NCBI GenBank assembly: GCA_016870355.1
Contig: VGBR01000005.1
Location: 62,001-126,000 of the forward strand
Length of the DNA stretch: 64,000 bases
Reading direction: 5' to 3'
DNA from: Actinomycetota bacterium
GTDB lineage: Bacteria > Actinomycetota > Acidimicrobiia > IMCC26256 > PALSA-555
Shown: piece after piece, positions 1 to 64,000 of the stretch
Layout: the number at the start of each line of letters is the position of its first letter
How positions within the stretch are numbered: the first letter of the stretch is position 1
The notes under the pieces: model-generated
What the model was told of the DNA's origin: nothing
The model's input: the letters and a program-made list of their open reading frames with translations, nothing else
The model's database searches: none
Position numbers and translations under genes: made by a program

Positions 1-1066
1 CCACTCGCACGGCGTTCTCCTGGTTCCAGAGCATGAGCGTGACGGCCACCCCCGACTCGCCCGCGCGCGCCGTGCGTCCGGATCGGTGGAGGTAGTTCTT
101 GTGATCATCGGTCGGGTCCCAGTGGACGACGACGTCGATGCCTTCGATGTGCAGGCCACGAGCCGCCACATCCGTGGCGACGAGCACCGGGATCTTCCCG
201 GCCATGAAGTCGGCGAGTGCCTTCTCGCGCGCACCCTGTCCGAGATCGCCGTGGATCGCCCCGGCCCTCACGTCTTCGCGCCGCAGCTTGGACACCAGCT
301 TGTCGGCCCCGCGCTTGGTGTCACAGAACACGAGCACCCGTTCTGCACCCTTGGTGATGGCCGCGAGCACCTTCACCTTGTCCATCTCGTGCACGTAGAG
401 GAAGCGGTGCTCCATCTCCTCGACCGTGGGCTCGTCCGACTCCACCTCGTGGAAGACGGGATCCTGCATGTACCGGTTCACGACCACCTTCACCGCGCCG
501 TCGAGCGTCGCCGAGAAGAGCATCGTCTGGTGCTCCGACCTGATGCCGTAGAGGATCTTCTGCACCTGCGGCATGAAACCCATGTCGGCCATGCGGTCGG
601 CCTCGTCGAGCACGAGCACCTCGATCGCCTCGAACGAGACCTCGCCGCGCTCCATGAGGTCGATCAAACGACCGGGCGTGCCGACGATGATGTCGGCACC
701 CTTCTTGAGTGCGTCGATCTGCGACTCGAACCCGACGCCTCCATAGACCGCCTTCACGCGGCGACCGACGAGCTTCGCGAGGGGCGCCAGCACTTCGAAC
801 ACCTGGTTCGCGAGCTCGCGAGTGGGCACGAGCACGAGGCCGGTGGGCTTGCGGGACTGAGCCTTGGAGACCCGCTCGAGCAGCGGGATGCCGAACGCGA
901 GCGTCTTGCCCGAGCCGGTCTTCGCCTTGCCGCACATGTCGCGTCCGGCGAGCGCGTCACGGATCGTGAGCGCTTGGATGGGGAACGGCGTCTCGATGCC
1001 GTCTCGGGCGAGCGCGTCGACGATGTCGCGCGAGACACCGAGTGCCTCGAAGGTGGTGCTGGTCAC
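1..1066 (-). CDS. DEAD-box ATP-dependent RNA helicase (3' end outside window)
   Basis: RNA helicase that remodels RNA duplexes using ATP. The visible 355 residues carry the full motif series: AKTGSGKT (motif I), PTRELA (Ia), TPGR (Ib), DEAD (II, Walker B), SAT (III), and in the second RecA domain the ARGL stretch and HRSGRTAR (VI). Only the C-terminal tail lies beyond the left edge. The start is the GTG at 1064-1066, preceded by a purine-rich GAGAAAGAGAG stretch; no better start lies upstream. It is divergent from the broken gene at 1275. The family call is certain; which cellular RNA it serves cannot be told. Confidence 0.95.
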   Translation of the reverse strand, partial: MTSTTFEALGVSRDIVDALARDGIETPFPIQALTIRDALAGRDMCGKAKTGSGKTLAFGIPLLERVSKAQSRKPTGLVLVPTRELANQVFEVLAPLAKLVGRRVKAVYGGVGFESQIDALKKGADIIVGTPGRLIDLMERGEVSFEAIEVLVLDEADRMADMGFMPQVQKILYGIRSEHQTMLFSATLDGAVKVVVNRYMQDPVFHEVESDEPTVEEMEHRFLYVHEMDKVKVLAAITKGAERVLVFCDTKRGADKLVSKLRREDVRAGAIHGDLGQGAREKALADFMAGKIPVLVATDVAARGLHIEGIDVVVHWDPTDDHKNYLHRSGRTARAGESGVAVTLMLWNQENAVRV

Positions 1067-1259
1067 GGGGAAGTGCTCTCTTTCTCAAACGGTGGTCTGG
1101 GCGAGCCACGCCGTGTCCCGTAGATGGAGATGGACGTGACCCCGGGTCGTCCCCGCGTCGTGCCCGGACTTTCCGGAGAAATCGAGAAAGACCCACGAGC
1201 ACGTGTGCGTGCCCGTCGAGCCATCAGTGTACCCCGCAAACGGCCTCCGTCGACACTTC

Positions 1260-1265
1260 TAGAGT
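1260..1265 (+). promoter_or_regulatory. -10 box (TAGAGT) nine bases before the ATG at 1275
   Basis: TAGAGT fits the actinobacterial TANNNT -10 consensus. It ends nine bases before the start codon, leaving a leader of a few bases at most. It implies that the now broken gene downstream once had its own promoter. Confidence 0.4.
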
Positions 1266-1274
1266 GGGCGCGGC

Positions 1275-1781
1275 ATGGCTGACGATCCCGCCGAGGTGGT
1301 GCAGATCGCACGTGGCATCGCCACGGCGGTCGCGCCGGAGGATGGGCTCACCGACACCCAAGCCGCGCTCTTGCAAGCGATCGCGAGCGCACTCACGGGT
1401 GTCGACGTCGACTACCGCGACCTCGAGCCGTTGGGTCCCGACGAGCTCGCCGCGGTGCTCGCGGGCAAGGAGACGTGATACCGCCAGCGCATCGTGCACC
1501 ACATGGTGCTCGGCGAGCTCGCCGCGAAGTGGGACGAGATGCATGCAACCGCCGACATCATGGGGTACATGGGCAGCCACGTGCTCGCGCATCGTGATCG
1601 GCCCGGCGAGTACAAGATCGTGGCCGAGTTCGGCGTGGTCGACCCCGACGTGTCGGCCGCCGAAGAGGCGATGAAGAACAACGATCGCCCAGATACCCAG
1701 CTGTGGGCCAAGAAGCTGCAAGAGATCATCCACGGCGAGCCCGAGTACGACAACTACGACGAGATCTACCGGACGTCCTGA
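1275..1781 (+). pseudogene. Fused/interrupted TerB-like plus ABM-like reading frame
   Basis: One reading frame runs from ATG 1275 to a stop at 1781 but is broken by an in-frame TGA at 1476-1478 (codon 68). The N-terminal part, continuing past the TGA as YRQRIVHHMVLGEL, looks like the start of actinobacterial TerB-like proteins. From about codon 90 the sequence (GSHVLAHRDRPGEYKIVAEF, ending YDNYDEIYRT) looks instead like an antibiotic-biosynthesis-monooxygenase (ABM) fold protein. I infer that a deletion joined the 5' part of one gene to the 3' part of a neighbour, and that a nonsense change followed. Restart at ATG 1494 could still make the 95-residue second half. A sequencing error at the TGA is possible. 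Family calls are from memory of these families. Confidence 0.55.
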
Positions 1782-1793
1782 TCCCGCTTCGGG

Positions 1794-2375
1794 TCAGTCG
1801 GCTTTGGTCTTGCCCTTCTTCTTCTGGGCGCGCTTCCAGTCGCGCACCTGTGCGAGGGTCTCCTGGGAGTCGATGTCGGCGACCGAGCGCGGCGTCGCGT
1901 CGGAGAACGGTGCGGCGGCGGCTTCCCATCCCGTCGGCTTGACGCCGAGGCGCTTCGCGAGGAGCGCGACGAAGATCTTCGACTTCTCCTCGCCGAAGCC
2001 GGGGAGCGCGCGCAGGCGCTCGTAGAGGGCTTGGCCGCTCTTGGCCTCGCGCCAGACCTTGGTGGTGTCGCCGCCGTAGTCGTCGACGATCGCTTGCGCG
2101 AGCGCGTATGCGCGCTTGCCCATCGAGCCGGGGAAGCGGTGCAGCGCCGGCTTCGCCTTGAACACGGCCTCGACGTCATCGGGCGACATCGCTGCCAGCG
2201 TCCTCGGATCGAGCGAACCGCCCAGCCGCTCGTTCAGCGTGTATGGACCTTTGAATGCCCACTCCATCGGCACCTGCTGATCGAGGAGCATGCCGAGCAA
2301 GAGGGCGAAGGGGTTCTCGACGAGGAACGCGTCGGCCGCGGCGTCACCGGTGACGGGAACCGCGGGCTCGGGCAC
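1794..2375 (-). CDS. HhH-GPD family base-excision DNA repair protein
   Basis: A 193-residue protein of the actinobacterial HhH-GPD family, related to the DNA glycosylase helix-hairpin-helix superfamily. Recognisable parts are the N-terminal NPFALLLGMLLDQQVPMEWA segment, the hairpin-like LRALPGFGEEKSKIF around residues 135-150, and a Lys-rich C-terminus (KKKGKTK). The frame stays open upstream, but GTG 2375 is chosen because a TAGGGT -10 box ends seven bases before it. It is divergent from the glyoxalase-fold gene at 2412 with 36 bp between them. Substrate unknown. Confidence 0.85.
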   Translation of the reverse strand: MPEPAVPVTGDAAADAFLVENPFALLLGMLLDQQVPMEWAFKGPYTLNERLGGSLDPRTLAAMSPDDVEAVFKAKPALHRFPGSMGKRAYALAQAIVDDYGGDTTKVWREAKSGQALYERLRALPGFGEEKSKIFVALLAKRLGVKPTGWEAAAAPFSDATPRSVADIDSQETLAQVRDWKRAQKKKGKTKAD

Positions 2376-2382
2376 GCACAGC

Positions 2383-2405
2383 ACCCTACTGGCGCGACCT
2401 ACGAT
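2383..2405. promoter_or_regulatory. Back-to-back leaderless promoters
   Basis: On the minus strand TAGGGT (2388-2383) ends seven bases before GTG 2375. On the plus strand TACGAT (2400-2405) ends six bases before GTG 2412. Both fit TANNNT -10 boxes with transcription starting at or next to the start codon, which decided both start choices. Confidence 0.55.
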
Positions 2406-2411
2406 CCCCGC

Positions 2412-2780
2412 GTGCCCACCATGCACCACGTGAACCTGTGCGTACCCGAGGGCAGTGCCGACGCGGAAGCGACGTGGCTGGTCGACCTGCTCGGGTACCG
2501 CACCGCCGAGCCCGGCCCCGATGTTGCCAAGCTCGGGAACCCGCGCTGGTTCGAGGCCGACGACGGTCACCAGGTGCACCTCTCCGTGGACCCCGAGCAC
2601 CGGCCGTCGGGCCGGGCGCACACGGCCGTTCGTCTCGGCGCACAGCTCGACACGGTCCTCGCCCGACTCGAAGCGAGCGGCGAGGCGCCACGGGTGATCA
2701 CCTTCGACGGCGACCGGCACGCGTTCACCAAGGATCCCGCCGGCAACCTCTGGGAGCTGATCGGCCCGCCCGAGGGCTGA
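2412..2780 (+). CDS. VOC/glyoxalase-fold protein
   Basis: A 122-residue protein with the vicinal-oxygen-chelate beta-alpha-beta-beta-beta repeat. It opens MHHVNLCVPEG, has a central VHLSVDPEH, and closes with TKDPAGNLWELIGP, the family's usual metal-ligand Glu region. The start GTG 2412 follows a TACGAT -10 box by six bases; ATG 2421 is the alternative. Members act in lactoylglutathione chemistry, ring cleavage or resistance; no specific substrate can be assigned. Confidence 0.85.
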   Translation: MPTMHHVNLCVPEGSADAEATWLVDLLGYRTAEPGPDVAKLGNPRWFEADDGHQVHLSVDPEHRPSGRAHTAVRLGAQLDTVLARLEASGEAPRVITFDGDRHAFTKDPAGNLWELIGPPEG

Positions 2781-2860
2781 GTCCACCCGCAGGAACCGGC
2801 GCCTGAGGGCGTTCTCAGGAACGGCGATTCGCTCTCAGGTTGAGAAGGCACAATCTCTCC

Positions 2861-3544
2861 ATGCGCGTGCTCGTGGTGGAGGACGAAGTCCGGCTCGCCG
2901 AGGCGATCACCGACGGTCTCAGCGCCGAGGGCTTCGACGTCGACGCGGTGCACGACGGCAACGACGGGCTCTGGCGGGCGCGGGAAGGGTCGTACGACGC
3001 CATCGTGCTCGACGTCCTGCTCCCTGGCATGAACGGCTATCGAGTGTGCAAGACGTTGCGCGACGAGGGCGTGTGGACACCGATCCTCATCCTCACCGCC
3101 AAGGACGGCGAGTGGGACGAGGCCGAGGCGCTCGACACCGGCGCCGACGACTTCTTATCGAAGCCGTTCTCGTTCGTCGTGCTCCTCGCGCGTCTGCGCG
3201 CGCTGTTCCGTCGTGGTGCGCCGCCGCGTCCGGCGGTACTCGAGCTCGGACCGCTGCGTCTTGATCCCGGAAGCCGCAAGGTGCATCACGGCGATACGGA
3301 GGTCGCGCTCACCGCTCGAGAGTTCGGGCTGCTCGAGTTCCTGATGCGCCGCGACGAGGCGGTGGCCTCGAAGCCCGAGATCCTCGACCACGTGTGGGGC
3401 ATGGACTTCGTCGGCGACCCGAACATCGTCGAGGTGTACATCGGCTACTTGCGTAAGAAGCTCGACCAGCCTTTCGACACCGCGTTGATCAAGACCGTGC
3501 GCGGCGCGGGCTACCGATTGTGCGCCGAAGGCTTCGCAACCTGA
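2861..3544 (+). CDS. OmpR/PhoB-family response regulator
   Basis: A 227-residue two-component regulator. The receiver domain (residues 1-115) has the acidic pocket VVEDE, the phospho-acceptor Asp51 in IVLDVLLPG, and the Lys of SKPF. The C-terminal winged helix (about 130-225) ends with the usual RGAGYRL. ATG 2861 is chosen over the upstream TTG because the family motif MRVLVVEDE starts there. The sensor kinase begins one base after the stop, so the two genes form an operon. Target genes are unknown. Confidence 0.93.
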   Translation: MRVLVVEDEVRLAEAITDGLSAEGFDVDAVHDGNDGLWRAREGSYDAIVLDVLLPGMNGYRVCKTLRDEGVWTPILILTAKDGEWDEAEALDTGADDFLSKPFSFVVLLARLRALFRRGAPPRPAVLELGPLRLDPGSRKVHHGDTEVALTAREFGLLEFLMRRDEAVASKPEILDHVWGMDFVGDPNIVEVYIGYLRKKLDQPFDTALIKTVRGAGYRLCAEGFAT

Positions 3545-3545
3545 C

Positions 3546-4859
3546 ATGAGCCGCTGGTCGGTCCGGCTGCGCGTCACGCTCGCCGCCGCAGGCTTGTTCG
3601 CGATCGCATTGACGCTCGCGTCCTTCGCGCTGGTGACTTCGGTGCACAGCAACCTTACCGACGAGATCGAGGAGACGAACGAGGAGGCACTCGACCAGCT
3701 CGCGCAGCAGGTGCAGTCGGGCACGCCCGTCGACCAGGTCCGGATCCCGACCAACGGTCCCGGCAACCAGCCGACGTTTCGTGCGGTCGGGCCGGGCAGC
3801 GGCGACGTGCAGATCCCCGGGGCGAACAACGGGCAACGACCGGGCCCGCCGCCGACCGGTCCGAACGCAACGCCCTACGTGCAGGCGCGGCGCACGATCG
3901 AGACTGCCGCGGGCGAGAAGGTGACGCTCATCGCCGAACGGTCGCTGGCCGAAGTGGACGACACCGTCAAGAGCATCACCGACGCGCTCGTCATCGGCGT
4001 GCCGGTGCTGGTGCTCGTGCTTGGCGCGCTCACGTGGTGGATCGCGGGGCGGGCGCTGCGACCAGTCGAGGCGATCCGATCGGAGGCGGCCGAGATCACC
4101 GCGAGCACGATCCACCGTCGCGTGCCGGAACCGGACACCGACGACGAAGTGGGACGACTGGCCCGCACGATGAACTCGATGCTGGACCGACTGGAAGAGT
4201 CGTCGTTGCGTCAGCGGCGCTTCGTGTCGGACGCGTCGCACGAGCTGCGCAGCCCGGTTTCCGCGATCCGTGCCCAGCTCGAGGTCGCGCTGCGCCGCGG
4301 AGAGCAAGCCGACTGGCCCGCCGTCGCGGGTGCCGTGCTCGAAGAAGACGCACGCCTGGAGCAAGCCGTCACCGAGCTGTTGGAGCTGGCGCGCGCCGAG
4401 GAGAGCGCCGACATCGAACGCGTCGATGTCGATCTGGACGATGTCGTGCTGAGCGAGACACAACGAGAACGCCGCGTCCCCGTCGACACGAGTCGAGTGT
4501 CGGCCGGACGGGTGCGCGGGAGTGAGCCGCAGCTCGCGCGCGTCGTCCGCAACCTGCTCGACAACGCGTGCCGCCACGCGCGGTCGCAGGTTGCGGTTGC
4601 GGTCGCGGCACAGAACGGATCGGTGTGGCTCTCCGTCGATGACGACGGTCCCGGCGTGCCTCCAGGCGATCGCGCTCGCGTGTTCGACCGCTTCACCCGT
4701 CTCGACGAAGGGCGGGTGCGCGACGCGGGCGGGATGGGGCTGGGTCTGTCGATGGTGAAGGCGATCGTCGACCGCCACGGTGGCGCAGTCGCGATCGACG
4801 AGGCGCCACTCGGCGGCGCGCGCTTCGTGGTGCGCCTGCCCAGCTCCGATACGACCTAA
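3546..4859 (+). CDS. Membrane sensor histidine kinase
   Basis: A 437-residue partner of the preceding response regulator. Transmembrane segments lie at about residues 9-31 and 147-167. Between them is a roughly 115-residue extracytoplasmic part rich in Pro, Gly and Asn. A HAMP linker follows, then the HisKA box with the phospho-acceptor His232 in SDASHELRSP, the N box RNLLDNACRHA, and the ATP-lid glycine motifs DDDGPGVP and GGMGLGLSMV. The start ATG is one base past the regulator's TGA. The signal sensed cannot be read from the sequence. Confidence 0.93.
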   Translation: MSRWSVRLRVTLAAAGLFAIALTLASFALVTSVHSNLTDEIEETNEEALDQLAQQVQSGTPVDQVRIPTNGPGNQPTFRAVGPGSGDVQIPGANNGQRPGPPPTGPNATPYVQARRTIETAAGEKVTLIAERSLAEVDDTVKSITDALVIGVPVLVLVLGALTWWIAGRALRPVEAIRSEAAEITASTIHRRVPEPDTDDEVGRLARTMNSMLDRLEESSLRQRRFVSDASHELRSPVSAIRAQLEVALRRGEQADWPAVAGAVLEEDARLEQAVTELLELARAEESADIERVDVDLDDVVLSETQRERRVPVDTSRVSAGRVRGSEPQLARVVRNLLDNACRHARSQVAVAVAAQNGSVWLSVDDDGPGVPPGDRARVFDRFTRLDEGRVRDAGGMGLGLSMVKAIVDRHGGAVAIDEAPLGGARFVVRLPSSDTT

Positions 4860-4873
4860 ACCTGCGCGGCGCC

Positions 4874-4879
4874 TACCGT
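4874..4879 (+). promoter_or_regulatory. -10 box (TACCGT) before the EEP gene
   Basis: TACCGT lies just after the kinase stop and ends nine bases before ATG 4889, so the phosphoesterase gene probably has its own short-leader promoter. Confidence 0.4.
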
Positions 4880-4888
4880 TCGGGCTCC

Positions 4889-5611
4889 ATGCCCGAGCTC
4901 TCGATCGCCTCCTTCAACACCCACTACGGCATGCGGCCGCATCCGCCGCGCACGCCGTATGACGTCGAAGCGGCGTTGCAGCGTCTCGACGCGGACGTGA
5001 TCGTGATCCAGGAGCTGTGGCGACCCGACGGGCTCCGGGGCCCGATCGACGATGCGGCCGAGGCGATGGGGCTCCCCGTGCACCACACGCTGATCGGTAC
5101 CGCCACGATCACGACGCAGTGGCCACACTTCTCCAAGAAGGGCGAGGGCACCATCGGTGTCGGGGTGCTCACGAAGCTCCCGATGCGGCAGATCGGCACG
5201 ATTGCGCTGGGGCCGACGGTCGGTGACCCCGCGCCGAAGCGGGTCGCGCCGCACCTCGAGGTCGAAGTGGATGGATCGCCGTTGGAGCTGGTCGCGGTGC
5301 ACCTCACCTCACGGCTGCTGCACGGCCCGATGCTCCAGCTCGGACGTCTGGCCAAGGCCGCGCCGAGCGACGGTCCGGCCGTGATCGCCGGCGACTGCAA
5401 CTTCTGGGGACGGGGGGTCGTGCAGTACCTGCGCGGGTGGCGACGGACGGTGCGCGGTCGAACGTGGCCGGCTCGGTTCCCGCACAGTCAGATCGACCAC
5501 ATCCTTGTGAACGAGCACATCACGTCATACCGAGGCGAAGTGCTGCCGAACCTTGGGAGTGATCACCGACCAGTGCGTTCGGTGATCGCGTGGGACCGAA
5601 GCCCTAGGTGA
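4889..5611 (+). CDS. Endonuclease/exonuclease/phosphatase (EEP) family hydrolase
   Basis: A 240-residue EEP-fold phosphoesterase. The metal-binding sites are visible: Asn in IASFNTH (residue ~9), Glu in IQELW (~42), the AGDCNF loop (~170, usually GDFN), QIDHIL (~200), and the terminal SDHRPV. Such enzymes cleave phosphodiesters or phosphomonoesters in nucleic acids, lipids or small molecules; no signal peptide is seen, so it should be cytoplasmic. Substrate unassigned. Confidence 0.88.
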   Translation: MPELSIASFNTHYGMRPHPPRTPYDVEAALQRLDADVIVIQELWRPDGLRGPIDDAAEAMGLPVHHTLIGTATITTQWPHFSKKGEGTIGVGVLTKLPMRQIGTIALGPTVGDPAPKRVAPHLEVEVDGSPLELVAVHLTSRLLHGPMLQLGRLAKAAPSDGPAVIAGDCNFWGRGVVQYLRGWRRTVRGRTWPARFPHSQIDHILVNEHITSYRGEVLPNLGSDHRPVRSVIAWDRSPR

Positions 5612-5736
5612 TGCACTGCTGCGCTTGAGCGGGCATGTTGACCACGAGCGCCCCGATCGTCAGCGTGGGTGCAGTGGTGTCCGCGGCGCGGTGGGTGGCG
5701 GTACGACGACGCCTCGAGTCAAGAACGAAGCGGCAC

Positions 5737-6423
5737 TTAGAACGGCGCGGGAATCCCGTTGTAGGCGAGCATCTCCCGGTACATCTGGATGATGCGGCTG
5801 GCGTACGTGGTGGAGCTCGCCCAGTTTCCGTTGCCCATCTGGTTCCAGGTGGTCGCCTTGCCCTTCGGCGTCACGAAGTGGAAGCGGGGGTCGACGCACG
5901 CCGCGTGCAATGGCGGCACGGTGCAGGTCGTCGCGGTGCTGTCGGCGTAGGCGCGCAGGTGCTGGATCTGCGCCCGGACGCCGATCTGTGCCGTGGGGAA
6001 CGCGGCCGGGGTGCCGCCGCTGTCGATTGCGCCGATGCCGGCGAAGTTGTTGTTCGCGGGCGACACGGCGCCGCCGAAGCGGAACCAGCCCGTCTCGAGG
6101 ATGGACTGGATGAAGGCGACATCACCGCGGATGCCCTCTTGAGCGCCTTCCTCGAGGTAGTACTGCGCGAGGGTCGCCACCGGCACCGAGGCCTCGTAGG
6201 TGCCGCTCGGCTGGGGGGTGCGGCCCGAGAACCAGGCGGCGAGCTGCGCCGGGGTCGCGAGCGACGCTCCGCCGATCGGCAGGACACCGGCTGAGGGCGC
6301 CGGGGCCGCCGGGGTGGTGGTGGGCGGCGGCGCCACCCGGGGCCCGCACGCGGCCACCAGGGTGCCGCTGAGGGTGAGAATGAGGCCGGCTGTCAGCCGT
6401 CGGGTCGCGCGGAAACTGGTCAT
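5737..6423 (-). CDS. Lipoprotein glucosaminidase-like cell-wall hydrolase
   Basis: A 228-residue secreted lipoprotein. A basic, hydrophobic signal peptide ends in the lipobox LVAAC (Cys about residue 26), followed by a Pro/Thr/Ala-rich linker. From residue ~85 there is a GH73-like glucosaminidase domain, with the likely catalytic Glu in QSILETGWFRF, then NNFAGIG and a C-terminal MYREMLAYNG. It would cut the glycan strands of peptidoglycan outside the membrane. ATG 6423 is chosen because the signal peptide starts there; the frame stays open upstream but codes nothing recognisable. Confidence 0.85.
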   Translation of the reverse strand: MTSFRATRRLTAGLILTLSGTLVAACGPRVAPPPTTTPAAPAPSAGVLPIGGASLATPAQLAAWFSGRTPQPSGTYEASVPVATLAQYYLEEGAQEGIRGDVAFIQSILETGWFRFGGAVSPANNNFAGIGAIDSGGTPAAFPTAQIGVRAQIQHLRAYADSTATTCTVPPLHAACVDPRFHFVTPKGKATTWNQMGNGNWASSTTYASRIIQMYREMLAYNGIPAPF

Positions 6424-6503
6424 CCAGTGAGGATGATCGGCCTGTCGCTCGTGAGGTTGAGGGCCAAAGTCTGCCGGAATTCCGCCATTCTCAGGCCATC
6501 GTC

Positions 6504-6683
6504 TCACGCTCCGTGCTCGGGGGGGTGGGGGGCGGTCGCTACCCGGTGAACCTGACCACGATGGATTGGAGCTCCTTCGGGGTGGTCCCGCCAGGCCGCC
6601 TCCTCGATCGCGTCGACCTCCGCGGCGAGGCGCGCCGCGTCGACCTCCAGGGGAAGCCGGACGAACGGGCAGCCGAGTCGCAT
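6504..6683 (-). pseudogene. Possible remnant of an aspartyl/asparaginyl beta-hydroxylase-like gene
   Basis: The 360-bp gap between the glucosaminidase and the SDR holds one suggestive piece. A 59-codon minus-strand frame from ATG 6683 has a plausible amphipathic N-terminus (VRLPLEVDAARLAAEVDAI then AAWRDHPEG), reminiscent of the first 40 residues of small beta-hydroxylase-fold proteins. The resemblance stops after about 40 codons and the frame closes at 6504. I see no other gene in the gap. This is a weak call from pattern memory; it may be chance coding in GC-rich DNA. Confidence 0.22.
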
Positions 6684-6770
6684 GCGGGCAGCACGGTACC
6701 GGCGCTCGGGCCGGCGCCCCACACCCTTCTGGCGTCAGAACGTCGACCGCCGAGGGCATCGGCTTCGCCG

Positions 6771-6776
6771 TAGCCT
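6771..6776 (+). promoter_or_regulatory. -10 box (TAGCCT), leaderless start at 6783
   Basis: TAGCCT ends six bases before ATG 6783, the spacing expected for a leaderless transcript. Confidence 0.4.
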
Positions 6777-6782
6777 GCGGGC

Positions 6783-7637
6783 ATGAGCGCGCAGGGCAAG
6801 ACCGTGCTGATCACCGGCGGGAACGCGGGGATTGGGCTCGAGACGGGGGTGGGGCTGGCGAAGCTCGGGGCCCGGGTCCTGGTGACCTCCCGAGACGCCG
6901 CGAAGGGCGCTGTTGCCGTCGAGGACATCAAGGTTCGCAGCGGGAGCGAGGCGGTCGAAGCCGTCACACTCGACCTCGCGAGCTTCGCCTCGATCCGAGC
7001 GTGTGCGTCCGACGTGCTCCAGCTGGCGCCGCGCTTGGACGTGTTGGTGCTCAACGCCGGGCAGGTGAACGCCAAGCGCACCGAGACCGAAGAGGGGTTC
7101 GAGACGACGTTCGGCGTGAACCACCTGGGACACTTCCTGCTGACGACCTTGCTGCTCGACCGGATGCGGCAGAGCGCGCCGAGCCGCGTGGTGGTCGTGT
7201 CGTCGCACGCGCACAAGTCGGCGCGCCGGGGTCTCGACTTCTCCGATCTGCAAGCCGAGCATCGGTATCGGGCGTTCGACGCGTACGGCAAGTCGAAGCT
7301 CGCGAACATCTACTTCGCGAACGAGCTCGCCCGGCGACTGGAGCGAACCGACGTCACCGCCAACTCGTTGCATCCGGGCTTCGTTACGAGCCGGTTCGGC
7401 AAGGACGGCGACCTCGGCCTCATGGGAAAGCTCGGGATGCCGATCGCTCGACCGTTCGCGATCTCCCAGGAGGCTGGCGCGCTCACGCCGATCTGGCTGT
7501 CGTCGTCCTCCGACGTCGACGGGGTGACCGGCCTCTACTTCTACAAGCGCGCGGCGGCCGAGACATCGAAGGCCGCGCACGATGACGAGGCCGCGCGGCG
7601 GCTCTGGGCCGTCAGCGAGGAGCTCGTCGGCTCCTAG
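6783..7637 (+). CDS. Short-chain dehydrogenase (retinol-dehydrogenase-like)
   Basis: A 284-residue NAD(P)-dependent oxidoreductase. It has the cofactor motif TGGNAGIG (residues 11-18), the NAG motif (LNAGQV), and the catalytic Tyr-x3-Lys in AYGKSKLANIYFANEL. That last stretch, with the NHLGHFLLT segment, is typical of the retinol dehydrogenase/WW-oxidoreductase-like branch. It opens the catabolic block and is followed 74 bp later by a thiolase. The substrate is probably a lipid alcohol or ketone, by branch only. Confidence 0.88.
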   Translation: MSAQGKTVLITGGNAGIGLETGVGLAKLGARVLVTSRDAAKGAVAVEDIKVRSGSEAVEAVTLDLASFASIRACASDVLQLAPRLDVLVLNAGQVNAKRTETEEGFETTFGVNHLGHFLLTTLLLDRMRQSAPSRVVVVSSHAHKSARRGLDFSDLQAEHRYRAFDAYGKSKLANIYFANELARRLERTDVTANSLHPGFVTSRFGKDGDLGLMGKLGMPIARPFAISQEAGALTPIWLSSSSDVDGVTGLYFYKRAAAETSKAAHDDEAARRLWAVSEELVGS

Positions 7638-7711
7638 CCCGCGTTGGGCGACGCCTGCCCGCCGCGGGTACAAAGGGCGGCCAACATCCCGGACTCCTGG
7701 AGCCTTCTGCC

Positions 7712-8911
7712 ATGCCCGAAGCCGTCATCGTCGCCGCCACCCGCACCCCGATCGGGCGCGCCAACAAGGGATCGTTCGTGGACGCCCGTCCCGATGACCT
7801 CTCGGCCGGGATCATCAAAGCCGTGCTCGACCGGGTGCCGGCCCTCGATGCCGCGCTCGTCGAGGACGTCATCTGGGGCTGCGGCCAGCCCGCGGGCGAA
7901 GCCGGGTACAACGTCGCCCGCGTCGCCGCGATCCTCGCCGGCGTCGACGTGCCGGGCGTGACGGTGAACCGCTACTGCTCGTCGTCGCTCCAGACCATCC
8001 GCATGGCCGCGCACGCGATCAAGGCCGGCGAGGGTGACGTGTTCGTGGCCGGCGGTGTCGAGACTGTCAGTCGGTTCGCGCAGGGCGCGTCCGACACTGG
8101 ACCGCACAACCCGTTCTTCGCTGAGGCCGAGGCGCGCACGGCCTCGCGCACCGAGGCCGGAAGCGCGAAGTGGGAGCCGGGCTCGGTGCCCGACGTGTAC
8201 ATCGCGATGGGTCAGACCGCTGAGAACGTCGCTCAGCACGAGAGCGTGTCCCGCGAGGAGCAGGACGAGTTCGCGGCGCTGTCGCAACAGCGTGCGGTCG
8301 AGGCGCAGAAGAACGGGTTCTTCGAGCGCGAGATCACACCGGTGACGCTGGCCGACGGCACCACGGTTTCGGTCGACGACGGTCCGCGGCCCGACACGAC
8401 CAAGGAGAAGCTCGCCGAGCTCAAGCCGGTGTTCCGCCCCGATGGCACGATCACGGCGGGCAACGCGTGTCCGTTGAACGACGGCGCCGCGGCAACGGTC
8501 GTCATGAGCGATGCGCACGCCGAGAAGCTCGGCGTCACACCGCTCGCGCGCATCGTGTCGTCCGGCGTGTCGGCGTTGAACCCGGAGATCATGGGTCTCG
8601 GTCCGATCGAGGCGAGCAAGCAGGCGCTCGCACGGGCGGGCATGAAGATCGATGAGATCGATCTCGTGGAGATCAACGAAGCGTTCGCCGCGCAGGTGAT
8701 CCCGTCGGCCAAGCACCTCGGCGTGCCCTGGGAGAAGCTGAACGTGAACGGCGGGTCGATCGCGCTCGGCCACCCGTTCGGCATGACCGGCGCTCGCATC
8801 ATGGCCACGCTGCTGAACGGGCTCGAAGACCGCGACGGTCGCTTCGGGCTCGAGACGATGTGCGTCGGCGGAGGGCAGGGCATGGCGATGATCGTCGAGC
8901 GGCTCACCTAA
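7712..8911 (+). CDS. Acetyl-CoA C-acyltransferase (thiolase)
   Basis: A 399-residue degradative thiolase that splits 3-ketoacyl-CoA with CoA, releasing acetyl- or propionyl-CoA. The nucleophilic Cys89 lies in NRYCSSSLQTI; the other catalytic motifs are NEAFA, GGSIALGHPFGMTGAR and the second Cys in CVGGGQGMAM. Full family length. It is followed four bases later by the broken methyltransferase frame. Which acyl chain it handles is unknown. Confidence 0.92.
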   Translation: MPEAVIVAATRTPIGRANKGSFVDARPDDLSAGIIKAVLDRVPALDAALVEDVIWGCGQPAGEAGYNVARVAAILAGVDVPGVTVNRYCSSSLQTIRMAAHAIKAGEGDVFVAGGVETVSRFAQGASDTGPHNPFFAEAEARTASRTEAGSAKWEPGSVPDVYIAMGQTAENVAQHESVSREEQDEFAALSQQRAVEAQKNGFFEREITPVTLADGTTVSVDDGPRPDTTKEKLAELKPVFRPDGTITAGNACPLNDGAAATVVMSDAHAEKLGVTPLARIVSSGVSALNPEIMGLGPIEASKQALARAGMKIDEIDLVEINEAFAAQVIPSAKHLGVPWEKLNVNGGSIALGHPFGMTGARIMATLLNGLEDRDGRFGLETMCVGGGQGMAMIVERLT

Positions 8912-8914
8912 GCC

Positions 8915-10016
8915 ATGGCGCGGGCGCCGCGGGTTCCGCCCGCATGGTTGATCCGTCCCCTGCTCGCGCTCCGCAACAGCGTCGCCAAGCTGCACCGCGG
9001 GATGGTTGCCGCTGAGGTCGCCCTGCTCGAGGCGTCGCTCGGCATCATCGACACGAAGGCGCTCGCGGTGGTGGCCGAGCTCGACGTGGCCAGCCATCTC
9101 GCGTCGAGACCCATGACGGCAGACGCGCTCGCTGACGCGTGCAGTGCCGACAGCGACGCACTGGCCCGATTGCTGCGCTACCTCATCGGCCGCGGCTTCT
9201 TCCGTCGCACCCGCGACGGTCGTTTCACGAACAACCGTCCGTTCCGCACTCCTCGCCGACGAAGGCCCTTAGGCGCGCTCATGGGTGCGCTTCTTCGGCT
9301 CTGAGTGGCACATCGCGATCTGGAACCGCCTCGACCACTCGGTGCGCTCGGGCACGAGTGCGGCCGAAGCTGCGCTGGGCGCGCCGTTCTGGGAATACCT
9401 CACTGCGAAGAACCCTGACGCCGGCGCGGTGTTCGACGCCGCGATGGAATCCACCTCAGCGGTGCAGATGGGAGTCGTGGCGCGCAAGTACGACTGGGAC
9501 ACGGCCACACGAGTGTGCGACGTTGGCGGGGGTACGGGCACACTGCTCTCAGCGATCCTGGGTGCTCACCCGTCCCTTCGCGGCGTGTTGTTCGACCTGC
9601 CGTCGGTGGTCGCGAAGTCCAAGCCGGTGCTCGACAGCGCCGGCGTGACCGACCGCGTCGAAGTGATCGGTGGCGACTTCTTCGCCGCAGTGCCCGAGGG
9701 TTGCGACCGCTACCTGCTCCAAGCGATCGTGCACGACTGGGACGACGACTCGTGTGTTCGCTTCCTCTCGAACATCCGAGAAGCGATGGTGGACGACGGT
9801 CGGATCCTTGTGCTCGAGTTCGTGATGCCGGAGCACGACGGCGACCACTTCGCGAAGACGATCGACCTCGAGATGCTCGTCGACACCGGCGCCGGTCGCG
9901 AGCGCACGCGTGCCGAGTTCGACGCGTTGTTCGCCCGTGCCGGCCTTCGAGTGCATCGCACGACCCCGATCGCGCTCACCACGATGTTCGAGCTGGAGCG
10001 CGCTCAGGTCCCGTAG
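8915..10016 (+). pseudogene. SAM-dependent O-methyltransferase gene broken by frameshift and stop
   Basis: The first 110 codons (ATG 8915) form the helical dimerisation/winged-helix domain of Methyltransf_2-type O-methyltransferases (ADALADACSADSDALARLL). The second part, readable from GTG 9285 to 10016, holds the SAM site DVGGGTGTLLSAI and the HDWDDD motif. Between them, near 9241-9244, an extra base shifts the frame. The restored frame SALLADEGP then meets an in-frame TAG at 9270-9272 before ARSWVRFFGSEWH resumes. Two lesions within 30 bp argue for true decay, though both could be assembly errors. The 3' end overlaps the convergent SDR gene by 13 bp. Confidence 0.8.
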
Positions 10017-10906
10017 ACCGGGTCGGGCGGGATCGCCTCGGCGAGAAGCTGCTTCACCACCGGGCCAAGCTCGGCCGGGTCCCAGCGACCCTCCTTCTCC
10101 TTGCGCGGCCCGTGGTGCCAACCGTCAGCGACGCTGACGATCCCGCCTTCGAGCTCGAACACGCGCCCTGTGACGTCTCGTGACTCGGCGCTCCCGAGCC
10201 AGACGACAAGCGGTGACACGTTGGTCGGATCCATCGCGTCGAAGCCGGACTCAGGCTTCTTCATCATCTCGACGAACGCATCCTCGGTCATGCGCGTGCG
10301 AGCGGATGGGGCGATCGCGTTGGCGGTGACGCCGTATCGGCCGAGCTCCGCGGCTTCCACCAGAGTGAGCGAGGCGATCCCACCCTTGGCCGCGCTGTAG
10401 GCCGACTGGCCGACGCTGCCGAGGAGACCGGCACCGCTGCTCGTGTTGATGATGCGCGCGTCGGGTTGCTCACCGTTCTTGGACTGCTCACGCCAGTAGT
10501 TGGCCGCGTGGTGGGCCGTCGCGAAGTGACCCTTCATGTGGACACGGACCACCGCGTCCCATTCGTCTTCGCCGGTGTTCACGATCATGCGATCGCGGAC
10601 GATCCCCGCGTTGTTCACGAGCACGTCGAGCCGGCCGAAGGTGTCGATCGCGGTGCGGATCAATCGCTCGGCGCCCGCCCAGTCCGCGACGTCGTCGGCG
10701 TTCGCGACCGCGTCGCTTCCGATCTGCTTGATCTCCTCGACGACGGCGTTGGCTTCTGCGCTGGACGGCTCGGTGCCGTCGAGCTGCACACCGAAGTCGT
10801 TCACCACGACCTTGGCTCCTTGGCGCGCGAACTCGAGCGCGTGCTCGCGGCCGAGACCGCGTCCCGCGCCCGTCACGATCACCACACGCCCGTCGCAGAT
10901 GCTCAT
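10004..10906 (-). CDS. SDR, 17beta-HSD4/multifunctional-enzyme type
   Basis: A 300-residue dehydrogenase with TGAGRGLGREHAL at the N-terminus, NNAGIVRD, the catalytic SAYSAAKGG, and the long C-terminus ending PPDPVYGT. This layout matches 3-hydroxyacyl-CoA dehydrogenases of the peroxisomal multifunctional enzyme type. Mycobacterial relatives of this length, such as Rv3548c, sit in steroid catabolism clusters. The likely role is oxidation of a 3-hydroxyacyl-CoA intermediate. It is divergent from an LLM oxidoreductase with a 20-bp shared promoter. Confidence 0.88.
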   Translation of the reverse strand: MSICDGRVVIVTGAGRGLGREHALEFARQGAKVVVNDFGVQLDGTEPSSAEANAVVEEIKQIGSDAVANADDVADWAGAERLIRTAIDTFGRLDVLVNNAGIVRDRMIVNTGEDEWDAVVRVHMKGHFATAHHAANYWREQSKNGEQPDARIINTSSGAGLLGSVGQSAYSAAKGGIASLTLVEAAELGRYGVTANAIAPSARTRMTEDAFVEMMKKPESGFDAMDPTNVSPLVVWLGSAESRDVTGRVFELEGGIVSVADGWHHGPRKEKEGRWDPAELGPVVKQLLAEAIPPDPVYGT

Positions 10907-10908
10907 GA

Positions 10909-10926
10909 GCGGGTTACGGTACCCGC
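10909..10926. promoter_or_regulatory. Overlapping divergent -10 boxes inside a palindrome
   Basis: GCGGGT and ACCCGC arms enclose TACGGT. On the plus strand TACGGT ends six bases before GTG 10927. On the minus strand the overlapping TACCGT ends nine bases before ATG 10906. Both genes therefore share one 20-bp spacer and the two polymerases should exclude each other. The palindrome may also be an operator; no regulator is known. Confidence 0.55.
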
Positions 10927-11772
10927 GTGAAGTACGGCATCACCATGTTCGCGACCGATCAGACGATGGCAGTGCACGACCTCGCGCGCGAAGCCGAGGC
11001 GCGCGGACTGCACTCGTTGTACATCCCCGAGCACACGCACATTCCGACGAGTCGGCTCACACCGGCGCCGATCGGAGACGGCGAGCTCCCCGAGGAGTAC
11101 CGCCGCACCGTCGATCCCTTTGTCGCGCTGAGTGCGGCCGCGGCGCTGACCACGACCATCCGACTCGGCACTGGCATCTGCCTCGTCGCGCAGCGCGACC
11201 CGTTCGTCACCGCGAAGGAGATCGCCACTCTCGATCAGATCTCAGGTGGTCGCTTCGAGTTCGGAATTGGCTTCGGTTGGAACCGCGATGAGCTCGAGCA
11301 CCACGGGATCGAGTTCGCGAGTCGACGCGACGTCGTCCGTGAGCGCGTGCTCGCGATGAAGGAGCTCTGGGCGAGGGACGAGGCGTCGTTCGACGGCGAG
11401 CACGTCTCCTTCTCGTCGTCGTGGTCGTGGCCGAAGCCAGCGCAAGCCGGTGGCCCGCCGGTGATGCTCGGTGGTGCGCCCGGCCCGAAGATGTTCGCTC
11501 ACATCGCCGAGTACTGCGACGGGTGGCTTCCGATCGGTGGTGCCGGCATCCGCGCCGCACTCCCGGACCTGCACCATGCGTGCGAAGCCGTCGGCCGCGA
11601 TTCGTCGTCGATGCGGGTCGTGCCGTTCGGCACGCTGCCTGACGCCGGCAAGCTCGAGTACTACGAGTCGCTCGGCATCGACGAGGTGGTGCTGCGCGTG
11701 CCAGGTGGTGGCGCCGACAGCGTGCTGCCGGTGCTCGACGACTTCGCGGAGATCGTTGCCGCGGGGTGGTGA
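10927..11772 (+). CDS. LLM-class F420-dependent oxidoreductase
   Basis: A 281-residue luciferase-like TIM-barrel protein. It has PEHTHIPTSR near residue 35, the cofactor-site motif RLGTGICLVAQRDP, SGGRFEFGIGFGWN, and the SWPKPAQAGGPPVMLGG signature of F420-dependent actinobacterial members. Such enzymes move hydride between F420 and an organic substrate. Its start overlaps the divergent promoter, and its stop abuts the convergent thiolase stop with no gap. Substrate unknown. Confidence 0.9.
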   Translation: MKYGITMFATDQTMAVHDLAREAEARGLHSLYIPEHTHIPTSRLTPAPIGDGELPEEYRRTVDPFVALSAAAALTTTIRLGTGICLVAQRDPFVTAKEIATLDQISGGRFEFGIGFGWNRDELEHHGIEFASRRDVVRERVLAMKELWARDEASFDGEHVSFSSSWSWPKPAQAGGPPVMLGGAPGPKMFAHIAEYCDGWLPIGGAGIRAALPDLHHACEAVGRDSSSMRVVPFGTLPDAGKLEYYESLGIDEVVLRVPGGGADSVLPVLDDFAEIVAAGW

Positions 11773-12927
11773 CTACGTCAGGCGTTCGATGATCGTGACG
11801 TTGGCCTGGCCGCCGCCTTCGCACATCGTCTGGAGTCCGTAACGGCCGCCCGTGCGCTCGAGCTCGTTGAGGAGCGTGGCCATGAGGCGGGTACCCGTGG
11901 CGCCGAGCGGGTGACCGAGGGCGATCGCGCCGCCGTTCACGTTCACCTTGGCGAGGTCAGCGCTGGTCTCCTTCTGCCACGCGAGCACGACGGAGGCGAA
12001 GGCTTCGTTGATCTCGATGAGGTCGATGTCGTCGAGCGACATGCCGGTCTTCTCCATCGCGTACGCCGTCGCCGGGATCGGTGCGGTGAGCATGAAGATC
12101 GGGTCGGCGCCACGAACGGAGAGGTGGTGGATGCGGGCACGGGGCTTCAGCCCGTGCGTCTTCACCGCGGCTTCAGACGCGACCAGCGTGGCCGTGGCTG
12201 CGTCCGAGAGCTGTGACGACACGGCGGCCGTGAGCCGTCCGCCTTCGACGAGCGTGGGCAGCTGCGCCATCTTCTCGAGCGACGTGCCGCGACGCGGGCC
12301 TTCGTCGACCTCGATGCCGTTGAGCGGCACGATCTCGTTGTTGAACCGGTGCTCGTCTTGGGCGGTGATGGCGCGCTCGTGGCTCTCGAGCGCGAACTGC
12401 TCCATCTCGTCGCGGGAGATGCCCCACTTCTCGGCGATGAGCTCGGCGCCGCGGAACTGCGACACCTCTTGGGTGCCGTAGCGGGCGACCCATCCCTTCG
12501 AACCGGAGAACGGGTCACTGATGCCGAGTGGCTCGGTGGCGGTGAGCGCGTAGGCGATCGGGATCATGCTCATGTTCTGCACGCCGCCGGCGACGATCAC
12601 ATCGTTGGTGCCGCTCATCACGGCTTGCGCGGCGAAGTGCAGCGCCTGCTGGGACGATCCGCACTGTCGGTCGATCGTGGTGCCGGGGACTTCCTCGGGG
12701 TAGCCGGCGGCAAGCCAAGCGGTGCGCGCGAGGTCGCCGGCCTGGGGGCCGAGCTGGTCGACGACGCCGAGGAACACGTCCTCGACCGCCATCGGGTCGA
12801 GGTCGTTGCGCTCGACCACCGCTTTGATCGCGTGCGCACCGAGGTCCGCAGGGTGCACCTGCGACAGGCCGCCGCCCTTCTTCCCGACGGGCGTCCGAAC
12901 AGCGTCGACGATGTAGGCCTCAGGCAT
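11773..12927 (-). CDS. Acetyl-CoA acetyltransferase (thiolase), FadA5/FadA6-like
   Basis: A 384-residue thiolase with the nucleophile Cys89 in TIDRQCGSSQQAL, NEAFASVV, GGAIALGHPLGATGTR and the final CEGGGQANV. The DRQCGSSQQ form is what I recall in the FadA5/FadA6 branch used in steroid side-chain and ring degradation. ATG 12927 has an AAAGGAA ribosome site; the frame's 11 extra upstream codons are not needed. It lies downstream of a two-subunit acyl-CoA dehydrogenase in the same direction, so it probably cleaves the product of that beta-oxidation round. Confidence 0.88.
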   Translation of the reverse strand: MPEAYIVDAVRTPVGKKGGGLSQVHPADLGAHAIKAVVERNDLDPMAVEDVFLGVVDQLGPQAGDLARTAWLAAGYPEEVPGTTIDRQCGSSQQALHFAAQAVMSGTNDVIVAGGVQNMSMIPIAYALTATEPLGISDPFSGSKGWVARYGTQEVSQFRGAELIAEKWGISRDEMEQFALESHERAITAQDEHRFNNEIVPLNGIEVDEGPRRGTSLEKMAQLPTLVEGGRLTAAVSSQLSDAATATLVASEAAVKTHGLKPRARIHHLSVRGADPIFMLTAPIPATAYAMEKTGMSLDDIDLIEINEAFASVVLAWQKETSADLAKVNVNGGAIALGHPLGATGTRLMATLLNELERTGGRYGLQTMCEGGGQANVTIIERLT

Positions 12928-12946
12928 TGCGTTCCTTTCGATGCCT

Positions 12947-13885
12947 CTAGAGGATGGCACGCCCGACGCTGGCCCGGTGAAAGGCCGCGTCGCCCCATGC
13001 CGCGGCGAGTGCCCAGGCCCGCTTCATGAAGAGGTGGAGGTCGTACTCGTACGAGTAGCCGATCGCGCCGTGGCACTGGAGCGCCTTGCGCGCGGTCAGG
13101 AGCGCGGCGTTGCCGGCCATCGCCTTGGCCATCGACACGTGCACCGACGCGTCGGGGTCGCCTTCACTCATCGTCCACGCGGCGCGGTACACGAGCGGAC
13201 GCGCGAACTCGAGTGCGATACGAGCATCGGCCAAGTGATGCTTCACCGCTTGGAAGCTACCGATGGGCACCCCAAACTGCTGCCGCTCCTTCACGTACTC
13301 GACCGTCATGTCGAGCATCCGACGAGTCAGACCGATCAGCTGTGCCGCGGTACCCAGCGCACCACGATCGAAGGCTTGGGTGGTCTCACGTTCACTGAAC
13401 TGCGTCTCGACTCGCGAGTAGTCCACGATCGCCGACCGACGAGCGCCGTCGACTGATTCGAGGTTGTCAAGTGCAACCACGCCTTGCTGCCCGACCAGCA
13501 CGAGGCGTTTGTCCACGAGCAGGAGGAAGCGATCGGCCCGGTCTGCGAAGGGGACCACACACTTCGGATCGTCAGACGCAGTGATCGTGTGCTGCCCATC
13601 GATGATGTCCGGTAGCAGCGGTACGCCGACCATCGCATGTTCGACGACCGGCTCCGGCACGGCTGCGTACCCCGTCTCCTCGATGACGAGGATGACATCG
13701 ACCGCGCTCGCTTCGAGCAACGCCCCGAGCACGCCCATCTCGGCCAGCGCGAACCACACCTTCCGCGCGTCGACTCCATCGCCGGTCCATGCGCTTCGCA
13801 CATACGAGGGTGGGCACTCGCGTGCGAGAAGGTCTCGCGCGGCGTCGCGAAACGCGAGCTGCTCGTCGGTGAACGCGAAGCGCAT
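12947..13885 (-). CDS. Acyl-CoA dehydrogenase, short subunit of a heteromeric enzyme
   Basis: A 312-residue acyl-CoA dehydrogenase-fold protein, shorter than the usual ~380. It has the C-terminal helical domain (YVKERQQFGVPIGSFQAVKHHLADA, quoted in part; HGAIGYSYEYDLHLFMKRA) and a degenerate middle. Short plus long subunits encoded side by side are typical of actinobacterial steroid-degrading alpha2beta2 dehydrogenases, for example FadE28/FadE29 and FadE31-33. It starts two bases after the stop of the long subunit, so the pair should assemble. Confidence 0.85.
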   Translation of the reverse strand: MRFAFTDEQLAFRDAARDLLARECPPSYVRSAWTGDGVDARKVWFALAEMGVLGALLEASAVDVILVIEETGYAAVPEPVVEHAMVGVPLLPDIIDGQHTITASDDPKCVVPFADRADRFLLLVDKRLVLVGQQGVVALDNLESVDGARRSAIVDYSRVETQFSERETTQAFDRGALGTAAQLIGLTRRMLDMTVEYVKERQQFGVPIGSFQAVKHHLADARIALEFARPLVYRAAWTMSEGDPDASVHVSMAKAMAGNAALLTARKALQCHGAIGYSYEYDLHLFMKRAWALAAAWGDAAFHRASVGRAIL

Positions 13886-13887
13886 CG

Positions 13888-15024
13888 CTATTGGCGCGGG
13901 AGCCCGAGCACGCGCTCCGCGATCACGTTGCGCTGAATCTCGTTCGTACCGGCGTAGATCGGACCAGAGAGCGCGAACTGGTAGCCCTTCAGCCAGTCAC
14001 TGTCGTCATGGTCGAACTCGGCACCGAGGATCTCCATCGCGACCTCGTGCATGCGGACGTCGAGGTCGGACCAGAACACCTTGGTGAGGCTCGATTCGGC
14101 ACCGAGGTTCTCGCCGTCGGTCATTCGGGTCACGGTGAGGAACGTCTGCCATCGGTACGCCTCGGCGTCGATGAACGCGTGCACGACTTCGTCGGCAAGA
14201 CGCGGGTCATCAGCGCCTCGCGTCTTGTAGAGGTCGACCAGTCGGGCCGCGGTCGCCATGAAGCGGCCAGGGCTACGGAGTGTCAGTCCGCGCTCTGCGC
14301 TCGTGGTCGCCATCGCGACGCCCCAGCCCTGGTGCACGTCTCCCAGGACGTCGCCGTCAGGCACGAACACGTCGTCGAGGAACACTTCGGCGAAGCCCTC
14401 GTCACCGTCGAGGCGACCGAACCCGCGCACGGTCACGCCCGGCGCGTCGAGCGGCACGAGGAAGTAGGTGAGGCCGCGATGGCGATCCGCCTCGGGGTCG
14501 CTGCGGAACAGGCCGAACAGGTGCGTGCAGAACCCACCGCGGGTGGTCCAGGTCTTCTGGCCAGTGAGCCGCCACCCACCGGCCTGCTCGTCGCGCACGG
14601 CCTTGCTCTGGATGCCTGCGAGGTCGCTGCCGGCATTCGGCTCCGACCAGCCCTGGCACCACAGGTCTTCCGCCGCGGCCATGCGAGGGAGGATCCGGTC
14701 CTGCTGCTCCTTCGTGCCGAACTCGAACACCGTCGGCGCGAGCAAGAAGATCCCGTTCTGGGTGACGCGCTGCGGTCCGCCGGCCCGGTAGTACTCCTCC
14801 TCGAAGATCAGCCATTCCATCGCTGACGCGTCGCGCCCGCCGTACTCCTCGGGCCACGACACCACGGCGTAGCGCGCGTCGAACAGCGCGCGCTCCCACT
14901 CGAGGTGCGCCGCGAACCCGTCACGCGTGTCACCCGAGACCAGCCCCCGCGGCACGTTCGCCTCGAGCCAACCGCGACACTCAGCCCGAAACGCCTCTTC
15001 CGCGTCCGAAAACCTCAGATCCAC
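13888..15024 (-). CDS. Acyl-CoA dehydrogenase, long subunit
   Basis: A 378-residue acyl-CoA dehydrogenase. It contains CQGWSEPNAGSDLAGI, GQKTWTT (FAD/substrate contacts), GRLDGDEGFAEVFLDDVFVP and the C-terminal GPIYAGTNEIQRNVIAERVLGLP, the conserved end of the family. It removes hydrogens alpha,beta to the CoA thioester using FAD. It leads an operon of long subunit, short subunit and thiolase. Which steroid or fatty acyl intermediate it takes cannot be set from sequence alone. Confidence 0.9.
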   Translation of the reverse strand: MDLRFSDAEEAFRAECRGWLEANVPRGLVSGDTRDGFAAHLEWERALFDARYAVVSWPEEYGGRDASAMEWLIFEEEYYRAGGPQRVTQNGIFLLAPTVFEFGTKEQQDRILPRMAAAEDLWCQGWSEPNAGSDLAGIQSKAVRDEQAGGWRLTGQKTWTTRGGFCTHLFGLFRSDPEADRHRGLTYFLVPLDAPGVTVRGFGRLDGDEGFAEVFLDDVFVPDGDVLGDVHQGWGVAMATTSAERGLTLRSPGRFMATAARLVDLYKTRGADDPRLADEVVHAFIDAEAYRWQTFLTVTRMTDGENLGAESSLTKVFWSDLDVRMHEVAMEILGAEFDHDDSDWLKGYQFALSGPIYAGTNEIQRNVIAERVLGLPRQ

Positions 15025-15056
15025 AGACCGCCGACGCTACCCCCCTCTCCCGTTTC

Positions 15057-15109
15057 GCATTCTGGGGACGCTCAGGGTCGCCATAGCGACCTGAGCGTCA
15101 CAAGAATCC
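15057..15109. repeat. Left palindromic inverted repeat flanking the DUF559 gene
   Basis: Begins GCATTCTGGGGACGCTCAGG and ends CCTGAGCGTCACAAGAATCC. It folds on itself: GACGCTCAG pairs with CTGAGCGTC, GTCGC with GCGAC, with a CATA loop. Its reverse complement matches the copy at 16034-16086 at about nine of ten positions. The TGA of the DUF559 gene (15098-15100) lies inside it. It may act as terminator as well as element end. Confidence 0.85.
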
Positions 15110-16012
15110 TTTGAGGGCACGCCGGACCGTGCTGGCAACGTACTCAGGCCGCTTCGTGATCTGGTCCCAGGTGAAGCGCAAGACGTGCCACCGATCCGAG
15201 CTGAACCGATTGTCGCGCGCGAGATCGGCTTCGCGGTCCAACAGCGCGGTGTGGTGACGACGACTGTCCGCCTCGATGAGTACGTGTGCATTGCGGTACA
15301 CGAGCTCAACCCGGCCGACCCATCCGTCGGCATCGCCGATGTTGATCTCTCGCGCAGGCATCGGGAGTCCAGCATCGCGAAGAACTTCCAAGAGCCGCGC
15401 CTCAAGTTCGCTCGCTGGCGCCACATACCCATCACCGCGCGCGAGGAGCAGCTCGCGCATGAGCGCAGTTCCCTTGCGGCCGCGCTCGGCCAGGTCAGCG
15501 AAGACTCGCCAGCACGCCGGAATGGTCACGAGCCCGCGAGAGAGCGAGTTGTCGAGGGCACGCTCGGCACGCCGAGGATGGATCGTGCCGCATAAGTCGA
15601 ACAAGGTCCGCGCGATGGTGGTCGCGGGGATCGCGTCGACGACACGGCGGTGCCACGCGGGGGGCGTGGCCGAGAAATGGACGTTCGCGAAGTCCAAACG
15701 GGGTCTCTTACCGTATGGAACCGTCAGGTCGTACGACGAGAGCTGGAAGCCCGGGACGACAGAGAGCGCCGCCGACGTCCGATGTGAGGCGCACGCTCCG
15801 TCACCACCCGCCATCACCATCGCCATGACCCGTGTCCGTGTCGTCACCGGCGCACCGCGGATCCGATAGATCTGCGCATGCATCCGGACGAGCATCCCTT
15901 TCGCTCGGTTCTTGATTGCCGACGGCGTCGCACCCACCGCCAGCAGCTGCTGATAGGAGACGACCGCGTGCTGGCTGGCGGCTACCTCAGCGATCCGATC
16001 GTCGAGAACCAT
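15098..16012 (-). CDS. AbiEi-like winged helix plus DUF559 nuclease-fold protein
   Basis: A 304-residue protein (307 if GTG 16021 is used). The N-terminal ~50 residues (IAEVAASQHAVVSYQQLLAVG) resemble the AbiEi antitoxin/winged-helix domain. The last ~110 residues resemble DUF559, a Vsr-like PD-(D/E)XK fold: RVELVYRNAHVLIEADSRRHH supplies the acidic core, and RWHVLRFTWDQI the final strand and helix. Such proteins are common paralogues in actinobacteria; their role is unproven. No toxin partner is adjacent. It sits between a SnoaL-like gene and an acyl-CoA dehydrogenase operon, framed by inverted palindromes, which suggests a mobile or transcriptionally insulated unit. Confidence 0.8.
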   Translation of the reverse strand: MVLDDRIAEVAASQHAVVSYQQLLAVGATPSAIKNRAKGMLVRMHAQIYRIRGAPVTTRTRVMAMVMAGGDGACASHRTSAALSVVPGFQLSSYDLTVPYGKRPRLDFANVHFSATPPAWHRRVVDAIPATTIARTLFDLCGTIHPRRAERALDNSLSRGLVTIPACWRVFADLAERGRKGTALMRELLLARGDGYVAPASELEARLLEVLRDAGLPMPAREINIGDADGWVGRVELVYRNAHVLIEADSRRHHTALLDREADLARDNRFSSDRWHVLRFTWDQITKRPEYVASTVRRALKGFL

Positions 16013-16033
16013 CGCCACCACGACCCGTCCGCA

Positions 16034-16086
16034 GCATTCTTGTGACGCTCAGGGCCGCTATGGCGACCTAGGCGTCCCCAGAATGC
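16034..16086. repeat. Right palindromic inverted repeat flanking the DUF559 gene
   Basis: Begins GCATTCTTGTGACGCTCAGG and ends CGTCCCCAGAATGC. It is the inverted partner of 15057-15109 and is itself an imperfect hairpin. Outer ends of the pair read GCATTCT...AGAATGC. It separates the SnoaL-like gene's stop (16111) from the DUF559 start. No target-site duplication is obvious on either side. Confidence 0.85.
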
Positions 16087-16110
16087 AGAGCGTGGGTGTG
16101 GCTGGCTTGG

Positions 16111-16503
16111 CTAGGCGCGGGCGGCTTGCTTGAGGGATTCGGGGTCTTGGTAGTACTCGCGCCACCATTGGATGACGCCTTCTTTGAGTTGGCAGACGTT
16201 CATGCCGCACCAGGTGATCTCTTGGTTGTCGGCGCGGCGCGCGACGGTGATCGTCCAGTCGCACATCACGACGTCGTCATCACCGATGGCGAGATGGTGG
16301 AAGTCGAACGACACCGGCTTCGCCCACTCGAACGACATCTTCGTCATCGATTCGTACTCAGCGTGGCCTCGGACGGTGCGCGTAGGAGTCTCGAGCACGA
16401 CATCCTCGGCGAAGCATGCGAGGTAGCCCTCGAGGTCCTCGGCCAGCCACGCGACGCGGCGCCGCTCGTAGAGGGTTCGCGCCTCGTCCAGCGTGATGCT
16501 CAT
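16111..16503 (-). CDS. SnoaL-like/NTF2-fold protein
   Basis: A 130-residue protein of the SnoaL/NTF2-like cone fold: ARTLYERRRVAWLAEDLEGYLACFAEDVVL at the start (quoted for its pattern of helix then FAEDV), TVRGHAEY, and ITWCGMNVCQLKEGVIQWWREYY. Members are isomerases, hydratases or binding proteins. Its ATG overlaps the TGA of the serine hydrolase gene by four bases (ATGA), so the two are translationally coupled. Function unassigned. Confidence 0.82.
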   Translation of the reverse strand: MSITLDEARTLYERRRVAWLAEDLEGYLACFAEDVVLETPTRTVRGHAEYESMTKMSFEWAKPVSFDFHHLAIGDDDVVMCDWTITVARRADNQEITWCGMNVCQLKEGVIQWWREYYQDPESLKQAARA

Positions 16504-17651
16504 CCGAGTGACTCGTAGGTCGCAGTGACGAGCGGTTGCGACCGCGGGTCGGCCGCCATCGCCATCTTCATCTGGTTCATCGCGTAGCAGAAGGTCAATC
16601 CGCGGTCGGGGTCTGCGAACGCCGTCGAGCCGCCAGCACCGGAATGACCGAACGTGCGCGGGCCGACGCCGACCGGGAACGTCGGTCTGAGCATGAAGCC
16701 GAGCCCGATCGTGAGTGGCTGACCGATCACGCAATCGGGGCCATCGGAGAGCACCTCGCTGGCGCGCGCCACGGTCTCGTCGCTGAGCAGGCGAACTCCG
16801 TCGACGTCACCGATGCACGCGGCGTACATCCGTGCCAGTGATCGGGCATCGCCATGTCCGTTCGATGACGGCATCTCCGCGCCTCGCATGAGACGCGTGT
16901 TCCACATGTCGTTGTACGCGAACAACCCGGACGGGCCGCTCATCACCCGACCCATGAACGTCGACTGGTCCGCAAGCACCGAGTCCATGAGTGCTTGCGC
17001 GTCGGCGTCGAGCACTGCCGGGTACATGCGAGCGATCCGCGCGTCGAGCTCGGCGGGCGCGCCGATGTAGAAGTCGAGACCGAGCGGCGTCGCGATTGCA
17101 TCTGCGAAGTACCGGCCGGGGCTGACGCCGGTGATCCGGCGGATGATCTCGCCGACAATCCAACCGTACGCGCGGGTGTGGTAGCCGTGCGCCGTCCCCG
17201 GCTCCCACACGGGAGGCTGTGCGGCGATTGCCTCGACGACGGGATCCCACGCGGCCACGTCTTCGAGCGTGAGGTCACCCTGCACCTCGGCGAGGCCAGC
17301 ACGGTGCGAGAGGGCCCACTTCACCGGGATCGTCGCCTTACCCTTCGCCGCGAACTCCGGCCAGTACTCCGCGATCGGCGCTTCGGGATCGAGGCGGCCT
17401 TCCTCGATGAGCTTGTTCGCCATGACCGCCGTCGCACCCTTGGTGCAGGAGTAGAGGATGACGATCGTGTGCCGCGCCCACGGCCGCGGCGGATCGACCT
17501 CGGCCATGCCGCCCCAGATGTCGACGACCGGCGCACCGTCGAGATACACGCAGCAGGCGGCGCCAACCTCGTCGTGCTCGGCGAAGTTGTTCGCGAACGC
17601 GGCGGCAACCGTCTCAAAGCCGGGCGAGACGTCACCGTGAACCATCACCAT
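16500..17651 (-). CDS. Beta-lactamase-fold serine hydrolase/esterase
   Basis: A 383-residue class C beta-lactamase-like protein. The nucleophile motif is SCTKG (Ser-x-x-Lys, residue ~68), the tyrosine motif region is HTRAYGW, and the third motif is FGHSGAGG. The nucleophile pattern and the absence of a signal peptide point to a cytoplasmic esterase (EstB/LipE-like) rather than an antibiotic resistance enzyme. ATG 17651 has GGGAG seven bases upstream. It lies 51 bp downstream of ipdC in the same direction and may act on an ester or lactone intermediate. Confidence 0.87.
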   Translation of the reverse strand: MVMVHGDVSPGFETVAAAFANNFAEHDEVGAACCVYLDGAPVVDIWGGMAEVDPPRPWARHTIVILYSCTKGATAVMANKLIEEGRLDPEAPIAEYWPEFAAKGKATIPVKWALSHRAGLAEVQGDLTLEDVAAWDPVVEAIAAQPPVWEPGTAHGYHTRAYGWIVGEIIRRITGVSPGRYFADAIATPLGLDFYIGAPAELDARIARMYPAVLDADAQALMDSVLADQSTFMGRVMSGPSGLFAYNDMWNTRLMRGAEMPSSNGHGDARSLARMYAACIGDVDGVRLLSDETVARASEVLSDGPDCVIGQPLTIGLGFMLRPTFPVGVGPRTFGHSGAGGSTAFADPDRGLTFCYAMNQMKMAMAADPRSQPLVTATYESLG

Positions 17652-17702
17652 CGCGCTGCTCCCGCTCCGCTGCTTCCGCTGACGCTCCGCTCGCAGCGCA
17701 CG

Positions 17703-18761
17703 TCAGTTCCCAAGGCGATCGAGGGTCTCGTCGGCCTCGGCGATGATCCGCTCGATGAGCTCCGCGACCGTCGGTAGCTCGTCGATCACGCCGACGCCCA
17801 TCCCGGTGGGCAGGATCCCGGTCTCGAGATGGCCGTCGACCATCGACGCCTTCGTGAGCATCGGCGCGTTGGCCGCCATCATCATCTGCCCGTAGGTGAG
17901 GTCCTGACTGCGCTTCATCGCCACCCCCTCACGGAGCAGGTCGCGCAACGAAGTACCGGTGAGCTTGCGGAACCGCAGCGCGTTGATGGCCGCGCGCGGG
18001 AATGCGAGGAGCCGTCCCGCGCCCTCGAGCCGGTCGATGACCTTGGTACGGATGACGCGCAGCGGCGCGCCGTCGATCGACTTCGTCACCACCGTGCCGG
18101 TCACAGGTGTGTCGAGGTACACCGACTTCACGTCGTCGGGAACCCGACTCTCCTGCGTGAGCAGGAATCGAGTGCCCATCGCGATGCCGGCTGCGCCGTA
18201 CGCGAGCGCGGCGACGAGCCCACGCCCGTCGAAGAAGCCGCCGGCCGCGACGACCGGGATGTCGACGGTGTCGACGACCTCGGGCAGCAGGAGAGTTGTC
18301 GGCACGACACCGGTGTGACCGCCACCTTCGGCTCCTTGAGCGATCACCGCGTCGACGCCGAGCGCGGCGACCTTCTCCGCGTGCCGGCGTGCACCGATTG
18401 TGGGGATCACGACCAAGCCCGCGTCCTTCAGCTTCTTGACGACGGTCCCTGCAGGCGGGCTCGCGAAGCTCGCGACGCGGACACCTCGGTTGATGAGGAT
18501 GTCGCATCGGTCTTCGAGGTCGGGGGCGTCGGCGCGGAGGTTCACGCCGAAGGGCTTGTCGGTGCGCTCCTTGATCTCGTTGACGGCGGGCTCGAGCTGT
18601 TCGAACGTCAGCGTGGCGCCGGCGAGGATCCCCATCCCGCCGGCGTTGCTGGTCGCTTGCACCAGACGCGGACCCGCAACCCATCCCATCCCGGTCTGCA
18701 CGATCGGGTGCTCGACACCGAAGAGATCACACAGCGGTGTGTGAAGCGCGGTGTGCGTCAT
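17703..18761 (-). CDS. ipdC: Flavin-dependent reductase, IpdC-like
   Basis: A 352-residue nitronate-monooxygenase-fold flavoprotein: PIVQTGMGWVAGPRLV at the N-terminus, AQGAEGGGHTG (flavin phosphate contact), and VVAAGGFFDGRGLVAALAYGA. In steroid degraders the IpdC enzyme of this family reduces a C/D-ring CoA intermediate (5-hydroxy-methylhexahydroindanone-CoA series). The assignment rests on fold plus position: its ATG overlaps the stop of ipdB by four bases. It was not tested against other nitronate-monooxygenase homologues. Confidence 0.82.
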   Translation of the reverse strand: MTHTALHTPLCDLFGVEHPIVQTGMGWVAGPRLVQATSNAGGMGILAGATLTFEQLEPAVNEIKERTDKPFGVNLRADAPDLEDRCDILINRGVRVASFASPPAGTVVKKLKDAGLVVIPTIGARRHAEKVAALGVDAVIAQGAEGGGHTGVVPTTLLLPEVVDTVDIPVVAAGGFFDGRGLVAALAYGAAGIAMGTRFLLTQESRVPDDVKSVYLDTPVTGTVVTKSIDGAPLRVIRTKVIDRLEGAGRLLAFPRAAINALRFRKLTGTSLRDLLREGVAMKRSQDLTYGQMMMAANAPMLTKASMVDGHLETGILPTGMGVGVIDELPTVAELIERIIAEADETLDRLGN

Positions 18762-19522
18762 CCCCCCACCTCGGCGTCACGGAGGCCGTTGGGGTCGAGC
18801 ACCTCCCGCACGAGACGGAGGTCCTCGTCGGTCGGCGCGCGGGTTTCGGGCACGTCAGCCGGCACGACCAAGGGGAATCCGGTGGCATCTTGCACGGCGT
18901 CGACCGTCACCCCCGGGTGCAGCGAACGGATGCGCATGGAGTGGTCGGGGGTTTCGAAGTCGAGCACCGCGAGGTTGGTGACGACGTGACGGACGGCATG
19001 GAACTGCGTGGCTGCCACACCGGCCGCGGCCGCGCGGTCGTAGCCGACACCCGACACGCAGTCGACGGCTGGGACGAAGACTCGAGTGGAGTGCTGCCCG
19101 ACCCAGAAGCTCGTCGGATGGTTCACGGTGTTCCCGGGTGCACCCCGCACTCCGAGCAGCTGTGCCTTGGGCTTCGACCACGGTCCGATGCACGCGATGT
19201 TCTGGTTGCCGAACTGGTCGATCTGTGTCGCACCCATCATCACGTGGCGCTTCCCCGACCACACGACGTCGAACATCTTCCCGAACGGCATCCATGCCTC
19301 GACGACCTTGGAGGCATCGGCGGGCGCGTCGGACGGCAGCGGCGCGCCGAGCTGGAACGCGTCGCCGTCCGTGTAGACGAGGTCGGGTTCGAAGGTGAGT
19401 GCGGCGAGGCGTGACCCGAGCGTCGGGATGACACCGATCGGACTCGCGAGTACCTCGCCGTCACCGCGCCACGACTCCGCGCACGCAACCACACAGATCT
19501 CGGCCAGCGTCGCGTCGCTCAT
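18758..19522 (-). CDS. ipdB: CoA-transferase-fold subunit IpdB
   Basis: A 254-residue beta subunit of the IpdAB ring-opening hydrolase, close to the length of the mycobacterial protein. It begins MSDATLAEICVVACAESWRG and keeps KRHVMMGATQIDQFGNQNI and the FVTNLAVLDF-type region (HVVTNLAVLDFE). IpdAB opens the last steroid carbon ring by a retro-Claisen-like hydrolysis of a cyclic beta-keto acyl-CoA. ATG 19522 lies 49 bp after ipdA; GGAG stands about 12 bases upstream. The open frame extends further upstream but only through the ipdA tail region. Confidence 0.88.
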   Translation of the reverse strand: MSDATLAEICVVACAESWRGDGEVLASPIGVIPTLGSRLAALTFEPDLVYTDGDAFQLGAPLPSDAPADASKVVEAWMPFGKMFDVVWSGKRHVMMGATQIDQFGNQNIACIGPWSKPKAQLLGVRGAPGNTVNHPTSFWVGQHSTRVFVPAVDCVSGVGYDRAAAAGVAATQFHAVRHVVTNLAVLDFETPDHSMRIRSLHPGVTVDAVQDATGFPLVVPADVPETRAPTDEDLRLVREVLDPNGLRDAEVGG

Positions 19523-19571
19523 GACCGTTTGCTCCGCTCCCACTTCGCTACTTCCGCTCGCTCCGCTCGCT

Positions 19572-20438
19572 TCATCCGCTTCGTTCACTCCGCAGCGATG
19601 ACTCAGCAAACCTCCGGTAGTCGGCCTCGGGCACGTCGATCCACTTCGCGCGGAACGCGTTCCACGCGTCTTCGTCTTTGGCCGTCGCGGCGTACTCACG
19701 CTGCAGCGCTTCGTCGCGCCCGTAGTCCGGCACGCAGTGTGTGAAGTGCGCACCGAATGGCGCCTCGATCACGCCATCGGTCCACAGGCGGCTGATCCTG
19801 ATCGTCTCGGCCGAGCCATTGCGCGCGAACCCGTCGGGATCGACGACCTCCTCGCACGACACGAACGTCCGCTCGGCCGCCATCGCGAACAAGTCGTCAA
19901 AGTACCAGTCAGGACCGAGGTACTGAGCATTGCCCCGCTCGTCGGCCCGGTTCGCGTGCAAGAGCGCGACATCCAGCGGCAGCGCGGGCATCGCGACGAG
20001 CTCCTGGCCGTCGTACGGAGAGGTGACCGTCTTGATGTCGGGATTGATCTCCATGATCGCCGAGCCCAACCCTGCGCGACACGGGAGGAATGACACGCGC
20101 CACGCTGCGGCGCGCAACCCCAGCTGGAGCATCCCCTCGTCGAGCTCCATCGCCTCGATCGTGCCGTTCTGGCGCGCGTTGCGGAAGTGAGGTTCGAGCG
20201 GGATCGTGTCGAGGGACACGAAGCCGTAGACCGCTTTGCGTACCTTGCCCGCGGCACAGAGCATCCCGACGTCGGGTCCGCCGTAGCTGACGACCGTGAG
20301 GTCTTTCAGTGACGACCGCAGGATGGCGCGCACGACCGACATCGGCTTGCGACGCGATCCCCAGCCGCCGATGCCGATCGTCATCCCGTCACGCAGTTCG
20401 GCGACGACGTCTTCTTCGGTCAAGCGCTTGTCGGCCAT
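19572..20438 (-). CDS. ipdA: CoA-transferase-fold subunit IpdA
   Basis: A 288-residue alpha subunit. The N-terminus (LRDGMTIGIGGWGSRRKPM) and the stretch VVSYGGPDVGMLCAAGKV are nearly the same as I recall for mycobacterial IpdA. The ELDEGML segment carries Glu101, which by recalled alignment matches the catalytic glutamate of RHA1 IpdA. The start ATG 20438 follows a TAGGGT -10 box by ten bases. The last dozen codons (SSLRSERSG) are built from a GAGCGGAGCGAG-type repeat. It is divergent from the LLM gene at 20500. Confidence 0.92.
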   Translation of the reverse strand: MADKRLTEEDVVAELRDGMTIGIGGWGSRRKPMSVVRAILRSSLKDLTVVSYGGPDVGMLCAAGKVRKAVYGFVSLDTIPLEPHFRNARQNGTIEAMELDEGMLQLGLRAAAWRVSFLPCRAGLGSAIMEINPDIKTVTSPYDGQELVAMPALPLDVALLHANRADERGNAQYLGPDWYFDDLFAMAAERTFVSCEEVVDPDGFARNGSAETIRISRLWTDGVIEAPFGAHFTHCVPDYGRDEALQREYAATAKDEDAWNAFRAKWIDVPEADYRRFAESSLRSERSG

Positions 20439-20448
20439 GCGGTGCGGC

Positions 20449-20491
20449 ACCCTACCGGAGCCGCCCCACGATTGGTGTTGCCCGGTAGCGT
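20449..20491. promoter_or_regulatory. Mirror-image promoters of ipdA and the LLM gene
   Basis: The minus strand has CCGGTAGGGT and the plus strand CCGGTAGCGT, giving TAGGGT (20454-20449) and TAGCGT (20486-20491) -10 boxes. These end ten and eight bases before ATG 20438 and ATG 20500. The CTACCGG/CCGGTAG arms form an inverted repeat around a 22-bp centre, a good place for a regulator to control both directions. Confidence 0.5.
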
Positions 20492-20499
20492 GCGACGTC

Positions 20500-21366
20500 A
20501 TGCGATTCGCGGTGATGCCACCAGCGCACGAACGCTTCCTCTCGACGCCCGATCTGATCGGCGAGTACGCGCGGACGGCTGAAGAAGAAGGATTCGAATC
20601 GATCTGGGTGTTCGAGCACGCGGTGATCCCGGCCGGCTACGACTCGAAGTACCCGTACAACGCGGAAGGTCGGATCGGCATCGAGGACGACGACATGCCT
20701 GAACCGTTGACCCTGCTTGCCTTCCTCGCCGGGGTCACGGAGCGGTTGCGACTCGGGACCGGCGTGCTGATCCTTCCTCAGCGTAGCCCGGTGATCTGCG
20801 CCAAGGAGTGCGCGACGGTCGATGCGCTGTCGGGCGGACGCCTCGAGCTCGGCATCGGCGTTGGCTGGCTGCGAGAGGAGGCGGAAGCCGTCGGCACGAA
20901 GTTCGAGGACCGGGGCAAGCGCACCGACGAGTCCATCGACGTGATGCGCGCGCTGTGGCGCGAGTCCGAAGCCACATTCCACGGCGAGTTCACGCACTTC
21001 GATCGCGCGAAGAGCTATCCGAAGCCCGCACAGGCGGGCGGGCCACCGATCCACGTCGGCGGTCACAGCTCGGCGGCCGCGAGACGCGCAGGTCGCGTCG
21101 GTGACGGCTGGTTCCCGATCGGTCTCGACGACGCCAACTTCGAGGCGCGACACGAGGAGATGCGGGCGGCTGCACAGGAGGCCGACCGCGATCCCGATTC
21201 GATCGAGATCACCTACAACCGCGGCAACAAGCTCGACACCGTGAAGCGCTACGCGGACCTCGGAGTCTCCCGATGGATCGTCGCGGCCTGGGGAACCGAC
21301 CTCGAGTCGAGCAAGCGCATCCTCGGCGAGCTGTCCAAGAAGCTCGTTGCGCCCCTCAGCGAGTAA
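20500..21366 (+). CDS. LLM-class F420-dependent oxidoreductase (Rv3520c-like context)
   Basis: A 288-residue luciferase-like enzyme: WVFEHAVIPAGYDSKYPYN, RLGTGVLILPQRSPVICAKE, GRLELGIGVGWLREE and SYPKPAQAGGPPIHVGG. The last is the F420-dependent branch signature. It lies next to an Ltp thiolase and a DUF35 gene. This parallels the mycobacterial Rv3520c-Rv3523 group near cyp142, so a steroid substrate is plausible. Its 3' end overlaps the convergent ltp gene by 11 bp. Confidence 0.88.
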   Translation: MRFAVMPPAHERFLSTPDLIGEYARTAEEEGFESIWVFEHAVIPAGYDSKYPYNAEGRIGIEDDDMPEPLTLLAFLAGVTERLRLGTGVLILPQRSPVICAKECATVDALSGGRLELGIGVGWLREEAEAVGTKFEDRGKRTDESIDVMRALWRESEATFHGEFTHFDRAKSYPKPAQAGGPPIHVGGHSSAAARRAGRVGDGWFPIGLDDANFEARHEEMRAAAQEADRDPDSIEITYNRGNKLDTVKRYADLGVSRWIVAAWGTDLESSKRILGELSKKLVAPLSE

Positions 21367-22546
21367 CGATGACGCTGGAGCCGTGGCCGAACAAGCCCTG
21401 GTTGATCGTGAGCCCGGTGGTCGCGCCCTCGACCTGGCGCTCCCCCGCCTCGCCGCGCAGCTGGGTGACGAGCTCGCACACCTGGGCGATGGCCTGCGCG
21501 GGGATCGCTTCGCCGAAGCACGCGAGTCCGCCGCTCGGATTCACCGGGATGCGTCCGCCGAGCGTCGTCGCGCCCGAGTGCAGGAGCGACTCAGCCTCAC
21601 CGGGCGCGCACAGACCGATGTTCTCGTACCAGTCGAGCTCGAGCGCGGTCGACAGGTCGTACACCTCGGCGCAGCTGAGGTCATCGGGTCCGATCCCTGC
21701 TTCCTCGTAGGCGGCGTGCGCGATCGAGTCTCGGAACGATCGCTCGGGCAGCGCTGCACCGACCGCCGAGTCGGTCGCGATGTCGGGCATGTCAAGGTAG
21801 GTGTTCGGGTACGTGGGCGTGACCGTCGATACCGCTGCGATCCGCACGTGGCGCGCCGTGTCCTGGTGACGGGCCGCGAACTCTGCGCTCGCGATGACGA
21901 GCGCCGCCGCGCCGTCGCTGGTCGCGCAGATGTCGACCAGCCGCAATGGATCGGCGACGACGGGTGATTCGGCGATCTCGTCTTCGGTGAACTCCTTGCG
22001 GTAGCGAGCGTTCGCGTTGTGCAGGCCGTGGCGGCTGTTCTTCACCTTCACGGCAGCGAAGTCCTTTGCGGTGGCGCCGTAGAGCTCCATCCGTCGCCGC
22101 GCGTACAACCCGAAGTACGTGGGGTTCGTCGCACCGAGGACGTGGAAGCGCAGCCAGTCAGGGTCCTGGGGTCGATCCCCTGGCAGCGGACCGAAGAAGC
22201 CCTGCGGCGCGGTGTCGGCGCCGACCACGATCGCGACGTCGGCCTGCCCGGACTGGATGCGGGCCCGCGCGGCGTCGATCGCCACCGCGCCCGACGCGCA
22301 CGCGGCGTACGACGACGACACGGGGATCCCCCGCCACCCGAGTGCCTGCGCAAAGGTCGCGCCCGACACGTAGCCCGGGTAGCCGTTGCGCATCGTGTTG
22401 CCCGCGGCGAGGTACTGCACGTCGCCCCACTCGAGCCCCGCATCGGCGAGCGCTGCCCGCGCGGCCACGGCGCCGTACTCCACGAAGCTGCGACCCCACT
22501 TGCCCCACGGGTGCATGCCCGCGCCAAGGACGACGACATCACCCAT
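21356..22546 (-). CDS. Ltp-type thiolase-fold enzyme (steroid side-chain aldolase/thiolase)
   Basis: A 396-residue lipid-transfer-protein-type thiolase: GMHPWGKWGRSFVEYG, the nucleophile Cys83 in SSSYAACASGAV, and the C-terminal NPSGGLACFGEAIPAQ and TINQGLFGHGSS. Ltp2-type members, together with DUF35 proteins, act as retro-aldolases on steroid CoA thioesters; Ltp3 and Ltp4 are close relatives, and this one resembles Ltp3 most by recalled N-terminus and length. Its ATG lies inside the end of the DUF35 gene (eight-base overlap), fitting a physical complex. Confidence 0.87.
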   Translation of the reverse strand: MGDVVVLGAGMHPWGKWGRSFVEYGAVAARAALADAGLEWGDVQYLAAGNTMRNGYPGYVSGATFAQALGWRGIPVSSSYAACASGAVAIDAARARIQSGQADVAIVVGADTAPQGFFGPLPGDRPQDPDWLRFHVLGATNPTYFGLYARRRMELYGATAKDFAAVKVKNSRHGLHNANARYRKEFTEDEIAESPVVADPLRLVDICATSDGAAALVIASAEFAARHQDTARHVRIAAVSTVTPTYPNTYLDMPDIATDSAVGAALPERSFRDSIAHAAYEEAGIGPDDLSCAEVYDLSTALELDWYENIGLCAPGEAESLLHSGATTLGGRIPVNPSGGLACFGEAIPAQAIAQVCELVTQLRGEAGERQVEGATTGLTINQGLFGHGSSVIVTR

Positions 22547-22976
22547 TGCTGACGCTCCACTTCCAGACCGTGCGCACTTCGTCGTCGGTCTCGTAAAGCG
22601 GCTCGACGACGAGCTGCATCTCTGCACCAAGCGCTAGGGCCCCGATGTCGGTGCCGCGTGCAACCTGGCCGAGCACCACCATCTTCTCGTCGGCGAGCTC
22701 GACGGCCGCGACCGCATACGGCTCGAACGGTTCACGCGCGGGATACGGCGCGGGGGGTGCGTAACGGTTGTCGGTGAACGACCAGAGTGTGCCCCGGTCC
22801 GAGAGCTCGACGTCTTCGAGCTCGGTCCCATCGCACGCGGAGTTGGCGCAGAACGACCACTGCTTCGGGAAGAAGAACCCGCCACACGCAGGGCACTTCC
22901 CACCGAGCAGTCGGCCCGTGCCCTCCGCGTCCTCACGGAACATGCCCTCGACGACGGGCACGCGCGGCTTGCTCAC
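22539..22976 (-). CDS. DUF35 Zn-ribbon/OB-fold partner of the Ltp enzyme
   Basis: A 145-residue protein with an N-terminal rubredoxin-like zinc ribbon (CPACGG...CANSAC, residues ~28-49) and an OB-fold domain (RGTLWSFTDNRYAPPAPYP, then VVLGQVARG). In steroid catabolism the DUF35 domain of ChsH2 binds and enables the Ltp2 aldolase. Here it is a free-standing protein. Its start overlaps the echA20 stop (ATGA) and its stop overlaps the ltp start. Complex formation with Ltp is inferred from this context. Confidence 0.9.
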   Translation of the reverse strand: MSKPRVPVVEGMFREDAEGTGRLLGGKCPACGGFFFPKQWSFCANSACDGTELEDVELSDRGTLWSFTDNRYAPPAPYPAREPFEPYAVAAVELADEKMVVLGQVARGTDIGALALGAEMQLVVEPLYETDDEVRTVWKWSVSNG

Positions 22977-23809
22977 TTCAGCTCCTCCTCCTCGGGTCGC
23001 TCCGCTCCGCCGTCCCGGTCTCCGACCACGGCTCCGCTCAGCTCCTCATTGGACCGCAGGTCGGCGTCGCGCTTGTCGACGAACGCCTGCCGCAGCTCGT
23101 CGGAGTCGCCCCAGAGCTGGAGCTCGTAGGTGAAGCCTTGCTCGAAGCGGTACGCGCGCTTCACGTCGACCGGCTCGATGACGTTGAGTGACTCCTTGGC
23201 CCGACGGATCACGAGTGGGCTCTTCGCGGCGATCGTCTGAGCAATCTCGCGGGCGGCATCCATCAGCTCGGCACGCGGGACGACCCGCTCAACCGTTCCG
23301 TACGAGAGCAGCTCCGCGGCCGAGACCATCTGCCCGGCGAAGAACATCATCCGCAGCTTGTGCTGGGGCACGAACCGCGCCAGGTGCGTCCCCACTCCCA
23401 GCGCGCCGCGGTCGACCTCGGGCACGCCGAACTGGGCGTCGTCAGCAGCTACCACGATGTCGGCGTTGCCGGCGATCGACACGCCGCTGCCGAGGCAATA
23501 ACCGTGGACGGCCGCGATGACGGGCACCTCGCAGTCGTAGATCGCGGCGAACGTGTCCCAACAGCCCTTGCTGACCTCGAGCAACGACTTCTTCGTGCTG
23601 TCGGCAGCCAGCTCCTTGATGTCGACGCCGACCTGGAACCCGCGCAGCTTGGGGTTCGCGCCGATGATCATCACGTGAACGTCGGGATCGCTTCCGAGCT
23701 TGCGGATCGTCGTCGCGAGCTCCCGGAAGCCGGCGACGGGGAGCGCGTTCACCGGCGGGTTGTCGATGATCACCTCGGCGATGTGGTCGCGCACGGACGA
23801 CTGGATCAC
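22973..23809 (-). CDS. echA20: Enoyl-CoA hydratase/isomerase-fold ring hydrolase EchA20
   Basis: A 278-residue crotonase-fold enzyme. PPVNALPVAGF, FQVGVDIKEL, CEVPVIAAVHGYCLGSG, DAQFGVPEVDRGALGVGTHL and RFEQGFTYEL match mycobacterial EchA20, which hydrolyses the D ring of the HIP-derived CoA ester. GTG 23809 is chosen over GTG 23830 because a TACGCT -10 box ends seven bases before it and the length to PPVNA fits the homologue. The last ~25 residues (SGAVVGDRDGGAERPEEEEL) are extra and are encoded by a dispersed GC-rich repeat. Confidence 0.9.
   Translation of the reverse strand: MIQSSVRDHIAEVIIDNPPVNALPVAGFRELATTIRKLGSDPDVHVMIIGANPKLRGFQVGVDIKELAADSTKKSLLEVSKGCWDTFAAIYDCEVPVIAAVHGYCLGSGVSIAGNADIVVAADDAQFGVPEVDRGALGVGTHLARFVPQHKLRMMFFAGQMVSAAELLSYGTVERVVPRAELMDAAREIAQTIAAKSPLVIRRAKESLNVIEPVDVKRAYRFEQGFTYELQLWGDSDELRQAFVDKRDADLRSNEELSGAVVGDRDGGAERPEEEELK
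22978..23045. repeat. Dispersed GC-rich repeat, copy at echA20 3' end
   Basis: GCTCCTCCTCCTCGGGTCGC followed by TCCGCTCCGCCGTCCCGGTC and GGCTCCGCT. The copy at 48057-48130 shares the same order of blocks. Here it is translated as the acidic tail of EchA20. Confidence 0.6.
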
Positions 23810-23816
23810 GGCGCGG

Positions 23817-23845
23817 AGCGTACCTGACACCTCATCAGATATGTT
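23817..23845. promoter_or_regulatory. Divergent short-leader promoters of echA20 and the SDR
   Basis: TACGCT on the minus strand (23822-23817) ends seven bases before GTG 23809. TATGTT on the plus strand (23840-23845) ends eight bases before ATG 23854. No KstR or KstR2-type palindrome is evident in this 44-bp spacer. Confidence 0.5.
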
Positions 23846-23853
23846 CGGTGCCG

Positions 23854-24636
23854 ATGGCGACCGAGAACCCGCTCGACTTCGCTGACAAGGTGGTGATCGT
23901 CACGGGTGGTTGTCGCGGTATCGGTCGCGGCATCGCCGAGCGGTTCCTCGGTGCCGGTGCCGACGTCGTCGTCTGCTGTCGCAACGAGCCCGAGTCGCTC
24001 CCGTCGGCGGAAGGCCGCGATGCCGTGTTCGTCGCCGCCGATGTGCGCGAACCCGACCAGATCGACACCGTGATCGCGGCAACGACCGAGCGCTTCGGTC
24101 GCATCGACATCCTCGTCAACAACGCTGGCGGCTCACCGCCTGCCGACACGGCGACCGCATCTCTGAAGTTCTCGACCGCCATCGTGAACCTCAACCTCAT
24201 GGCGCCGATGGTGTTCTCCCAGCGGGCCAACGCCGTCATGCAGGACCAACCCGAAGGCGGCGTCATCCTCAACATCGGGAGCGTGAGCGGCCTTCGCGCG
24301 AACCCGGAGAGTGCGGCGTACGGGATCGCGAAAGCCGGGCTGCTCAACCTGACCGAGACGATGGGCGTGTCGTTCGCGCCCAAGGTGCGCGTCGTCTGTG
24401 TGACGGCGGGACCAATCGTGACCGAGCAAGCGCACTTCTACTACGGCGACGAGGAAGGAATCGCTGCGGTAGGCAAGACAATCGCTCTCGGGCGCATGGC
24501 GGAGCCGGCCGACGTTGCGGACGTGTGCCTCTTCGCGGCGTCGTCGCTCGCGCGGTACATCACAGGCACGCAGATCCTCGTGCACGGCGGCGGGGAGAAG
24601 CCGGCGTACATCGACGCTGCGAACCCAGAGCGGTAG
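23854..24636 (+). CDS. SDR family oxidoreductase (steroid cluster)
   Basis: A 260-residue dehydrogenase with TGGCRGIGRGIA, NNAGGSPP, a Ser in GSVSG, the catalytic AAYGIAKAGLLNLTE, and C-terminal ARYITGTQILVHGGGEKP. Length and C-terminus resemble mycobacterial Rv3549c, also next to echA20. It would oxidise or reduce a hydroxyl/keto group on a CoA thioester. GTG 23848 is an alternative start. It is followed by a repeat, with no downstream partner in the same direction. Confidence 0.87.
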   Translation: MATENPLDFADKVVIVTGGCRGIGRGIAERFLGAGADVVVCCRNEPESLPSAEGRDAVFVAADVREPDQIDTVIAATTERFGRIDILVNNAGGSPPADTATASLKFSTAIVNLNLMAPMVFSQRANAVMQDQPEGGVILNIGSVSGLRANPESAAYGIAKAGLLNLTETMGVSFAPKVRVVCVTAGPIVTEQAHFYYGDEEGIAAVGKTIALGRMAEPADVADVCLFAASSLARYITGTQILVHGGGEKPAYIDAANPER

Positions 24637-24640
24637 TAGC

Positions 24641-24711
24641 CGAGCGGCGGCTTTGCCGACCGTTCGCCGGCAGGAGACCGAGCCTGCGGAGTCGACCCAG
24701 GAAGCTGGCAG
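24641..24711. repeat. Dispersed GC-rich repeat after the SDR stop
   Basis: Contains the exact 19-mer GCGGCGGCTTTGCCGACCG at 24644-24662, also found at 30506-30524 and, inverted, twice at 48194-48275. It then has GAGACCGAGCCTGCGGAGTC, repeated with one change at the window's right end. Confidence 0.75.
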
Positions 24712-24713
24712 AA

Positions 24714-25619
24714 CTAGCGAACTCCGAGGTACTGGTACCACCGTTGCTTGGAGCGGTCGGTGAACTCGACAGCCCCGTTGCGTTGCTGCCAGCTCACGAG
24801 CACTTCCTCATCCTCGAGGAACGAGACGAGATCCTCGTTGGGCTTGTGCACGAACGCCATCCAGAGGCTGCCGCGGAGCCACAGCTCCCGCACCGACTCT
24901 CGCTCGATGCGCCACTTGAGCTCGCGAAGCGCGCCGATGGAGCTGAGCGCGGTAGCGCGAGCGCTCACACCCTTCGTTCGTTGCACGTCGATAATGACCA
25001 CATCGCGGACGCGGCGGGCGACCAACCACGGCTCGGTCCCTTCGCCAGCGTGCACACCGACGGCGAAGTCCTGCGATCGCAGCAGCCGGGCGATGGGACC
25101 AAGCACTTCGTCCCGTGCCGGCTGGCGTGCGCCCCCACCCTTGATCGCAGACCGCCACGCGGTGACGTTGAGACCGCCGAGCATCTCGGCATCGCGATCG
25201 GCGCGTTCGCGCTGCCACGCCTCCAGCACCTTGAGCGCCCGCGGGCGGTAGTCGAGTGACACCGCGCCTTGGCGCAGCTCTGGCACCCAGCGCCGAATGG
25301 AGACGGCTGGAAGTGGATCGGCGGCGAGCACGCGCGTGCGGGCACGATCGATCGTGACGGTGACCGTTGGCCTCGCCGACTTCGTTGGACGACGGGCGCG
25401 GCCTACCGCGACGACGCCGGCCTCGAGATCGTCGGTGTAGAACCACATCTGATCGCCGGCGGCAACGTCGACGAGCGTGCCGCGCACCTCACAGATCGCC
25501 CGGGCGAGCCGATCAGTGAGTGCCGCGTCCTGCAGCTTGACGAACGAGTTCTCGATCGTGCGGCCGTTCGTCTGCGCGAACCGGAGATGACGCGACACGG
25601 GCACGAGCCAGGCACTCAC
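24714..25619 (-). CDS. EVE/PUA-like N-terminus with uncharacterised C-terminal domain
   Basis: A 301-residue protein I do not recognise as a whole. Residues 1-110 look like an EVE/PUA-type fold, a class that reads modified bases: SAWLVPVSRHLRFAQTNGRT, then VAAGDQMWFYTDDLEAGVVA. The last ~120 residues have an alpha/beta pattern, WLVARRVRDVVIIDVQRTKG followed by a long charged helix with RELKWR. This could be a degenerate PD-(D/E)XK nuclease, but that is a guess. A perfect palindrome covers its ribosome site. It interrupts the steroid block, suggesting later insertion. It could belong to a restriction-like defence or an RNA-binding role. Confidence 0.6.
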   Translation of the reverse strand: MSAWLVPVSRHLRFAQTNGRTIENSFVKLQDAALTDRLARAICEVRGTLVDVAAGDQMWFYTDDLEAGVVAVGRARRPTKSARPTVTVTIDRARTRVLAADPLPAVSIRRWVPELRQGAVSLDYRPRALKVLEAWQRERADRDAEMLGGLNVTAWRSAIKGGGARQPARDEVLGPIARLLRSQDFAVGVHAGEGTEPWLVARRVRDVVIIDVQRTKGVSARATALSSIGALRELKWRIERESVRELWLRGSLWMAFVHKPNEDLVSFLEDEEVLVSWQQRNGAVEFTDRSKQRWYQYLGVR

Positions 25620-25638
25620 GAGGACCAGTCTGGTCCTC
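25620..25638. promoter_or_regulatory. Perfect palindrome over the ribosome site of the EVE-like gene
   Basis: GAGGACCAG-A-CTGGTCCTC on the minus strand, nine-base arms and a single central base, directly abutting GTG 25619. In RNA it would hide the GGGAGGA ribosome site; as DNA it could be an operator. Confidence 0.6.
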
Positions 25639-25665
25639 CCACCATGGCCGATCTACGGATGGTGG

Positions 25666-26442
25666 TTATGGATGCTGGCTGCTCACCGAGATGACCTCGC
25701 CGGTCATGTAGGAGGAGTAGTCGCTCGCCAGGAACACGATCACGTTCGCGACCTCCCACGGTTCCGCGGCCCGTCCGAACGCTTCGCGCTCGGTGAGCTC
25801 GGCGAGCAGCTCGTCAGTGGTGGTCTTCGCCAAGAAGGGATGCATCGCGAGGCTCGGCGCGACCGCGTTCACCCGCACACCGTGCGGCGCGGCTTCGAGC
25901 GCAGCGCAACGGGTGAGCGCCATCACGCCTGCCTTCGCGGCAGCGTAGTGCGCTTGGCCCGCTTGCGCGCGCCACCCGAGCACCGACGCGTTGTTGACGA
26001 TCGCGCCGGAACCACGCGGCAGCATGTGACGCATCGCGGCCCGAGTGCAATGGAACGTGCCGTTGAGGGTCACGTCGAGCACCGCGCTCCACTCGTCGTC
26101 GGTCATATCGACGAGGTCAGCCGTGCCGCCGAGCCCCGCGTTGTTCACCATCACGTCGACTCGCTCGTGCGCCGCGATGGCCTTGCTGAGGAGGCGACCG
26201 ACCTGGTCGTCGTCACGGACGTCGCACACGACGGAGAGAGGCACGGTCCCGCAGGTCTCGCCGAGCTGCTCGGCGGCTTCACCCAGACGACGTTCGTGGT
26301 GATCGCTGACGACGACGGTCGCGCCTTCGAGTGCGCAGCGGGTGGCCGTCGCGAAGCCGATCCCGGTGCCGGCCGCGGCGGTGACCACGACGACCTTGCC
26401 GTCAAGGAGGTCTCGCGCCGAGGGTGGCTCGATCGTTGTCAC
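25666..26442 (-). CDS. ipdF: Steroid C-ring hydroxyacyl-CoA dehydrogenase IpdF
   Basis: A 258-residue SDR nearly identical in its landmarks to mycobacterial IpdF (Rv3559c): DGKVVVVTAAAGTGIG, ISDHHERRLGE-type segment (SDHHERRLGEAAEQL), NNAGLGG, VNNASVLGWRAQAGQAHYAA and SSYMTGEVISVSSQHP. IpdF oxidises the 5-hydroxyl of the HIP-CoA intermediate. The GTG start overlaps the fadE30 stop by four bases, so it is co-translated with fadE30. Confidence 0.93.
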   Translation of the reverse strand: MTTIEPPSARDLLDGKVVVVTAAAGTGIGFATATRCALEGATVVVSDHHERRLGEAAEQLGETCGTVPLSVVCDVRDDDQVGRLLSKAIAAHERVDVMVNNAGLGGTADLVDMTDDEWSAVLDVTLNGTFHCTRAAMRHMLPRGSGAIVNNASVLGWRAQAGQAHYAAAKAGVMALTRCAALEAAPHGVRVNAVAPSLAMHPFLAKTTTDELLAELTEREAFGRAAEPWEVANVIVFLASDYSSYMTGEVISVSSQHP

Positions 26443-27617
26443 ACCGGCTCCTTCGGCAGTCCTAGGGCGCGCTCACCGATGATGTTGCGCTGGATCTCGT
26501 TCGAGCCGCCATAGATGGTGTCGGCGCGGGTGTAGAGGAACATGCGCTGGAAGGTTGACAGATCGTAGGGACCCTCGCCAGCGATCTCGCCGTCTGGCCC
26601 CAACACGTCGAGCGCAAGCTCACCGAGCGAGCGGTGGAACGTGGCCCAGTACAGCTTGTGCACCGCGGTCAGTGGGGTCATCTCCGCGCGCGACAACGGC
26701 TCGAGGGCGCGCAACGCATTGAAGCGCATGATGCGCAACCCGATCGTCGCTTCGGCCAACCGTTGGCGCACGATGGGATCTTCGAGTCGACCGTTCTTCG
26801 TGGCGATCTCACGGATCGCAGTGAGCTCGTTCTCGAAGTTCAGCTGCTGACCGAGCGTGAGTGCGCCGCGCTCGAACGCGAGCGTGCCCATCGCGACCTT
26901 CCAGCCCTCGTTGACGGCTCCGACCACGTTCTCCGCTGATGTGCGCGCGCCTTCGAAGAACACCTCGTTGAACTCCGAGGTGCCCGTCACCTGTTGAATC
27001 GGGCGGATCTCGATCCCGTCCTGCCGCATCGGCACCAAGAGGTACGAGATGCCCTTGTGCTTCGGGGCGTCCCGGTCAGTGCGGCAGAGGACGAAGCACC
27101 AATCGGACCAATGCGCCAGCGATGTCCAGACCTTCTGTCCGTGGATCACCCACTCGTCGCCATCGAGCTCGGCTCGGGTCGCCACGTTCGCGAGGTCCGA
27201 ACCGGCGTCGGGCTCCGAGTAGCCCTGGCACCACAGCTCGGTGCCGCTCGCGATGGCAGGAAGGAAGCGCTGCTTCTGCGCGTCGGACCCGAAGTGGATG
27301 ATCGTCGGACCAAGGAGACCCTCGCCCACGATGCCGACGCGCCCAGGGCCCTGCGCACGCGCGTACTCCTCGTAGAAGATCACTTGCTGGGTGAGCGACA
27401 GCCCGCGGCCGCCGTACTCCTTCGGCCACGCGACGCACGTCCAGCCGGCGGCACCGAGGGCGCGCTCCCACTCGAGTCGCTCCTCGAACAGCGCATGCTC
27501 GTCGCCCGGACCGCCGCGGCCGCGCACGCCAGCGAACTCCCCCGCCAGCGCATCAGTGAGCCATTCCCGCGCCTCATGCCGGAACGCTTCGTCCTCGGCT
27601 GACCACCGCAGGTCCAT
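26439..27617 (-). CDS. fadE30: Acyl-CoA dehydrogenase FadE30
   Basis: A 392-residue dehydrogenase closely matching mycobacterial FadE30 in order and wording of motifs: LAGEFAGVRGRGGPGDEHAL, ELWCQGYSEPDAGSDLA, GQKVWTSLAHWSDWCFVL, TSEFNEVFFEGART and TRADTIYGGSNEIQRNI. FadE30 desaturates the 5-OH-HIP-CoA propionyl side chain. ATG 27617 overlaps the stop of a 32-codon upstream frame (TGATG). It and ipdF form a coupled pair. Confidence 0.92.
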   Translation of the reverse strand: MDLRWSAEDEAFRHEAREWLTDALAGEFAGVRGRGGPGDEHALFEERLEWERALGAAGWTCVAWPKEYGGRGLSLTQQVIFYEEYARAQGPGRVGIVGEGLLGPTIIHFGSDAQKQRFLPAIASGTELWCQGYSEPDAGSDLANVATRAELDGDEWVIHGQKVWTSLAHWSDWCFVLCRTDRDAPKHKGISYLLVPMRQDGIEIRPIQQVTGTSEFNEVFFEGARTSAENVVGAVNEGWKVAMGTLAFERGALTLGQQLNFENELTAIREIATKNGRLEDPIVRQRLAEATIGLRIMRFNALRALEPLSRAEMTPLTAVHKLYWATFHRSLGELALDVLGPDGEIAGEGPYDLSTFQRMFLYTRADTIYGGSNEIQRNIIGERALGLPKEPV

Positions 27618-27715
27618 CAGTTCTCGGTCGCTCTCTGCGGGCCGGGATACCCAGCCCGCGGTCGTTCGCTCCCTGGGCGAGCTCCCTTTGCTTCGCTTCG
27701 GTCGCGGCGCGGCAT
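27617..27715 (-). CDS. Possible 32-residue upstream ORF coupled to fadE30
   Basis: ATG 27715 stands six bases after a TACGAT -10 box, the same arrangement as real genes here. The frame ends in TGA overlapping the fadE30 ATG (TGATG). The peptide is basic and Gly/Pro/Arg-rich and is encoded by dispersed-repeat-like DNA, so it is more likely a leader that passes ribosomes to fadE30 than a folded protein. Confidence 0.4.
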   Translation of the reverse strand: MPRRDRSEAKGARPGSERPRAGYPGPQRATEN

Positions 27716-27721
27716 CCCGAC

Positions 27722-27748
27722 ATCGTACGACTGGTTCTTCATTACGAT
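27722..27748. promoter_or_regulatory. Divergent TACGAT -10 boxes, fadE30 leader and MaoC gene
   Basis: TACGAT occurs on both strands: 27727-27722 (minus) and 27743-27748 (plus). Each ends six bases before an ATG, at 27715 and 27755. Confidence 0.55.
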
Positions 27749-27754
27749 CGCTTG

Positions 27755-28204
27755 ATGGAATTTGATGACGCAGACGCACTCAAGGCGGCAGTTGGTCAGC
27801 ACCTCGGCTACAGCGAGTGGACGACGATCGACCAGGAGCGCATTGACAAGTTCGCTGATGCGACGGGCGACCACCAGTGGATCCATGTGGATCCCGAGCG
27901 AGCGAAGAGTGGCCCGTTCGGCGCGACGATCGCCCACGGCTATCTCACGCTGTCGATCACCAACCTCTTTCTTCCTGAGCTGCTCGCCGTGCCGAACGCA
28001 TCCGCAGGCATCAACTACGGAGCGAACAAGGTGAGGTTCCCGGCACCGGTACAGGTGGGTTCACGCATCCGCATGGGCTGCGAGATCCTGGAGGTCGACG
28101 ACGTGCCCGGCGGCGTGCAGGTCGTGACGCGCAACACGGTCGAGGTCGAGGGCAGCGACAAGCCGGCATGCGTCGTCGACGCGGTCAGCCGCCTGTTCTT
28201 CTGA
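27755..28204 (+). CDS. MaoC-type (R)-enoyl-CoA hydratase, HtdZ/Rv0130-like
   Basis: A 149-residue single hot-dog hydratase. The catalytic signature is FADATGDHQWIHVDPERAKSGP with Asp and His, then IAHGYLTLSI; INYGANKVRFPAPVQVGSRIR and KPACVVDAVSRLF match mycobacterial HtdZ (Rv0130). It adds water to trans-2-enoyl-CoA, giving the (R)-3-hydroxy product. It has its own leaderless-type promoter and ends at a palindromic terminator. Confidence 0.92.
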   Translation: MEFDDADALKAAVGQHLGYSEWTTIDQERIDKFADATGDHQWIHVDPERAKSGPFGATIAHGYLTLSITNLFLPELLAVPNASAGINYGANKVRFPAPVQVGSRIRMGCEILEVDDVPGGVQVVTRNTVEVEGSDKPACVVDAVSRLFF

Positions 28205-28217
28205 CAGTCCTCCAGGA

Positions 28218-28264
28218 TTTCCGGCACGCTGGCAGACACATGGAGTCAGTCAGCGTGCCGAAAA
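28218..28264. terminator. Bidirectional terminator-like palindrome between convergent genes
   Basis: Perfect ten-base stem CGGCACGCTG/CAGCGTGCCG with a 19-base loop, TTT on the left and AAAA on the right, placed between the stops of the MaoC gene (28204) and the convergent hydrolase (28274). It works in either direction on paper and resembles the palindrome at 35117. Confidence 0.65.
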
Positions 28265-28273
28265 GCCCGAGAG

Positions 28274-29884
28274 CTACGCGAGCCAGCGCTCGAGGTTGGT
28301 GCGGACGGCGTTGCAACCCCGGTCGTTGAGGTCGGCGTTCCATCGCGTCTCGAGTGAGGTGACGAGGCTGGGTGCCTGCCACGCGGCGGCGCCGTAGCTC
28401 ACTGCTCCCGCGGTGAACCCCCAGAAGTAGGAGCCGTCCGCGCGCCGACCATCGACCACGGCACGGATCATCCGCTGCGTAGTGCCGTCACCGAGCAGAC
28501 CACCGTGAAACGCGGGCACGAAGGCGTGGCGATAGCCGATGTCGAACGGTGCCGGCGCCGCAACGCCCGAATCGAGCGGAAGCACCGCGAATGACGGCAT
28601 CGACGGTGGTGGACACGCGAGCAACCGACGCAACGCTGGTTCCTGACCGACGATCGATCGGAAGAGCGGCGTTCCTGTCGACACGTCGACCGGGCTGATC
28701 CACGCGAGCGCACTCGAGATGCCGTCGAGCACGGCGCCCGTTGCGACCCCCCAGCCCTCGTCGCCGGGGTGCGGATAGTGCACGCGGCCGGGCTCGACGA
28801 GGGGACTGAGCAGCACGAGCGCGCGAACCGGCGCATCGGGCGTGCCCGCAACGTAGGCCTGTGCGATGAGCGCGCCTTGGCTCTCGGCAACGATGCTCAC
28901 CGGCTCGCCAGCGTCCTGCTCCAGAGCGCGCACCTGGCGTCCCAACTCGCGCGCCAAGGCGCGCACCGATCGATGTGTGTCGACTCGTGCATAGGCACGC
29001 GGCTCACCGTCGCGACCTAGGCCGCGGTACGAGAAGCGCTCGATCCTGTAGTCGCCATCGAGCCACTGGCGCGTGACGCCATCCCAACGCGAGTTGAAGC
29101 CCTTCACGATGAGGACCGGCGGACCCGAGGCGTCGGCATCCGCCCGGGGCAGGTCAGTGCGACCAGCTTCGACTGCGATGGCGATCGAGAAGCCCGCCAC
29201 GGTGCCCACGACGACGATCGCCACGATGCCGGCGATCCCGACCAGCGCGAACGGGCGGCGACGCGGCGCGACCGGCGGACGGCGGGCGAGGTGGTGCACG
29301 ATCCGCACGCGGTAGTACGTCACCGCGGAGGCGCCGATGACGCCGGCCAGCACTGGACGCAGCCACGTCGGTGCGGCCGCGATCGCTCCCCCGCTCACGG
29401 TCAAGGCGACGAACGTCCACAGGAACGAGCGCGTGCTCGCGCGCGTCGGCGGATCGCGCCACCACGAGCGTGTCACGACTCCGTGGTGCAGCAGCGCACC
29501 GAGCATGAGCACCACGGGCACCGCAACGAAGAAGAGCCACGAGAGCGACGTGACGGCCATCGACACCGTCAAGGCTGCGAAGGGCACCATCAGCACCGCT
29601 TGTGCACCCGTAAAGGCAAGGCTCTGGCGGAGCTGATGGCGCCAGACCGGAACGTCGACATCGATCGGCCACGCGGCTCGCACGAGCGCGGCGTCGAGCA
29701 CCGCGCGCGCGCCGACGAGCGCCAACGCGAGCGCGACGAAGCCGATCCACGAGGAGTGGTACACGAGCAACCAGCGAAGGTCGTGGAACACGCCGAACGG
29801 CGCGAACGCGACGACTTGCGGTGACAGCGCGGCCGCGGCGGGCGGACCGATGAGAACGACGAGCAGCGCCTCGAGCGCGGGCAA
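28274..29884 (-). CDS. Membrane-anchored alpha/beta hydrolase (lipase-like)
   Basis: A 536-residue protein. Roughly the first 240 residues hold six or seven hydrophobic segments. After residue ~250 there is an alpha/beta hydrolase domain: PPVLIVKGFNSRWDG, the nucleophile elbow AESQGAL, and a late Asp and His region (YRHAFVPAFHGGLLGDG). The first standard start is TTG 29884. However, the frame continues upstream in a sensible hydrophobic way (SLRNRSLLLVLSGG) to an ATA at 29935-29933 overlapping the stop of the DUF3566 gene, so the true start may be there. Substrate unknown; probably lipid. Confidence 0.75.
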   Translation of the reverse strand: MPALEALLVVLIGPPAAAALSPQVVAFAPFGVFHDLRWLLVYHSSWIGFVALALALVGARAVLDAALVRAAWPIDVDVPVWRHQLRQSLAFTGAQAVLMVPFAALTVSMAVTSLSWLFFVAVPVVLMLGALLHHGVVTRSWWRDPPTRASTRSFLWTFVALTVSGGAIAAAPTWLRPVLAGVIGASAVTYYRVRIVHHLARRPPVAPRRRPFALVGIAGIVAIVVVGTVAGFSIAIAVEAGRTDLPRADADASGPPVLIVKGFNSRWDGVTRQWLDGDYRIERFSYRGLGRDGEPRAYARVDTHRSVRALARELGRQVRALEQDAGEPVSIVAESQGALIAQAYVAGTPDAPVRALVLLSPLVEPGRVHYPHPGDEGWGVATGAVLDGISSALAWISPVDVSTGTPLFRSIVGQEPALRRLLACPPPSMPSFAVLPLDSGVAAPAPFDIGYRHAFVPAFHGGLLGDGTTQRMIRAVVDGRRADGSYFWGFTAGAVSYGAAAWQAPSLVTSLETRWNADLNDRGCNAVRTNLERWLA

Positions 29885-29928
29885 CCCGCCGCTGAGGACG
29901 AGGAGCAGTGACCGGTTGCGCAGCGACT

Positions 29929-30489
29929 CTATGTCCGCCGGGTGCGGGTGGTCGCGCGGCGACGCTTGGGCTTGAGCGCAGCCTGGAGCTCGCTCTTCGA
30001 CATCGATGATCGACCGGCGATGCCCTTGCGCTTGGCCTCGGTGTAGAGCTCGTCGAAGCTGAGGTCGTCGTCGTTCTCCACCGGCTCCGCGATCGCCGGG
30101 CGGTCGGGCGCGCTGGCGAGCTGTTGGTCTTGGATCACTTCGAGGTTCACGCCGGTCCGATTCGAGATGAGGTTGTACAGGGCCAGCAGTCCGACCGCGA
30201 GCGCCACGATGAACGCGGTGAACAGCGCGCCGATCAGCAACACGTAGAACCAGTCAGCGAGGTCGTCAGCCTGGAAGTCGCTCTCCCCGACCTGGCGCAT
30301 GAGACCCTCGACCGCCGCGGTCATCCCGTTGGCGAGGAGCCAGGGCAGGAACGCGGCCAGGAAGAAGATCAGGAACGCCGCGCCGATGAAGGCGCCGATG
30401 ACGATCGCGGCCGACCGCAGGTCGAACTCTCTGACGACCTCACCGGACTCGCGGTGGGCGTCGCGCGTGAACGGAGTAAGCGCGCGCAT
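29929..30489 (-). CDS. DUF3566-like membrane protein with C-terminal Rho-N/SAP-like helix
   Basis: A 186-residue protein. Two transmembrane segments lie at about residues 28-52 and 83-108, the second followed by YNLISNRTGVNLEV, which fits the DUF3566 family of actinobacterial membrane proteins. The tail has a small helix-extension motif of Rho N-terminal type (LSFDELYTEAKRKGIAGRSS) and a basic end (KPKRRRATTRTRR), suggesting nucleic-acid contact. The combination is uncommon. It is likely co-transcribed with the downstream hydrolase. Confidence 0.7.
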   Translation of the reverse strand: MRALTPFTRDAHRESGEVVREFDLRSAAIVIGAFIGAAFLIFFLAAFLPWLLANGMTAAVEGLMRQVGESDFQADDLADWFYVLLIGALFTAFIVALAVGLLALYNLISNRTGVNLEVIQDQQLASAPDRPAIAEPVENDDDLSFDELYTEAKRKGIAGRSSMSKSELQAALKPKRRRATTRTRRT

Positions 30490-30503
30490 TGGGAGCCAAG
30501 CGT

Positions 30504-30570
30504 AGGCGGCGGCTTTGCCGACCGTCGGAGCGTGGAGGCCGCAGCTTGCAAGGCCGACCCATGGAGGTGG
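30504..30570. repeat. Dispersed GC-rich repeat upstream of the DUF3566 gene
   Basis: Carries the shared 19-mer GCGGCGGCTTTGCCGACCG (30506-30524) and then GGAG...CGACCCATGGAGG, parallel in layout to the copy at 24641. A GGGCCGGGCGGCCC hairpin follows near 30573-30590. Confidence 0.7.
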
Positions 30571-30601
30571 CGCGGGCCGGGCGGCCCGCGGTGTCGAGCA
30601 G

Positions 30602-31432
30602 CTAGGCGGTGGGCTCGACTCTGACCGGCGCGGTGAGGTCGACCTCGACCGGCATGCGGCGCAGCACGCCCAACCGCAGCCCGGCGACGATCGTGCCCGT
30701 CACCAGCGCGAAGAGTGCGGCCGCCGACAAGGCGTTGCGGGCCGCGACCGACATGTGCCCCGCCAGCACCGACAGGGTGACGATGTTCAGCAGTGCGTGC
30801 ACGATCGTTGCCGGCACGAGCGCGCCGGTACGTAGCACCGCGTAGCCGAGCACCATCCCGAGGCTCGCGAACGGAAGGGCGGTCAACGCGTCGCTCATCT
30901 GGGCGATGTGGCCGGGCAGTGCGCTGAACACAAGGCTGCCGATGACCAGCGCAGCGAGTCCTGGCGCGAGACCCCATTCGCTTGCGTTACACCAGTCGCG
31001 TCCGAGCATCCGAGTGATCGCCGCGCCAACGACGACGATGACGGCGAGGCGGTAGACAAGCTCCTCACCGAGCGCGGCGAGCAGCAGGCCCGTTGCCTCG
31101 TCCCACCCGCCGACTTTCGTCGCGTACGACACGAACGCGTAGACCATGACGCCCCCACCGATCACGAGGAACTCCCGCCATGCGCGTCGGTTGGCGCGGT
31201 CGAAGCCGAGCCGGTTCAGACCGATCATCCACGCGAACAGCAACCCGAGCGGCATCGCCGGGGAGAGCGGCACCCGCCCGAGTGATCCGAACGAGATCCC
31301 TGCCCACGCGGTGACCACATCGAGCGTCACGGCCAGCGCAGCCACGCCGATCACGAGCGAGGTGAACGGCCACCGGGTCCAGCGCAACCAGTTCCACCTC
31401 GTTCGGACCGCGGGCGTACCCGCGTGCTTCAT
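30602..31432 (-). CDS. CPBP-family intramembrane metalloprotease
   Basis: A 276-residue polytopic membrane protein with about seven hydrophobic segments. The CPBP/Abi motifs are visible: the Glu-Glu pair in LLAALGEELVYR (motif 1), and His residues in VFSALPGHIAQ and ATIVHALLNIV (motifs 2-4). Such proteases process membrane substrates or tolerate bacteriocins. ATG 31432 is chosen at the start of the basic leader before the first membrane segment; the frame is open further upstream. Confidence 0.8.
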   Translation of the reverse strand: MKHAGTPAVRTRWNWLRWTRWPFTSLVIGVAALAVTLDVVTAWAGISFGSLGRVPLSPAMPLGLLFAWMIGLNRLGFDRANRRAWREFLVIGGGVMVYAFVSYATKVGGWDEATGLLLAALGEELVYRLAVIVVVGAAITRMLGRDWCNASEWGLAPGLAALVIGSLVFSALPGHIAQMSDALTALPFASLGMVLGYAVLRTGALVPATIVHALLNIVTLSVLAGHMSVAARNALSAAALFALVTGTIVAGLRLGVLRRMPVEVDLTAPVRVEPTA

Positions 31433-31578
31433 CGCGTGCCTCAACGAGACGTCCTCATGAATGCCCACTCCCGCTCCTCCCGCGGTAGCCCCACGGGCAG
31501 TCTCCCGCAGACCACCGAGAGTGGGCAAGTGAGGACGCTGATGCGCGCGGAGGGTGCTTGCGTGGGGAAGGAAGCGCC

Positions 31579-32292
31579 CTAGGAGAGGTGGCTGCCGAAC
31601 CACTCCAACGCCCGTCCCCAGGCGTCCTTGGCTGCCTCGGGGTGGTACGACGCCCGGGCATCGCAGTAAAAGCCGTGCTCGGCGCCTTCGTAGCGGACGA
31701 TGTCGGTGGCCACGGCCGCGGGCTTCAGGGCCTCCCGCAGCTGCTCGACGTCCTCGATCGGGATGCCGGTGTCGGCATCGCCGAACAGCCCGAGCCAGGG
31801 GGTCTTCAGCGAAGCTGCCTCGTCGATGAGTGGGTCGAACGGGAGCATGCCCTTCGACGCGATGCCGCCGCCGTAGAAGCCGACGGCGGCCCCGATCGAG
31901 CGACGGGCGGCCACGAGGAACGTGGCCCGTCCACCGAAGCAGAACCCGACGATGCCGATCTGTTCATCGGAGAAGCCGGCGCCGCGCAGGTGATCGAGCG
32001 TCGCGTCGACGTCGACGAGCACCGCCTCGTCGGTCACGCCTTCGAAGAGCGAGAACATCTTCTCGTACTCCTCGTAGCCCGCGGTGCCCCCACCGCCGCG
32101 GTGGAACAGCGCGGGTGCGACGGCGTGGTAGCCGGCTGCCGCGGCCCGACGGGTGACGTCCTTGATGTGGTCGTTCACCCCGAACGCCTCTTGGATCGCG
32201 ATGACCGCGCCGCGCGCGTCTCCGTCGGGCGTCGCCTCGTAGACCTCCATCGGGCCGTCGCTGGTGTCGAGCGTGATCGAATGGTCTGGCAT
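31579..32292 (-). CDS. Dienelactone hydrolase family protein
   Basis: A 237-residue alpha/beta hydrolase. The nucleophile is Cys in GFCFGGRATF (DLH-type GxCxGG), with Asp in LFGDADTGIP and His in EGAEHGFYC. It would open a lactone or cleave an ester in aromatic or lipid catabolism. GGAGGA lies 16-11 bases before ATG 32292. It follows the zinc dehydrogenase gene by 21 bp and is likely in the same operon. Confidence 0.9.
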   Translation of the reverse strand: MPDHSITLDTSDGPMEVYEATPDGDARGAVIAIQEAFGVNDHIKDVTRRAAAAGYHAVAPALFHRGGGGTAGYEEYEKMFSLFEGVTDEAVLVDVDATLDHLRGAGFSDEQIGIVGFCFGGRATFLVAARRSIGAAVGFYGGGIASKGMLPFDPLIDEAASLKTPWLGLFGDADTGIPIEDVEQLREALKPAAVATDIVRYEGAEHGFYCDARASYHPEAAKDAWGRALEWFGSHLS

Positions 32293-32313
32293 CTCTGCTT
32301 GATCCTCCTGGAA

Positions 32314-33552
32314 TCAGCGGAAGTCGAACGCGACCTTGATCGCGCCCGAGTCGTCTTGGGTGGCTAGTGCGCCGAACGCGTCTCGCCACTCGTCGAGCCG
32401 GAACTGATGGGTGAGCATCCCTGTGAGGTCGACCTTCCCACTCGATGCCAGATCGAGGTAGTGCGAGATGCCGTGCTTGCGCACTCCGTCGACCTCTTCG
32501 AACCCGAACGCGTTCGAGCCGACGAAGGACAGCTCCTTGAAGTAGAGCGGTGTGTCCTCCCAGAACGTCGCGCCGTGCACCCCAGCCTTCACGAGCGTGC
32601 CGCGCGCCCTGCAGACCCGCGCCCCGACCTCGAAGGTCTCCTGCTTCCCGATGGTGTCGTAGACGACGTCGATCCCACCGGGATACGCCATCGGGAGGCC
32701 GTCGCTGTCTTGCAGCACGCCGCCCGACCAGGCAGCCGCCTCTTCGATCACCTGCCGAGCCGGCGTGTGACCGATGACGGTCGCGCCGAGCTTGCGCGCC
32801 ATCTCGGCCTGGGCCTCGAAGCGCGCGACGACTAGCACCTCGACGTCGGGGTAGAGCGAACGGAGGATCGCGGTTGCGCACGTGCCGAGCGCGCCCGCGC
32901 CGTACACCATCACCTTGCCGCCCGGCGTCGGTGGGTGGCGGGTGATCGCGTGCAGGCTGACCGTGAACGGATCGGCGAACACCGCGAGCTCGTCGGGCAC
33001 GTTGTCTGGCACCTTGAAGAGCTGCGAGTCGTGCGCGGGCATGAGCTCGGCGTAGCCGCCGTTGCCTGACGCCGACGTGCCGATGTGGATGCCCGGCTTG
33101 ATCGGGCCCACCGAGAAGTTCCAGCACAGGCTGTAGTCGCCGATCTCGCACGCGGGGCAGATCGGGTCGACGCCGCGCGGTCCACACGAGAGCCATGGGT
33201 TGAGCACCACCCGGTCGCCGACCTCCAGTCCCTCGGCTTCGGGACCGAGCGCGACCACGTCGGCGACGACTTCGTGTCCGAGCACCTGCGGGAGCGAGAA
33301 GAACGCCTTCATCGGGTTGTCTTCGCCACCGACGTTGCCCCAGTCCATGAACACCTGCTTGGAGTCGGATCCGCAGATGCCGGTGAGGCGCGGCTTGGTG
33401 ACCACCCAGTCCGGAAGGAGTGGTTCGGGGTCGTCCATGTCGACGAGCTGCATGGGCGTGTGCGCGAGACCCTTCAACAGCGGGTTGTCGGCGTCCTTGC
33501 CAGTCGGCTCGGGCCACGGCTCCGGCGCCACCCCGTACAACAGTGCCTTCAT
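32314..33552 (-). CDS. Zinc-binding MDR alcohol dehydrogenase-like protein
   Basis: A 412-residue medium-chain dehydrogenase. The catalytic zinc site shows Cys and Asp in TGICGSDSKQ and GHEVVADV; a partial structural-zinc loop is CGPRGVDPICPACEIGDYSLC (split here as CPACEIGD and YSLC). The Rossmann motif is VYGAGALGTCA. Longer than usual (~350), mainly through an N-terminal extension (PLLKGLAHTPM). Substrate unknown. It leads a two-gene operon with the dienelactone hydrolase. Confidence 0.87.
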   Translation of the reverse strand: MKALLYGVAPEPWPEPTGKDADNPLLKGLAHTPMQLVDMDDPEPLLPDWVVTKPRLTGICGSDSKQVFMDWGNVGGEDNPMKAFFSLPQVLGHEVVADVVALGPEAEGLEVGDRVVLNPWLSCGPRGVDPICPACEIGDYSLCWNFSVGPIKPGIHIGTSASGNGGYAELMPAHDSQLFKVPDNVPDELAVFADPFTVSLHAITRHPPTPGGKVMVYGAGALGTCATAILRSLYPDVEVLVVARFEAQAEMARKLGATVIGHTPARQVIEEAAAWSGGVLQDSDGLPMAYPGGIDVVYDTIGKQETFEVGARVCRARGTLVKAGVHGATFWEDTPLYFKELSFVGSNAFGFEEVDGVRKHGISHYLDLASSGKVDLTGMLTHQFRLDEWRDAFGALATQDDSGAIKVAFDFR

Positions 33553-33633
33553 GCATCACTCCCGCTCGTGGTGCCTTCGGCACCAGGCCAGTCGGGCCTC
33601 GCATTCCCCTTCAGTGCAGTGCGAAGGGCAGCG

Positions 33634-33639
33634 TACGCT
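33634..33639 (+). promoter_or_regulatory. -10 box (TACGCT) before the DUF3039 gene
   Basis: TACGCT ends eight bases before GTG 33648, deciding that start. Confidence 0.45.
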
Positions 33640-33647
33640 CCCTTGCC

Positions 33648-33890
33648 GTGACGACGCCCACGACGACGACCACCACACCGGTTCAGTCACCGGAGACGGT
33701 CGACACCGACGGCGGCGACCACGATCGGTTCGCGCACTACTGCCGGAAAGCCGACATCACGCGTGCGCTCGTGACCGGCGAAGCGATCACTGCCCTCTGC
33801 GGCAAGAAGTGGGTGCCGACGCGCGACCCGTCCCGCTACCCGATCTGCCCTACCTGCGCGGAGCGCAAGGCTGCCGGCTGGAAGCTTTGA
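33648..33890 (+). CDS. DUF3039 small zinc-site protein
   Basis: An 80-residue protein of the actinobacterial DUF3039 family. After a Thr-rich start, HYCRKADITRALVTGEAITA is followed by LCGKKWVPTRDPSRYPICPTC, supplying His and Cys residues likely to bind zinc. Function of the family is unknown. It overlaps the aminotransferase start (TTGA), so the two are coupled. Confidence 0.85.
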   Translation: MTTPTTTTTTPVQSPETVDTDGGDHDRFAHYCRKADITRALVTGEAITALCGKKWVPTRDPSRYPICPTCAERKAAGWKL

Positions 33891-35110
33891 GCGAGCGCGT
33901 GCCACCGACGTTCCTGCATCCCTACGCGCGCCCCGCGCGCGACGAGTTCATCTCGATCGTCCGCGGTGACGGCGCGATCGTCGAGGACAGCACTGGGCGC
34001 ACTTACATCGACGGCATGGGCAGCCTCTGGTACACGAACATCGGACATGGTCGGCGCGAGATCATCGATGCGGTCACCGAACAGATGGGCCGTATCGCGG
34101 CGTACCACTGCTTCGAGCCGTTCACGAACGAGCCGGCGGATCAGGTGGCGGAGCGAGTCGCCAGCCTCTCCCCGATCGACGGCGCACGGGTGTTCCTGAC
34201 CAGCTCGGGTTCCGAGGCCGTGGACTCGGCGATCAAGCTCGCTCGCGTCGCCCACGCGCAGGCCGGTCGCTCGGCACGGACTCTCGTGATCAGCCGCTCG
34301 CGGGCGTACCACGGCGTCACCTATGGCGGTCTGTCCGCGCAGGGTCTCCCCTTGAACCAAGAGGGCTACGGACCGTTCGTCGAAGGGATGATCAATCTTC
34401 CTGCCGACGACCTGGAAGCCGTTGCGTTGTTCATGGCCGAGCGCGGGGATGAAGTCGCGGCTGTCCTCGTCGAACCGGTGCAAGGCGCGGGCGGCGTGTA
34501 CCCGCCGCCGGACGGCTACCTCGAAGGGTTGCGTCGCCTCTGTGACCAACACGGCGCGTTCCTGGTGTTCGACGAGGTGATCACGGCGTGCGGTCGTTTG
34601 GGTGAGTGGTTCGGCGCGATCCGTTACGGCGTGACCCCCGACCTCATCACGTTCGCAAAGGCCGTGACGTCGGGATACCTGCCGCTCGGCGGCGTGATCG
34701 TCGGGCGTGCGGTGCTCGATCCGCTGGAGAGTGACGCCGCGTACATGCTGCGCCACGGCCACACGTACTCCGGTCACCCAACGGTGTGCGCGGCCGCGCT
34801 CGCCAACCTCGACATCATCGAGCGCGAGAACCTCTTGTCACGCGCGGGTGCGATCGCCGACCGACTCGGTGGAGGCCTCCGCTCACTCGCCGATGACGGG
34901 CTCCTGCTCGAGGCGCGCGGTGACGGCGGAGTGTGGGCCGCGGGGTTGCACGAGTCCCAAGACGCGAACGTGCTGCGCGACGGCTTGCTCGAACGCGGCG
35001 TCATCGCCCGCGCCATCGGTGCGAACACGCTCGCCTACTGCCCGCCGCTCGTCATCACCGACGACCAGATCGCCACCCTCGTCGACACCCTCGCCGACGT
35101 CCTGCGCTAA
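33887..35110 (+). CDS. Class III (PLP-dependent) aminotransferase
   Basis: A 407-residue omega-transaminase-type enzyme: DGMGSLWYTNIGHG, SGSEAVDSAIKLAR, YHGVTYGGLS, EPVQGAGGVYPPPDGY, FDEVITACGR, and the PLP lysine in TFAKAVTSGYLPLGGV. It transfers amino groups between a primary or omega-amine and a keto acid. The start TTG 33887 overlaps the DUF3039 stop; GTG 33899 is the alternative. Substrate unassigned. Confidence 0.92.
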   Translation: MSERVPPTFLHPYARPARDEFISIVRGDGAIVEDSTGRTYIDGMGSLWYTNIGHGRREIIDAVTEQMGRIAAYHCFEPFTNEPADQVAERVASLSPIDGARVFLTSSGSEAVDSAIKLARVAHAQAGRSARTLVISRSRAYHGVTYGGLSAQGLPLNQEGYGPFVEGMINLPADDLEAVALFMAERGDEVAAVLVEPVQGAGGVYPPPDGYLEGLRRLCDQHGAFLVFDEVITACGRLGEWFGAIRYGVTPDLITFAKAVTSGYLPLGGVIVGRAVLDPLESDAAYMLRHGHTYSGHPTVCAAALANLDIIERENLLSRAGAIADRLGGGLRSLADDGLLLEARGDGGVWAAGLHESQDANVLRDGLLERGVIARAIGANTLAYCPPLVITDDQIATLVDTLADVLR

Positions 35111-35116
35111 GCCCAG

Positions 35117-35166
35117 GTTCTTCGGCACGCGGAGAGTCACGAAGAGCAACTCAGCGTGCCGAGAAT
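35117..35166. terminator. Bidirectional terminator-like palindrome between convergent genes
   Basis: TTCTTCGGCACGCGGAG faces CTCAGCGTGCCGAGAAT across a 15-base loop, lying between the stops at 35110 (+) and 35173 (-). Its arm ATTCTCGGCACGCTGAG matches 13 of 17 positions with the arm of the repeats flanking the DUF559 gene. Confidence 0.65.
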
Positions 35167-35172
35167 CCGGTG

Positions 35173-36894
35173 TCAACCGACGTCGTGGGCGCCCCAATCG
35201 GGTGGGGTGACGCCGGTCTCGTAGCAGTTGCGTAGGTGTGCGAGCCACGAGACGCTGTCTTCGAGGCCGCCGGGGCGGTTGCGTGCGAGCCAGAGCTCGC
35301 GGTGCGCGCCGATGATGTCGTTGAGCTCGGTAGCGAAGGCGCGACGAGTCGACTCGGGAATTGAACCGAGCGAGCCATCCGTTGCGAGCCGTGCGTGGCC
35401 GTCGCGGCACAACAGCTGCATGAGTGCGATGGAATTGCGGAGCTCCTCACGCACCAACACATCGTCCATGCGCCGTGATCGAGCGTCGTCCAGCCGCTCC
35501 GACGCGTCCGCGAGCGCCGACTCCGCTCGGGACAGCTCGTCGTCCGTGAAGTTGAGCTGCTTCTTTTCTGGCCCGATCTCGAGCTGCGGGAAGTAGAGCG
35601 GAAGCACGAGCGCGGACATGTTCGGCACCTGCACCTCAGTCGAGAGGTAGACGTCGCCGAGGTCGAGGAGCACTGCACCGAGTGCTCCCACCTCATCAGC
35701 GAACGCGTGCGCGTCGAGCGCGGCGGCGAGATCGACATCACGGTTCGTCTCCAGGCACCACGACACCGCCGCGCCGTACGCGAAGCCCGGCTCACTGATC
35801 GGCAGATACTGGAGATGGCCCTGGTCGCCCCAGTCGGTGTTGAGGAACCCCGTGCCGCCGTGACCGAGCAACGCTTCCGCCGCGGCGACGCAATCACCCT
35901 TCATGTTGGTGGTGCGGCCGAGGATCGTCGTCCAGCTGGAGGTGCCCGGGCAGTTCCAGAACTTCGTATCGGTCTCGGAGTAGATCGCAGCCTTCTCTTC
36001 GAAGGGCGTCCAGTCTTCGTAGCCCCACTCGCAGACGGTGACGTGCTCAGGGATGCGCGTGAGTCGATCCGCGCGTCCGGAGACGATGTCGCCCCACACC
36101 AGGATCTGTCGACCGTCGAGCTCTGGCACGGCGCACAACGTCTCGACCCAGTCGAGGTAGTCGCCGATGCGCTCATCGGGGAGCTCCCACGGCTCATCGA
36201 GCCCGACGTGCACTCGGCTGCTGGTGAAGCAAGGAAGCAACTGCGCGAGAAGGTCGCGCACGAGAGCAAGCGAACCGGGGTTCGACGGCTCGAGGGTCAT
36301 CGGGCCTCGCTGTCGCCCCATGAAGTCGGTGAACCCGTCGGGCGTGATCGCGAGCGGGCGATACCGGTCGTGACGCAACCAGCGGCCCATGTGGCCGAGA
36401 CAGTTCTGGTTCGGAACCAGCTCGACAAAGTGCTCGCGGCACCACGCGTCGAGCTCGCGGATCTCGTCCGCTGTGAACGGGCTGGCGTCGCGCCACACCT
36501 CGTCGTGACCCTCGTACGCGAACGTGTGCTCGAGGTAGAGCTGGACCTGGTTGATCTTCCACGACGCGAGTCGCGCGATCAGATCCTTCAGCGTCACCAG
36601 CGTCGGCACCTTGTCGCGCGAGACGTCGAGCATCACGCCGCGCACCGGCAGATCGGGCCAGTCGCGGATTGTGCACACCGGCACGCCACCGGGCTGCCGA
36701 GCGAGCTGCGCAAGCGTGGCCCGTCCGTAGAACTCGCCCGCCTCATCGGCCGCGCTGAGCGTGATCTCATCACCGGCAACGACGAGCTCGTACCCCTCAG
36801 CATCCAGCGACCGATCTCGGCGTACCTCCGGCTCTCGGATCGGCACCGAGCCGACGCCGACTTCGATCGAGCGGGGTTGCGGGAGGAGGTTCAC
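35173..36894 (-). CDS. GH20-like beta-N-acetylhexosaminidase
   Basis: A 573-residue glycoside hydrolase. The N-terminal ~100 residues are the GH20-associated alpha/beta domain (LLPQPRSIEV, EFYGRATLAQL). The barrel follows: PVRGVMLDVSRDKVPTL, and the catalytic Asp-Glu pair in VHVGLDEPWEL (residue ~265). No signal peptide is seen, so it is probably cytoplasmic. The GTG start overlaps the GNAT stop by four bases. It would remove terminal GlcNAc or GalNAc; exact substrate unknown. Confidence 0.85.
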   Translation of the reverse strand: MNLLPQPRSIEVGVGSVPIREPEVRRDRSLDAEGYELVVAGDEITLSAADEAGEFYGRATLAQLARQPGGVPVCTIRDWPDLPVRGVMLDVSRDKVPTLVTLKDLIARLASWKINQVQLYLEHTFAYEGHDEVWRDASPFTADEIRELDAWCREHFVELVPNQNCLGHMGRWLRHDRYRPLAITPDGFTDFMGRQRGPMTLEPSNPGSLALVRDLLAQLLPCFTSSRVHVGLDEPWELPDERIGDYLDWVETLCAVPELDGRQILVWGDIVSGRADRLTRIPEHVTVCEWGYEDWTPFEEKAAIYSETDTKFWNCPGTSSWTTILGRTTNMKGDCVAAAEALLGHGGTGFLNTDWGDQGHLQYLPISEPGFAYGAAVSWCLETNRDVDLAAALDAHAFADEVGALGAVLLDLGDVYLSTEVQVPNMSALVLPLYFPQLEIGPEKKQLNFTDDELSRAESALADASERLDDARSRRMDDVLVREELRNSIALMQLLCRDGHARLATDGSLGSIPESTRRAFATELNDIIGAHRELWLARNRPGGLEDSVSWLAHLRNCYETGVTPPDWGAHDVG

Positions 36895-37712
36895 GAGAGC
36901 GTCTTGCGGTACACGAAGAACACGCGGCTCACGATCGCACCGGCGCGGGCGTAGGGCACGACGGGTCCGACCCACGAGACCTCCATGCGTTCCTGCCCGT
37001 CGTCACGCATGCGGTGGAGCGCGCCGACAAGCAGCGGCCACGCGACGCCCTGGCCGATGAGATCAGGACGCGCCCCGACGGGACCGAGCAGCCCGCGTCG
37101 GTTCACGTCGTACGCACAGAAGCCGCGAATCCCGTCATCGCCACGGGTCACCAGCAACGTGCCATTGTCGAGCGCGCGGAGCACCTCGGGGGTCCAGTTG
37201 ACCCAGTGCGAGTCCATCCAGTCGGCCAGCTCGCCGCGCATCGCGCTCGTCGCGGCCTCGTAGCCGCCAACGTCATCGGGAATCGTGCGCAGGTCGATGC
37301 CCATGTGGAAGTTCGCTTCGCCGCGCGTGTACTTACGGCGTTCGAGGAGCGAGAGGAACGCGGTCTCGCTCGCGGGCACTCCCGGCCACAGGTAGTAGGG
37401 AGGATCAGCGCCGGTCTGGATCGTGCCGCAGCCTTGAAGCTCACGCTCGGCCGTGTCGAGCAGCTCGTGTCCGAGGCCGCGGCCCCGATGCGCCGGGTCG
37501 ACAACGAGGAGTCGGAGGTAGCCGACGCCCTCACCGGCGACCGTCGCGACGACGCCCACATCGGGATCGCCGCGCACGATCGCGGGCTGTTGCTCCATGA
37601 ACAACGTGCCGGCGAGCTCCGCTGCCGTAGGGGGTTGCTCTTCAACAACACCGCGAGCACAAAGCGCGGCGATCGCCTCGCACGCGCCGACGTCGAGGAC
37701 GTCGAGGTTCAG
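36891..37712 (-). CDS. Tandem GNAT acetyltransferase, probable CTG start
   Basis: A protein of about 273 residues with two GNAT folds. The first has the acetyl-CoA loop LRLLVVDPAHRGRGLGHELL; the second has LLGPVGARPDLIGQGVAWPL, where the loop is less standard. There is no ATG, GTG or TTG between the P450 coding end and residue 38. A CTG at 37712 overlaps the P450 stop (CTGA) and gives a normal domain start (LNLDVLDVGA). ATG 37598 would cut the first strand and helix. Acceptor unknown. Confidence 0.78.
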   Translation of the reverse strand: MNLDVLDVGACEAIAALCARGVVEEQPPTAAELAGTLFMEQQPAIVRGDPDVGVVATVAGEGVGYLRLLVVDPAHRGRGLGHELLDTAERELQGCGTIQTGADPPYYLWPGVPASETAFLSLLERRKYTRGEANFHMGIDLRTIPDDVGGYEAATSAMRGELADWMDSHWVNWTPEVLRALDNGTLLVTRGDDGIRGFCAYDVNRRGLLGPVGARPDLIGQGVAWPLLVGALHRMRDDGQERMEVSWVGPVVPYARAGAIVSRVFFVYRKTLS

Positions 37713-38899
37713 GCTGCGACCGCCACGGGGACGTTCGAGAAGCCCGCGACGTTCGACATGTGCACGCGCTTGAGCCCGCCCTCGTCGACCTCGTACTCGG
37801 GCCAACGCTCCGCGATCTCCTCGAAGGCGACGCGGCTCTCGAGGCGCGCGACTGCCGCTCCGAGGCATGAGTGGATGCCGTGCCCGAGCCCCAGTCCGAG
37901 GCCGATCTCCCGGTCGATGTCGAACCGGTCGGGGTCTTCGTACTCGCGTTCGTCACGGTTCGCTGCGCCCGTGAGCAACAGCACCGGCGAACCCGCCGGG
38001 ATCGTGACGCCGTGCCACTCAGAGTCGGCGTGACTGAAACGACCTTGGTACTGCGACGGCGCCCAGTAGCGCAGCACCTCTTCGACCGCATTGACCGCCT
38101 TCGCCCGGTCGGCGAGCAGCTTCTTCCACTCGTCGGGGTTCCGCGCGAACAGCACCACGCCGTTGCCAACTTGCTTGGTGACCGTCTCGCTGCCCGCCGC
38201 CGCGATCAAGGTGCCGAACCCCGCGATCTCCTCGTCGGTGAGCTTGTTGAGGTTGCCATCGTCGTCGGCGACCTCGACCTCGGTGAGACGGCTCAGCATG
38301 TCGTCGGCGGGCTTCGCGCGCTTCTCTTTGATGAGCTCGAGGAAGTAGAGAAGCTGGTGGAGCCCGGCTTCCATGCCTGCTTGTGTGGGGCGGTGGTCGT
38401 CCTCGTCGCGGTGCAGCATGTCGTCGGTCCACAGCCGGATCTGCTGGCGGTCTTCCTTCGGCACGCCGAGGATCCTCGAGATGATCTCTACCGGGAACGG
38501 CGCGGAGAAGTCGGCGACGAGGTCGAACTCGCGTGCCCCCTCCAAGGGCGAGAGGAACTCGGTGATCACCTCGCGCACCATCGGTTCGAGCCTCCCGATC
38601 GCCCGCGGTGTGAACACACGGCTCACCAGCTTGCGCATCCGGTCGTGCGCAGGAGGGTCCATCATGATGATGCTGGAGTGCTTCATCGCGTTGTCGGGGT
38701 CGTTGAGCTGGTCGATCGTCAGCCCGTGCTCGCTCGAGAACGTCTTCCAGTCGCGACTGGCGTCGACGACGTCGGAGAAGCGTGACAACGCCCAGAAGTT
38801 GTACTGCTCGTTGTGGTACGTCGGCGCCTCGTCACGCAACCAGCGGTACATGTCGTACGGGTCGTCGTAGAACTCCGGCGAGAAGGGGTTGAACTCCAT
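37709..38899 (-). CDS. Cytochrome P450
   Basis: A 396-residue soluble bacterial P450. The I-helix oxygen motif is AAAGSETV, the ExxR pair is in VEEVLRYW, and the haem loop is LGLGHGIHSCLGAA with the ligand Cys near residue 347. The usual Phe seven residues before the Cys is Leu. ATG 38899 follows a TACGCT -10 box by seven bases. It could hydroxylate a steroid or terpenoid given the neighbouring catabolic genes, but the subfamily is not identifiable by eye. Confidence 0.93.
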   Translation of the reverse strand: MEFNPFSPEFYDDPYDMYRWLRDEAPTYHNEQYNFWALSRFSDVVDASRDWKTFSSEHGLTIDQLNDPDNAMKHSSIIMMDPPAHDRMRKLVSRVFTPRAIGRLEPMVREVITEFLSPLEGAREFDLVADFSAPFPVEIISRILGVPKEDRQQIRLWTDDMLHRDEDDHRPTQAGMEAGLHQLLYFLELIKEKRAKPADDMLSRLTEVEVADDDGNLNKLTDEEIAGFGTLIAAAGSETVTKQVGNGVVLFARNPDEWKKLLADRAKAVNAVEEVLRYWAPSQYQGRFSHADSEWHGVTIPAGSPVLLLTGAANRDEREYEDPDRFDIDREIGLGLGLGHGIHSCLGAAVARLESRVAFEEIAERWPEYEVDEGGLKRVHMSNVAGFSNVPVAVAA

Positions 38900-38906
38900 G
38901 GCCAGA

Positions 38907-38912
38907 AGCGTA
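38907..38912 (-). promoter_or_regulatory. -10 box (TACGCT) of the P450 gene
   Basis: Reading on the minus strand, TACGCT ends seven bases before ATG 38899. Confidence 0.45.
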
Positions 38913-38930
38913 CCGATCCGCCCGACTGCC

Positions 38931-40046
38931 ATGATGGGCCGCGTGGGTGGATACGGCTACCCGGTGATCGACGCCGACGGGCACGGCGGCGAGCCGGCGA
39001 AGTGGCGCAGTCGCATCCCCGACGCGAACAAGACCCAGATGATCGAGTACATCCGCTCGATGAAGGCGACCTACACGAACCTTCCCGGCGGGGGCATGCA
39101 CATCAGCGATGCCAACCCGCGCGAGCAGCAGATGAGCGACGACGAGCTGGACTTCGAGCCCGAGATGCGCCTCGGGATGTCGGAGCCAGCCGCCCGGCTC
39201 GAGGACATGGACCTCGAAGGGATCGACGTCACGGTGATGTTCCCGCCCGGCTCCGGCGAGGAGTGGGCGCTCGGCGACGCGAAGTTCGCGGCTCAGCTGT
39301 GTCGCACGCTCAACGACGCCCGCGCCGAGTACGCCGCGTTCGCACCCGACCGGCTGAAGCTGGTGGCGAAGCTGCCGATGATGGAGCCGACCGCGGCGGC
39401 CGAGGAGCTCGAGCGGTGCGTCACCGAGCACGGCTTCGTCGGGATGGTGACCGCGCAGCACATCCTCGACCGCAACCTCGACCATCCGTCGTTCGATGTG
39501 GTCTGGTCGGTCGCCGAGCGCCTGAACGTGCCCGTATGTGTGCACGGGGGCGGTCAGGCACCAGGTCAGGTGCCGGTCGCGATCGACCGGTTCGAGACGC
39601 GCTTGGAGAAGCACGCGATCACGCACCCGTTCGGTGCGATGCTCGCGCTCACGAGCTTCACCGTCGGCGGCGTGATGGCACGCTTCCCGGGTCTGCGGAT
39701 TGCGCTGCTCGAGGCAGGTGCGGGGTGGCTGCCGTTCTGGTTGGAACGTCTCGACGAGCACTGGGAGCTCATGCCGGAGCAGGCGCCACAGATCGACGCG
39801 CCGCCGTCGTCCTACTTCCTCGGGCGCGGCTACCTGTCGTGTGAGCCGGAAGAGAAGTCCGTGCCGATCGTGTCGGCCGCGCTCGGCGACGAGATCATCT
39901 GCTACGCCTCCGACTACTGCCACTGGGATTGCGCGTTCCCGAACAGCGTGAAGATCCTCGCGGATCGCGAGGACATCACCGACGCGCAGAAGCGAGCGAT
40001 CTTCGCCGGCAACGCCGCGAAGCTCTACAACTTGCCGGTCCCATGA
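38931..40046 (+). CDS. Amidohydrolase-2 family metal-dependent hydrolase
   Basis: A 371-residue TIM-barrel amidohydrolase (aminocarboxymuconate decarboxylase-like branch): PVIDADGHGGE at the start (D-x-D/H metal motif), VCVHGGGQAPG in the middle, HPFGAMLALTSF, LLEAGAGWLPFWLERLDEHW, and the late Asp in YASDYCHWD. Such proteins are frequent in actinobacterial steroid and aromatic degradation. ATG 38934 is an equal alternative. Its stop overlaps the start of the truncated carboxylase gene (ATGA). Confidence 0.87.
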   Translation: MMGRVGGYGYPVIDADGHGGEPAKWRSRIPDANKTQMIEYIRSMKATYTNLPGGGMHISDANPREQQMSDDELDFEPEMRLGMSEPAARLEDMDLEGIDVTVMFPPGSGEEWALGDAKFAAQLCRTLNDARAEYAAFAPDRLKLVAKLPMMEPTAAAEELERCVTEHGFVGMVTAQHILDRNLDHPSFDVVWSVAERLNVPVCVHGGGQAPGQVPVAIDRFETRLEKHAITHPFGAMLALTSFTVGGVMARFPGLRIALLEAGAGWLPFWLERLDEHWELMPEQAPQIDAPPSSYFLGRGYLSCEPEEKSVPIVSAALGDEIICYASDYCHWDCAFPNSVKILADREDITDAQKRAIFAGNAAKLYNLPVP

Positions 40047-40214
40047 GCGAGGATTCCGTCCGCAAGGCGCGCGAGCGCGCCGAGCGGGGCAACCTCGAGC
40101 GCGGCGCCGAGAAGCTCAAGAGCGAGAACAAGCTGTTCGTGCGCGACCGGCTCGCGCTGCTCCTCGACGAAGGCTCGTTCGTGGAGGACGCCCTGCTCGC
40201 GAACGCGTCAGCCG
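40043..40214 (+). pseudogene. Truncated acyl-CoA carboxylase beta-subunit gene (5' fragment)
   Basis: The first ~57 codons read as the N-terminus of an AccD/PccB-type carboxyltransferase: NKLFVRDRLALLLDEGSFVE then DALLANASA. The homology stops abruptly near 40214, where the other strand begins to read as a glycosyltransferase fragment. A full gene would need about 1,500 bp. The start is coupled to the amidohydrolase stop, so a real operon was cut by a rearrangement, unless the contig is misjoined here. Confidence 0.75.
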
Positions 40215-40632
40215 ACGTCCGGTCGGAACCAGAACGCTCAGGCGAACTGAACGGCGAGGAAGTAGACGACGGTGTAATGCGTGTACGCGGCCGCCGCAGT
40301 GCACAGCCCATAGGCCACCCACCACGCGACACGGCTGGTGCCCAACGCGTGCTTCCGAGGATTCCCTTGGTTGCCCACGCGAGGATGAAGAACAACGGCG
40401 GTGTCGACTCCTGGTCGCTGCGCACGAGATCGAGCACGCGACCCAGGCTGTGGCCATCGACGATGAAATACGTCGAGATCTCGTCGCCGAATGGCGAGTC
40501 GTTGAACGACGGCAGCCGTACGAGCAAGCCGATGAAGGTGATGAGACCCAAGAGCGCGAACGTCGCTGACGAAGACGTCTCGAGGTAGCGCTCGAGACGC
40601 GACTGTCCTTCTCCCTGCTGACGCGTCGACAT
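40215..40632 (-). pseudogene. Deleted fragment of a membrane glycosyltransferase (GT39/ArnT-like)
   Basis: From ATG 40632 the sequence reads as the start of a polytopic mannosyltransferase-like protein: FALLGLITFIGLLVRLPSF, FGDEISTY (the acidic loop motif of GT-C enzymes) and STPPLFFILAWATKG. Near 40365 the coding frame switches, and the new frame reads VAWWVAYGLCTAAAAYTHYT then VVYFLAVQFA, a later membrane segment. That frame meets TGA where Trp is plausible, then AFWFRPD. So an internal deletion, a stop and a 3' truncation are all present. MSTRQQ at 40632 or an upstream ATG at 40650 could have been the start. Confidence 0.7.
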
Positions 40633-40696
40633 GGTGGAGTGAGTCCTCATCCTCCGCGGGAGAGAGTTGCTCGGACGAGGGAGCTCTGCGAATCGA

Positions 40697-41569
40697 CTAC
40701 CCGAACAACAGCTTGCCGCTGTCGAGGACGATGTGATCGTCGACCCAGGTCTGGTAGATCGCCTCGTTGCCGTCGACCCAGATCTTCACGTCGAGTGACT
40801 CGCCCGGCATCACGGGCGTGGAGAAGCGACCTTCGATGTGCTTGAACTTGGCCGGGTCGCTGTCGCACACCGCGTGGAGCAGCGCACGACCGGTAAAACC
40901 GAACGTGCACAGCCCGTGGAGGATCGGCTTGTCGAACCCGGCGAGCTTCGCGAACGACGGGTCGGAGTGCAGTGGGTTGCGATCGCCGTTCAAGCGATAG
41001 AGCAGCGCCTGATCGGTGCGGGTCGTGTAGCGCACGACTTCGTCGGGCTCGCGCTCGGGCGCGACGTTGCGCGGGCCGCTCGGTCCACGGTCGCCGCCCC
41101 AACCGCCTTCACCCTTGATGAATGCCGACATCGTCGTGGTGAAGAGCGGCTTGCCGTCGGTGTCGTCGATCGCCTCGTTCTCGAGCACGACCACCGCAGC
41201 CTTGCCCTTGTCGTAGATGGCGGCGATCTTGCCCGTCATCGTCGCCTTGCCCTCGACCGGCAGCGGCTTGTGCAGCGTGATGCTCTGCTCGCCGTGCACG
41301 AGGTTCGCCCAGCTGAACTCACCGATCTTCGACATCGGGTTGCTGGCGCCCCCGCCGCCCTTGCTCTTGGGCGCCAGGACGACCGGCAGCGTGGGCAGCG
41401 CCTTCTGCGTGACGCCCTCGGAGTTCTCGGTGGTGAACTCGAGCTCGAAGCCGGTGGGGTCCGTCATCCCCGCGCCCACACCGAGTGCGTAGAGCAAGCA
41501 GTCCTTGGAATCCCAGGTGGCCTCACCGGGATCACTGGTGGTGCCGACGGCGTCGGGGTTGATGGGCAT
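40697..41569 (-). CDS. hsd4B: Double hot-dog MaoC enoyl-CoA hydratase, Hsd4B-like
   Basis: A 290-residue (R)-specific 2-enoyl-CoA hydratase with a degenerate N-terminal and an active C-terminal hot-dog domain: GDRNPLHSDPSFAKLAGFDK holds the catalytic Asp and His, then PILHGLCTFGF. The N-terminal YALGVGAG and the loop KGEGGWGGDRGPSGP match mycobacterial Rv3538 (Hsd4B), which hydrates steroid side-chain enoyl-CoAs. It is monocistronic here, next to the rearranged carboxylase/glycosyltransferase region. Confidence 0.88.
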   Translation of the reverse strand: MPINPDAVGTTSDPGEATWDSKDCLLYALGVGAGMTDPTGFELEFTTENSEGVTQKALPTLPVVLAPKSKGGGGASNPMSKIGEFSWANLVHGEQSITLHKPLPVEGKATMTGKIAAIYDKGKAAVVVLENEAIDDTDGKPLFTTTMSAFIKGEGGWGGDRGPSGPRNVAPEREPDEVVRYTTRTDQALLYRLNGDRNPLHSDPSFAKLAGFDKPILHGLCTFGFTGRALLHAVCDSDPAKFKHIEGRFSTPVMPGESLDVKIWVDGNEAIYQTWVDDHIVLDSGKLLFG

Positions 41570-41699
41570 TGACGGCTCCTCTCGTACGACGGCTCATGCT
41601 GCCACGCGGCGGCGGTACGGCACCGGGGCCGAGCGATTGGCAGCCGGCTCGCAGGTGCTCGTGAGGCTGCTACCAGCGGACCTCCCTAGCGTGGTGGCC

Positions 41700-41852
41700 A
41701 TGACGAACGAGCAGCTCGAACGCCTCCTCCCGACCTCGATGAGTCGCCGATTGCCGTTCTGGCGACGTGACCTCCTCGCCACCGACGTCGGCCGAAGTCG
41801 GAATCGGCTCAACTACCGTTACACGGGCCTGGCAGAGCCCCTGCCCCCGTAG
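41700..41852 (+). CDS. Small ORF running into the tRNA gene (doubtful)
   Basis: A 50-codon frame from ATG 41700, seven bases after a TAGCGT -10 box. The peptide is basic (MSRRLPFWRRDLLATDVGRS). Its stop is the TAG inside the 5' end of tRNA-Arg, so it may be a gene truncated at the tRNA, or an artefact around the tRNA promoter. No homologue recognised. Confidence 0.25.
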   Translation: MTNEQLERLLPTSMSRRLPFWRRDLLATDVGRSRNRLNYRYTGLAEPLPP

Positions 41853-41915
41853 CTCAGGGGAGAGAGCAACGGTTTCCTAAACCGTGTGTCGCAGGTTCGA
41901 ATCCTGCCGGGGGCG
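41843..41915 (+). tRNA. tRNA-Arg (anticodon CCT)
   Basis: Acceptor stem GCCCCCG pairs with CGGGGGC. The D arm is GCTC...GAGC, the anticodon stem ACGGT/ACCGT holds the loop TTCCTAA (anticodon CCT), and the T arm is GCAGG-TTCGAAT-CCTGC. The discriminator is G and a full CCA is not encoded. It reads the AGG codon. Confidence 0.95.
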
Positions 41916-41992
41916 CACATGTGATGTCGCGAGGCATCGAGGACTGTTGAACCCGCGCAGGGTAGTTCTCTGACGGTGGCCGCTTCCCGGAG

Positions 41993-42004
41993 CGGACATG
42001 TCCG
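41993..42004. promoter_or_regulatory. Perfect 12-bp palindrome CGGACATGTCCG upstream of egtB
   Basis: It lies 20 bases before a TACCGT -10 candidate (42024-42029) in the region between the tRNA and the egt operon, a likely operator position. The regulator is unknown. The rest of the 260-bp gap holds only the small ORF at 42057. Confidence 0.4.
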
Positions 42005-42056
42005 TGGGGACGCCCCGCGGTCCTACCGTCGAACCACACCGAACGAAAGGCTCGAG

Positions 42057-42176
42057 ATGCCAGCAGGTCCCTTGGGGACGAGGGCGGCCAGCCCTCGGCC
42101 TCCCAGCAGCGTGTGCCCCTGGCTCGCACCGTGGCGTGACGACGACTGGGTCGCCTCGCGCTTCGGGCACGGCTGA
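42057..42176 (+). CDS. 39-residue leader-like ORF just upstream of egtB
   Basis: ATG 42057 has a GAAAGG ribosome site, and the TGA is five bases before the egtB GTG. The peptide begins MPAGPLGTRAASPRPP and ends SRFGHG; it has three Trp and one Cys. It could be a small protein or a translated leader coupling ribosomes into egtB. No homologue recognised; coding is not proven. Confidence 0.4.
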   Translation: MPAGPLGTRAASPRPPSSVCPWLAPWRDDDWVASRFGHG

Positions 42177-42181
42177 GCCCT

Positions 42182-43450
42182 GTGACCGCCACGGCACCGA
42201 CGACGAGTGCGAGCTCGCTCGTCGACGACTACCGACGGATCCGCGCGCTCACCGAGACCCTCGCCGCTCCTCTCTCTCCCGAGGACCAAACGATCCAGTC
42301 GATGCCCGACGTGAGCCCCACGAAGTGGCACCGGGCGCACACGACCTGGTTCTTCGAGACCTTCGTGCTCCAGCCGAACGTTCCCGGCTACGAGCCCTTC
42401 CACCCTCAGTACTGCTACCTCTTCAACTCGTACTACGAGTCCGTCGGGAGCCGTCATCCTCGGCCCGAGCGTGGCCTCCTCTCGCGACCGAGTGCGACGG
42501 AGGTGGGCGACTACCGGGCCTACGTCGACGCCGCCATGTCCACCTTCTTGGGCAGCACATCCGCGCCCGAGGTCGCGGGGCTCATCGAGCTCGGCCTGCA
42601 TCACGAGCAGCAGCACCAAGAGCTCGTGCTGATGGACATCAAGCACGTCCTGTCGTGCACCCCCCTCGAGCCGGCGTACCGGCAGAGCCCGCACGCGCCG
42701 GAGCCCGCGCGGGCCCAGGGGTGGGTCGAGCACCCCGGCGGCATCGTCGAGATCGGGCACGACGGCTCGGGGTTCGCCTTCGACAACGAAGGCCCGCGTC
42801 ACTCGGTGCTCCTCGCGCCGTTCGCGTTGGCTGACCGCGCCGTCACGTGCGCCGAGTGGCTCGAGTTCGTGAACGACGGTGCGTACCACCGTCCCGAGCT
42901 CTGGCTGTCCGACGGGTGGGCCATCGTGCAGGCCGAGGGTTGGAACGCGCCCCTCTCGTGGCGACACGACGGCACCGACTGGCGCGATGTGACGCTCGCG
43001 GGTCCGCGGCCGATCGACGGCGCGCAGCCCGTCTGCCACGTCAACTACTACGAGGCCGACGCGTACGCGCGCTGGAAGGGTGCGCGGCTCCCCACCGAGA
43101 CCGAATGGGAGGCGGTGGCCGCGGACCAGCCGGCCACGGGCAACTTCCTCGACCTCGAGGTGCTCCACCCGCGCGCCACACCTGAGGGGCAGCTCGGGCT
43201 CTTCGGCGACGTCTGGGAGTGGACGGCCTCGGCCTACCTCCCGTATCCGGGCTTCCGACCGGCCGCCGGTGCGGTCGGTGAGTACAACGGGAAGTTCATG
43301 GTCAACCAGCACGTCCTGCGGGGCGGGAGCTGTGTGACCCCCGCTGGCCACGTGCGCGGTACGTACCGGAACTTCTTCCCACCGAGCGCCCGCTGGGCGT
43401 TCTCGGGTGTTCGCCTCGCCCGCGACGTCGACGCCGGAGCCCGACAGTGA
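42182..43450 (+). CDS. egtB: Ergothioneine sulfoxide synthase EgtB
   Basis: A 422-residue non-haem iron enzyme that joins a sulfur donor to the imidazole of trimethylhistidine (hercynine) using oxygen. The N-terminal DinB domain carries the iron ligands: His in [12 protein letters not shown] and two in [12 protein letters not shown]. The C-terminal formylglycine-generating-enzyme fold is seen as [32 protein letters not shown] and [16 protein letters not shown] 42182 is the start. No egtA, egtC or egtE lies nearby, so the sulfur donor (gamma-Glu-Cys or Cys) cannot be told from context. Confidence 0.93.
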
Positions 43451-44421
43451 CCGCGGCGGTGCTCGTGGACGTGCACCTGCTCTCGGGCGAGCGCGCCGCC
43501 GCACTCGAAGCCGACGTACGGGCCGGCCTGACGGCGACGCCGAAGTCGCTCCCACCCGTGTGGTTCTACGACGAGCGCGGCAGCCTGCTCTTCGACGAGA
43601 TCACCCGGTTGCCCGAGTACTACCTCACCCGAGCCGAGCACTCGATCCTCGCCGCGCGTGCCGACGAGATCGCGGCACGGACTCGCGCCGACACCCTCGT
43701 CGAGCTCGGCTCGGGGACGTCGGAGAAGACACGGATGCTGCTCGACGCGATGCGCAGTGTCGGGTCCTTGCGGCGGTTCGTACCCTTCGACGTCAGCGAG
43801 GAGATCCTGCGAGAGGCCGCGACCGACATCGCGACGCAGTATGAGGTCGGGGTTCACGCAGTAGTCGGCGATTTCCACCGCCATCTTGTCGACATCCCAG
43901 CCGACGGACGTCGAATTGTTGCGTTCCTCGGGAGCACGATCGGCAACCTCGCACCCGAGGCGAGGAAGCGCTTCTTCGACGCGCTCGCATCGACGATGAC
44001 GCCGGACGAGCGGCTGCTCATCGGGACCGACCTCGTGAAGGACCGCGCGCGGCTGCTGGCGGCCTACGACGACTCCCGCGGTGTGACCGCGGCGTTCAAC
44101 CGGAACGTGCTCGAAGTGGTGAACCGCGAGCTCGACGGCGACTTCGACGCGGCCGCGTTCGACCACGTCGCGTGCTGGAACGAGAGGGAACGCTGGATCG
44201 AGATGCGGCTCCGAGCCCGGAACCCGCAGCACGTCACGCTCGGAGCGCTCGATCTCGAGGTGTCGTTCGCCGCCGGCGAAGACCTCCTCACCGAGATCTC
44301 GGCGAAGTTCACTCCCGAGCAGGTGCGCGAGGAGCTCTCGGCGAGCCGCTTCGTGACCGAGGACGCCTGGACCGACGCCAACGGTGACTTCCTGCTGACG
44401 CTTGCCCATCCGCGACCCTGA
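43447..44421 (+). CDS. egtD: Histidine N-alpha-methyltransferase EgtD
   Basis: A 324-residue SAM-dependent enzyme that trimethylates histidine to hercynine, the EgtB substrate. [23 protein letters not shown] is the family's start (quoted from YDERGS), the SAM site is [17 protein letters not shown], and FLGSTIGNL and [10 protein letters not shown] follow. Its GTG overlaps the egtB stop (GTGA), so the two enzymes are made together. Confidence 0.95.
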
Positions 44422-44462
44422 GGTCGCGCAGCCTTACCCTTTCGGCGACGTTGTGGTCACCC

Positions 44463-44483
44463 GGCGCGGCCGCCGGCCGCGCC
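44463..44483. terminator. Perfect GC palindrome after egtD
   Basis: GGCGCGGCCG and CGGCCGCGCC around one central C, between egtD and the aquaporin gene. There is no T-run after it, so it may slow rather than end transcription. Confidence 0.45.
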
Positions 44484-44491
44484 CCATGAAA

Positions 44492-44501
44492 GGGGGGGGG
44501 G
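44492..44501 (+). repeat. G10 homopolymer over the aquaporin ribosome site
   Basis: Ten consecutive G end four bases before ATG 44506, replacing an ordinary ribosome site. Length changes would alter spacing and ribosome binding. Confidence 0.7.
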
Positions 44502-44505
44502 CGGC

Positions 44506-45390
44506 ATGTCGCAACGTAACCCGGTCCTGTTGGCCGAAGCCGTCGGCACGGCGATCCTCATCATCGGCGGGCCTGGCCCGGCCATCCTCGGTGGCGGCAT
44601 CGGCACGCTCGGCGTCGCACTGGCGTTCGGGCTGAGCCTGCTGATCGCGGTCTACCTGGTCGGCCACGTGTCCGGCTGCCACATCAACCCAGCAGTGACC
44701 TTCGCGATGTGGGTCACCAAGCGGATGAAGGGCGTCGACGCGCTCTGGTACGCCGGTGCACAAGTAGTTGGTGCGGCGGTCGGCGGCGGCGTGATCTGGG
44801 CCGTCCTGCGCTTCGGCGAGACCGGCAATCGCGCCGAGCTGTTCACTGCGGCGTCCAACCAGTACGACGCGCCGTTCTACCGACTCGCTGGTGTGATCGT
44901 CGCCGAGGTCGCGCTGACAGCGTTGCTTGTGCTCGTGGTGCTCGGGGTCACGAAGTCGGCGGCAGTGCCTGCTGGCTTCGCTGCGATCCCGATCGGCTTC
45001 ACGCTCGCGTTGGTCCACATGATCAGCATCCCGGTGGATAACACGTCGGTGAACCCGGCTCGCAGCATCGCGACCGCGATCTTCGCCAAGTCAGGAGCGT
45101 CGGACGACCTCTGGGTGTTCTTGGTGTTCCCGATGGTCGGTGCGTTGATTGGTGCGCTCGCGCATCAGGTGATGCACGGGGAGAAGGCGACCCTGCCTCT
45201 GCCATCCGGAGGAGCCGCCTTCCTCAGTGGCTTCGGCAAGGCGCTTGGCTCGAGGCCGAGCACGGCGAAGCGACCCGCGGCGAGGAAGGGCCCGTCGCCG
45301 ATGGCGTCCTTCAGGTCCGGGTTCGGCAAGAGCTCGACGCCCTCGGCGCCGGCCAAGAAGGCGCCGGCGAAGAAGGCTCGCAAGCGCTAG
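44506..45390 (+). CDS. Aquaporin/MIP channel with basic tail
   Basis: A 294-residue major intrinsic protein with six membrane helices in about the first 225 residues and both pore loops: GCHINPAVTFAMW and SVNPARSIATAIF (NPA boxes). It conducts water or a small neutral solute; the Arg after the second NPA is kept. The last ~65 residues are an unusual extension rich in Lys, Ala, Pro and Ser, ending PAKKAPAKKARKR, like actinobacterial histone-like tails. Confidence 0.9.
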   Translation: MSQRNPVLLAEAVGTAILIIGGPGPAILGGGIGTLGVALAFGLSLLIAVYLVGHVSGCHINPAVTFAMWVTKRMKGVDALWYAGAQVVGAAVGGGVIWAVLRFGETGNRAELFTAASNQYDAPFYRLAGVIVAEVALTALLVLVVLGVTKSAAVPAGFAAIPIGFTLALVHMISIPVDNTSVNPARSIATAIFAKSGASDDLWVFLVFPMVGALIGALAHQVMHGEKATLPLPSGGAAFLSGFGKALGSRPSTAKRPAARKGPSPMASFRSGFGKSSTPSAPAKKAPAKKARKR

Positions 45391-45403
45391 TCACCTCTAC
45401 AGA

Positions 45404-45850
45404 TCACACTCGAGGCGGCAGCTCGCGGTCGTCGGTCCAGTCGATCGCGAGCCGCCGTTCCTCGATCTTCCACTCGCTCCCGACCCGTCGGTAGCGATCG
45501 AGGTAGCGGATCGCCATCACCTTGTCTCGGCGCGCGCCGTTGGCTTCGGAGATGTGGTGCGCCATGCAATAGGTCTCACCGGTCGCGGTGTCGCCCTCGA
45601 CGTCCACCATCTGCTGGCCGAGGAAGTGGGTCGTTACCTCGTACTTCGTCAGGCCCGCCATCGTGGCTGCGATCTCTCGGCGCCCCGTGCGCACGCGATC
45701 CGGCGCAACGACCTCGGGATCGCCTTCGTAGATCGCGAGCACGCCGTCTTCACAGAACAGCGCCGCGACAGCCTCAGGCTCGCGCCGGTCCACGTGGTGC
45801 GCGTACTCCTTGACGAGTCGCCCGAGCGCGAGCCGGTCCCCAACCTCCAT
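45404..45850 (-). CDS. SnoaL/NTF2-like protein
   Basis: A 148-residue cone-fold protein: LVKEYAHHVDRREPEAVAAL, FCEDGVLAIYEGD, TTHFLGQQMVDVEGDTATGE and YRRVGSEWKIEERRLAIDW. The pattern is that of SnoaL_4-type ketosteroid-isomerase-like proteins found in ring-hydroxylating pathways. The start ATG 45850 follows a TACGAT -10 box by eight bases. Function unassigned. Confidence 0.85.
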   Translation of the reverse strand: MEVGDRLALGRLVKEYAHHVDRREPEAVAALFCEDGVLAIYEGDPEVVAPDRVRTGRREIAATMAGLTKYEVTTHFLGQQMVDVEGDTATGETYCMAHHISEANGARRDKVMAIRYLDRYRRVGSEWKIEERRLAIDWTDDRELPPRV

Positions 45851-45858
45851 ACCGCCGG

Positions 45859-45872
45859 ATCGTAGCTACGCT
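45859..45872. promoter_or_regulatory. Back-to-back promoter between the SnoaL-like gene and a small ORF
   Basis: TACGAT on the minus strand (45864-45859) serves ATG 45850. TACGCT on the plus strand (45867-45872) ends six bases before GTG 45879. The -10 boxes are fused through a TAGCTA palindrome. Confidence 0.5.
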
Positions 45873-45878
45873 CCGTGT

Positions 45879-45995
45879 GTGGGCAATCGCTTCCGCCGCG
45901 TCGCACGACCCGTCGACCGGATCGTGATGGGCATGGTGATGGGGTTCATCGTGAACGACAGCGACAAGAAGGAGCGGATCGCGAGCGCTGGCTAG
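45879..45995 (+). CDS. Small basic protein, 38 residues
   Basis: A leaderless-type start (GTG 45879) six bases after TACGCT, then FRRVARPVDRIVMGMVMGFI and a charged end (NDSDKKERIASAG). It looks like an amphipathic or short membrane-associated peptide. It overlaps the convergent ABC1 kinase gene by four bases. No homologue recognised; the promoter fit is the main support. Confidence 0.5.
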   Translation: MGNRFRRVARPVDRIVMGMVMGFIVNDSDKKERIASAG

Positions 45996-48056
45996 TGACC
46001 GGGCCGCGCGATGTCGAGCAGCAGCCCGAGCGTCAGTCCGCCTGACACCGAGCCGAGCACGATCGGCACCCATTCCGCAACGGTGTTCGAATCCGCGGTG
46101 ACACCGGTCGCGAGGAACGCACCTGCGGCAACGACAGCCAGCGCGACCCGTCGGCTCGCGCGCCGCACCCCGGCCTCGATGCCCTCCACGCCGCGGAAGT
46201 GCACCTGGAGCTTCGGACCGGGACGCGCGCCAGTGAGGCGCTCGAACGACTCGATGAGGCGGCCGAGGCGAACCTTGATCTTCTGCGACTCGTACATGAC
46301 CGTCTGCGGGTCGGCGATCGAACGCAGCCGGTCGAACGCCGACTTGGCCATGAAGCTGCCCGCCACCGAGAACGGATCGAGCTCGGGATCGAGCTCCGCG
46401 GTGGCGAGCTGCACCTGGGCAAGCGCTTTGCCGGTGAGCACGAGCGGCGCCGGGAGTGAGATCCCGTGGCGGATCGAGATCGTCGTGATGTCCTGGAGCA
46501 TCGGGCCGAGCTGGATCTCGCGCAGGGGCAAGTGCCGGTATCGCGTGACGAGTGAGCCGATCTCCTCGCGGTAGCCGGTGAGGTCGAGGTTCAAACGCTC
46601 TTCTTCTCCTGAGATCATGAGGGTGACGTCGGCGAGGAACTCGTTGTCCTCGCGCCAGAACGCCAGCAGCATGAGCATGAGGCCGTCGCGCAGGTTCGGC
46701 CCGGCCTCGCCGACCATCCCGAAGTCGAGGAAGTAGATCTTGCCGTCCCACCACTTCAGGTTCCCTGGGTGCGGGTCGGCGTGGAAGAAGCCCTCAGTGA
46801 GGATCTGCCGGTAATACGACTCGAGCAGCTGCTTCGCCGCCTCCTTGCGCTCGCGCCCTTCGGGCGCGCTCTTCATCGGCCCGCCCTGCACCTCTTCCAT
46901 CACGAGAAGGCGATCGGTGGAGAGTTCTGTGTACACGTCGGGCACGTCGAGGCGTGGGTACGCCTCGACGCAGCGCATCCATGCGCTGGATGTTGGCGGC
47001 TTCGAGGCGAAAGTCGAGCTCGCGCTGCAGCGAGTCCGACAGGTGTTCGACGGCGGCGGCGGGATCGAAGATCTGACTCAGCGCGGGGCGCGCCGCGCTC
47101 TTCTGCGCGAACACCTCGAGCAGGCCGAGGTCACGCGTGATCTCTTCGCGCGCGGTCGGGCGTTGCACCTTCACCACCACGCGCTCGCCGTTCGCGAGGG
47201 TCGCGCGGTGCACCTGGGCGATCGTGCCGCACGCGAGCGGCTGATGGTCGATGGTCTCGAAGACGTCTTCCCACGGCACGCCCAGCGCTTGCTCCATCAC
47301 CTCGACAACTTGCTCCTCGGTGAGGGGAGGGACCTGGTCGCGCAACGTGGACGGCTCGTCGATCACTTCCGCCGGTACGAGGTCGGGACGGGTCGAGAGG
47401 ATCTGCCCGAGCTTGCAGAACGTCGGGCCAAGCTCCTCGAGCGCGCTGCGGAGCCGACGAGCGCTCTCACGCGCGTCGCGCTCTTCGCCGCGATGACCGA
47501 TGCGCGACCACACCTCCTGGAGCCCGTGCTTCGTCGCGACCTTGGCGCTCGTGCCGGCGCGGCTCATGAGGAGCGGGTCTTCGACCTCCTGAGGCTCGTG
47601 CAGGTCGATGATCGGCATGCGGGCACCGCCGCGGGTGAGCTCGCCCGAGGTGTTGACGACGATGACTGTGCAGCGCGCGAGGTGGGTGATGCGGTTCGGC
47701 ACGTTCGCGAGCAGGAACTTCTTCCGTCCCGCCATGCCGGCGTTGCCGACCACGACGATGTCGGCCTGCTCCTCTTCGGCGACGCGCAAGATTGCGACGG
47801 CCGGATCGTCGTCCACCACGACCCGTGCCTTGCCCTTGCTGCCCGCGAGCGCTTGCACCTCGCGCGACAGCTCAATCGACGCGAGGTCAGCGCGCGGCTT
47901 CATCTCCGGGAGACCTTCGGTGCCCGGCTCGGGGTCCGCCGGCATCACCTGCACGAGCACGAGCTCGGCACCGAACGCGTTCGCCAGATCGGTCGCCCAT
48001 TGCACCGCGCGCGCGGCGGTCTCCGACAGGTCGGTCGCCACCACCACTCCCTGCAC
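45992..48056 (-). CDS. USP-ABC1 (UbiB-like) kinase fusion, frameshifted near 46980
   Basis: The 5' part starts at GTG 48056 with a universal stress protein domain (VVVATDLSETAARAVQWATD, nucleotide loop GNAGMAGRKKFLLANVP). It runs into an ABC1/UbiB atypical kinase: CKLGQILSTRPDLVP, VVVKVQRP with the catalytic Lys. Near 46976-46985 the frame shifts by one (IQRMDA then RCVEAYPRLDVPDV). The second frame carries FFHADPHPGNLKW, FLDFGMVGE and two C-terminal membrane helices (ALAVVAAGAFLATGV; IVLGSVSGGLTLGLLL). Read as one product it is about 685 residues. The shift may be a decay event or a sequence error in the CAGCGCAT/ATGCGCTG inverted repeat. ABC1 kinases act in quinone or lipid metabolism at the membrane. 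Confidence 0.82.
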
Positions 48057-48130
48057 CCGCGCTCCTCCTCCATGGGTCGCTCCGCTGCGCCCTCCCGGTC
48101 GTCTGACCAGGGCTCCGCTTCGCTCCCAAT
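48057..48130. repeat. Dispersed GC-rich repeat upstream of the USP-ABC1 gene
   Basis: GCTCCTCCTCCATGGGTCGC followed by TCCGCTGCGCCCTCCCGGTC and CAGGGCTCCGCT, in the same order as the copy ending echA20 at 22978-23045. Confidence 0.6.
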
Positions 48131-48162
48131 CGCTGCCCGGAGACACGCTATGCGGCTGCATT

Positions 48163-48280
48163 GTCGGCGTCGCAAGCGACGCCTATGCGCAAGCGGTCGG
48201 CAAAGCCGCCGCTTGCGGCTCCATCGTCGGCGTCGCAAGCGACGCCTATGCGCAAGCGGTCGGCAAAGCCGCCGCTTGCG
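48163..48280. repeat. Tandem duplication (two 55-bp copies, 63-bp period)
   Basis: Two identical 55-bp copies at 48163-48217 and 48226-48280. Each starts GTCGGCGTCGCAAGCGACGC and ends with the inverted dispersed 19-mer CGGTCGGCAAAGCCGCCGC plus TTGCG. The CGCAAGCGG/CCGCTTGCG arms make each copy a potential hairpin. They lie directly upstream of the TACCGT -10 box of the CoxM-like gene. Confidence 0.9.
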
Positions 48281-48281
48281 C

Positions 48282-48287
48282 TACCGT
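48282..48287 (+). promoter_or_regulatory. -10 box (TACCGT) of the CoxM/CoxS-like pair
   Basis: TACCGT ends eight bases before GTG 48296 and begins one base after the tandem repeat. Confidence 0.5.
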
Positions 48288-48295
48288 GCCGCCCC

Positions 48296-49162
48296 GTGAA
48301 GCCGGCGCCTTTCGAGTACCACGCGCCCGCGACTACCGCGGACGCGCTCGCGGTCCTCGCTGAGCACGGCGACGAGGCCAAGCCGCTCGCGGGTGGCCAA
48401 AGCCTCGTGCCCATGCTTGCCCTGCGTCTCACTCGGTTCGGTCACCTCGTGGACCTCAACCGGGTACCCGAGCTCGCGGGCATCGAACGGCACAACGGCA
48501 CCGTCACGGTGGGCACGATGACTCGCCAGGCCGACCTCGAGCGCTCACCCGACGCTGCGGCCGTGCCCTTGCTCGGGCTTGCTACCCCACTCATCGGCCA
48601 CTTCCAGATCCGCAACCGCGGCACGGTCGGCGGTTCGATTGCGCACGCCGACCCTGCGGGCGAGCTCCCGGCCGTTGTACTGACGCTCGACGCCCAGCTC
48701 GACATCGCGTCGGCGTCGGGGACCCGCACCGTCAGTGCCTCGGAGTTCTTCGAGGGCACCTGGACGACGGTGGTTGGTGACGACGAGCTGCTCACCGCCG
48801 TGCACTTCCCCGTGTGGGCCGACGGCGCTGGGTTCGCCGTGGATGAGGTGGCGCGCCGGCTCGGCGACTTCGCGCTGGTGGGTGTCGTCTGCGGGGTCGA
48901 GCTCGACGGCTCCAGCAAGGTCACGCGCGCGGCAATCGGGTTGCTCGGCATGGGCGGCACTCCGTTGCGCGCCGCTGCGGCTGAGCAGGCGCTCGTCGGC
49001 ACCGCACCGACCGACGACGAGCTCACCGAGATCGGCCGACTAGCGGTCGCAGACCTCGACCCGCCCGCCGACATCCACGCGTCGACGGAGTACCGCAGCA
49101 GCGTGGGAGCGCACGTGGTGAAACGCGCGCTGCGCACGGCGCTGGAGCGAGCCGGTGGCTGA
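48296..49162 (+). CDS. FAD-binding subunit of a molybdenum hydroxylase (CoxM/CutM-like)
   Basis: A 288-residue medium subunit of the xanthine oxidase/CO dehydrogenase family. FEYHAPATTADALAVLAEHG, the FAD loops AGGQSLVPMLALRL and RNRGTVGGSIAHADPAGELP, and the VDEVARRLGDFALVGV stretch are standard. It passes electrons from Fe-S clusters to FAD. The small subunit overlaps its end by eight bases. The large molybdopterin subunit that would bind substrate is absent from the window. Confidence 0.9.
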   Translation: MKPAPFEYHAPATTADALAVLAEHGDEAKPLAGGQSLVPMLALRLTRFGHLVDLNRVPELAGIERHNGTVTVGTMTRQADLERSPDAAAVPLLGLATPLIGHFQIRNRGTVGGSIAHADPAGELPAVVLTLDAQLDIASASGTRTVSASEFFEGTWTTVVGDDELLTAVHFPVWADGAGFAVDEVARRLGDFALVGVVCGVELDGSSKVTRAAIGLLGMGGTPLRAAAAEQALVGTAPTDDELTEIGRLAVADLDPPADIHASTEYRSSVGAHVVKRALRTALERAGG

Positions 49163-49634
49163 GCTCCCCGTCACGATGAGCGTGAACGGTGAACGCCACC
49201 GTCACATCGTCGAGCCCCGCAAGACGCTCGCCGACTACCTGCGCGAGGACTGCGCGCTCACGGGCACGCACCTCGGGTGCGAGCACGGCGTGTGCGGCGC
49301 CTGCACGGTGATGCTCGACGGTGTCGCGGTTCGGTCGTGCTTGATGTTCGCAGTGCAAGCCGAAGGCGCCGAGGTCACGACCGTCGAAGGTCTCGCCAAG
49401 AACGGTGAGCTCACCCCGGTCCAAGAGGCCTTCCGCGAGGAGCACGGCCTTCAGTGCGGTTTCTGCACCCCCGGCTTCGTCGTGTCGGTGCACGCGTTCC
49501 TCGAAGACAATCCGAGGCCGTCACGCGACGAGATCGTCGAAGCGCTCTCCGGCAACCTCTGCCGCTGCACCGGCTACCAAGGCATCATCCGCGCCGTCGA
49601 ACGCGCGGCAACCACGATGGGTGGCGCGACCTAG
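49155..49634 (+). CDS. 2Fe-2S subunit of a molybdenum hydroxylase (CoxS/CutS-like)
   Basis: A 159-residue iron-sulfur subunit. The N-terminal plant-ferredoxin-type cluster is bound by [16 protein letters not shown] plus a later Cys (VRSC). The C-terminal helical cluster is bound by CGFCTPGF and [12 protein letters not shown] full set of eight Cys is present. Order M then S normally continues with L; here a broken HNH gene follows 61 bp later. The pair may serve a large subunit coded elsewhere or be a leftover. Confidence 0.93.
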
Positions 49635-49695
49635 CGACGACGCGTGTGCTCGCACCTCGACAGCGACTGTCACACCTCCCTGGCACACTGACGAC

Positions 49696-50231
49696 ATGAG
49701 CACGTTGGCGCGCATGGCCGAAGAGCTGCGCGAGTACGCGGCGAACCTCGACCCCAACACGTACTCGGGTGTCGACGCCGCACGACGCGCACAAGACGGT
49801 GCCGCGGTCAAGAAGCTGGTGGAGACCATCACGATGCTCCACGCCCGCCGTGCGGCTACCACGGGCGGCTGGCGGCAGGTCTCGCACGCAGCGTCTCCCG
49901 AGCAGTGGCTCGCGAGCTTGATGTGATCACCGATGGCATGGATGTCCAGAGCGTCGTGTCGACCACGCGCCACGTCCCGAACGCGCTGAAGATCGCGATC
50001 GATGAGCGCGACGGCGGAACCTGCAAGGTTCGCGGCTGCGACCACAGCCTGGGGCTCGAGCGTCATCACACGCAGCTGTTCGCCGAGCATCACCTCACGA
50101 CGTACGAGATCCTCGGTGACCTTTGCGATGAGCACCATGATCTGGTCACGTACCGCGGCTACGAGATCATCGACCACGGCGACAGCACCTGGGGGTTGCG
50201 ACCACCTCGAGGCCATACGAACGCGGCGTAG
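49696..50231 (+). pseudogene. 13E12/DUF222-type HNH endonuclease gene with internal deletion
   Basis: ATG 49696 opens an N-terminal domain fragment of about 75 codons. A second frame covering the end (readable from 49905) gives the HNH domain: ERDGGTCKVRGCDHSLGLERH, then TTYEILGDLCDEHHDLVTY. Actinobacterial proteins of this type have a ~250-residue DUF222 region between these parts, so most of the middle is gone and the frame is shifted at about 49915. The stop lies within a hairpin. Confidence 0.8.
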
Positions 50232-50244
50232 CACGCCGCGTTCG
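50218..50244. terminator. Strong hairpin between convergent genes
   Basis: CGAACGCGGCGT and ACGCCGCGTTCG form a perfect 12-bp stem with an AGC loop. It overlaps the HNH remnant's stop and lies 16 bases from the stop of the Fe-S gene. It should end or block transcription from both sides. Confidence 0.65.
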
Positions 50245-50259
50245 GGGGCGAAGAGCGAG

Positions 50260-51420
50260 TCAGGACGACGTGAGCACGTCGTCGATGATCTCGAACGGGT
50301 GTCTGACGTCCAAGCCTGCTGCGGCGAGGTGGAAGGTGCAGCCGGGATTGGCGCTGGCGACCACTGACGTCCCCGCGCGTGCGATCGCGTCGATCTTGCG
50401 CGCGCGAATCTGCGCCGCCATGTCGGGGTGCAGCGCGGCGTAGGCGCCGCCCGCTCCACAGCAGAGCCCTTCGTCGTCGAGCTCGCGCACCTCGGCAAAT
50501 GGTGCCAGGACTGTTCGCACGGCGCCGTGTGCCTTCTGCACGTGACGGAGATGACAGGCATCGTGCAGTGCAACCGGCTCCTCGAAGCGGCGCGTGGGCG
50601 TCGGCAGCCGGTCGAGGTGTGCGGCGAGGAACTCGTGCACGTCGAGCACCCTGGCCGCGAAGGCGCCCGCCTCGGGTGCGCCCACCAGATGCCCGTAGTC
50701 CTTCAACATGGCGCCACAACCGGCCGAGTCGACGAGGATCGGCGCGTCGCCCGGGAACGCGCGCATCACCCGGAGCGCGAGCGAGCGAGCGTCGGATTCG
50801 AGGCCTGCGTGCCCATGCAACGCACCGCAGCAACCCGCGCCACGAGCGTCGGGCAGGGCCACACCTACTTCAGCGGCGCCGAGAACTCGGATCACTGCCG
50901 CGTGCACATCGCGCGACCAGGCGTCCATCACGCAACCGGTGAAGAGCCACACGTCCGATCCGGTGGCCTGCAAGCGCGGCGCACGCAGTGCAAGCTTGGG
51001 CAGGCCAAGTCGGCGTGGAACCAGTCGCACGCGTTGCAGCACCGCGCCCACTCGCGACAACGCGACGAGCAACCGGTGACGTGGAAGCACCCGATACGCG
51101 GCGCGTTGCCACCATGGTACGAAGCGGGTCTCGATCGCGAGCGTCTCGCGCGTTCCCTCCATCAACTGACCGAACGGCACCGAGGACGGGCACACGGCCT
51201 CGCAGGCCCGGCACTGCACGCAGAGGTCCATGTACTCGGTGAACTCGCCGCGCAGTCCGACGACCCCCGTGTGCGCGGCGCGCATCGCCGCGATTCGGCC
51301 ACGAGGCGACGCCGTCTCGTCACCAGTCACTCGGTATGTAGGGCAGTGCGGCAGACAGAGGCCGCAGGCGACGCACGCGACGAGCGCCTCTTCGTCGACG
51401 GCGAGCTTGGTGGGGGTCAC
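50260..51420 (-). CDS. GlcF-like Fe-S oxidoreductase subunit
   Basis: A 386-residue protein with two 4Fe-4S motifs at the N-terminus (CVACGLCLPHCP and CVQCRACEAVCP) and two cysteine-rich CCG domains (GAGCCGALHG; LCCGAGGAYAAL). It matches the Fe-S subunit of glycolate oxidase and related 2-hydroxyacid dehydrogenases, passing electrons to the respiratory chain. Its GTG overlaps the stop of the FMN enzyme upstream, so the two should form one enzyme. The FAD subunits GlcD/GlcE are not present. Confidence 0.88.
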   Translation of the reverse strand: MTPTKLAVDEEALVACVACGLCLPHCPTYRVTGDETASPRGRIAAMRAAHTGVVGLRGEFTEYMDLCVQCRACEAVCPSSVPFGQLMEGTRETLAIETRFVPWWQRAAYRVLPRHRLLVALSRVGAVLQRVRLVPRRLGLPKLALRAPRLQATGSDVWLFTGCVMDAWSRDVHAAVIRVLGAAEVGVALPDARGAGCCGALHGHAGLESDARSLALRVMRAFPGDAPILVDSAGCGAMLKDYGHLVGAPEAGAFAARVLDVHEFLAAHLDRLPTPTRRFEEPVALHDACHLRHVQKAHGAVRTVLAPFAEVRELDDEGLCCGAGGAYAALHPDMAAQIRARKIDAIARAGTSVVASANPGCTFHLAAAGLDVRHPFEIIDDVLTSS

Positions 51421-52625
51421 GCTCGAGACCGGCGGATGACCATCGACGGCTCGAGCTCCGAGACGGTGCGCGCTCCGACGAGCTGCATCGAGCGTCGGAG
51501 CTCTGCCGTCAGCAACGCGATCGCGTGGTCAACGCCTTGCTCCCCGGCCGTGGCCAGGCCGTACAGGTAGGCGCGCCCGATCATGCACGCCCGCGCGCCG
51601 AGCGCGAGCGCGGTCACGATGTCGCGGCCTCGTCGGATCCCCGAGTCGAAGAGCACCTCGAGCCGGTCGCCGACTGCGTCGACGACCCCCGGCAGCGCGT
51701 CGATGGTCGCCGGACCCCGGTCGAGCTGCCGCCCGCCGTGGTTGGAGACCACGATCCCGGTGACGCCGAGGTCGACGGCCTGGCGCGCGTCATCGGGGTG
51801 CACGACACCCTTGAGCACGAACGGTCCGTCCCACGCCTGTCGCATCCAGTCGAGGTCGTCCCACGTGACCGACGGGTCGAACTGCTCGGCGAGGAACTGC
51901 ATGACCCCCGACGGCGACGCGGCCCGGTCGCTCACGCTCTCGAAGCTCATGACGTCGCGCGTCAGGAACCTCCACCACCAGTGTGGGTGCTTCGCCCCTT
52001 CGAAGAAGGTCCGCAGCCCGAGGCTGGGAGGAATCGTGAACCCGTTTCGCAGGTCGCGCTCGCGCGCACCGGGGACTGGCACGTCGACGGTGAGCACGAG
52101 CGCGGCGTACCCCGCCTCTTTGGCCCGAGCGATCAGCTCCCTGGCCAACCCACGGTCGCGCCACACGTAGAGCTGGAACCACTGCGCGCCATCGGTCTCG
52201 GCGGCCACGCGCTCGATCGAACGAGTGCCCATGGTCGAGAGCGTGTAGGGAACGCCGGCACGCGCCGCCGCGCGCGCGACTGCCAGCTCACCTTCGTGGT
52301 GGACCATGCGGGTGAAACCGGTCGGCGCGAGCGCGATCGGGAGCGCCGACTCACTTCCGAGAATCGCCGTAGTGAGGTCGACGTCGTCGACGTCGCGCAA
52401 CACGCGTGGGAGCAGCACGAGATCATCGAACGCGCCGGTGTTCGCGCGCAGGGTCAGCTCGTCCTCAGCACCACCGTCGATGTAGTCGAACACCGGACGC
52501 GGGAGGCGACGTCGGGCGATGCGACGCAGGTCGTCGACCGTGCGACTGCGCGCGAGTCGACGCGCAGTTGGCCGAAAGACCGGGCGCCGCGGCCGCAGCA
52601 GTGCGGCGATCTCGGACGGCTTCAT
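51417..52625 (-). CDS. FMN-dependent alpha-hydroxyacid dehydrogenase/oxidase
   Basis: A 402-residue enzyme of the lactate/glycolate/mandelate dehydrogenase family: FDYIDGGAEDELTLRANTGAF (quoted from the IDGGAEDE motif), ALAPTGFTRMVHHEGE, FQLYVWRDR, the catalytic His in IVVSNHGGRQLD, and DSGIRRGRDIVTALALGA. It oxidises a 2-hydroxyacid to the 2-keto acid using FMN. Coupled by overlap to a GlcF-like Fe-S protein, it is more likely a dehydrogenase feeding electrons onward than an oxygen-using oxidase. Confidence 0.9.
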   Translation of the reverse strand: MKPSEIAALLRPRRPVFRPTARRLARSRTVDDLRRIARRRLPRPVFDYIDGGAEDELTLRANTGAFDDLVLLPRVLRDVDDVDLTTAILGSESALPIALAPTGFTRMVHHEGELAVARAAARAGVPYTLSTMGTRSIERVAAETDGAQWFQLYVWRDRGLARELIARAKEAGYAALVLTVDVPVPGARERDLRNGFTIPPSLGLRTFFEGAKHPHWWWRFLTRDVMSFESVSDRAASPSGVMQFLAEQFDPSVTWDDLDWMRQAWDGPFVLKGVVHPDDARQAVDLGVTGIVVSNHGGRQLDRGPATIDALPGVVDAVGDRLEVLFDSGIRRGRDIVTALALGARACMIGRAYLYGLATAGEQGVDHAIALLTAELRRSMQLVGARTVSELEPSMVIRRSRA

Positions 52626-52647
52626 CCAGTCCGATGCGCGCCACGTG

Positions 52648-53046
52648 TCACGGCGTGGGTGTAGACGTCTCTGGTGTCGCGGCCGCGACGACGACCGGCG
52701 GCGCGGTGATGGTGGTCGAGCTGGTTGCCACCGAGCTCGGCATCGCCGGGTTGCTCGGCGTGACCTGTTCGACCTGCGTGGTCGGCGTCACCTCCGAGAC
52801 GGACGCGGCCGGCGGCGGCCCAGGCGTGGAGGTCCGCGCGACGGGCGCGGGAGTCGGTGATGGAGCCGCTCCGAGCGCGAAGAACGCCGTGACCACGATC
52901 AGCCCGGCGACACCGCCGCCGTAGCCGAACCAGCCAGTCAGCCCGCGGCGACGGTGGGCGCGAGTGGCCGCCAGGCGTCGTTCACGCCTCGTGAGCCCGG
53001 CCGAGCCGTGGGTCACCACAGAATCCCCATCCTCCACGGGCGACAT
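52648..53046 (-). CDS. Small membrane protein with Pro/Thr-rich outer segment
   Basis: A 132-residue protein: a basic cytoplasmic start (TRRERRLAATRAHRRRG), one membrane helix at about residues 42-60, then a Pro/Thr/Ser/Val-rich tail likely outside the cell. No family recognised. It lies between RNase D and the hydroxyacid enzyme genes in the same direction. Confidence 0.6.
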   Translation of the reverse strand: MSPVEDGDSVVTHGSAGLTRRERRLAATRAHRRRGLTGWFGYGGGVAGLIVVTAFFALGAAPSPTPAPVARTSTPGPPPAASVSEVTPTTQVEQVTPSNPAMPSSVATSSTTITAPPVVVAAATPETSTPTP

Positions 53047-53093
53047 CTTTGCCCGCGGAGCCCTGCGGATGCCTCTTTCCGAGCCCGATTGGG

Positions 53094-54254
53094 TCAGTCA
53101 ACCGGCTCAGGGCTGGGCTCCAGCTGGACCCGGCGGCCACGGTCCACGAGGCGCAGCAACCCCCGACCCGCGACCAGGTCACGGATCCCGTCCCCCGCCA
53201 TCTCGGCCCGCCAACCATCGTCGAGGCGGCTCGGGCGCCCGTTCACCAAGGCGCGGACGTCGTCCCGAGTGGCGAGCAGCCGAGCCTCGATTCGCTCGCC
53301 GGCCGCCACCTGCGCCGTCCACGCCGCCAGCAGCGCGACCGACGCATCGAGTGCCGCGTCGTCGTCGTGCTTGGGCGGGAGGCGCAGCTCGGCGCGAGGC
53401 ATCTCACGGCCCGCCGCGACGGCTTCCAGCACGGCGTTCACGACGGCCTTGGGCAGCGATTCAGCGCCGCGGAGATCCTGAAGCTCGCGCGCGGTTCGCG
53501 GCGGCCGCGCCGCCACGCCCGCGAGGACGAGCTCCGACAGCACGAAGCGCGTGGGACGATCGGTCTCCTGCGCGCGCCGTTCACGCCATGCCGCGACGGC
53601 TTGCGCCACGGTCGCGTGCTCGCCCCGCAGGCTTCGCGATCCCTTGATGCGCCACCACGCCGTGTCCGGGTCGGGGTCGCGCGTGGCGGTCGTGCGCAAC
53701 ACGTCGGCTTCGGCGTCGGCCCATTCGGTGCGCCCCAGCTCTGCGAGCCGTTCCCGTAGCGCGGCGGTGAGAGGAAGCAGATGCTCCACATCGCTGGCGG
53801 CATACCGACGCGCTCCCGCGCTGAGTGGCCGCCGCGTCCAGTCAGCGAGCTGCTCCTTCTTGTCGAGCCGTACACCGATCAAGTTCGACACGAGCGACAG
53901 CAGAGACGGGAGACCGAGCCCGACGAAGCCCGCGGCGAGCTGGGTGTCGAACAGCGCGTGCGGACGGGCGCCGCACGCTCGCTCGAGAATCGGAAGATCT
54001 GCGCCGCCCGCGTGGGTGACCATCGTGCCGGGTCCTTCGAGCACCTCTCGCAGCGGCTCGACGTCGCACGCGAGCGCGTCGACGAGCGCAACGCCGCCCG
54101 GCCACGAGATCTGCACGAGGCACAACCGAGGGTGATACGTGCGCTCAGCGACGAACTCGGTGTCGAGCCCGTACTCGGGCTCGGACCGCAACGCCGCGAC
54201 GACGTCGAGCACCCCTTGGTCGTCGTCGACCCAGCGCGCGCTGTCGTCGCTCAT
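53094..54254 (-). CDS. rnd: Ribonuclease D (DEDD exonuclease with HRDC domain)
   Basis: A 386-residue 3'-5' exoribonuclease involved in RNA maturation. The DEDD metal residues are in GLDTEFVAERTY (Asp-x-Glu), THAGGADLPIL (Asp), and RRYAASDVEHLL (Tyr and Asp). An HRDC-type domain follows at about residues 215-290 (TRFVLSELVLAGVAARPPRT). Its ATG shares one base with the stop of the leucine dehydrogenase-like gene (TGATG). Confidence 0.9.
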   Translation of the reverse strand: MSDDSARWVDDDQGVLDVVAALRSEPEYGLDTEFVAERTYHPRLCLVQISWPGGVALVDALACDVEPLREVLEGPGTMVTHAGGADLPILERACGARPHALFDTQLAAGFVGLGLPSLLSLVSNLIGVRLDKKEQLADWTRRPLSAGARRYAASDVEHLLPLTAALRERLAELGRTEWADAEADVLRTTATRDPDPDTAWWRIKGSRSLRGEHATVAQAVAAWRERRAQETDRPTRFVLSELVLAGVAARPPRTARELQDLRGAESLPKAVVNAVLEAVAAGREMPRAELRLPPKHDDDAALDASVALLAAWTAQVAAGERIEARLLATRDDVRALVNGRPSRLDDGWRAEMAGDGIRDLVAGRGLLRLVDRGRRVQLEPSPEPVD

Positions 54255-55375
54255 CACGGGCGCAACGAGCGCAGCGGCTCGCCGTTCGTCCACGCGGCGG
54301 CGTCGCCGGGGTGCCAGCGCCGACCATCGCCGTCTCGCTCGATCCGCTCACGGGCCATGTCGGTCGCGACCCTCCCGGGCGCTCGACGCTCCGTCTGCGC
54401 CCGGTCGAGCACGCTCGCGGTGGTCTGCTCGATCCGAGCCACGCGCTCCTCGGCGCGCGCCCGGGAGTAGCCCACGAACTCTTCGGCGATGTTGATGATC
54501 CCGCCAGCGTTCACCACGAAGTCAGGCGCGTAGAGGATGCCTGCGTCAAGGAGCGCGTCGTCGCTGCCCTCATCCGCAAGCTGGTTGTTGGCCGCGCCGC
54601 ACACGGCGCGGCATCGAAGACGCGGGATCGTGTCGGTGTTCAGGACTGCGCCAAGCGCGCACGGGGCGAGCACGTCGCATTCGACCTCGAGGATCTCGTC
54701 GGGACCGACGACCTCGGCGCCGTGATCGGCGGCGACGTGAGCCGCGCGGTCCTGGTCGATGTCGGCCAGCACGACCTGCGCGCCGGCGTCGATCAGATCA
54801 GCGACGAGCTGCGCGCCGACATGACCAGCCCCTTGGACCGCAACCCGCCAGCCAGCGACCGAGGCCGCGCCATCGAGCTCCTGCGCGACGGCACGCATCC
54901 CAGCGAGCACGCCCAGTGCCGTGAGGGGCGACGGGTCGCCCGAGCCACCGTTCGCGGGATCGACGCCCGTGACCCATGGTGTCTCCTGGGCGATCACGTC
55001 CATGTCGCGTTGGGTTGCGCCCACGTCTTCAGCCGCCAAGTAACGACCACCGAGCTCGTTGATCGCCCGTCCCAATGCCCGCAGCATCGGATCGGTGTGC
55101 GGCGCGTCGGGCGCGTCGACGAGCACCACCGCCTTACCGCCCCCCTGGTCCAGTCCGGAGATCGATGCCTTCAGCGACATCGCCTCCGACAGTCGGAGCA
55201 CGTCGACCAGCGCGTCGTCCTCGTTGGCGTAGTGCCAGAAGCGCACACCGCCGAGCGAAGGGCCGAGTGCGGTGGAGTGCACCGCGATGATGGCGCGCAA
55301 ACCCGAGGGAGCATCGGCGACGTACACGACTTGTTCGTGACCACGGCTCAACATCTGACCGGTCACCGACGTCAC
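54254..55375 (-). CDS. Glu/Leu/Phe/Val dehydrogenase (leucine dehydrogenase-like)
   Basis: A 373-residue NAD-dependent amino acid dehydrogenase: HEQVVYVADAPSGLRAIIAV, GPSLGGVRFW, the catalytic Lys in SGLDQGGGKAVV, AEDVGATQRDM, the Rossmann GAGHVGAQLV, and CGAANNQLAD. It deaminates branched-chain or related amino acids reversibly. GTG 55375 is preferred over GTG 55381 because a TAGCGT -10 box ends eight bases before the former. It leads an operon with RNase D. Confidence 0.9.
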   Translation of the reverse strand: MTSVTGQMLSRGHEQVVYVADAPSGLRAIIAVHSTALGPSLGGVRFWHYANEDDALVDVLRLSEAMSLKASISGLDQGGGKAVVLVDAPDAPHTDPMLRALGRAINELGGRYLAAEDVGATQRDMDVIAQETPWVTGVDPANGGSGDPSPLTALGVLAGMRAVAQELDGAASVAGWRVAVQGAGHVGAQLVADLIDAGAQVVLADIDQDRAAHVAADHGAEVVGPDEILEVECDVLAPCALGAVLNTDTIPRLRCRAVCGAANNQLADEGSDDALLDAGILYAPDFVVNAGGIINIAEEFVGYSRARAEERVARIEQTTASVLDRAQTERRAPGRVATDMARERIERDGDGRRWHPGDAAAWTNGEPLRSLRP

Positions 55376-55383
55376 GATCACCG

Positions 55384-55389
55384 ACGCTA
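55384..55389 (-). promoter_or_regulatory. -10 box (TAGCGT) of the amino acid dehydrogenase gene
   Basis: Read on the minus strand, TAGCGT ends eight bases before GTG 55375. The divergent lipoprotein gene starts only 20 bases away. Confidence 0.4.
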
Positions 55390-55408
55390 CGCGAGTGACA
55401 ATGGGGGG

Positions 55409-56539
55409 ATGCGACGGTTGCTTGGGTTGTTCGCCACGTGTGCGCTGGTGGTGACCTCAGCCTGCGGCGGAGATGAACGAGCGGGCGGCGAGCGCTCGAC
55501 GACCACGAGCTCGACCGTCGTCTCCACGACGACCGCGCGGCCGCCTCCCAATGCCTACGAGTTTACGCGTGCGGGCATGCTGGCGGAGTTGGTGGCGGAC
55601 GTACCGCCGCGCGTGTACGTGCCGAACGGGCACCACAACAGCGTCACGGTCATCGATCCCGCCACGCTCCAGGTTGTCGACACCTTTCCGGTCGGTGGGC
55701 TGCCGCAGCACGTGGTCCCGTCGTACGACCTCCAGACGCTGTACGTGAACAACAACACGGGAAACACGCTGACACCGATCGACCCGCGCACGGGTCAGCC
55801 GGGCGCGTCGTTCCCGGTCGATGACCCGTACAACCTCTACTTCACACCTGGCGGCCGCTACGCCGCGGTGATGGCCGAACGCAACAGCCAGATCGACTTC
55901 CGCGATCCGCTGACGTGGGAGCTCGTGACGTCGGTCGAGATTCCGCATCGCGGTGTCAACCACGCCGACTTCACGCTCGACGGCACCACGATGATCGCGA
56001 GCTGCGAGTTCTCGGGATGGGTGGTGCGCATCGACCTCGCCACCCTCACGTACACGGGCGAAGTCGAGGTGACCGGTGAGCCCATCGATGTGCGGCTCTC
56101 ACCCGACGGGTCACGCATGTACGTGGCGAACCACGTGAAGCAGGGCGGCGGGGTGTCGGTGATCGATCCGGTCGCGATGACAGAGGTGACATTCATCCCG
56201 ACGGGCGGCGGTGCGCACGGCCTGTACCCGAGCCGCGACGCGACCCAGCTCTATGTGACGAACCGCGACGCGGGGACCGTCAGCGTGATCGACTTCGCGA
56301 CGAACGCCGTCGTCGCAACGTGGACCATCCCCGGTGGCGGCAGCCCCGACATGGGCGGGGTGTCAGCCGACGGCACCCAGTTCTGGGTGAGCGGCCGGTA
56401 CCACGACGTCGTCTACGTGTTCGACACGGTGGCCGGGCAGCTGCTCTCGAAGGTCCCTGTGGGTGGCGGTCCACACGGCCTGGCGTACTTCCCGCAGCCG
56501 GGCCGTTACAGCCTCGGCCACACCGGCAACTACCGCTAG
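55409..56539 (+). CDS. Lipoprotein with YncE-like beta-propeller repeats
   Basis: A 376-residue secreted protein. The signal peptide ends VVTSAC (Cys ~19, lipobox weak at -3), followed by a Thr/Ser-rich linker. From residue ~70 there are repeated propeller blades with NHHNSVTVID-type turns (HHNSVTVIDPATLQVVDTF; GGVSVIDPVAMTEV; AGTVSVIDFATNAVV), as in YVTN/YncE 40-residue repeats. It likely binds or displays a ligand outside the membrane. ATG 55409 has a G-rich ribosome site. Confidence 0.82.
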   Translation: MRRLLGLFATCALVVTSACGGDERAGGERSTTTSSTVVSTTTARPPPNAYEFTRAGMLAELVADVPPRVYVPNGHHNSVTVIDPATLQVVDTFPVGGLPQHVVPSYDLQTLYVNNNTGNTLTPIDPRTGQPGASFPVDDPYNLYFTPGGRYAAVMAERNSQIDFRDPLTWELVTSVEIPHRGVNHADFTLDGTTMIASCEFSGWVVRIDLATLTYTGEVEVTGEPIDVRLSPDGSRMYVANHVKQGGGVSVIDPVAMTEVTFIPTGGGAHGLYPSRDATQLYVTNRDAGTVSVIDFATNAVVATWTIPGGGSPDMGGVSADGTQFWVSGRYHDVVYVFDTVAGQLLSKVPVGGGPHGLAYFPQPGRYSLGHTGNYR

Positions 56540-57096
56540 TCGGGCCGGGTCCAGGCGGGATCTCGGCCGAACTGGCCCAGCATCCGGTCTTGCACTGGCG
56601 CGTCGTCGGGCACCGCGACCGGCGTACCGAACATCCCTGACTTCTCAAGCATCGCGGCGTTCTTCTGACCCATCGCGAGTGCAGACGCGGAGAGGTCGGG
56701 ATCGAGCTCGATGTCGAGACCGGCGGCACGAGCCAGATCCCAGGTATGCATGAGCACATCAGCCGTGAGCGCGAGAAGCAGCTTGCGCGGTGTCGTCTCG
56801 CCCATCGGCCCGTTCACTTCTTGGTCGAGCGACGCATCGGTCAGCGCCTGATCGAGGGCGGCGTCGGTTGCCTTCCATCGCGCGACCGGGTCGTCACGAG
56901 GGCGATCGGCCTTCACGCCAAGCGGCTTCAGGAACAGCATCTCGTGGAAGCCGATCACGTGCTCGACCACGCCGCGTCCGTCCCACTCCGAGCACGGCGA
57001 CTGGCCGTCCCACTGCTGGACCGACTCCGCGAGCTTGGTGAAGTCACGGCGAGCCTTGGCGTGGTCTTCAATCAGCTTGTCCACTAGCTCACCCAT
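56536..57096 (-). CDS. TIGR03086/mycothiol-dependent isomerase-like protein
   Basis: A 186-residue DinB-like four-helix protein: LIEDHAKARRDFTKLAESV, CSEWDGRGVVEHVIGFHEM with metal-type His, TADVLMHTWDLARAAGLD. This is the TIGR03086 actinobacterial family, related to mycothiol-dependent maleylpyruvate isomerases. A mycothiol- or other thiol-dependent role is possible. The stop overlaps the convergent lipoprotein stop, and the start overlaps the phosphatase stop. Confidence 0.85.
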   Translation of the reverse strand: MGELVDKLIEDHAKARRDFTKLAESVQQWDGQSPCSEWDGRGVVEHVIGFHEMLFLKPLGVKADRPRDDPVARWKATDAALDQALTDASLDQEVNGPMGETTPRKLLLALTADVLMHTWDLARAAGLDIELDPDLSASALAMGQKNAAMLEKSGMFGTPVAVPDDAPVQDRMLGQFGRDPAWTRPD

Positions 57097-57661
57097 TCAA
57101 CGTCGAGAGCACGCGTTGCTCCCGTTCGTAGCCGAGGACGTTCACGGTAGCGGTGTGCATCGCGAAAAGGCGACCGTCGATCGCCGGGAGACCAAGCCAA
57201 CGTGCCACGAGCACGCGCGAGAAGTGTCCGTGGCTGAACACCGCGACGGCGCCGTCGATCTCGTCGGTGCGCGCGATCACGGCATCGGCTCGACGCGACA
57301 CGTCGTCGGCGCTCTCGCCACCGGGGCACGAACCGGACCACACGGTCCAGCCGGGGATCGTCTTGCGGATCTCGACCGTGGTGACCCCTTCGTACTCCCC
57401 GTAGTCCCACTCCCGCAGCAGCTCATCGACGGCCGCTTGCTCACCCAGACCACAGATCGCCGCTGTGTCCCGCGCTCGACGGAGCGGACTCGTGAGGACC
57501 AACGCGAACTCTCGGTCCGCGATGCGGCCGCGGAGCTGCTCGGTCTCCAGCCGACCTTCGGGCGTGAGGGGAAGATCGGTGTGACTGGTATGGCGGCCGT
57601 TCGCGCTCCATTCGGTCGCGCCATGTCGAAGGACTACGACTTCACTCGCCACGGGTAGCAT
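57089..57661 (-). CDS. Histidine phosphatase (phosphoglycerate mutase-like)
   Basis: A 190-residue enzyme with the phospho-acceptor motif VVLRHGATEWSANGRH (RHG, residue ~13), SPLRRARDTA, REWDYGEYEG with the acid-base Glu, and the second His in VFSHGHFSRVL. It removes phosphate from a small molecule or protein. GTG 57667 is the alternative start. Its stop overlaps the start of the TIGR03086 gene by eight bases. Confidence 0.9.
   Translation of the reverse strand: MLPVASEVVVLRHGATEWSANGRHTSHTDLPLTPEGRLETEQLRGRIADREFALVLTSPLRRARDTAAICGLGEQAAVDELLREWDYGEYEGVTTVEIRKTIPGWTVWSGSCPGGESADDVSRRADAVIARTDEIDGAVAVFSHGHFSRVLVARWLGLPAIDGRLFAMHTATVNVLGYEREQRVLSTLNG
57656..57661 (+). promoter_or_regulatory. 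-10 box (TAGCAT) for the TPP riboswitch transcript
   Basis: TAGCAT would start RNA near 57668, about 30 bases before the riboswitch P1 helix. It overlaps the start of the divergent phosphatase gene. Confidence 0.35.
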
Positions 57662-57693
57662 CGTCACACGTCACGGCGTCATGTCGCGGCGCG

Positions 57694-57810
57694 CGATCCC
57701 AAGGGGAGCTCGGGACAGCCGGGCTGAGAGGGCGACCAGGAAGCGCGACGAGCGCATCCAGCGTCGCCGACCCTCCGAACCTGCTCCGGGGTAATGCCGG
57801 CGAAGGGAGG
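57694..57810 (+). promoter_or_regulatory. TPP riboswitch (THI element)
   Basis: All conserved blocks are present in order: the P1 strand TCCC (57697-57700), GGGGAGCT, CTGAGAGGG (57723-57731), ACCCTCCGAACCTG (57770-57783), GGGGTAATGCCGGCG, and the closing GGGA (57805-57808). It binds thiamine diphosphate. The next gene's ribosome site (GGGAGGGGAA) overlaps the 3' P1 strand, so ligand binding should block translation of the thiamine operon. Confidence 0.95.
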
Positions 57811-57814
57811 GGAA

Positions 57815-58477
57815 GTGACGGGGCCCGATGCGCTGGTGCTCACGGGCGGCGATGCCGTGCCGGCCGAGCTGGCGCCACTGCTCCCGTCGGACGCGTTCGT
57901 CGTCGCCGCCGATTCGGGCCTCGAGCACGCGCACGCGCTTGGTCGCACCGTCGACCTCGTCGTCGGCGACCTCGACTCGGTGGATCCCGACGCGCTCGCC
58001 GCCGCAAAGGCCGCGGGCGCTGTGGTTGAGCGCCATCCCGTCGAGAAGGACGCAACCGACTTCGAGCTCGCGCTCGATGCGGCGCGGGCGCGGGGCGCGC
58101 AGCGCATCACCGTGGTGGGGGGGTATGGAGGCCGCCTCGACCACTTCCTTGCCAACGCCCTCGTGCTCGGCTCGGCGCGTTGGGGGGATGCCGAGATCGT
58201 GGCGTGGATCGGACGCGCACGCGTGACGGTGGTGCGTGAGCACACCGAGATCCGCGGGCGGGTCGGTTCGTTGTGCACGCTGCTCGCGGTTGGTGGGCCA
58301 GCCCGCGGGGTCGCGACGAGCGGGCTGCGCTATCCGCTCGACGACGAGGTGCTGCTCCCCGGATCGACGCGCGGTGTCAGCAACGAGCACGCCGTACCGA
58401 CCGCAGCGGTGACGGTCCGCGTCGGAACCGTGCTCGCGGTGCAGCCGAACGCGCTCGACGACGAGATGGGCTCATGA
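57815..58477 (+). CDS. Thiamine pyrophosphokinase
   Basis: A 220-residue enzyme that turns thiamine plus ATP into thiamine diphosphate. ALVLTGGDAVPAEL, VVAADSGLEHAHALG, the Asp-rich LVVGDLDSVDP, EKDATDFELALDAA, and GGYGGRLDHFLANAL follow the TPK catalytic domain; the C-terminus is the binding domain. The ATG at 57794 lies inside the riboswitch core, so GTG 57815, right after AGGGGAA, is the start. The first gene of the riboswitch operon. Confidence 0.9.
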   Translation: MTGPDALVLTGGDAVPAELAPLLPSDAFVVAADSGLEHAHALGRTVDLVVGDLDSVDPDALAAAKAAGAVVERHPVEKDATDFELALDAARARGAQRITVVGGYGGRLDHFLANALVLGSARWGDAEIVAWIGRARVTVVREHTEIRGRVGSLCTLLAVGGPARGVATSGLRYPLDDEVLLPGSTRGVSNEHAVPTAAVTVRVGTVLAVQPNALDDEMGS

Positions 58478-59514
58478 ACCTCCGCCGGTTGATCGTCGTG
58501 CTGTGCGCGCTGCTGCTCTCGGGGGCCTGGCTCGTCGGACCAAGCCATGCCGATGAACCGGTCACGATCACGCTGGTCACGCATGACTCGTTCAACGCGT
58601 CGAAGTCGGTGCTGCGCGCGTTCAAGCAGGATACGGACATCCGCGTCAAGGTCCTCCGTGGTGGTGACGCGGGACAGGTGGTGAACCAGGCGATCCTCAC
58701 CAAGGATCATCCGCTCGGCGATGTGCTCTACGGCGTCGACAACACGTTCCTGTCGCGTGCGCTCGACCATGGCATCTTCGAGCCATACGAATCCCCGGAG
58801 CTCGCGTTCGTGCCGTCCAGCCATCAGCTCGACGACCGCCATCGCGTGACGCCGATCGATCGCGCCGATGTCTGCGTCAACTACGACACACAATGGTTCG
58901 CCGAACACAACATCGATCCCCCTGGGGGGATCACGTCACTCAGCGAGGACGCCTACCGCGGGCTGACGGTGGTGGAGAACCCGGCGACGTCATCTCCCGG
59001 GCTCGCCTTCATGCTCGCGACTCGTTCGTTGGGGGCGATGGACTGGCGAACCTTCTGGACTGCTCTTCGCGAGAACGACGTCGCTGTCGTCGACGGTTGG
59101 GAGCAGGCTTGGTACGAGCGCTTCACGGCCGTCAGCGAGAACGGTGATCGGCCCATCGTCGTGTCGTACGCGTCGAGCCCAGTGGCAACCGTGCCCGAGG
59201 ACGGCGGACCGGCGCGCGCCGCGGTCCTCGACGGAACGTGCTTCGAGCAGATCGAGTTCGCAGGCGTGCTGAAGGGCACCGAGCACCGCAAGGCCGCCCG
59301 GCAATTCGTCGATTTCCTGCTGTCCGAGGAGTTCCAGGAGGACATGCCCGAGCAGATGTACGTGTTCCCCGTGAGGGAGGGCGCGGAGCTACCGCAGCTG
59401 TTCGTCGAGCACGCGGATCTCCCCACGCAGCCAGGGCTGTCGATCCCACCTGAAGCGATCGAGAAGAGCCGCGAGAAGTGGATCCGTCAGTGGACCGCCA
59501 TCGTGTTGCGCTGA
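58474..59514 (+). CDS. thiB: Thiamine ABC transporter substrate-binding protein
   Basis: A 346-residue secreted binding protein. The signal peptide LIVVLCALLLSGAWLVGPSHA is followed by VTITLVTHDSFNASKSVL, GGDAGQVVNQAILTKDHPLG and LYGVDNTFLSRALDHGIFE, characteristic of ThiB. It captures thiamine or its phosphates outside the membrane. It overlaps the kinase stop (ATGA) and precedes permease and ATPase genes. Confidence 0.92.
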   Translation: MNLRRLIVVLCALLLSGAWLVGPSHADEPVTITLVTHDSFNASKSVLRAFKQDTDIRVKVLRGGDAGQVVNQAILTKDHPLGDVLYGVDNTFLSRALDHGIFEPYESPELAFVPSSHQLDDRHRVTPIDRADVCVNYDTQWFAEHNIDPPGGITSLSEDAYRGLTVVENPATSSPGLAFMLATRSLGAMDWRTFWTALRENDVAVVDGWEQAWYERFTAVSENGDRPIVVSYASSPVATVPEDGGPARAAVLDGTCFEQIEFAGVLKGTEHRKAARQFVDFLLSEEFQEDMPEQMYVFPVREGAELPQLFVEHADLPTQPGLSIPPEAIEKSREKWIRQWTAIVLR

Positions 59515-61118
59515 GGCTCCGGGGAGGCGCGGGGCGCATCCTTTTGTTTGGACTCCCGCTTGCGTACTTCGGGCTGTTCTTCGCGTACCCGGTTGGTTCG
59601 ATCCTCGGTCGCGGGTTATGGCCCGGAGGTGATCTCGACCTCTCTCCGGTTGGCGACGTGTTCGGACGCGATGACCTGCGTGGTGTCCTCTGGTTCACGG
59701 TGTGGCAGGCCGCAGTCTCGACCCTGCTGACCCTCGTCCTCGCGATGCCCGCGGCCTACGTCATCGCGCGGTACCGCTTTCGTGGTCGCACACTTGCCCG
59801 GGCGCTGATGACCGTTCCCTTCGTGCTGCCGAGCGTGCTCGTCGCGTCGGCATTCCGGGCGCTCGGGTTCGAGGAGTCGTTGCTCGCCGTGCTGCTCGCT
59901 CACGCCTTCTTCAACTACGCGGTCGTGGTGCGCGTGGTCGGTGGACTGTGGACTCACCTCGATCCGCGTCAGGAAGAAGCCGCGCGCGTGCTGGGTGCGG
60001 GCCCGCTGCGCGCATTCATGCAGGTCACCTTGCCTGCGTTGCGGCCCGCGATCGCAGCTGCGGCATCGATCGTGTACCTGTTCTCGTTCACGTCGATCGG
60101 CGTGATCCTGATTCTCGGCGGATCGCGACGGGCCACGCTCGAGACCGAGATCTACCGGTACAGCTTCAACCTCCTCGACCTACGCACGGGCGCAGCACTG
60201 TCGATTGTCCAACTTCTCGCGGTCATCGCCCTGTTGACCGTCATGTGGTGGTTCGGCCGCCGCCACTGCGCCGCGCTCTCCCTCGCTTCGGCCAACGAGA
60301 TCACTCGCCGACCAACGACGCGTGCCGATCGCACGATCGTTGCCGTCGTGTTGGCTTCCACGGCGATCTTCCTCGCGGTGCCGCTGATGGTCCTCGTGGT
60401 GCGCTCGTTCGACACTCCAGACGGATTGGGTCTCGACTTCTACCGCGGTCTTGGTGACGTGCACGCTGGGAGCGTGCTGTTCGTGTCGCCGTTGGAAGCA
60501 ATTCGCAACTCGGTGCTCTACGCGCTCGCGACGGTCGGGATCGCGGTAGTCGTCGGCGGTGCCGCCGCGTTCGCGATCGCTCGCTCCCGCCTCGGCGCCG
60601 CACTCGACTTGGCGTTGGCGCTCCCGCTGGGCGTCTCGGCCGTCACCGTGGGGTTCGGGTTCCTGATCTCGTTCGACGAAGGCATCCTGGACCTGCGCGC
60701 GTCGTGGGCGATCGTTCCGATCGCCCACGCGCTCATCGCGATCCCGTTCGTGGTGTTCGTGGTCGTGCCCGTGCTGCAATCGGTCGATCCGCGGATGCGC
60801 CAAGCCGCCGCGGTGCTCGGCGCGTCGCCGCGGGCCGTCTGGCGCGAGATCGACCTGCCGATCGCGAGCCGGGGCATGCTCGTGGCCGCCGGCTTCGCGT
60901 TCGCGGTCTCACTCGGCGAGTTCGGCGCGACTGCGTTCGTGTCGGTCGCCCGACCGGACTCGCCGACCTTGCCGGTCGTCATCTTCCGGTTGTTGGGAAC
61001 ACAGGGCGCAGAGAACTTCGGCGTGGCGATGGCCGCGGGCGCGATCCTCATGATCTTGGCCACGGCGGCAGTCCTGGCGATCGAGCGGGTCCGAGTGGGT
61101 GAAGTGGGGACGTTCTGA
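59490..61118 (+). CDS. thiP: Thiamine ABC transporter permease (fused halves)
   Basis: A 542-residue permease with two homologous six-helix halves in one chain, as usual for ThiP. Each half has an EAA loop that contacts the ATPase: EEAARVLGAGPLRAFMQVTL and RQAAAVLGASPRAVWREIDL. GTG 59490 or 59478 can start it; both lie inside the end of thiB, so it is coupled. It forms the membrane channel for thiamine. Confidence 0.92.
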   Translation: MDRHRVALRLRGGAGRILLFGLPLAYFGLFFAYPVGSILGRGLWPGGDLDLSPVGDVFGRDDLRGVLWFTVWQAAVSTLLTLVLAMPAAYVIARYRFRGRTLARALMTVPFVLPSVLVASAFRALGFEESLLAVLLAHAFFNYAVVVRVVGGLWTHLDPRQEEAARVLGAGPLRAFMQVTLPALRPAIAAAASIVYLFSFTSIGVILILGGSRRATLETEIYRYSFNLLDLRTGAALSIVQLLAVIALLTVMWWFGRRHCAALSLASANEITRRPTTRADRTIVAVVLASTAIFLAVPLMVLVVRSFDTPDGLGLDFYRGLGDVHAGSVLFVSPLEAIRNSVLYALATVGIAVVVGGAAAFAIARSRLGAALDLALALPLGVSAVTVGFGFLISFDEGILDLRASWAIVPIAHALIAIPFVVFVVVPVLQSVDPRMRQAAAVLGASPRAVWREIDLPIASRGMLVAAGFAFAVSLGEFGATAFVSVARPDSPTLPVVIFRLLGTQGAENFGVAMAAGAILMILATAAVLAIERVRVGEVGTF

Positions 61119-62071
61119 TGCTCGACGTTCGTGGCATCACGGTGCACTTCGGCGACACAGTCGCGCTCGACGCGCTCGATCTCTCGGTCGGCGACGACGA
61201 GGTCGTGTGCATGCTTGGGGCGAGCGGCAGCGGGAAGTCAACCTTGTTGCGCGCGATCGCCGGACTCGAGCCACTCGCGGCCGGGACCATCGCGCGCGAT
61301 GGTGTCGATCTCGCCACCACGCCCCCTCACCGTCGCGACGTCGGGTTGATGTTCCAGGATCACTCCTTGTTCCCCCATCGAGACGTCCGGGGGAACGTCG
61401 CTTTCGGCCTACGGATGCGCCGCCTGCCTCGCGACGAGATCGAGGCGCGCGTCCACGAGGTGCTGGAGATGGTCGGACTGTCCGGCTACGAGCACCGCGG
61501 CGTCCGCCAGCTCTCAGGCGGGGAGCAACAACGGGTCGCACTCGCGCGCGCCCTCGCGCCCGCGCCAAGCCTCCTGCTGCTCGACGAGCCGCTCGGTGCG
61601 CTCGATCGTGCGTTGCGCGAGGAGCTCACCGTCGAGCTCAAGATGTTGTTCGACCGGTTGCAGATCGCCGTCCTCCTCGTCACCCACGACCACGATGAAG
61701 CCTTCGCCCTCGGAGACCGCGTGGCGGTCATGCATCGCGGTCGCGTGGAACAGGTCGGGCCGCCCGCGGATGTGTGGCGCCGGCCGGAGTCCGAGCTCGT
61801 GGCGCGGTTCCTCGGGTGGAACGTCACCTACGCCCTCGGCTCGAAGCCAAGCGCGGTTCGCCCGGACGCGGTGACGCTCACCGCTGATGGCTCGCTCCGC
61901 GGCACCGTCGTCAGCCGCGCGTTTCGTCGCGATCACTTCCGCGTCCTCATCGAGCTCGAGGGGTCGCGTGACGCTCTGGATGTCTCGATCCGCGGTGCCG
62001 AGCCGCCCGCCGTCGGTACGCAGGTCGGCCTGGTGATCGACCCCGACGGGGTCGTCGAGCTCGATCGCTGA
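61118..62071 (+). CDS. thiQ: Thiamine ABC transporter ATPase
   Basis: A 317-residue ABC ATPase: Walker A GASGSGKSTLL, Q-loop region MFQDHSLFPHRDV, signature LSGGEQQRVALARAL, Walker B LLLLDEPLGALD, and the His switch VTHDHDEA. A C-terminal extension of about 95 residues resembles a TOBE-type regulatory domain. Its ATG shares one base with the thiP stop. Last gene of the thiamine operon. Confidence 0.92.
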   Translation: MLDVRGITVHFGDTVALDALDLSVGDDEVVCMLGASGSGKSTLLRAIAGLEPLAAGTIARDGVDLATTPPHRRDVGLMFQDHSLFPHRDVRGNVAFGLRMRRLPRDEIEARVHEVLEMVGLSGYEHRGVRQLSGGEQQRVALARALAPAPSLLLLDEPLGALDRALREELTVELKMLFDRLQIAVLLVTHDHDEAFALGDRVAVMHRGRVEQVGPPADVWRRPESELVARFLGWNVTYALGSKPSAVRPDAVTLTADGSLRGTVVSRAFRRDHFRVLIELEGSRDALDVSIRGAEPPAVGTQVGLVIDPDGVVELDR

Positions 62072-62122
62072 GCCTGCACTGAATCCGCACATCTTCGGCA
62101 GGACTCCCGCACACCGGCTCCG

Positions 62123-62128
62123 TACGAT
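62123..62128 (+). promoter_or_regulatory. -10 box (TACGAT) of the second regulator/kinase pair
   Basis: TACGAT ends six bases before GTG 62135, giving a leaderless-type start separate from the thiamine operon. Confidence 0.5.
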
Positions 62129-62134
62129 GGACTC

Positions 62135-62851
62135 GTGCCCGCAACTGCCCTGCCGGTGACACCTGCGTCGACGCCGACGCGCACGATCCTCGTGATCGAG
62201 GACGAGGTGACGATCGCCGAAGCAGTCGCGGCGCGGTTGCGCAGCGAGGGCTACGCGGTCGAGATCGTCGGAGACGGACCCGGCGGCGTCGAGATGTGCG
62301 CGCGGCTGCGCCCCGACTTGGTGATCCTGGATCTGATGCTCCCCGGTCTCGACGGCCTCGAGGTCTGCAAGCAGATCCAACGCGAGCGCCCGGTGCCCGT
62401 GTTGATGCTCACGGCCCGCGACTCCGAGACCGACCTGGTCGTCGGGCTCGCAGTGGGCGCCGACGACTACATCACCAAACCGTTCAGCACTCGGGAGCTC
62501 ACGGCGCGCGTCCAGGCGCTGCTGCGGCGAGTCGACCGCGTACCGGACCGGGGCGATAGCGGCGCCTTGCATCTGCGCGACATCGACATCGACGTCGAGA
62601 CCCGCAAGGTCACGCAGTCTGAAGACGAGATCCATCTGACCCCGACCGAGTTCGACCTGCTCACGTTCCTCGCCAAGCGTCCGGGTCGAGTGCTCACCCG
62701 CGAGCAGCTGCTCGGCGAGGTGTGGGGCTACCGCGACGGCTCGGGTGCCCGCACCGTCGACTCGCATGTGCGCGCGCTGCGCAGAAAGCTGGGCGCCGAC
62801 ACCATCCGAACCGTCCACGGTGTCGGATACGCCGCAGGTGATCCCGAATGA
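62135..62851 (+). CDS. OmpR/PhoB-family response regulator
   Basis: A 238-residue regulator. A 16-residue Thr/Pro start is followed by TILVIEDEVTIAEAV, the phospho-acceptor Asp66 in LVILDLMLPGLDG, TARDSETD and the Lys of TKPFSTREL. The winged helix ends IRTVHGVGYAA. The GTG start fits a leaderless promoter. The kinase gene overlaps its stop (ATGA). Confidence 0.93.
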   Translation: MPATALPVTPASTPTRTILVIEDEVTIAEAVAARLRSEGYAVEIVGDGPGGVEMCARLRPDLVILDLMLPGLDGLEVCKQIQRERPVPVLMLTARDSETDLVVGLAVGADDYITKPFSTRELTARVQALLRRVDRVPDRGDSGALHLRDIDIDVETRKVTQSEDEIHLTPTEFDLLTFLAKRPGRVLTREQLLGEVWGYRDGSGARTVDSHVRALRRKLGADTIRTVHGVGYAAGDPE

Positions 62852-64000
62852 ACCTTCGCCTCCTCGTGCAGAGGACGCACCTGCGTCAGATCGACATGCG
62901 TCGGCCGCTCGACGCGATGCCATCGATCAAGCTGAAGCTGGGCTTCTTGATCGTCGGCGCGGTCGCGGCCACGGTCTTGGTGTTCTGGCTGGGCGTCACC
63001 GTGGGCTTGTGGCCATCGATCAGTGGCGCGCTCGCCGCGCTCGTCGCGATGACGCTCGTGTACTTCCTCTCGCGTGACATGACTCGCCCGCTTCGCGAGA
63101 TGGCAGCCGCGGCCGACGCCATGGCCCATGGCGATTACTCGCGCCAAGTGATTACGTCGTCGCACGATGAGGTGGGCACGCTGGCCGCCGCGTTCAACGA
63201 GATGGCGGCGGAGCTCGCCGAGACCGACCGCGTTCGACGTGACCTCGTGGCCAACGTGTCGCACGAGTTGCGCACGCCAATCGCCGCGCTTCAGCTCGCG
63301 CTGGAGAACCTCGTCGACGGCGTCGCCACACCGGAGCAAGAGACCTTCCGCACGATGCTCGCCCAGGTCGAGCGGCTCGGTCGGCTCGTGCAGCAGCTGC
63401 TCGACCTGTCGCGACTCGAGGCGGGCGTGGTGCCGCTGGCCCGCGAAGAGTTCCGCGTCGAGCCGCTCATCGAGCACGCCGTGCGCGAGCAGCAACTCAA
63501 CGCACCCAAGGTCGACGTGGAAGTGAGCGTTGAGCCGACCGACCTCACAGCCGATGGCGACCCGGAGCGCGTGCACCAGGTGGTGGCCAACCTGCTCGAG
63601 AACGCGGTCCGCTTCACCCCGAATGGCGGTGTGGTCGAGGTGCGCGCATCGCGAACCGATCACGGCGTCACGATCGAGGTGATCGACGAGGGGCCGGGAA
63701 TCCCCGACGCCGATCGCACTCGTGTGTTCGAGCGCTTCTACAGAGCCGACGCGGCGCGGTCATCGACCAACGGCGGCGCGGGCCTCGGCCTTGCGATCGC
63801 GCGCTGGATCGTCGACCTCCACGGCGGCGACATCCATCCGGAACAACGTGAGCCGCACGGCTGCCGCATGGTGGTCACGCTCCCGCGGCAAGGCGGCGAG
63901 CGAAGCGAGCTCGCGGGAGCGGTGAACGGCCCGAAGGGCGGCGCCGTGTGCCGAGTGGCTCTGCCGCCCGGCACACATGAGACGGAGCCTGCGGAGTCGA
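62848..64000 (+). CDS. Sensor histidine kinase (3' end outside window)
   Basis: Partner of the preceding regulator, visible for 384 codons with no stop before the right edge. Two membrane segments (about 31-50 and 55-75) with almost nothing outside suggest sensing in the membrane. A HAMP domain follows, then the phospho-acceptor His139 in ANVSHELRTPIAAL, the N box NLLENAVRFTPNG, and DEGPGIP and GAGLGLAIARW. After LPRQ the frame runs on through dispersed-repeat DNA (GGERSELAGAVNG). Confidence 0.92.
   Translation, partial: MNLRLLVQRTHLRQIDMRRPLDAMPSIKLKLGFLIVGAVAATVLVFWLGVTVGLWPSISGALAALVAMTLVYFLSRDMTRPLREMAAAADAMAHGDYSRQVITSSHDEVGTLAAAFNEMAAELAETDRVRRDLVANVSHELRTPIAALQLALENLVDGVATPEQETFRTMLAQVERLGRLVQQLLDLSRLEAGVVPLAREEFRVEPLIEHAVREQQLNAPKVDVEVSVEPTDLTADGDPERVHQVVANLLENAVRFTPNGGVVEVRASRTDHGVTIEVIDEGPGIPDADRTRVFERFYRADAARSSTNGGAGLGLAIARWIVDLHGGDIHPEQREPHGCRMVVTLPRQGGERSELAGAVNGPKGGAVCRVALPPGTHETEPAES
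63979..64000. repeat. Dispersed repeat fragment at the right edge
   Basis: GAGACGGAGCCTGCGGAGTC plus GA, matching 24674-24695 at 21 of 22 positions. Here it is in the kinase reading frame; the rest lies beyond the window. Confidence 0.7.

Follow-up and report, generated by a model that had tools for sequence, protein, structure and literature searches.

The window, a stretch of 64,000 nucleotides from an Actinomycetota genome of 2.8 Mb (G000), contains a nuclease gene framed by two palindromes between a SnoaL-like gene and an acyl-CoA dehydrogenase gene. Genomes of relatives are denoted G001 and so on, and loci are given L numbers. The features of the locus, in window coordinates, are as follows:

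13888..15024, minus strand: acyl-CoA dehydrogenase gene, right-hand neighbour of the insertion
15057..15109, no strand: palindrome 1, with imperfect 18-bp arms and a 13-nt centre, lying over the nuclease gene at its 3' end, stop codon included
15098..16021, minus strand: 307-aa nuclease gene; residues ~1-200 have a full-length AbiEi-antitoxin-like fold (winged helix and AbiEi C-terminal domain)
C-terminal part of the same gene, residues ~202-307: Vsr/DUF559 nuclease fold with E207, E239, E250, D252, H257, D266 and R269
16033..16086, no strand: palindrome 2, inverted relative to palindrome 1, just 5' of the nuclease gene start
16111..16503, minus strand: SnoaL-like gene, left-hand neighbour of the insertion

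The geometry reported in a preliminary description of the window was reproduced: the coordinates of the two inverted ~53-bp palindromes were verified, no gene other than the nuclease gene lies between them, palindrome 1 contains the stop codon of that gene, and the SnoaL-like and acyl-CoA dehydrogenase genes flank the unit. In ungapped direct orientation the palindromes are 82% identical over 51 nt, and the reported match at roughly nine in ten positions was recovered in inverted orientation with two single-base gaps. As a single-stranded DNA hairpin, palindrome 1 has a predicted energy of -20.3 kcal/mol (z -6.6, with 0/200 shuffles as good), and palindrome 2 of -12.4 kcal/mol (z -2.9, 3/200 shuffles as good). 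No GTAG tag was found at the ends of either palindrome; GACGC/GCGTC lies inside the paired arms.

The proposed AbiEi/DUF559 identity of the gene product was likewise borne out. Pfam recognised DUF559 (E = 4.6e-6; 26.9 bits against a cut-off of 20.6); AbiEi fell below the Pfam cut-off in the window protein and was identified by PADLOC (E = 9e-26). In the predicted structure (pLDDT 95.1, pTM 0.88), residues 2-196 superpose on the AbiEi antitoxin of S. agalactiae (Z 14.1), and residues 202-307 match I-Bth0305I, a homing endonuclease, and NGO0050 (Z 12.8 each), as well as Vsr (1cw0, Z 10.8). The positions E207, D239, E250, H257, D266 and R269 show conservation in no fewer than 58 of the 62 homologues. 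The window protein retains E207, E250, D252, H257, D266 and R269, and carries E at position 239 versus D in 60/62 homologues. These residues form a predicted conserved candidate active site on the modelled Vsr-like fold. A Caulobacter DUF559 protein triggers the SOS response in methylase-lacking cells, a result consistent with nuclease activity in the DUF559 family (PMC12907096). No AbiEii toxin partner (nucleotidyltransferase) was found among the immediate neighbours of the window gene, which are the SnoaL-like and acyl-CoA dehydrogenase genes instead, and Y1_Tnp (RAYT-type) transposases are absent from G000 and from 37/40 relatives.

Homologues of the window protein were present in 34 of the 41 genomes searched, the relatives being mostly draft genomes. 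Matching repeats occurred on both sides of the gene at 51/66 usable homologous DUF559 loci, compared with 1/175 other ORFs in the fetched loci of related genomes, which served as control (Fisher p = 2e-37); the framing threshold of 20.5 was set at the highest value in the first mismatched-locus control. L058, the control ORF with the top score (51.5), was rejected as an independent framed gene, being a neighbour beside extra copies of the DUF559 gene's own repeat. In an across-phylum sample, 19/30 DUF559 loci were framed. DUF559 genes elsewhere thus carry pairs of their own, where the preliminary description had allowed that they might lack them while palindromes stood at gene ends without DUF559. 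Palindromes without DUF559 do exist; like REPs, they form a family that is dispersed within, and specific to, its genome.

The framing repeats are alike within a pair and different between genes. Many are near-perfect palindromes (for example at L038, L050, L051, L056 and L062) and others are weaker, so that "matching repeat pair" is the safer wording for the whole set; about a quarter of the homologous loci lack a detectable pair. The stop codon falls inside a repeat at 23/51 framed loci. Pairs are inverted in 24 cases and direct in 26, a near equality unlike classical terminal inverted repeats, which implies that the ends of the element are not defined as in a normal transposon.

Within G000, the palindrome core pattern was found at 11 places versus none for the reversed control pattern, and the family is therefore not a product of chance; L010 was discarded as an apparently spurious, chance match to the pattern. 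About ten real copies remain, two framing the gene and eight solo, most of them sharing an arm asymmetry (...TGGGGACGC... / ...GCGTCACRAGAA...). Solo copies are intergenic or at gene ends, next to neighbours in all orientations, including one divergent pair, and the two that overlap called ORFs do so only at the extended start of the ORF. At up to one mismatch, the window palindrome was not found in three same-genus genomes, and one related copy was found among 60 relatives. At L021 (G000:C23), a solo palindrome at 5639-5685 resembles the family framing another G000 DUF559 gene, L075, and lies ~3.7 kb from a solo copy of the window's family. At L019 (G000:C1:368988-379012), a duplicated stretch contains the identical hairpin CTCAAACTAACCGAGTGGTTAGTTTGAG at 4340-4410 and 6230-6310, ~1.9 kb apart; these twin hairpins were set aside, as they come from the duplication.

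Dispersal of other families was followed by searching 41 genomes with 24 palindromes joined into one query. The query matched only 17/41, and among the matches listed all fell within a palindrome's own genome or close relatives of it. Most families checked had solo copies in their own genome: at least nine identical copies in G011, at least seven each in G010, G029 and G033, at least six in G002, at least five each in G005, G014 and G026, and at least two to three for two G000 families. For L068 and L077, two of the five G000 families examined, no solo copies were among the matches listed. The more similar two proteins are, the more similar their palindromes tend to be (Mantel r = 0.34, p = 2e-4), also when only between-genus pairs are considered (r = 0.30, p = 2e-4), under a permutation that treats loci as exchangeable.

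The preliminary description had suggested comparing the SnoaL-acyl-CoA dehydrogenase junction in relatives for empty sites, and this comparison was made. The gene order thiolase, two acyl-CoA dehydrogenases, SnoaL, beta-lactamase-like and NMO-like is conserved in G000, G001, G003, G005, G006 and G008. The insert of the window is absent from the syntenic junction in G001, G005, G006 and G008, four of the five relatives compared, where the acyl-CoA dehydrogenase orthologue adjoins SnoaL; a fixed position of the gene in all relatives, which would have spoken against mobility, is not what was seen. G003 has an insert at the same junction, encoding a 64% identical protein with related repeats, in the opposite orientation to that in G000, a difference that may go back to a single ancestral insert that inverted, or to a hot spot that received two insertions. 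The junction in G005 (L114, G005:C531, about 3745-3814) has a strong solo palindrome of unrelated sequence instead of the insert, which suggests that the junction is an insertion hot spot.

Eight further framed loci have a gene-free orthologous site in at least one sister genome, with flanks about 90-220 bp apart versus ~1.2 kb, making nine such loci with the window's included. Most of the gene-free sites at these eight loci lack a palindrome; a solo copy from a different family stands at one site, and another solo palindrome at one more. At a tenth locus, G009 has one solo palindrome exactly where G007 has a palindrome-gene-palindrome unit, with flanks 91-93% identical, and a homologue search found no close homologue of the framed G007 gene in G009. 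Exact insertion boundaries or a target-site duplication were not established at any locus, the closest allele pair being only ~92% identical. A tblastn search of phages and plasmids gave no match, leaving spread on such carriers unsupported. At L250 (G001:C14:26215-26595), G001 has a solo palindrome where G000 has the palindrome-gene-palindrome unit L074; this solo belongs to the family framing another G001 DUF559 gene (L080).

Taken together, these observations make it probable that the palindrome-gene-palindrome unit is a small REP/RAYT-like mobile element with the Vsr-like nuclease as its enzyme. The analogy to REP/RAYT pairs, already drawn in the preliminary description, gains support from the framing of homologous genes (51/66 versus 1/175, and 19/30 across the phylum), the gene-free sites and the dispersed genome-specific families; mobility itself is supported by comparison of orthologous sequences. 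According to this model, the AbiEi-like winged-helix part would recognise the cognate palindrome, which would be nicked or cut by the Vsr/EDxHD-type nuclease, perhaps while in an extruded hairpin form. Cutting and subsequent copying would spread either the palindrome alone, giving intergenic solo copies, or the complete unit, in a manner similar to the spread of REP hairpins by a RAYT transposase, and collapse of the two palindromes round the gene to one could leave a solo copy behind. Recognition and cutting of the palindrome by the window-type protein, as opposed to an unseen enzyme, are inferred, as is the order of strand events.

The unit resembles a REPtron (RAYT with REP) in having one gene framed by matching palindromes, solo copies dispersed intergenically and lineage-specific families matched to their own protein. 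It differs in its enzyme, which combines the Vsr/DUF559 nuclease fold with an AbiEi-like domain, in the lack of Y1_Tnp in G000 and of a GTAG tag at the window palindromes, and in the copy number, about ten rather than hundreds. Because the enzyme is not an HUH tyrosine transposase, the unit does not belong to the REPtrons.

The main rival is homing, in which the nuclease would cut solo palindromes and the gene would be copied in by recombination on the palindrome arms, placing the unit in either orientation. The catalytic domain is close in fold to that of I-Bth0305I, an EDxHD/Vsr-like homing endonuclease (Z 12.8), with comparable acidic and histidine active-site residues; repeat pairs are found in both orientations, and at one locus the gene-free allele is a solo palindrome (G009 versus G007). 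However, most gene-free orthologous sites have no palindrome of the family concerned, and a framed locus keeps two palindromes, so that the recognition site is not obviously destroyed as in classical homing. Unlike I-Bth0305I, the gene described here is free-standing between two intact palindromes at chromosomal intergenic sites, has an AbiEi-type domain fused to the nuclease, and is associated with no intron or intein. We regard homing as unlikely. AbiEi antitoxins are DNA-binding autoregulators of inverted repeats, and the match of the N-terminal ~200 residues to this family raises another alternative: the palindromes may be operators bound by the AbiEi-like domain, the dispersed copies a regulon, and the gene a regulator with a vestigial nuclease. 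We consider this improbable, given that the nuclease residues are conserved in at least 58/62 homologues, that solo copies are not consistently upstream of genes, that the repeat families are genome-specific, and that the short DUF559 subfamily described below is also tied to repeats without having an AbiEi part.

The preliminary description had offered a defence gene isolated by terminators as an alternative to mobility, and the palindromes could accordingly be ordinary bidirectional terminators insulating horizontally acquired defence genes. Many hairpins do lie near gene ends, the stop codon is within the repeat at 23 of 51 loci, and PADLOC classes the protein as AbiEi. Terminators, however, need neither a paired sequence match nor gene specificity, genome-specific dispersal or covariation with the protein, and one G000 solo copy lies between divergent genes. 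The comparison with type IV toxin-antitoxin systems is also limited: the AbiEi fold (Z 14.1 over residues 2-196; PADLOC E = 9e-26) is shared, but the protein described here has an additional nuclease domain, and AbiEii toxin genes are absent from the immediate neighbourhood of its gene, which argues against a defence role of this type. The terminator reading explains neither the dispersed families nor the protein-palindrome covariation and, owing to this poor fit, was rejected as very improbable.

Under the preferred reading, that of a mobile element with its own nuclease, the palindrome-framed Vsr-like nuclease element is apparently a kind of mobile element without earlier description. Open-licence papers on DUF559, covered by title, opening of the abstract and targeted searches, do not appear to connect DUF559 with dispersed palindromes, and the novelty of the element class is to be read within the bounds of that limited literature. 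Bacterial genomes commonly contain dispersed palindromic repeats, and outside REP/RAYT the origin of these is for the most part unexplained; one class of repeats was left without an enzyme by Di Nocera et al. 2013 (PMC3733652). A recurrent, covarying partnership with a Vsr-like nuclease would supply a testable enzyme for such repeats, would establish a new class of mobile elements of very small size, and would give the widespread "domain of unknown function" DUF559 a candidate function. How a nuclease reads hairpins could also be studied in the many protein-palindrome pairs that the partnership provides.

A second subfamily, of short DUF559 proteins (~110 aa) without the AbiEi part, is associated with a repeat of a different kind. 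With a generic short DUF559 query sequence, 80 short-DUF559 loci were collected from many phyla. A CCCTCTCCC...GGGAGAGGG hairpin occurs within 300 bp of the gene at 0.82 copies per locus upstream and 0.92 downstream, and beyond that distance at 0-0.08 per 300-bp bin. It is present on both sides at 40/72 loci and on one side at 18 (L148-L227 set). In sequence form this repeat corresponds to the intrastrand triplex (PIT) motif of the literature. Holder et al. 2015 (PMC4666352) found neither mobility activity nor a gene class for that motif and connected it with no enzyme. Like the window unit, this system has a dispersed hairpin repeat flanking a DUF559 gene; unlike in the window unit, the repeat, which has a GGGTGAGGG-type tail, hardly varies from phylum to phylum, and no AbiEi part is present in the protein. 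We give about equal weight for and against the broader proposal that bacteria have, in the Vsr-like DUF559 nucleases, a second kind of enzyme, of independent evolutionary origin, for spreading and maintaining dispersed palindromic repeats. In this proposal each AbiEi-fused protein would have its own co-evolving palindrome family, while E. coli YcjD and other short proteins would be the so far unrecognised partners of the widespread PIT motif.

A role of DUF559 as the missing partner of CGTC-tagged REPs was not supported: the short-DUF559 loci contained about one clear CGTC-type REP, and the other near hits were triplex-type or other hairpins. In E. coli, a triplex-type motif lies 167 bp downstream of ycjD, whose stop codon is covered by a degenerate hairpin. 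The ycjD locus looked polymorphic, but the ycjD-lacking allele inspected, that of strain A13, was not accepted as a clean empty site, since it has an efflux operon with a TetR regulator instead. The ycjD form of the sapF-fabI interval (L228 and L272) is covered over at least 80% of the locus in 3333/5426 E. coli genomes.
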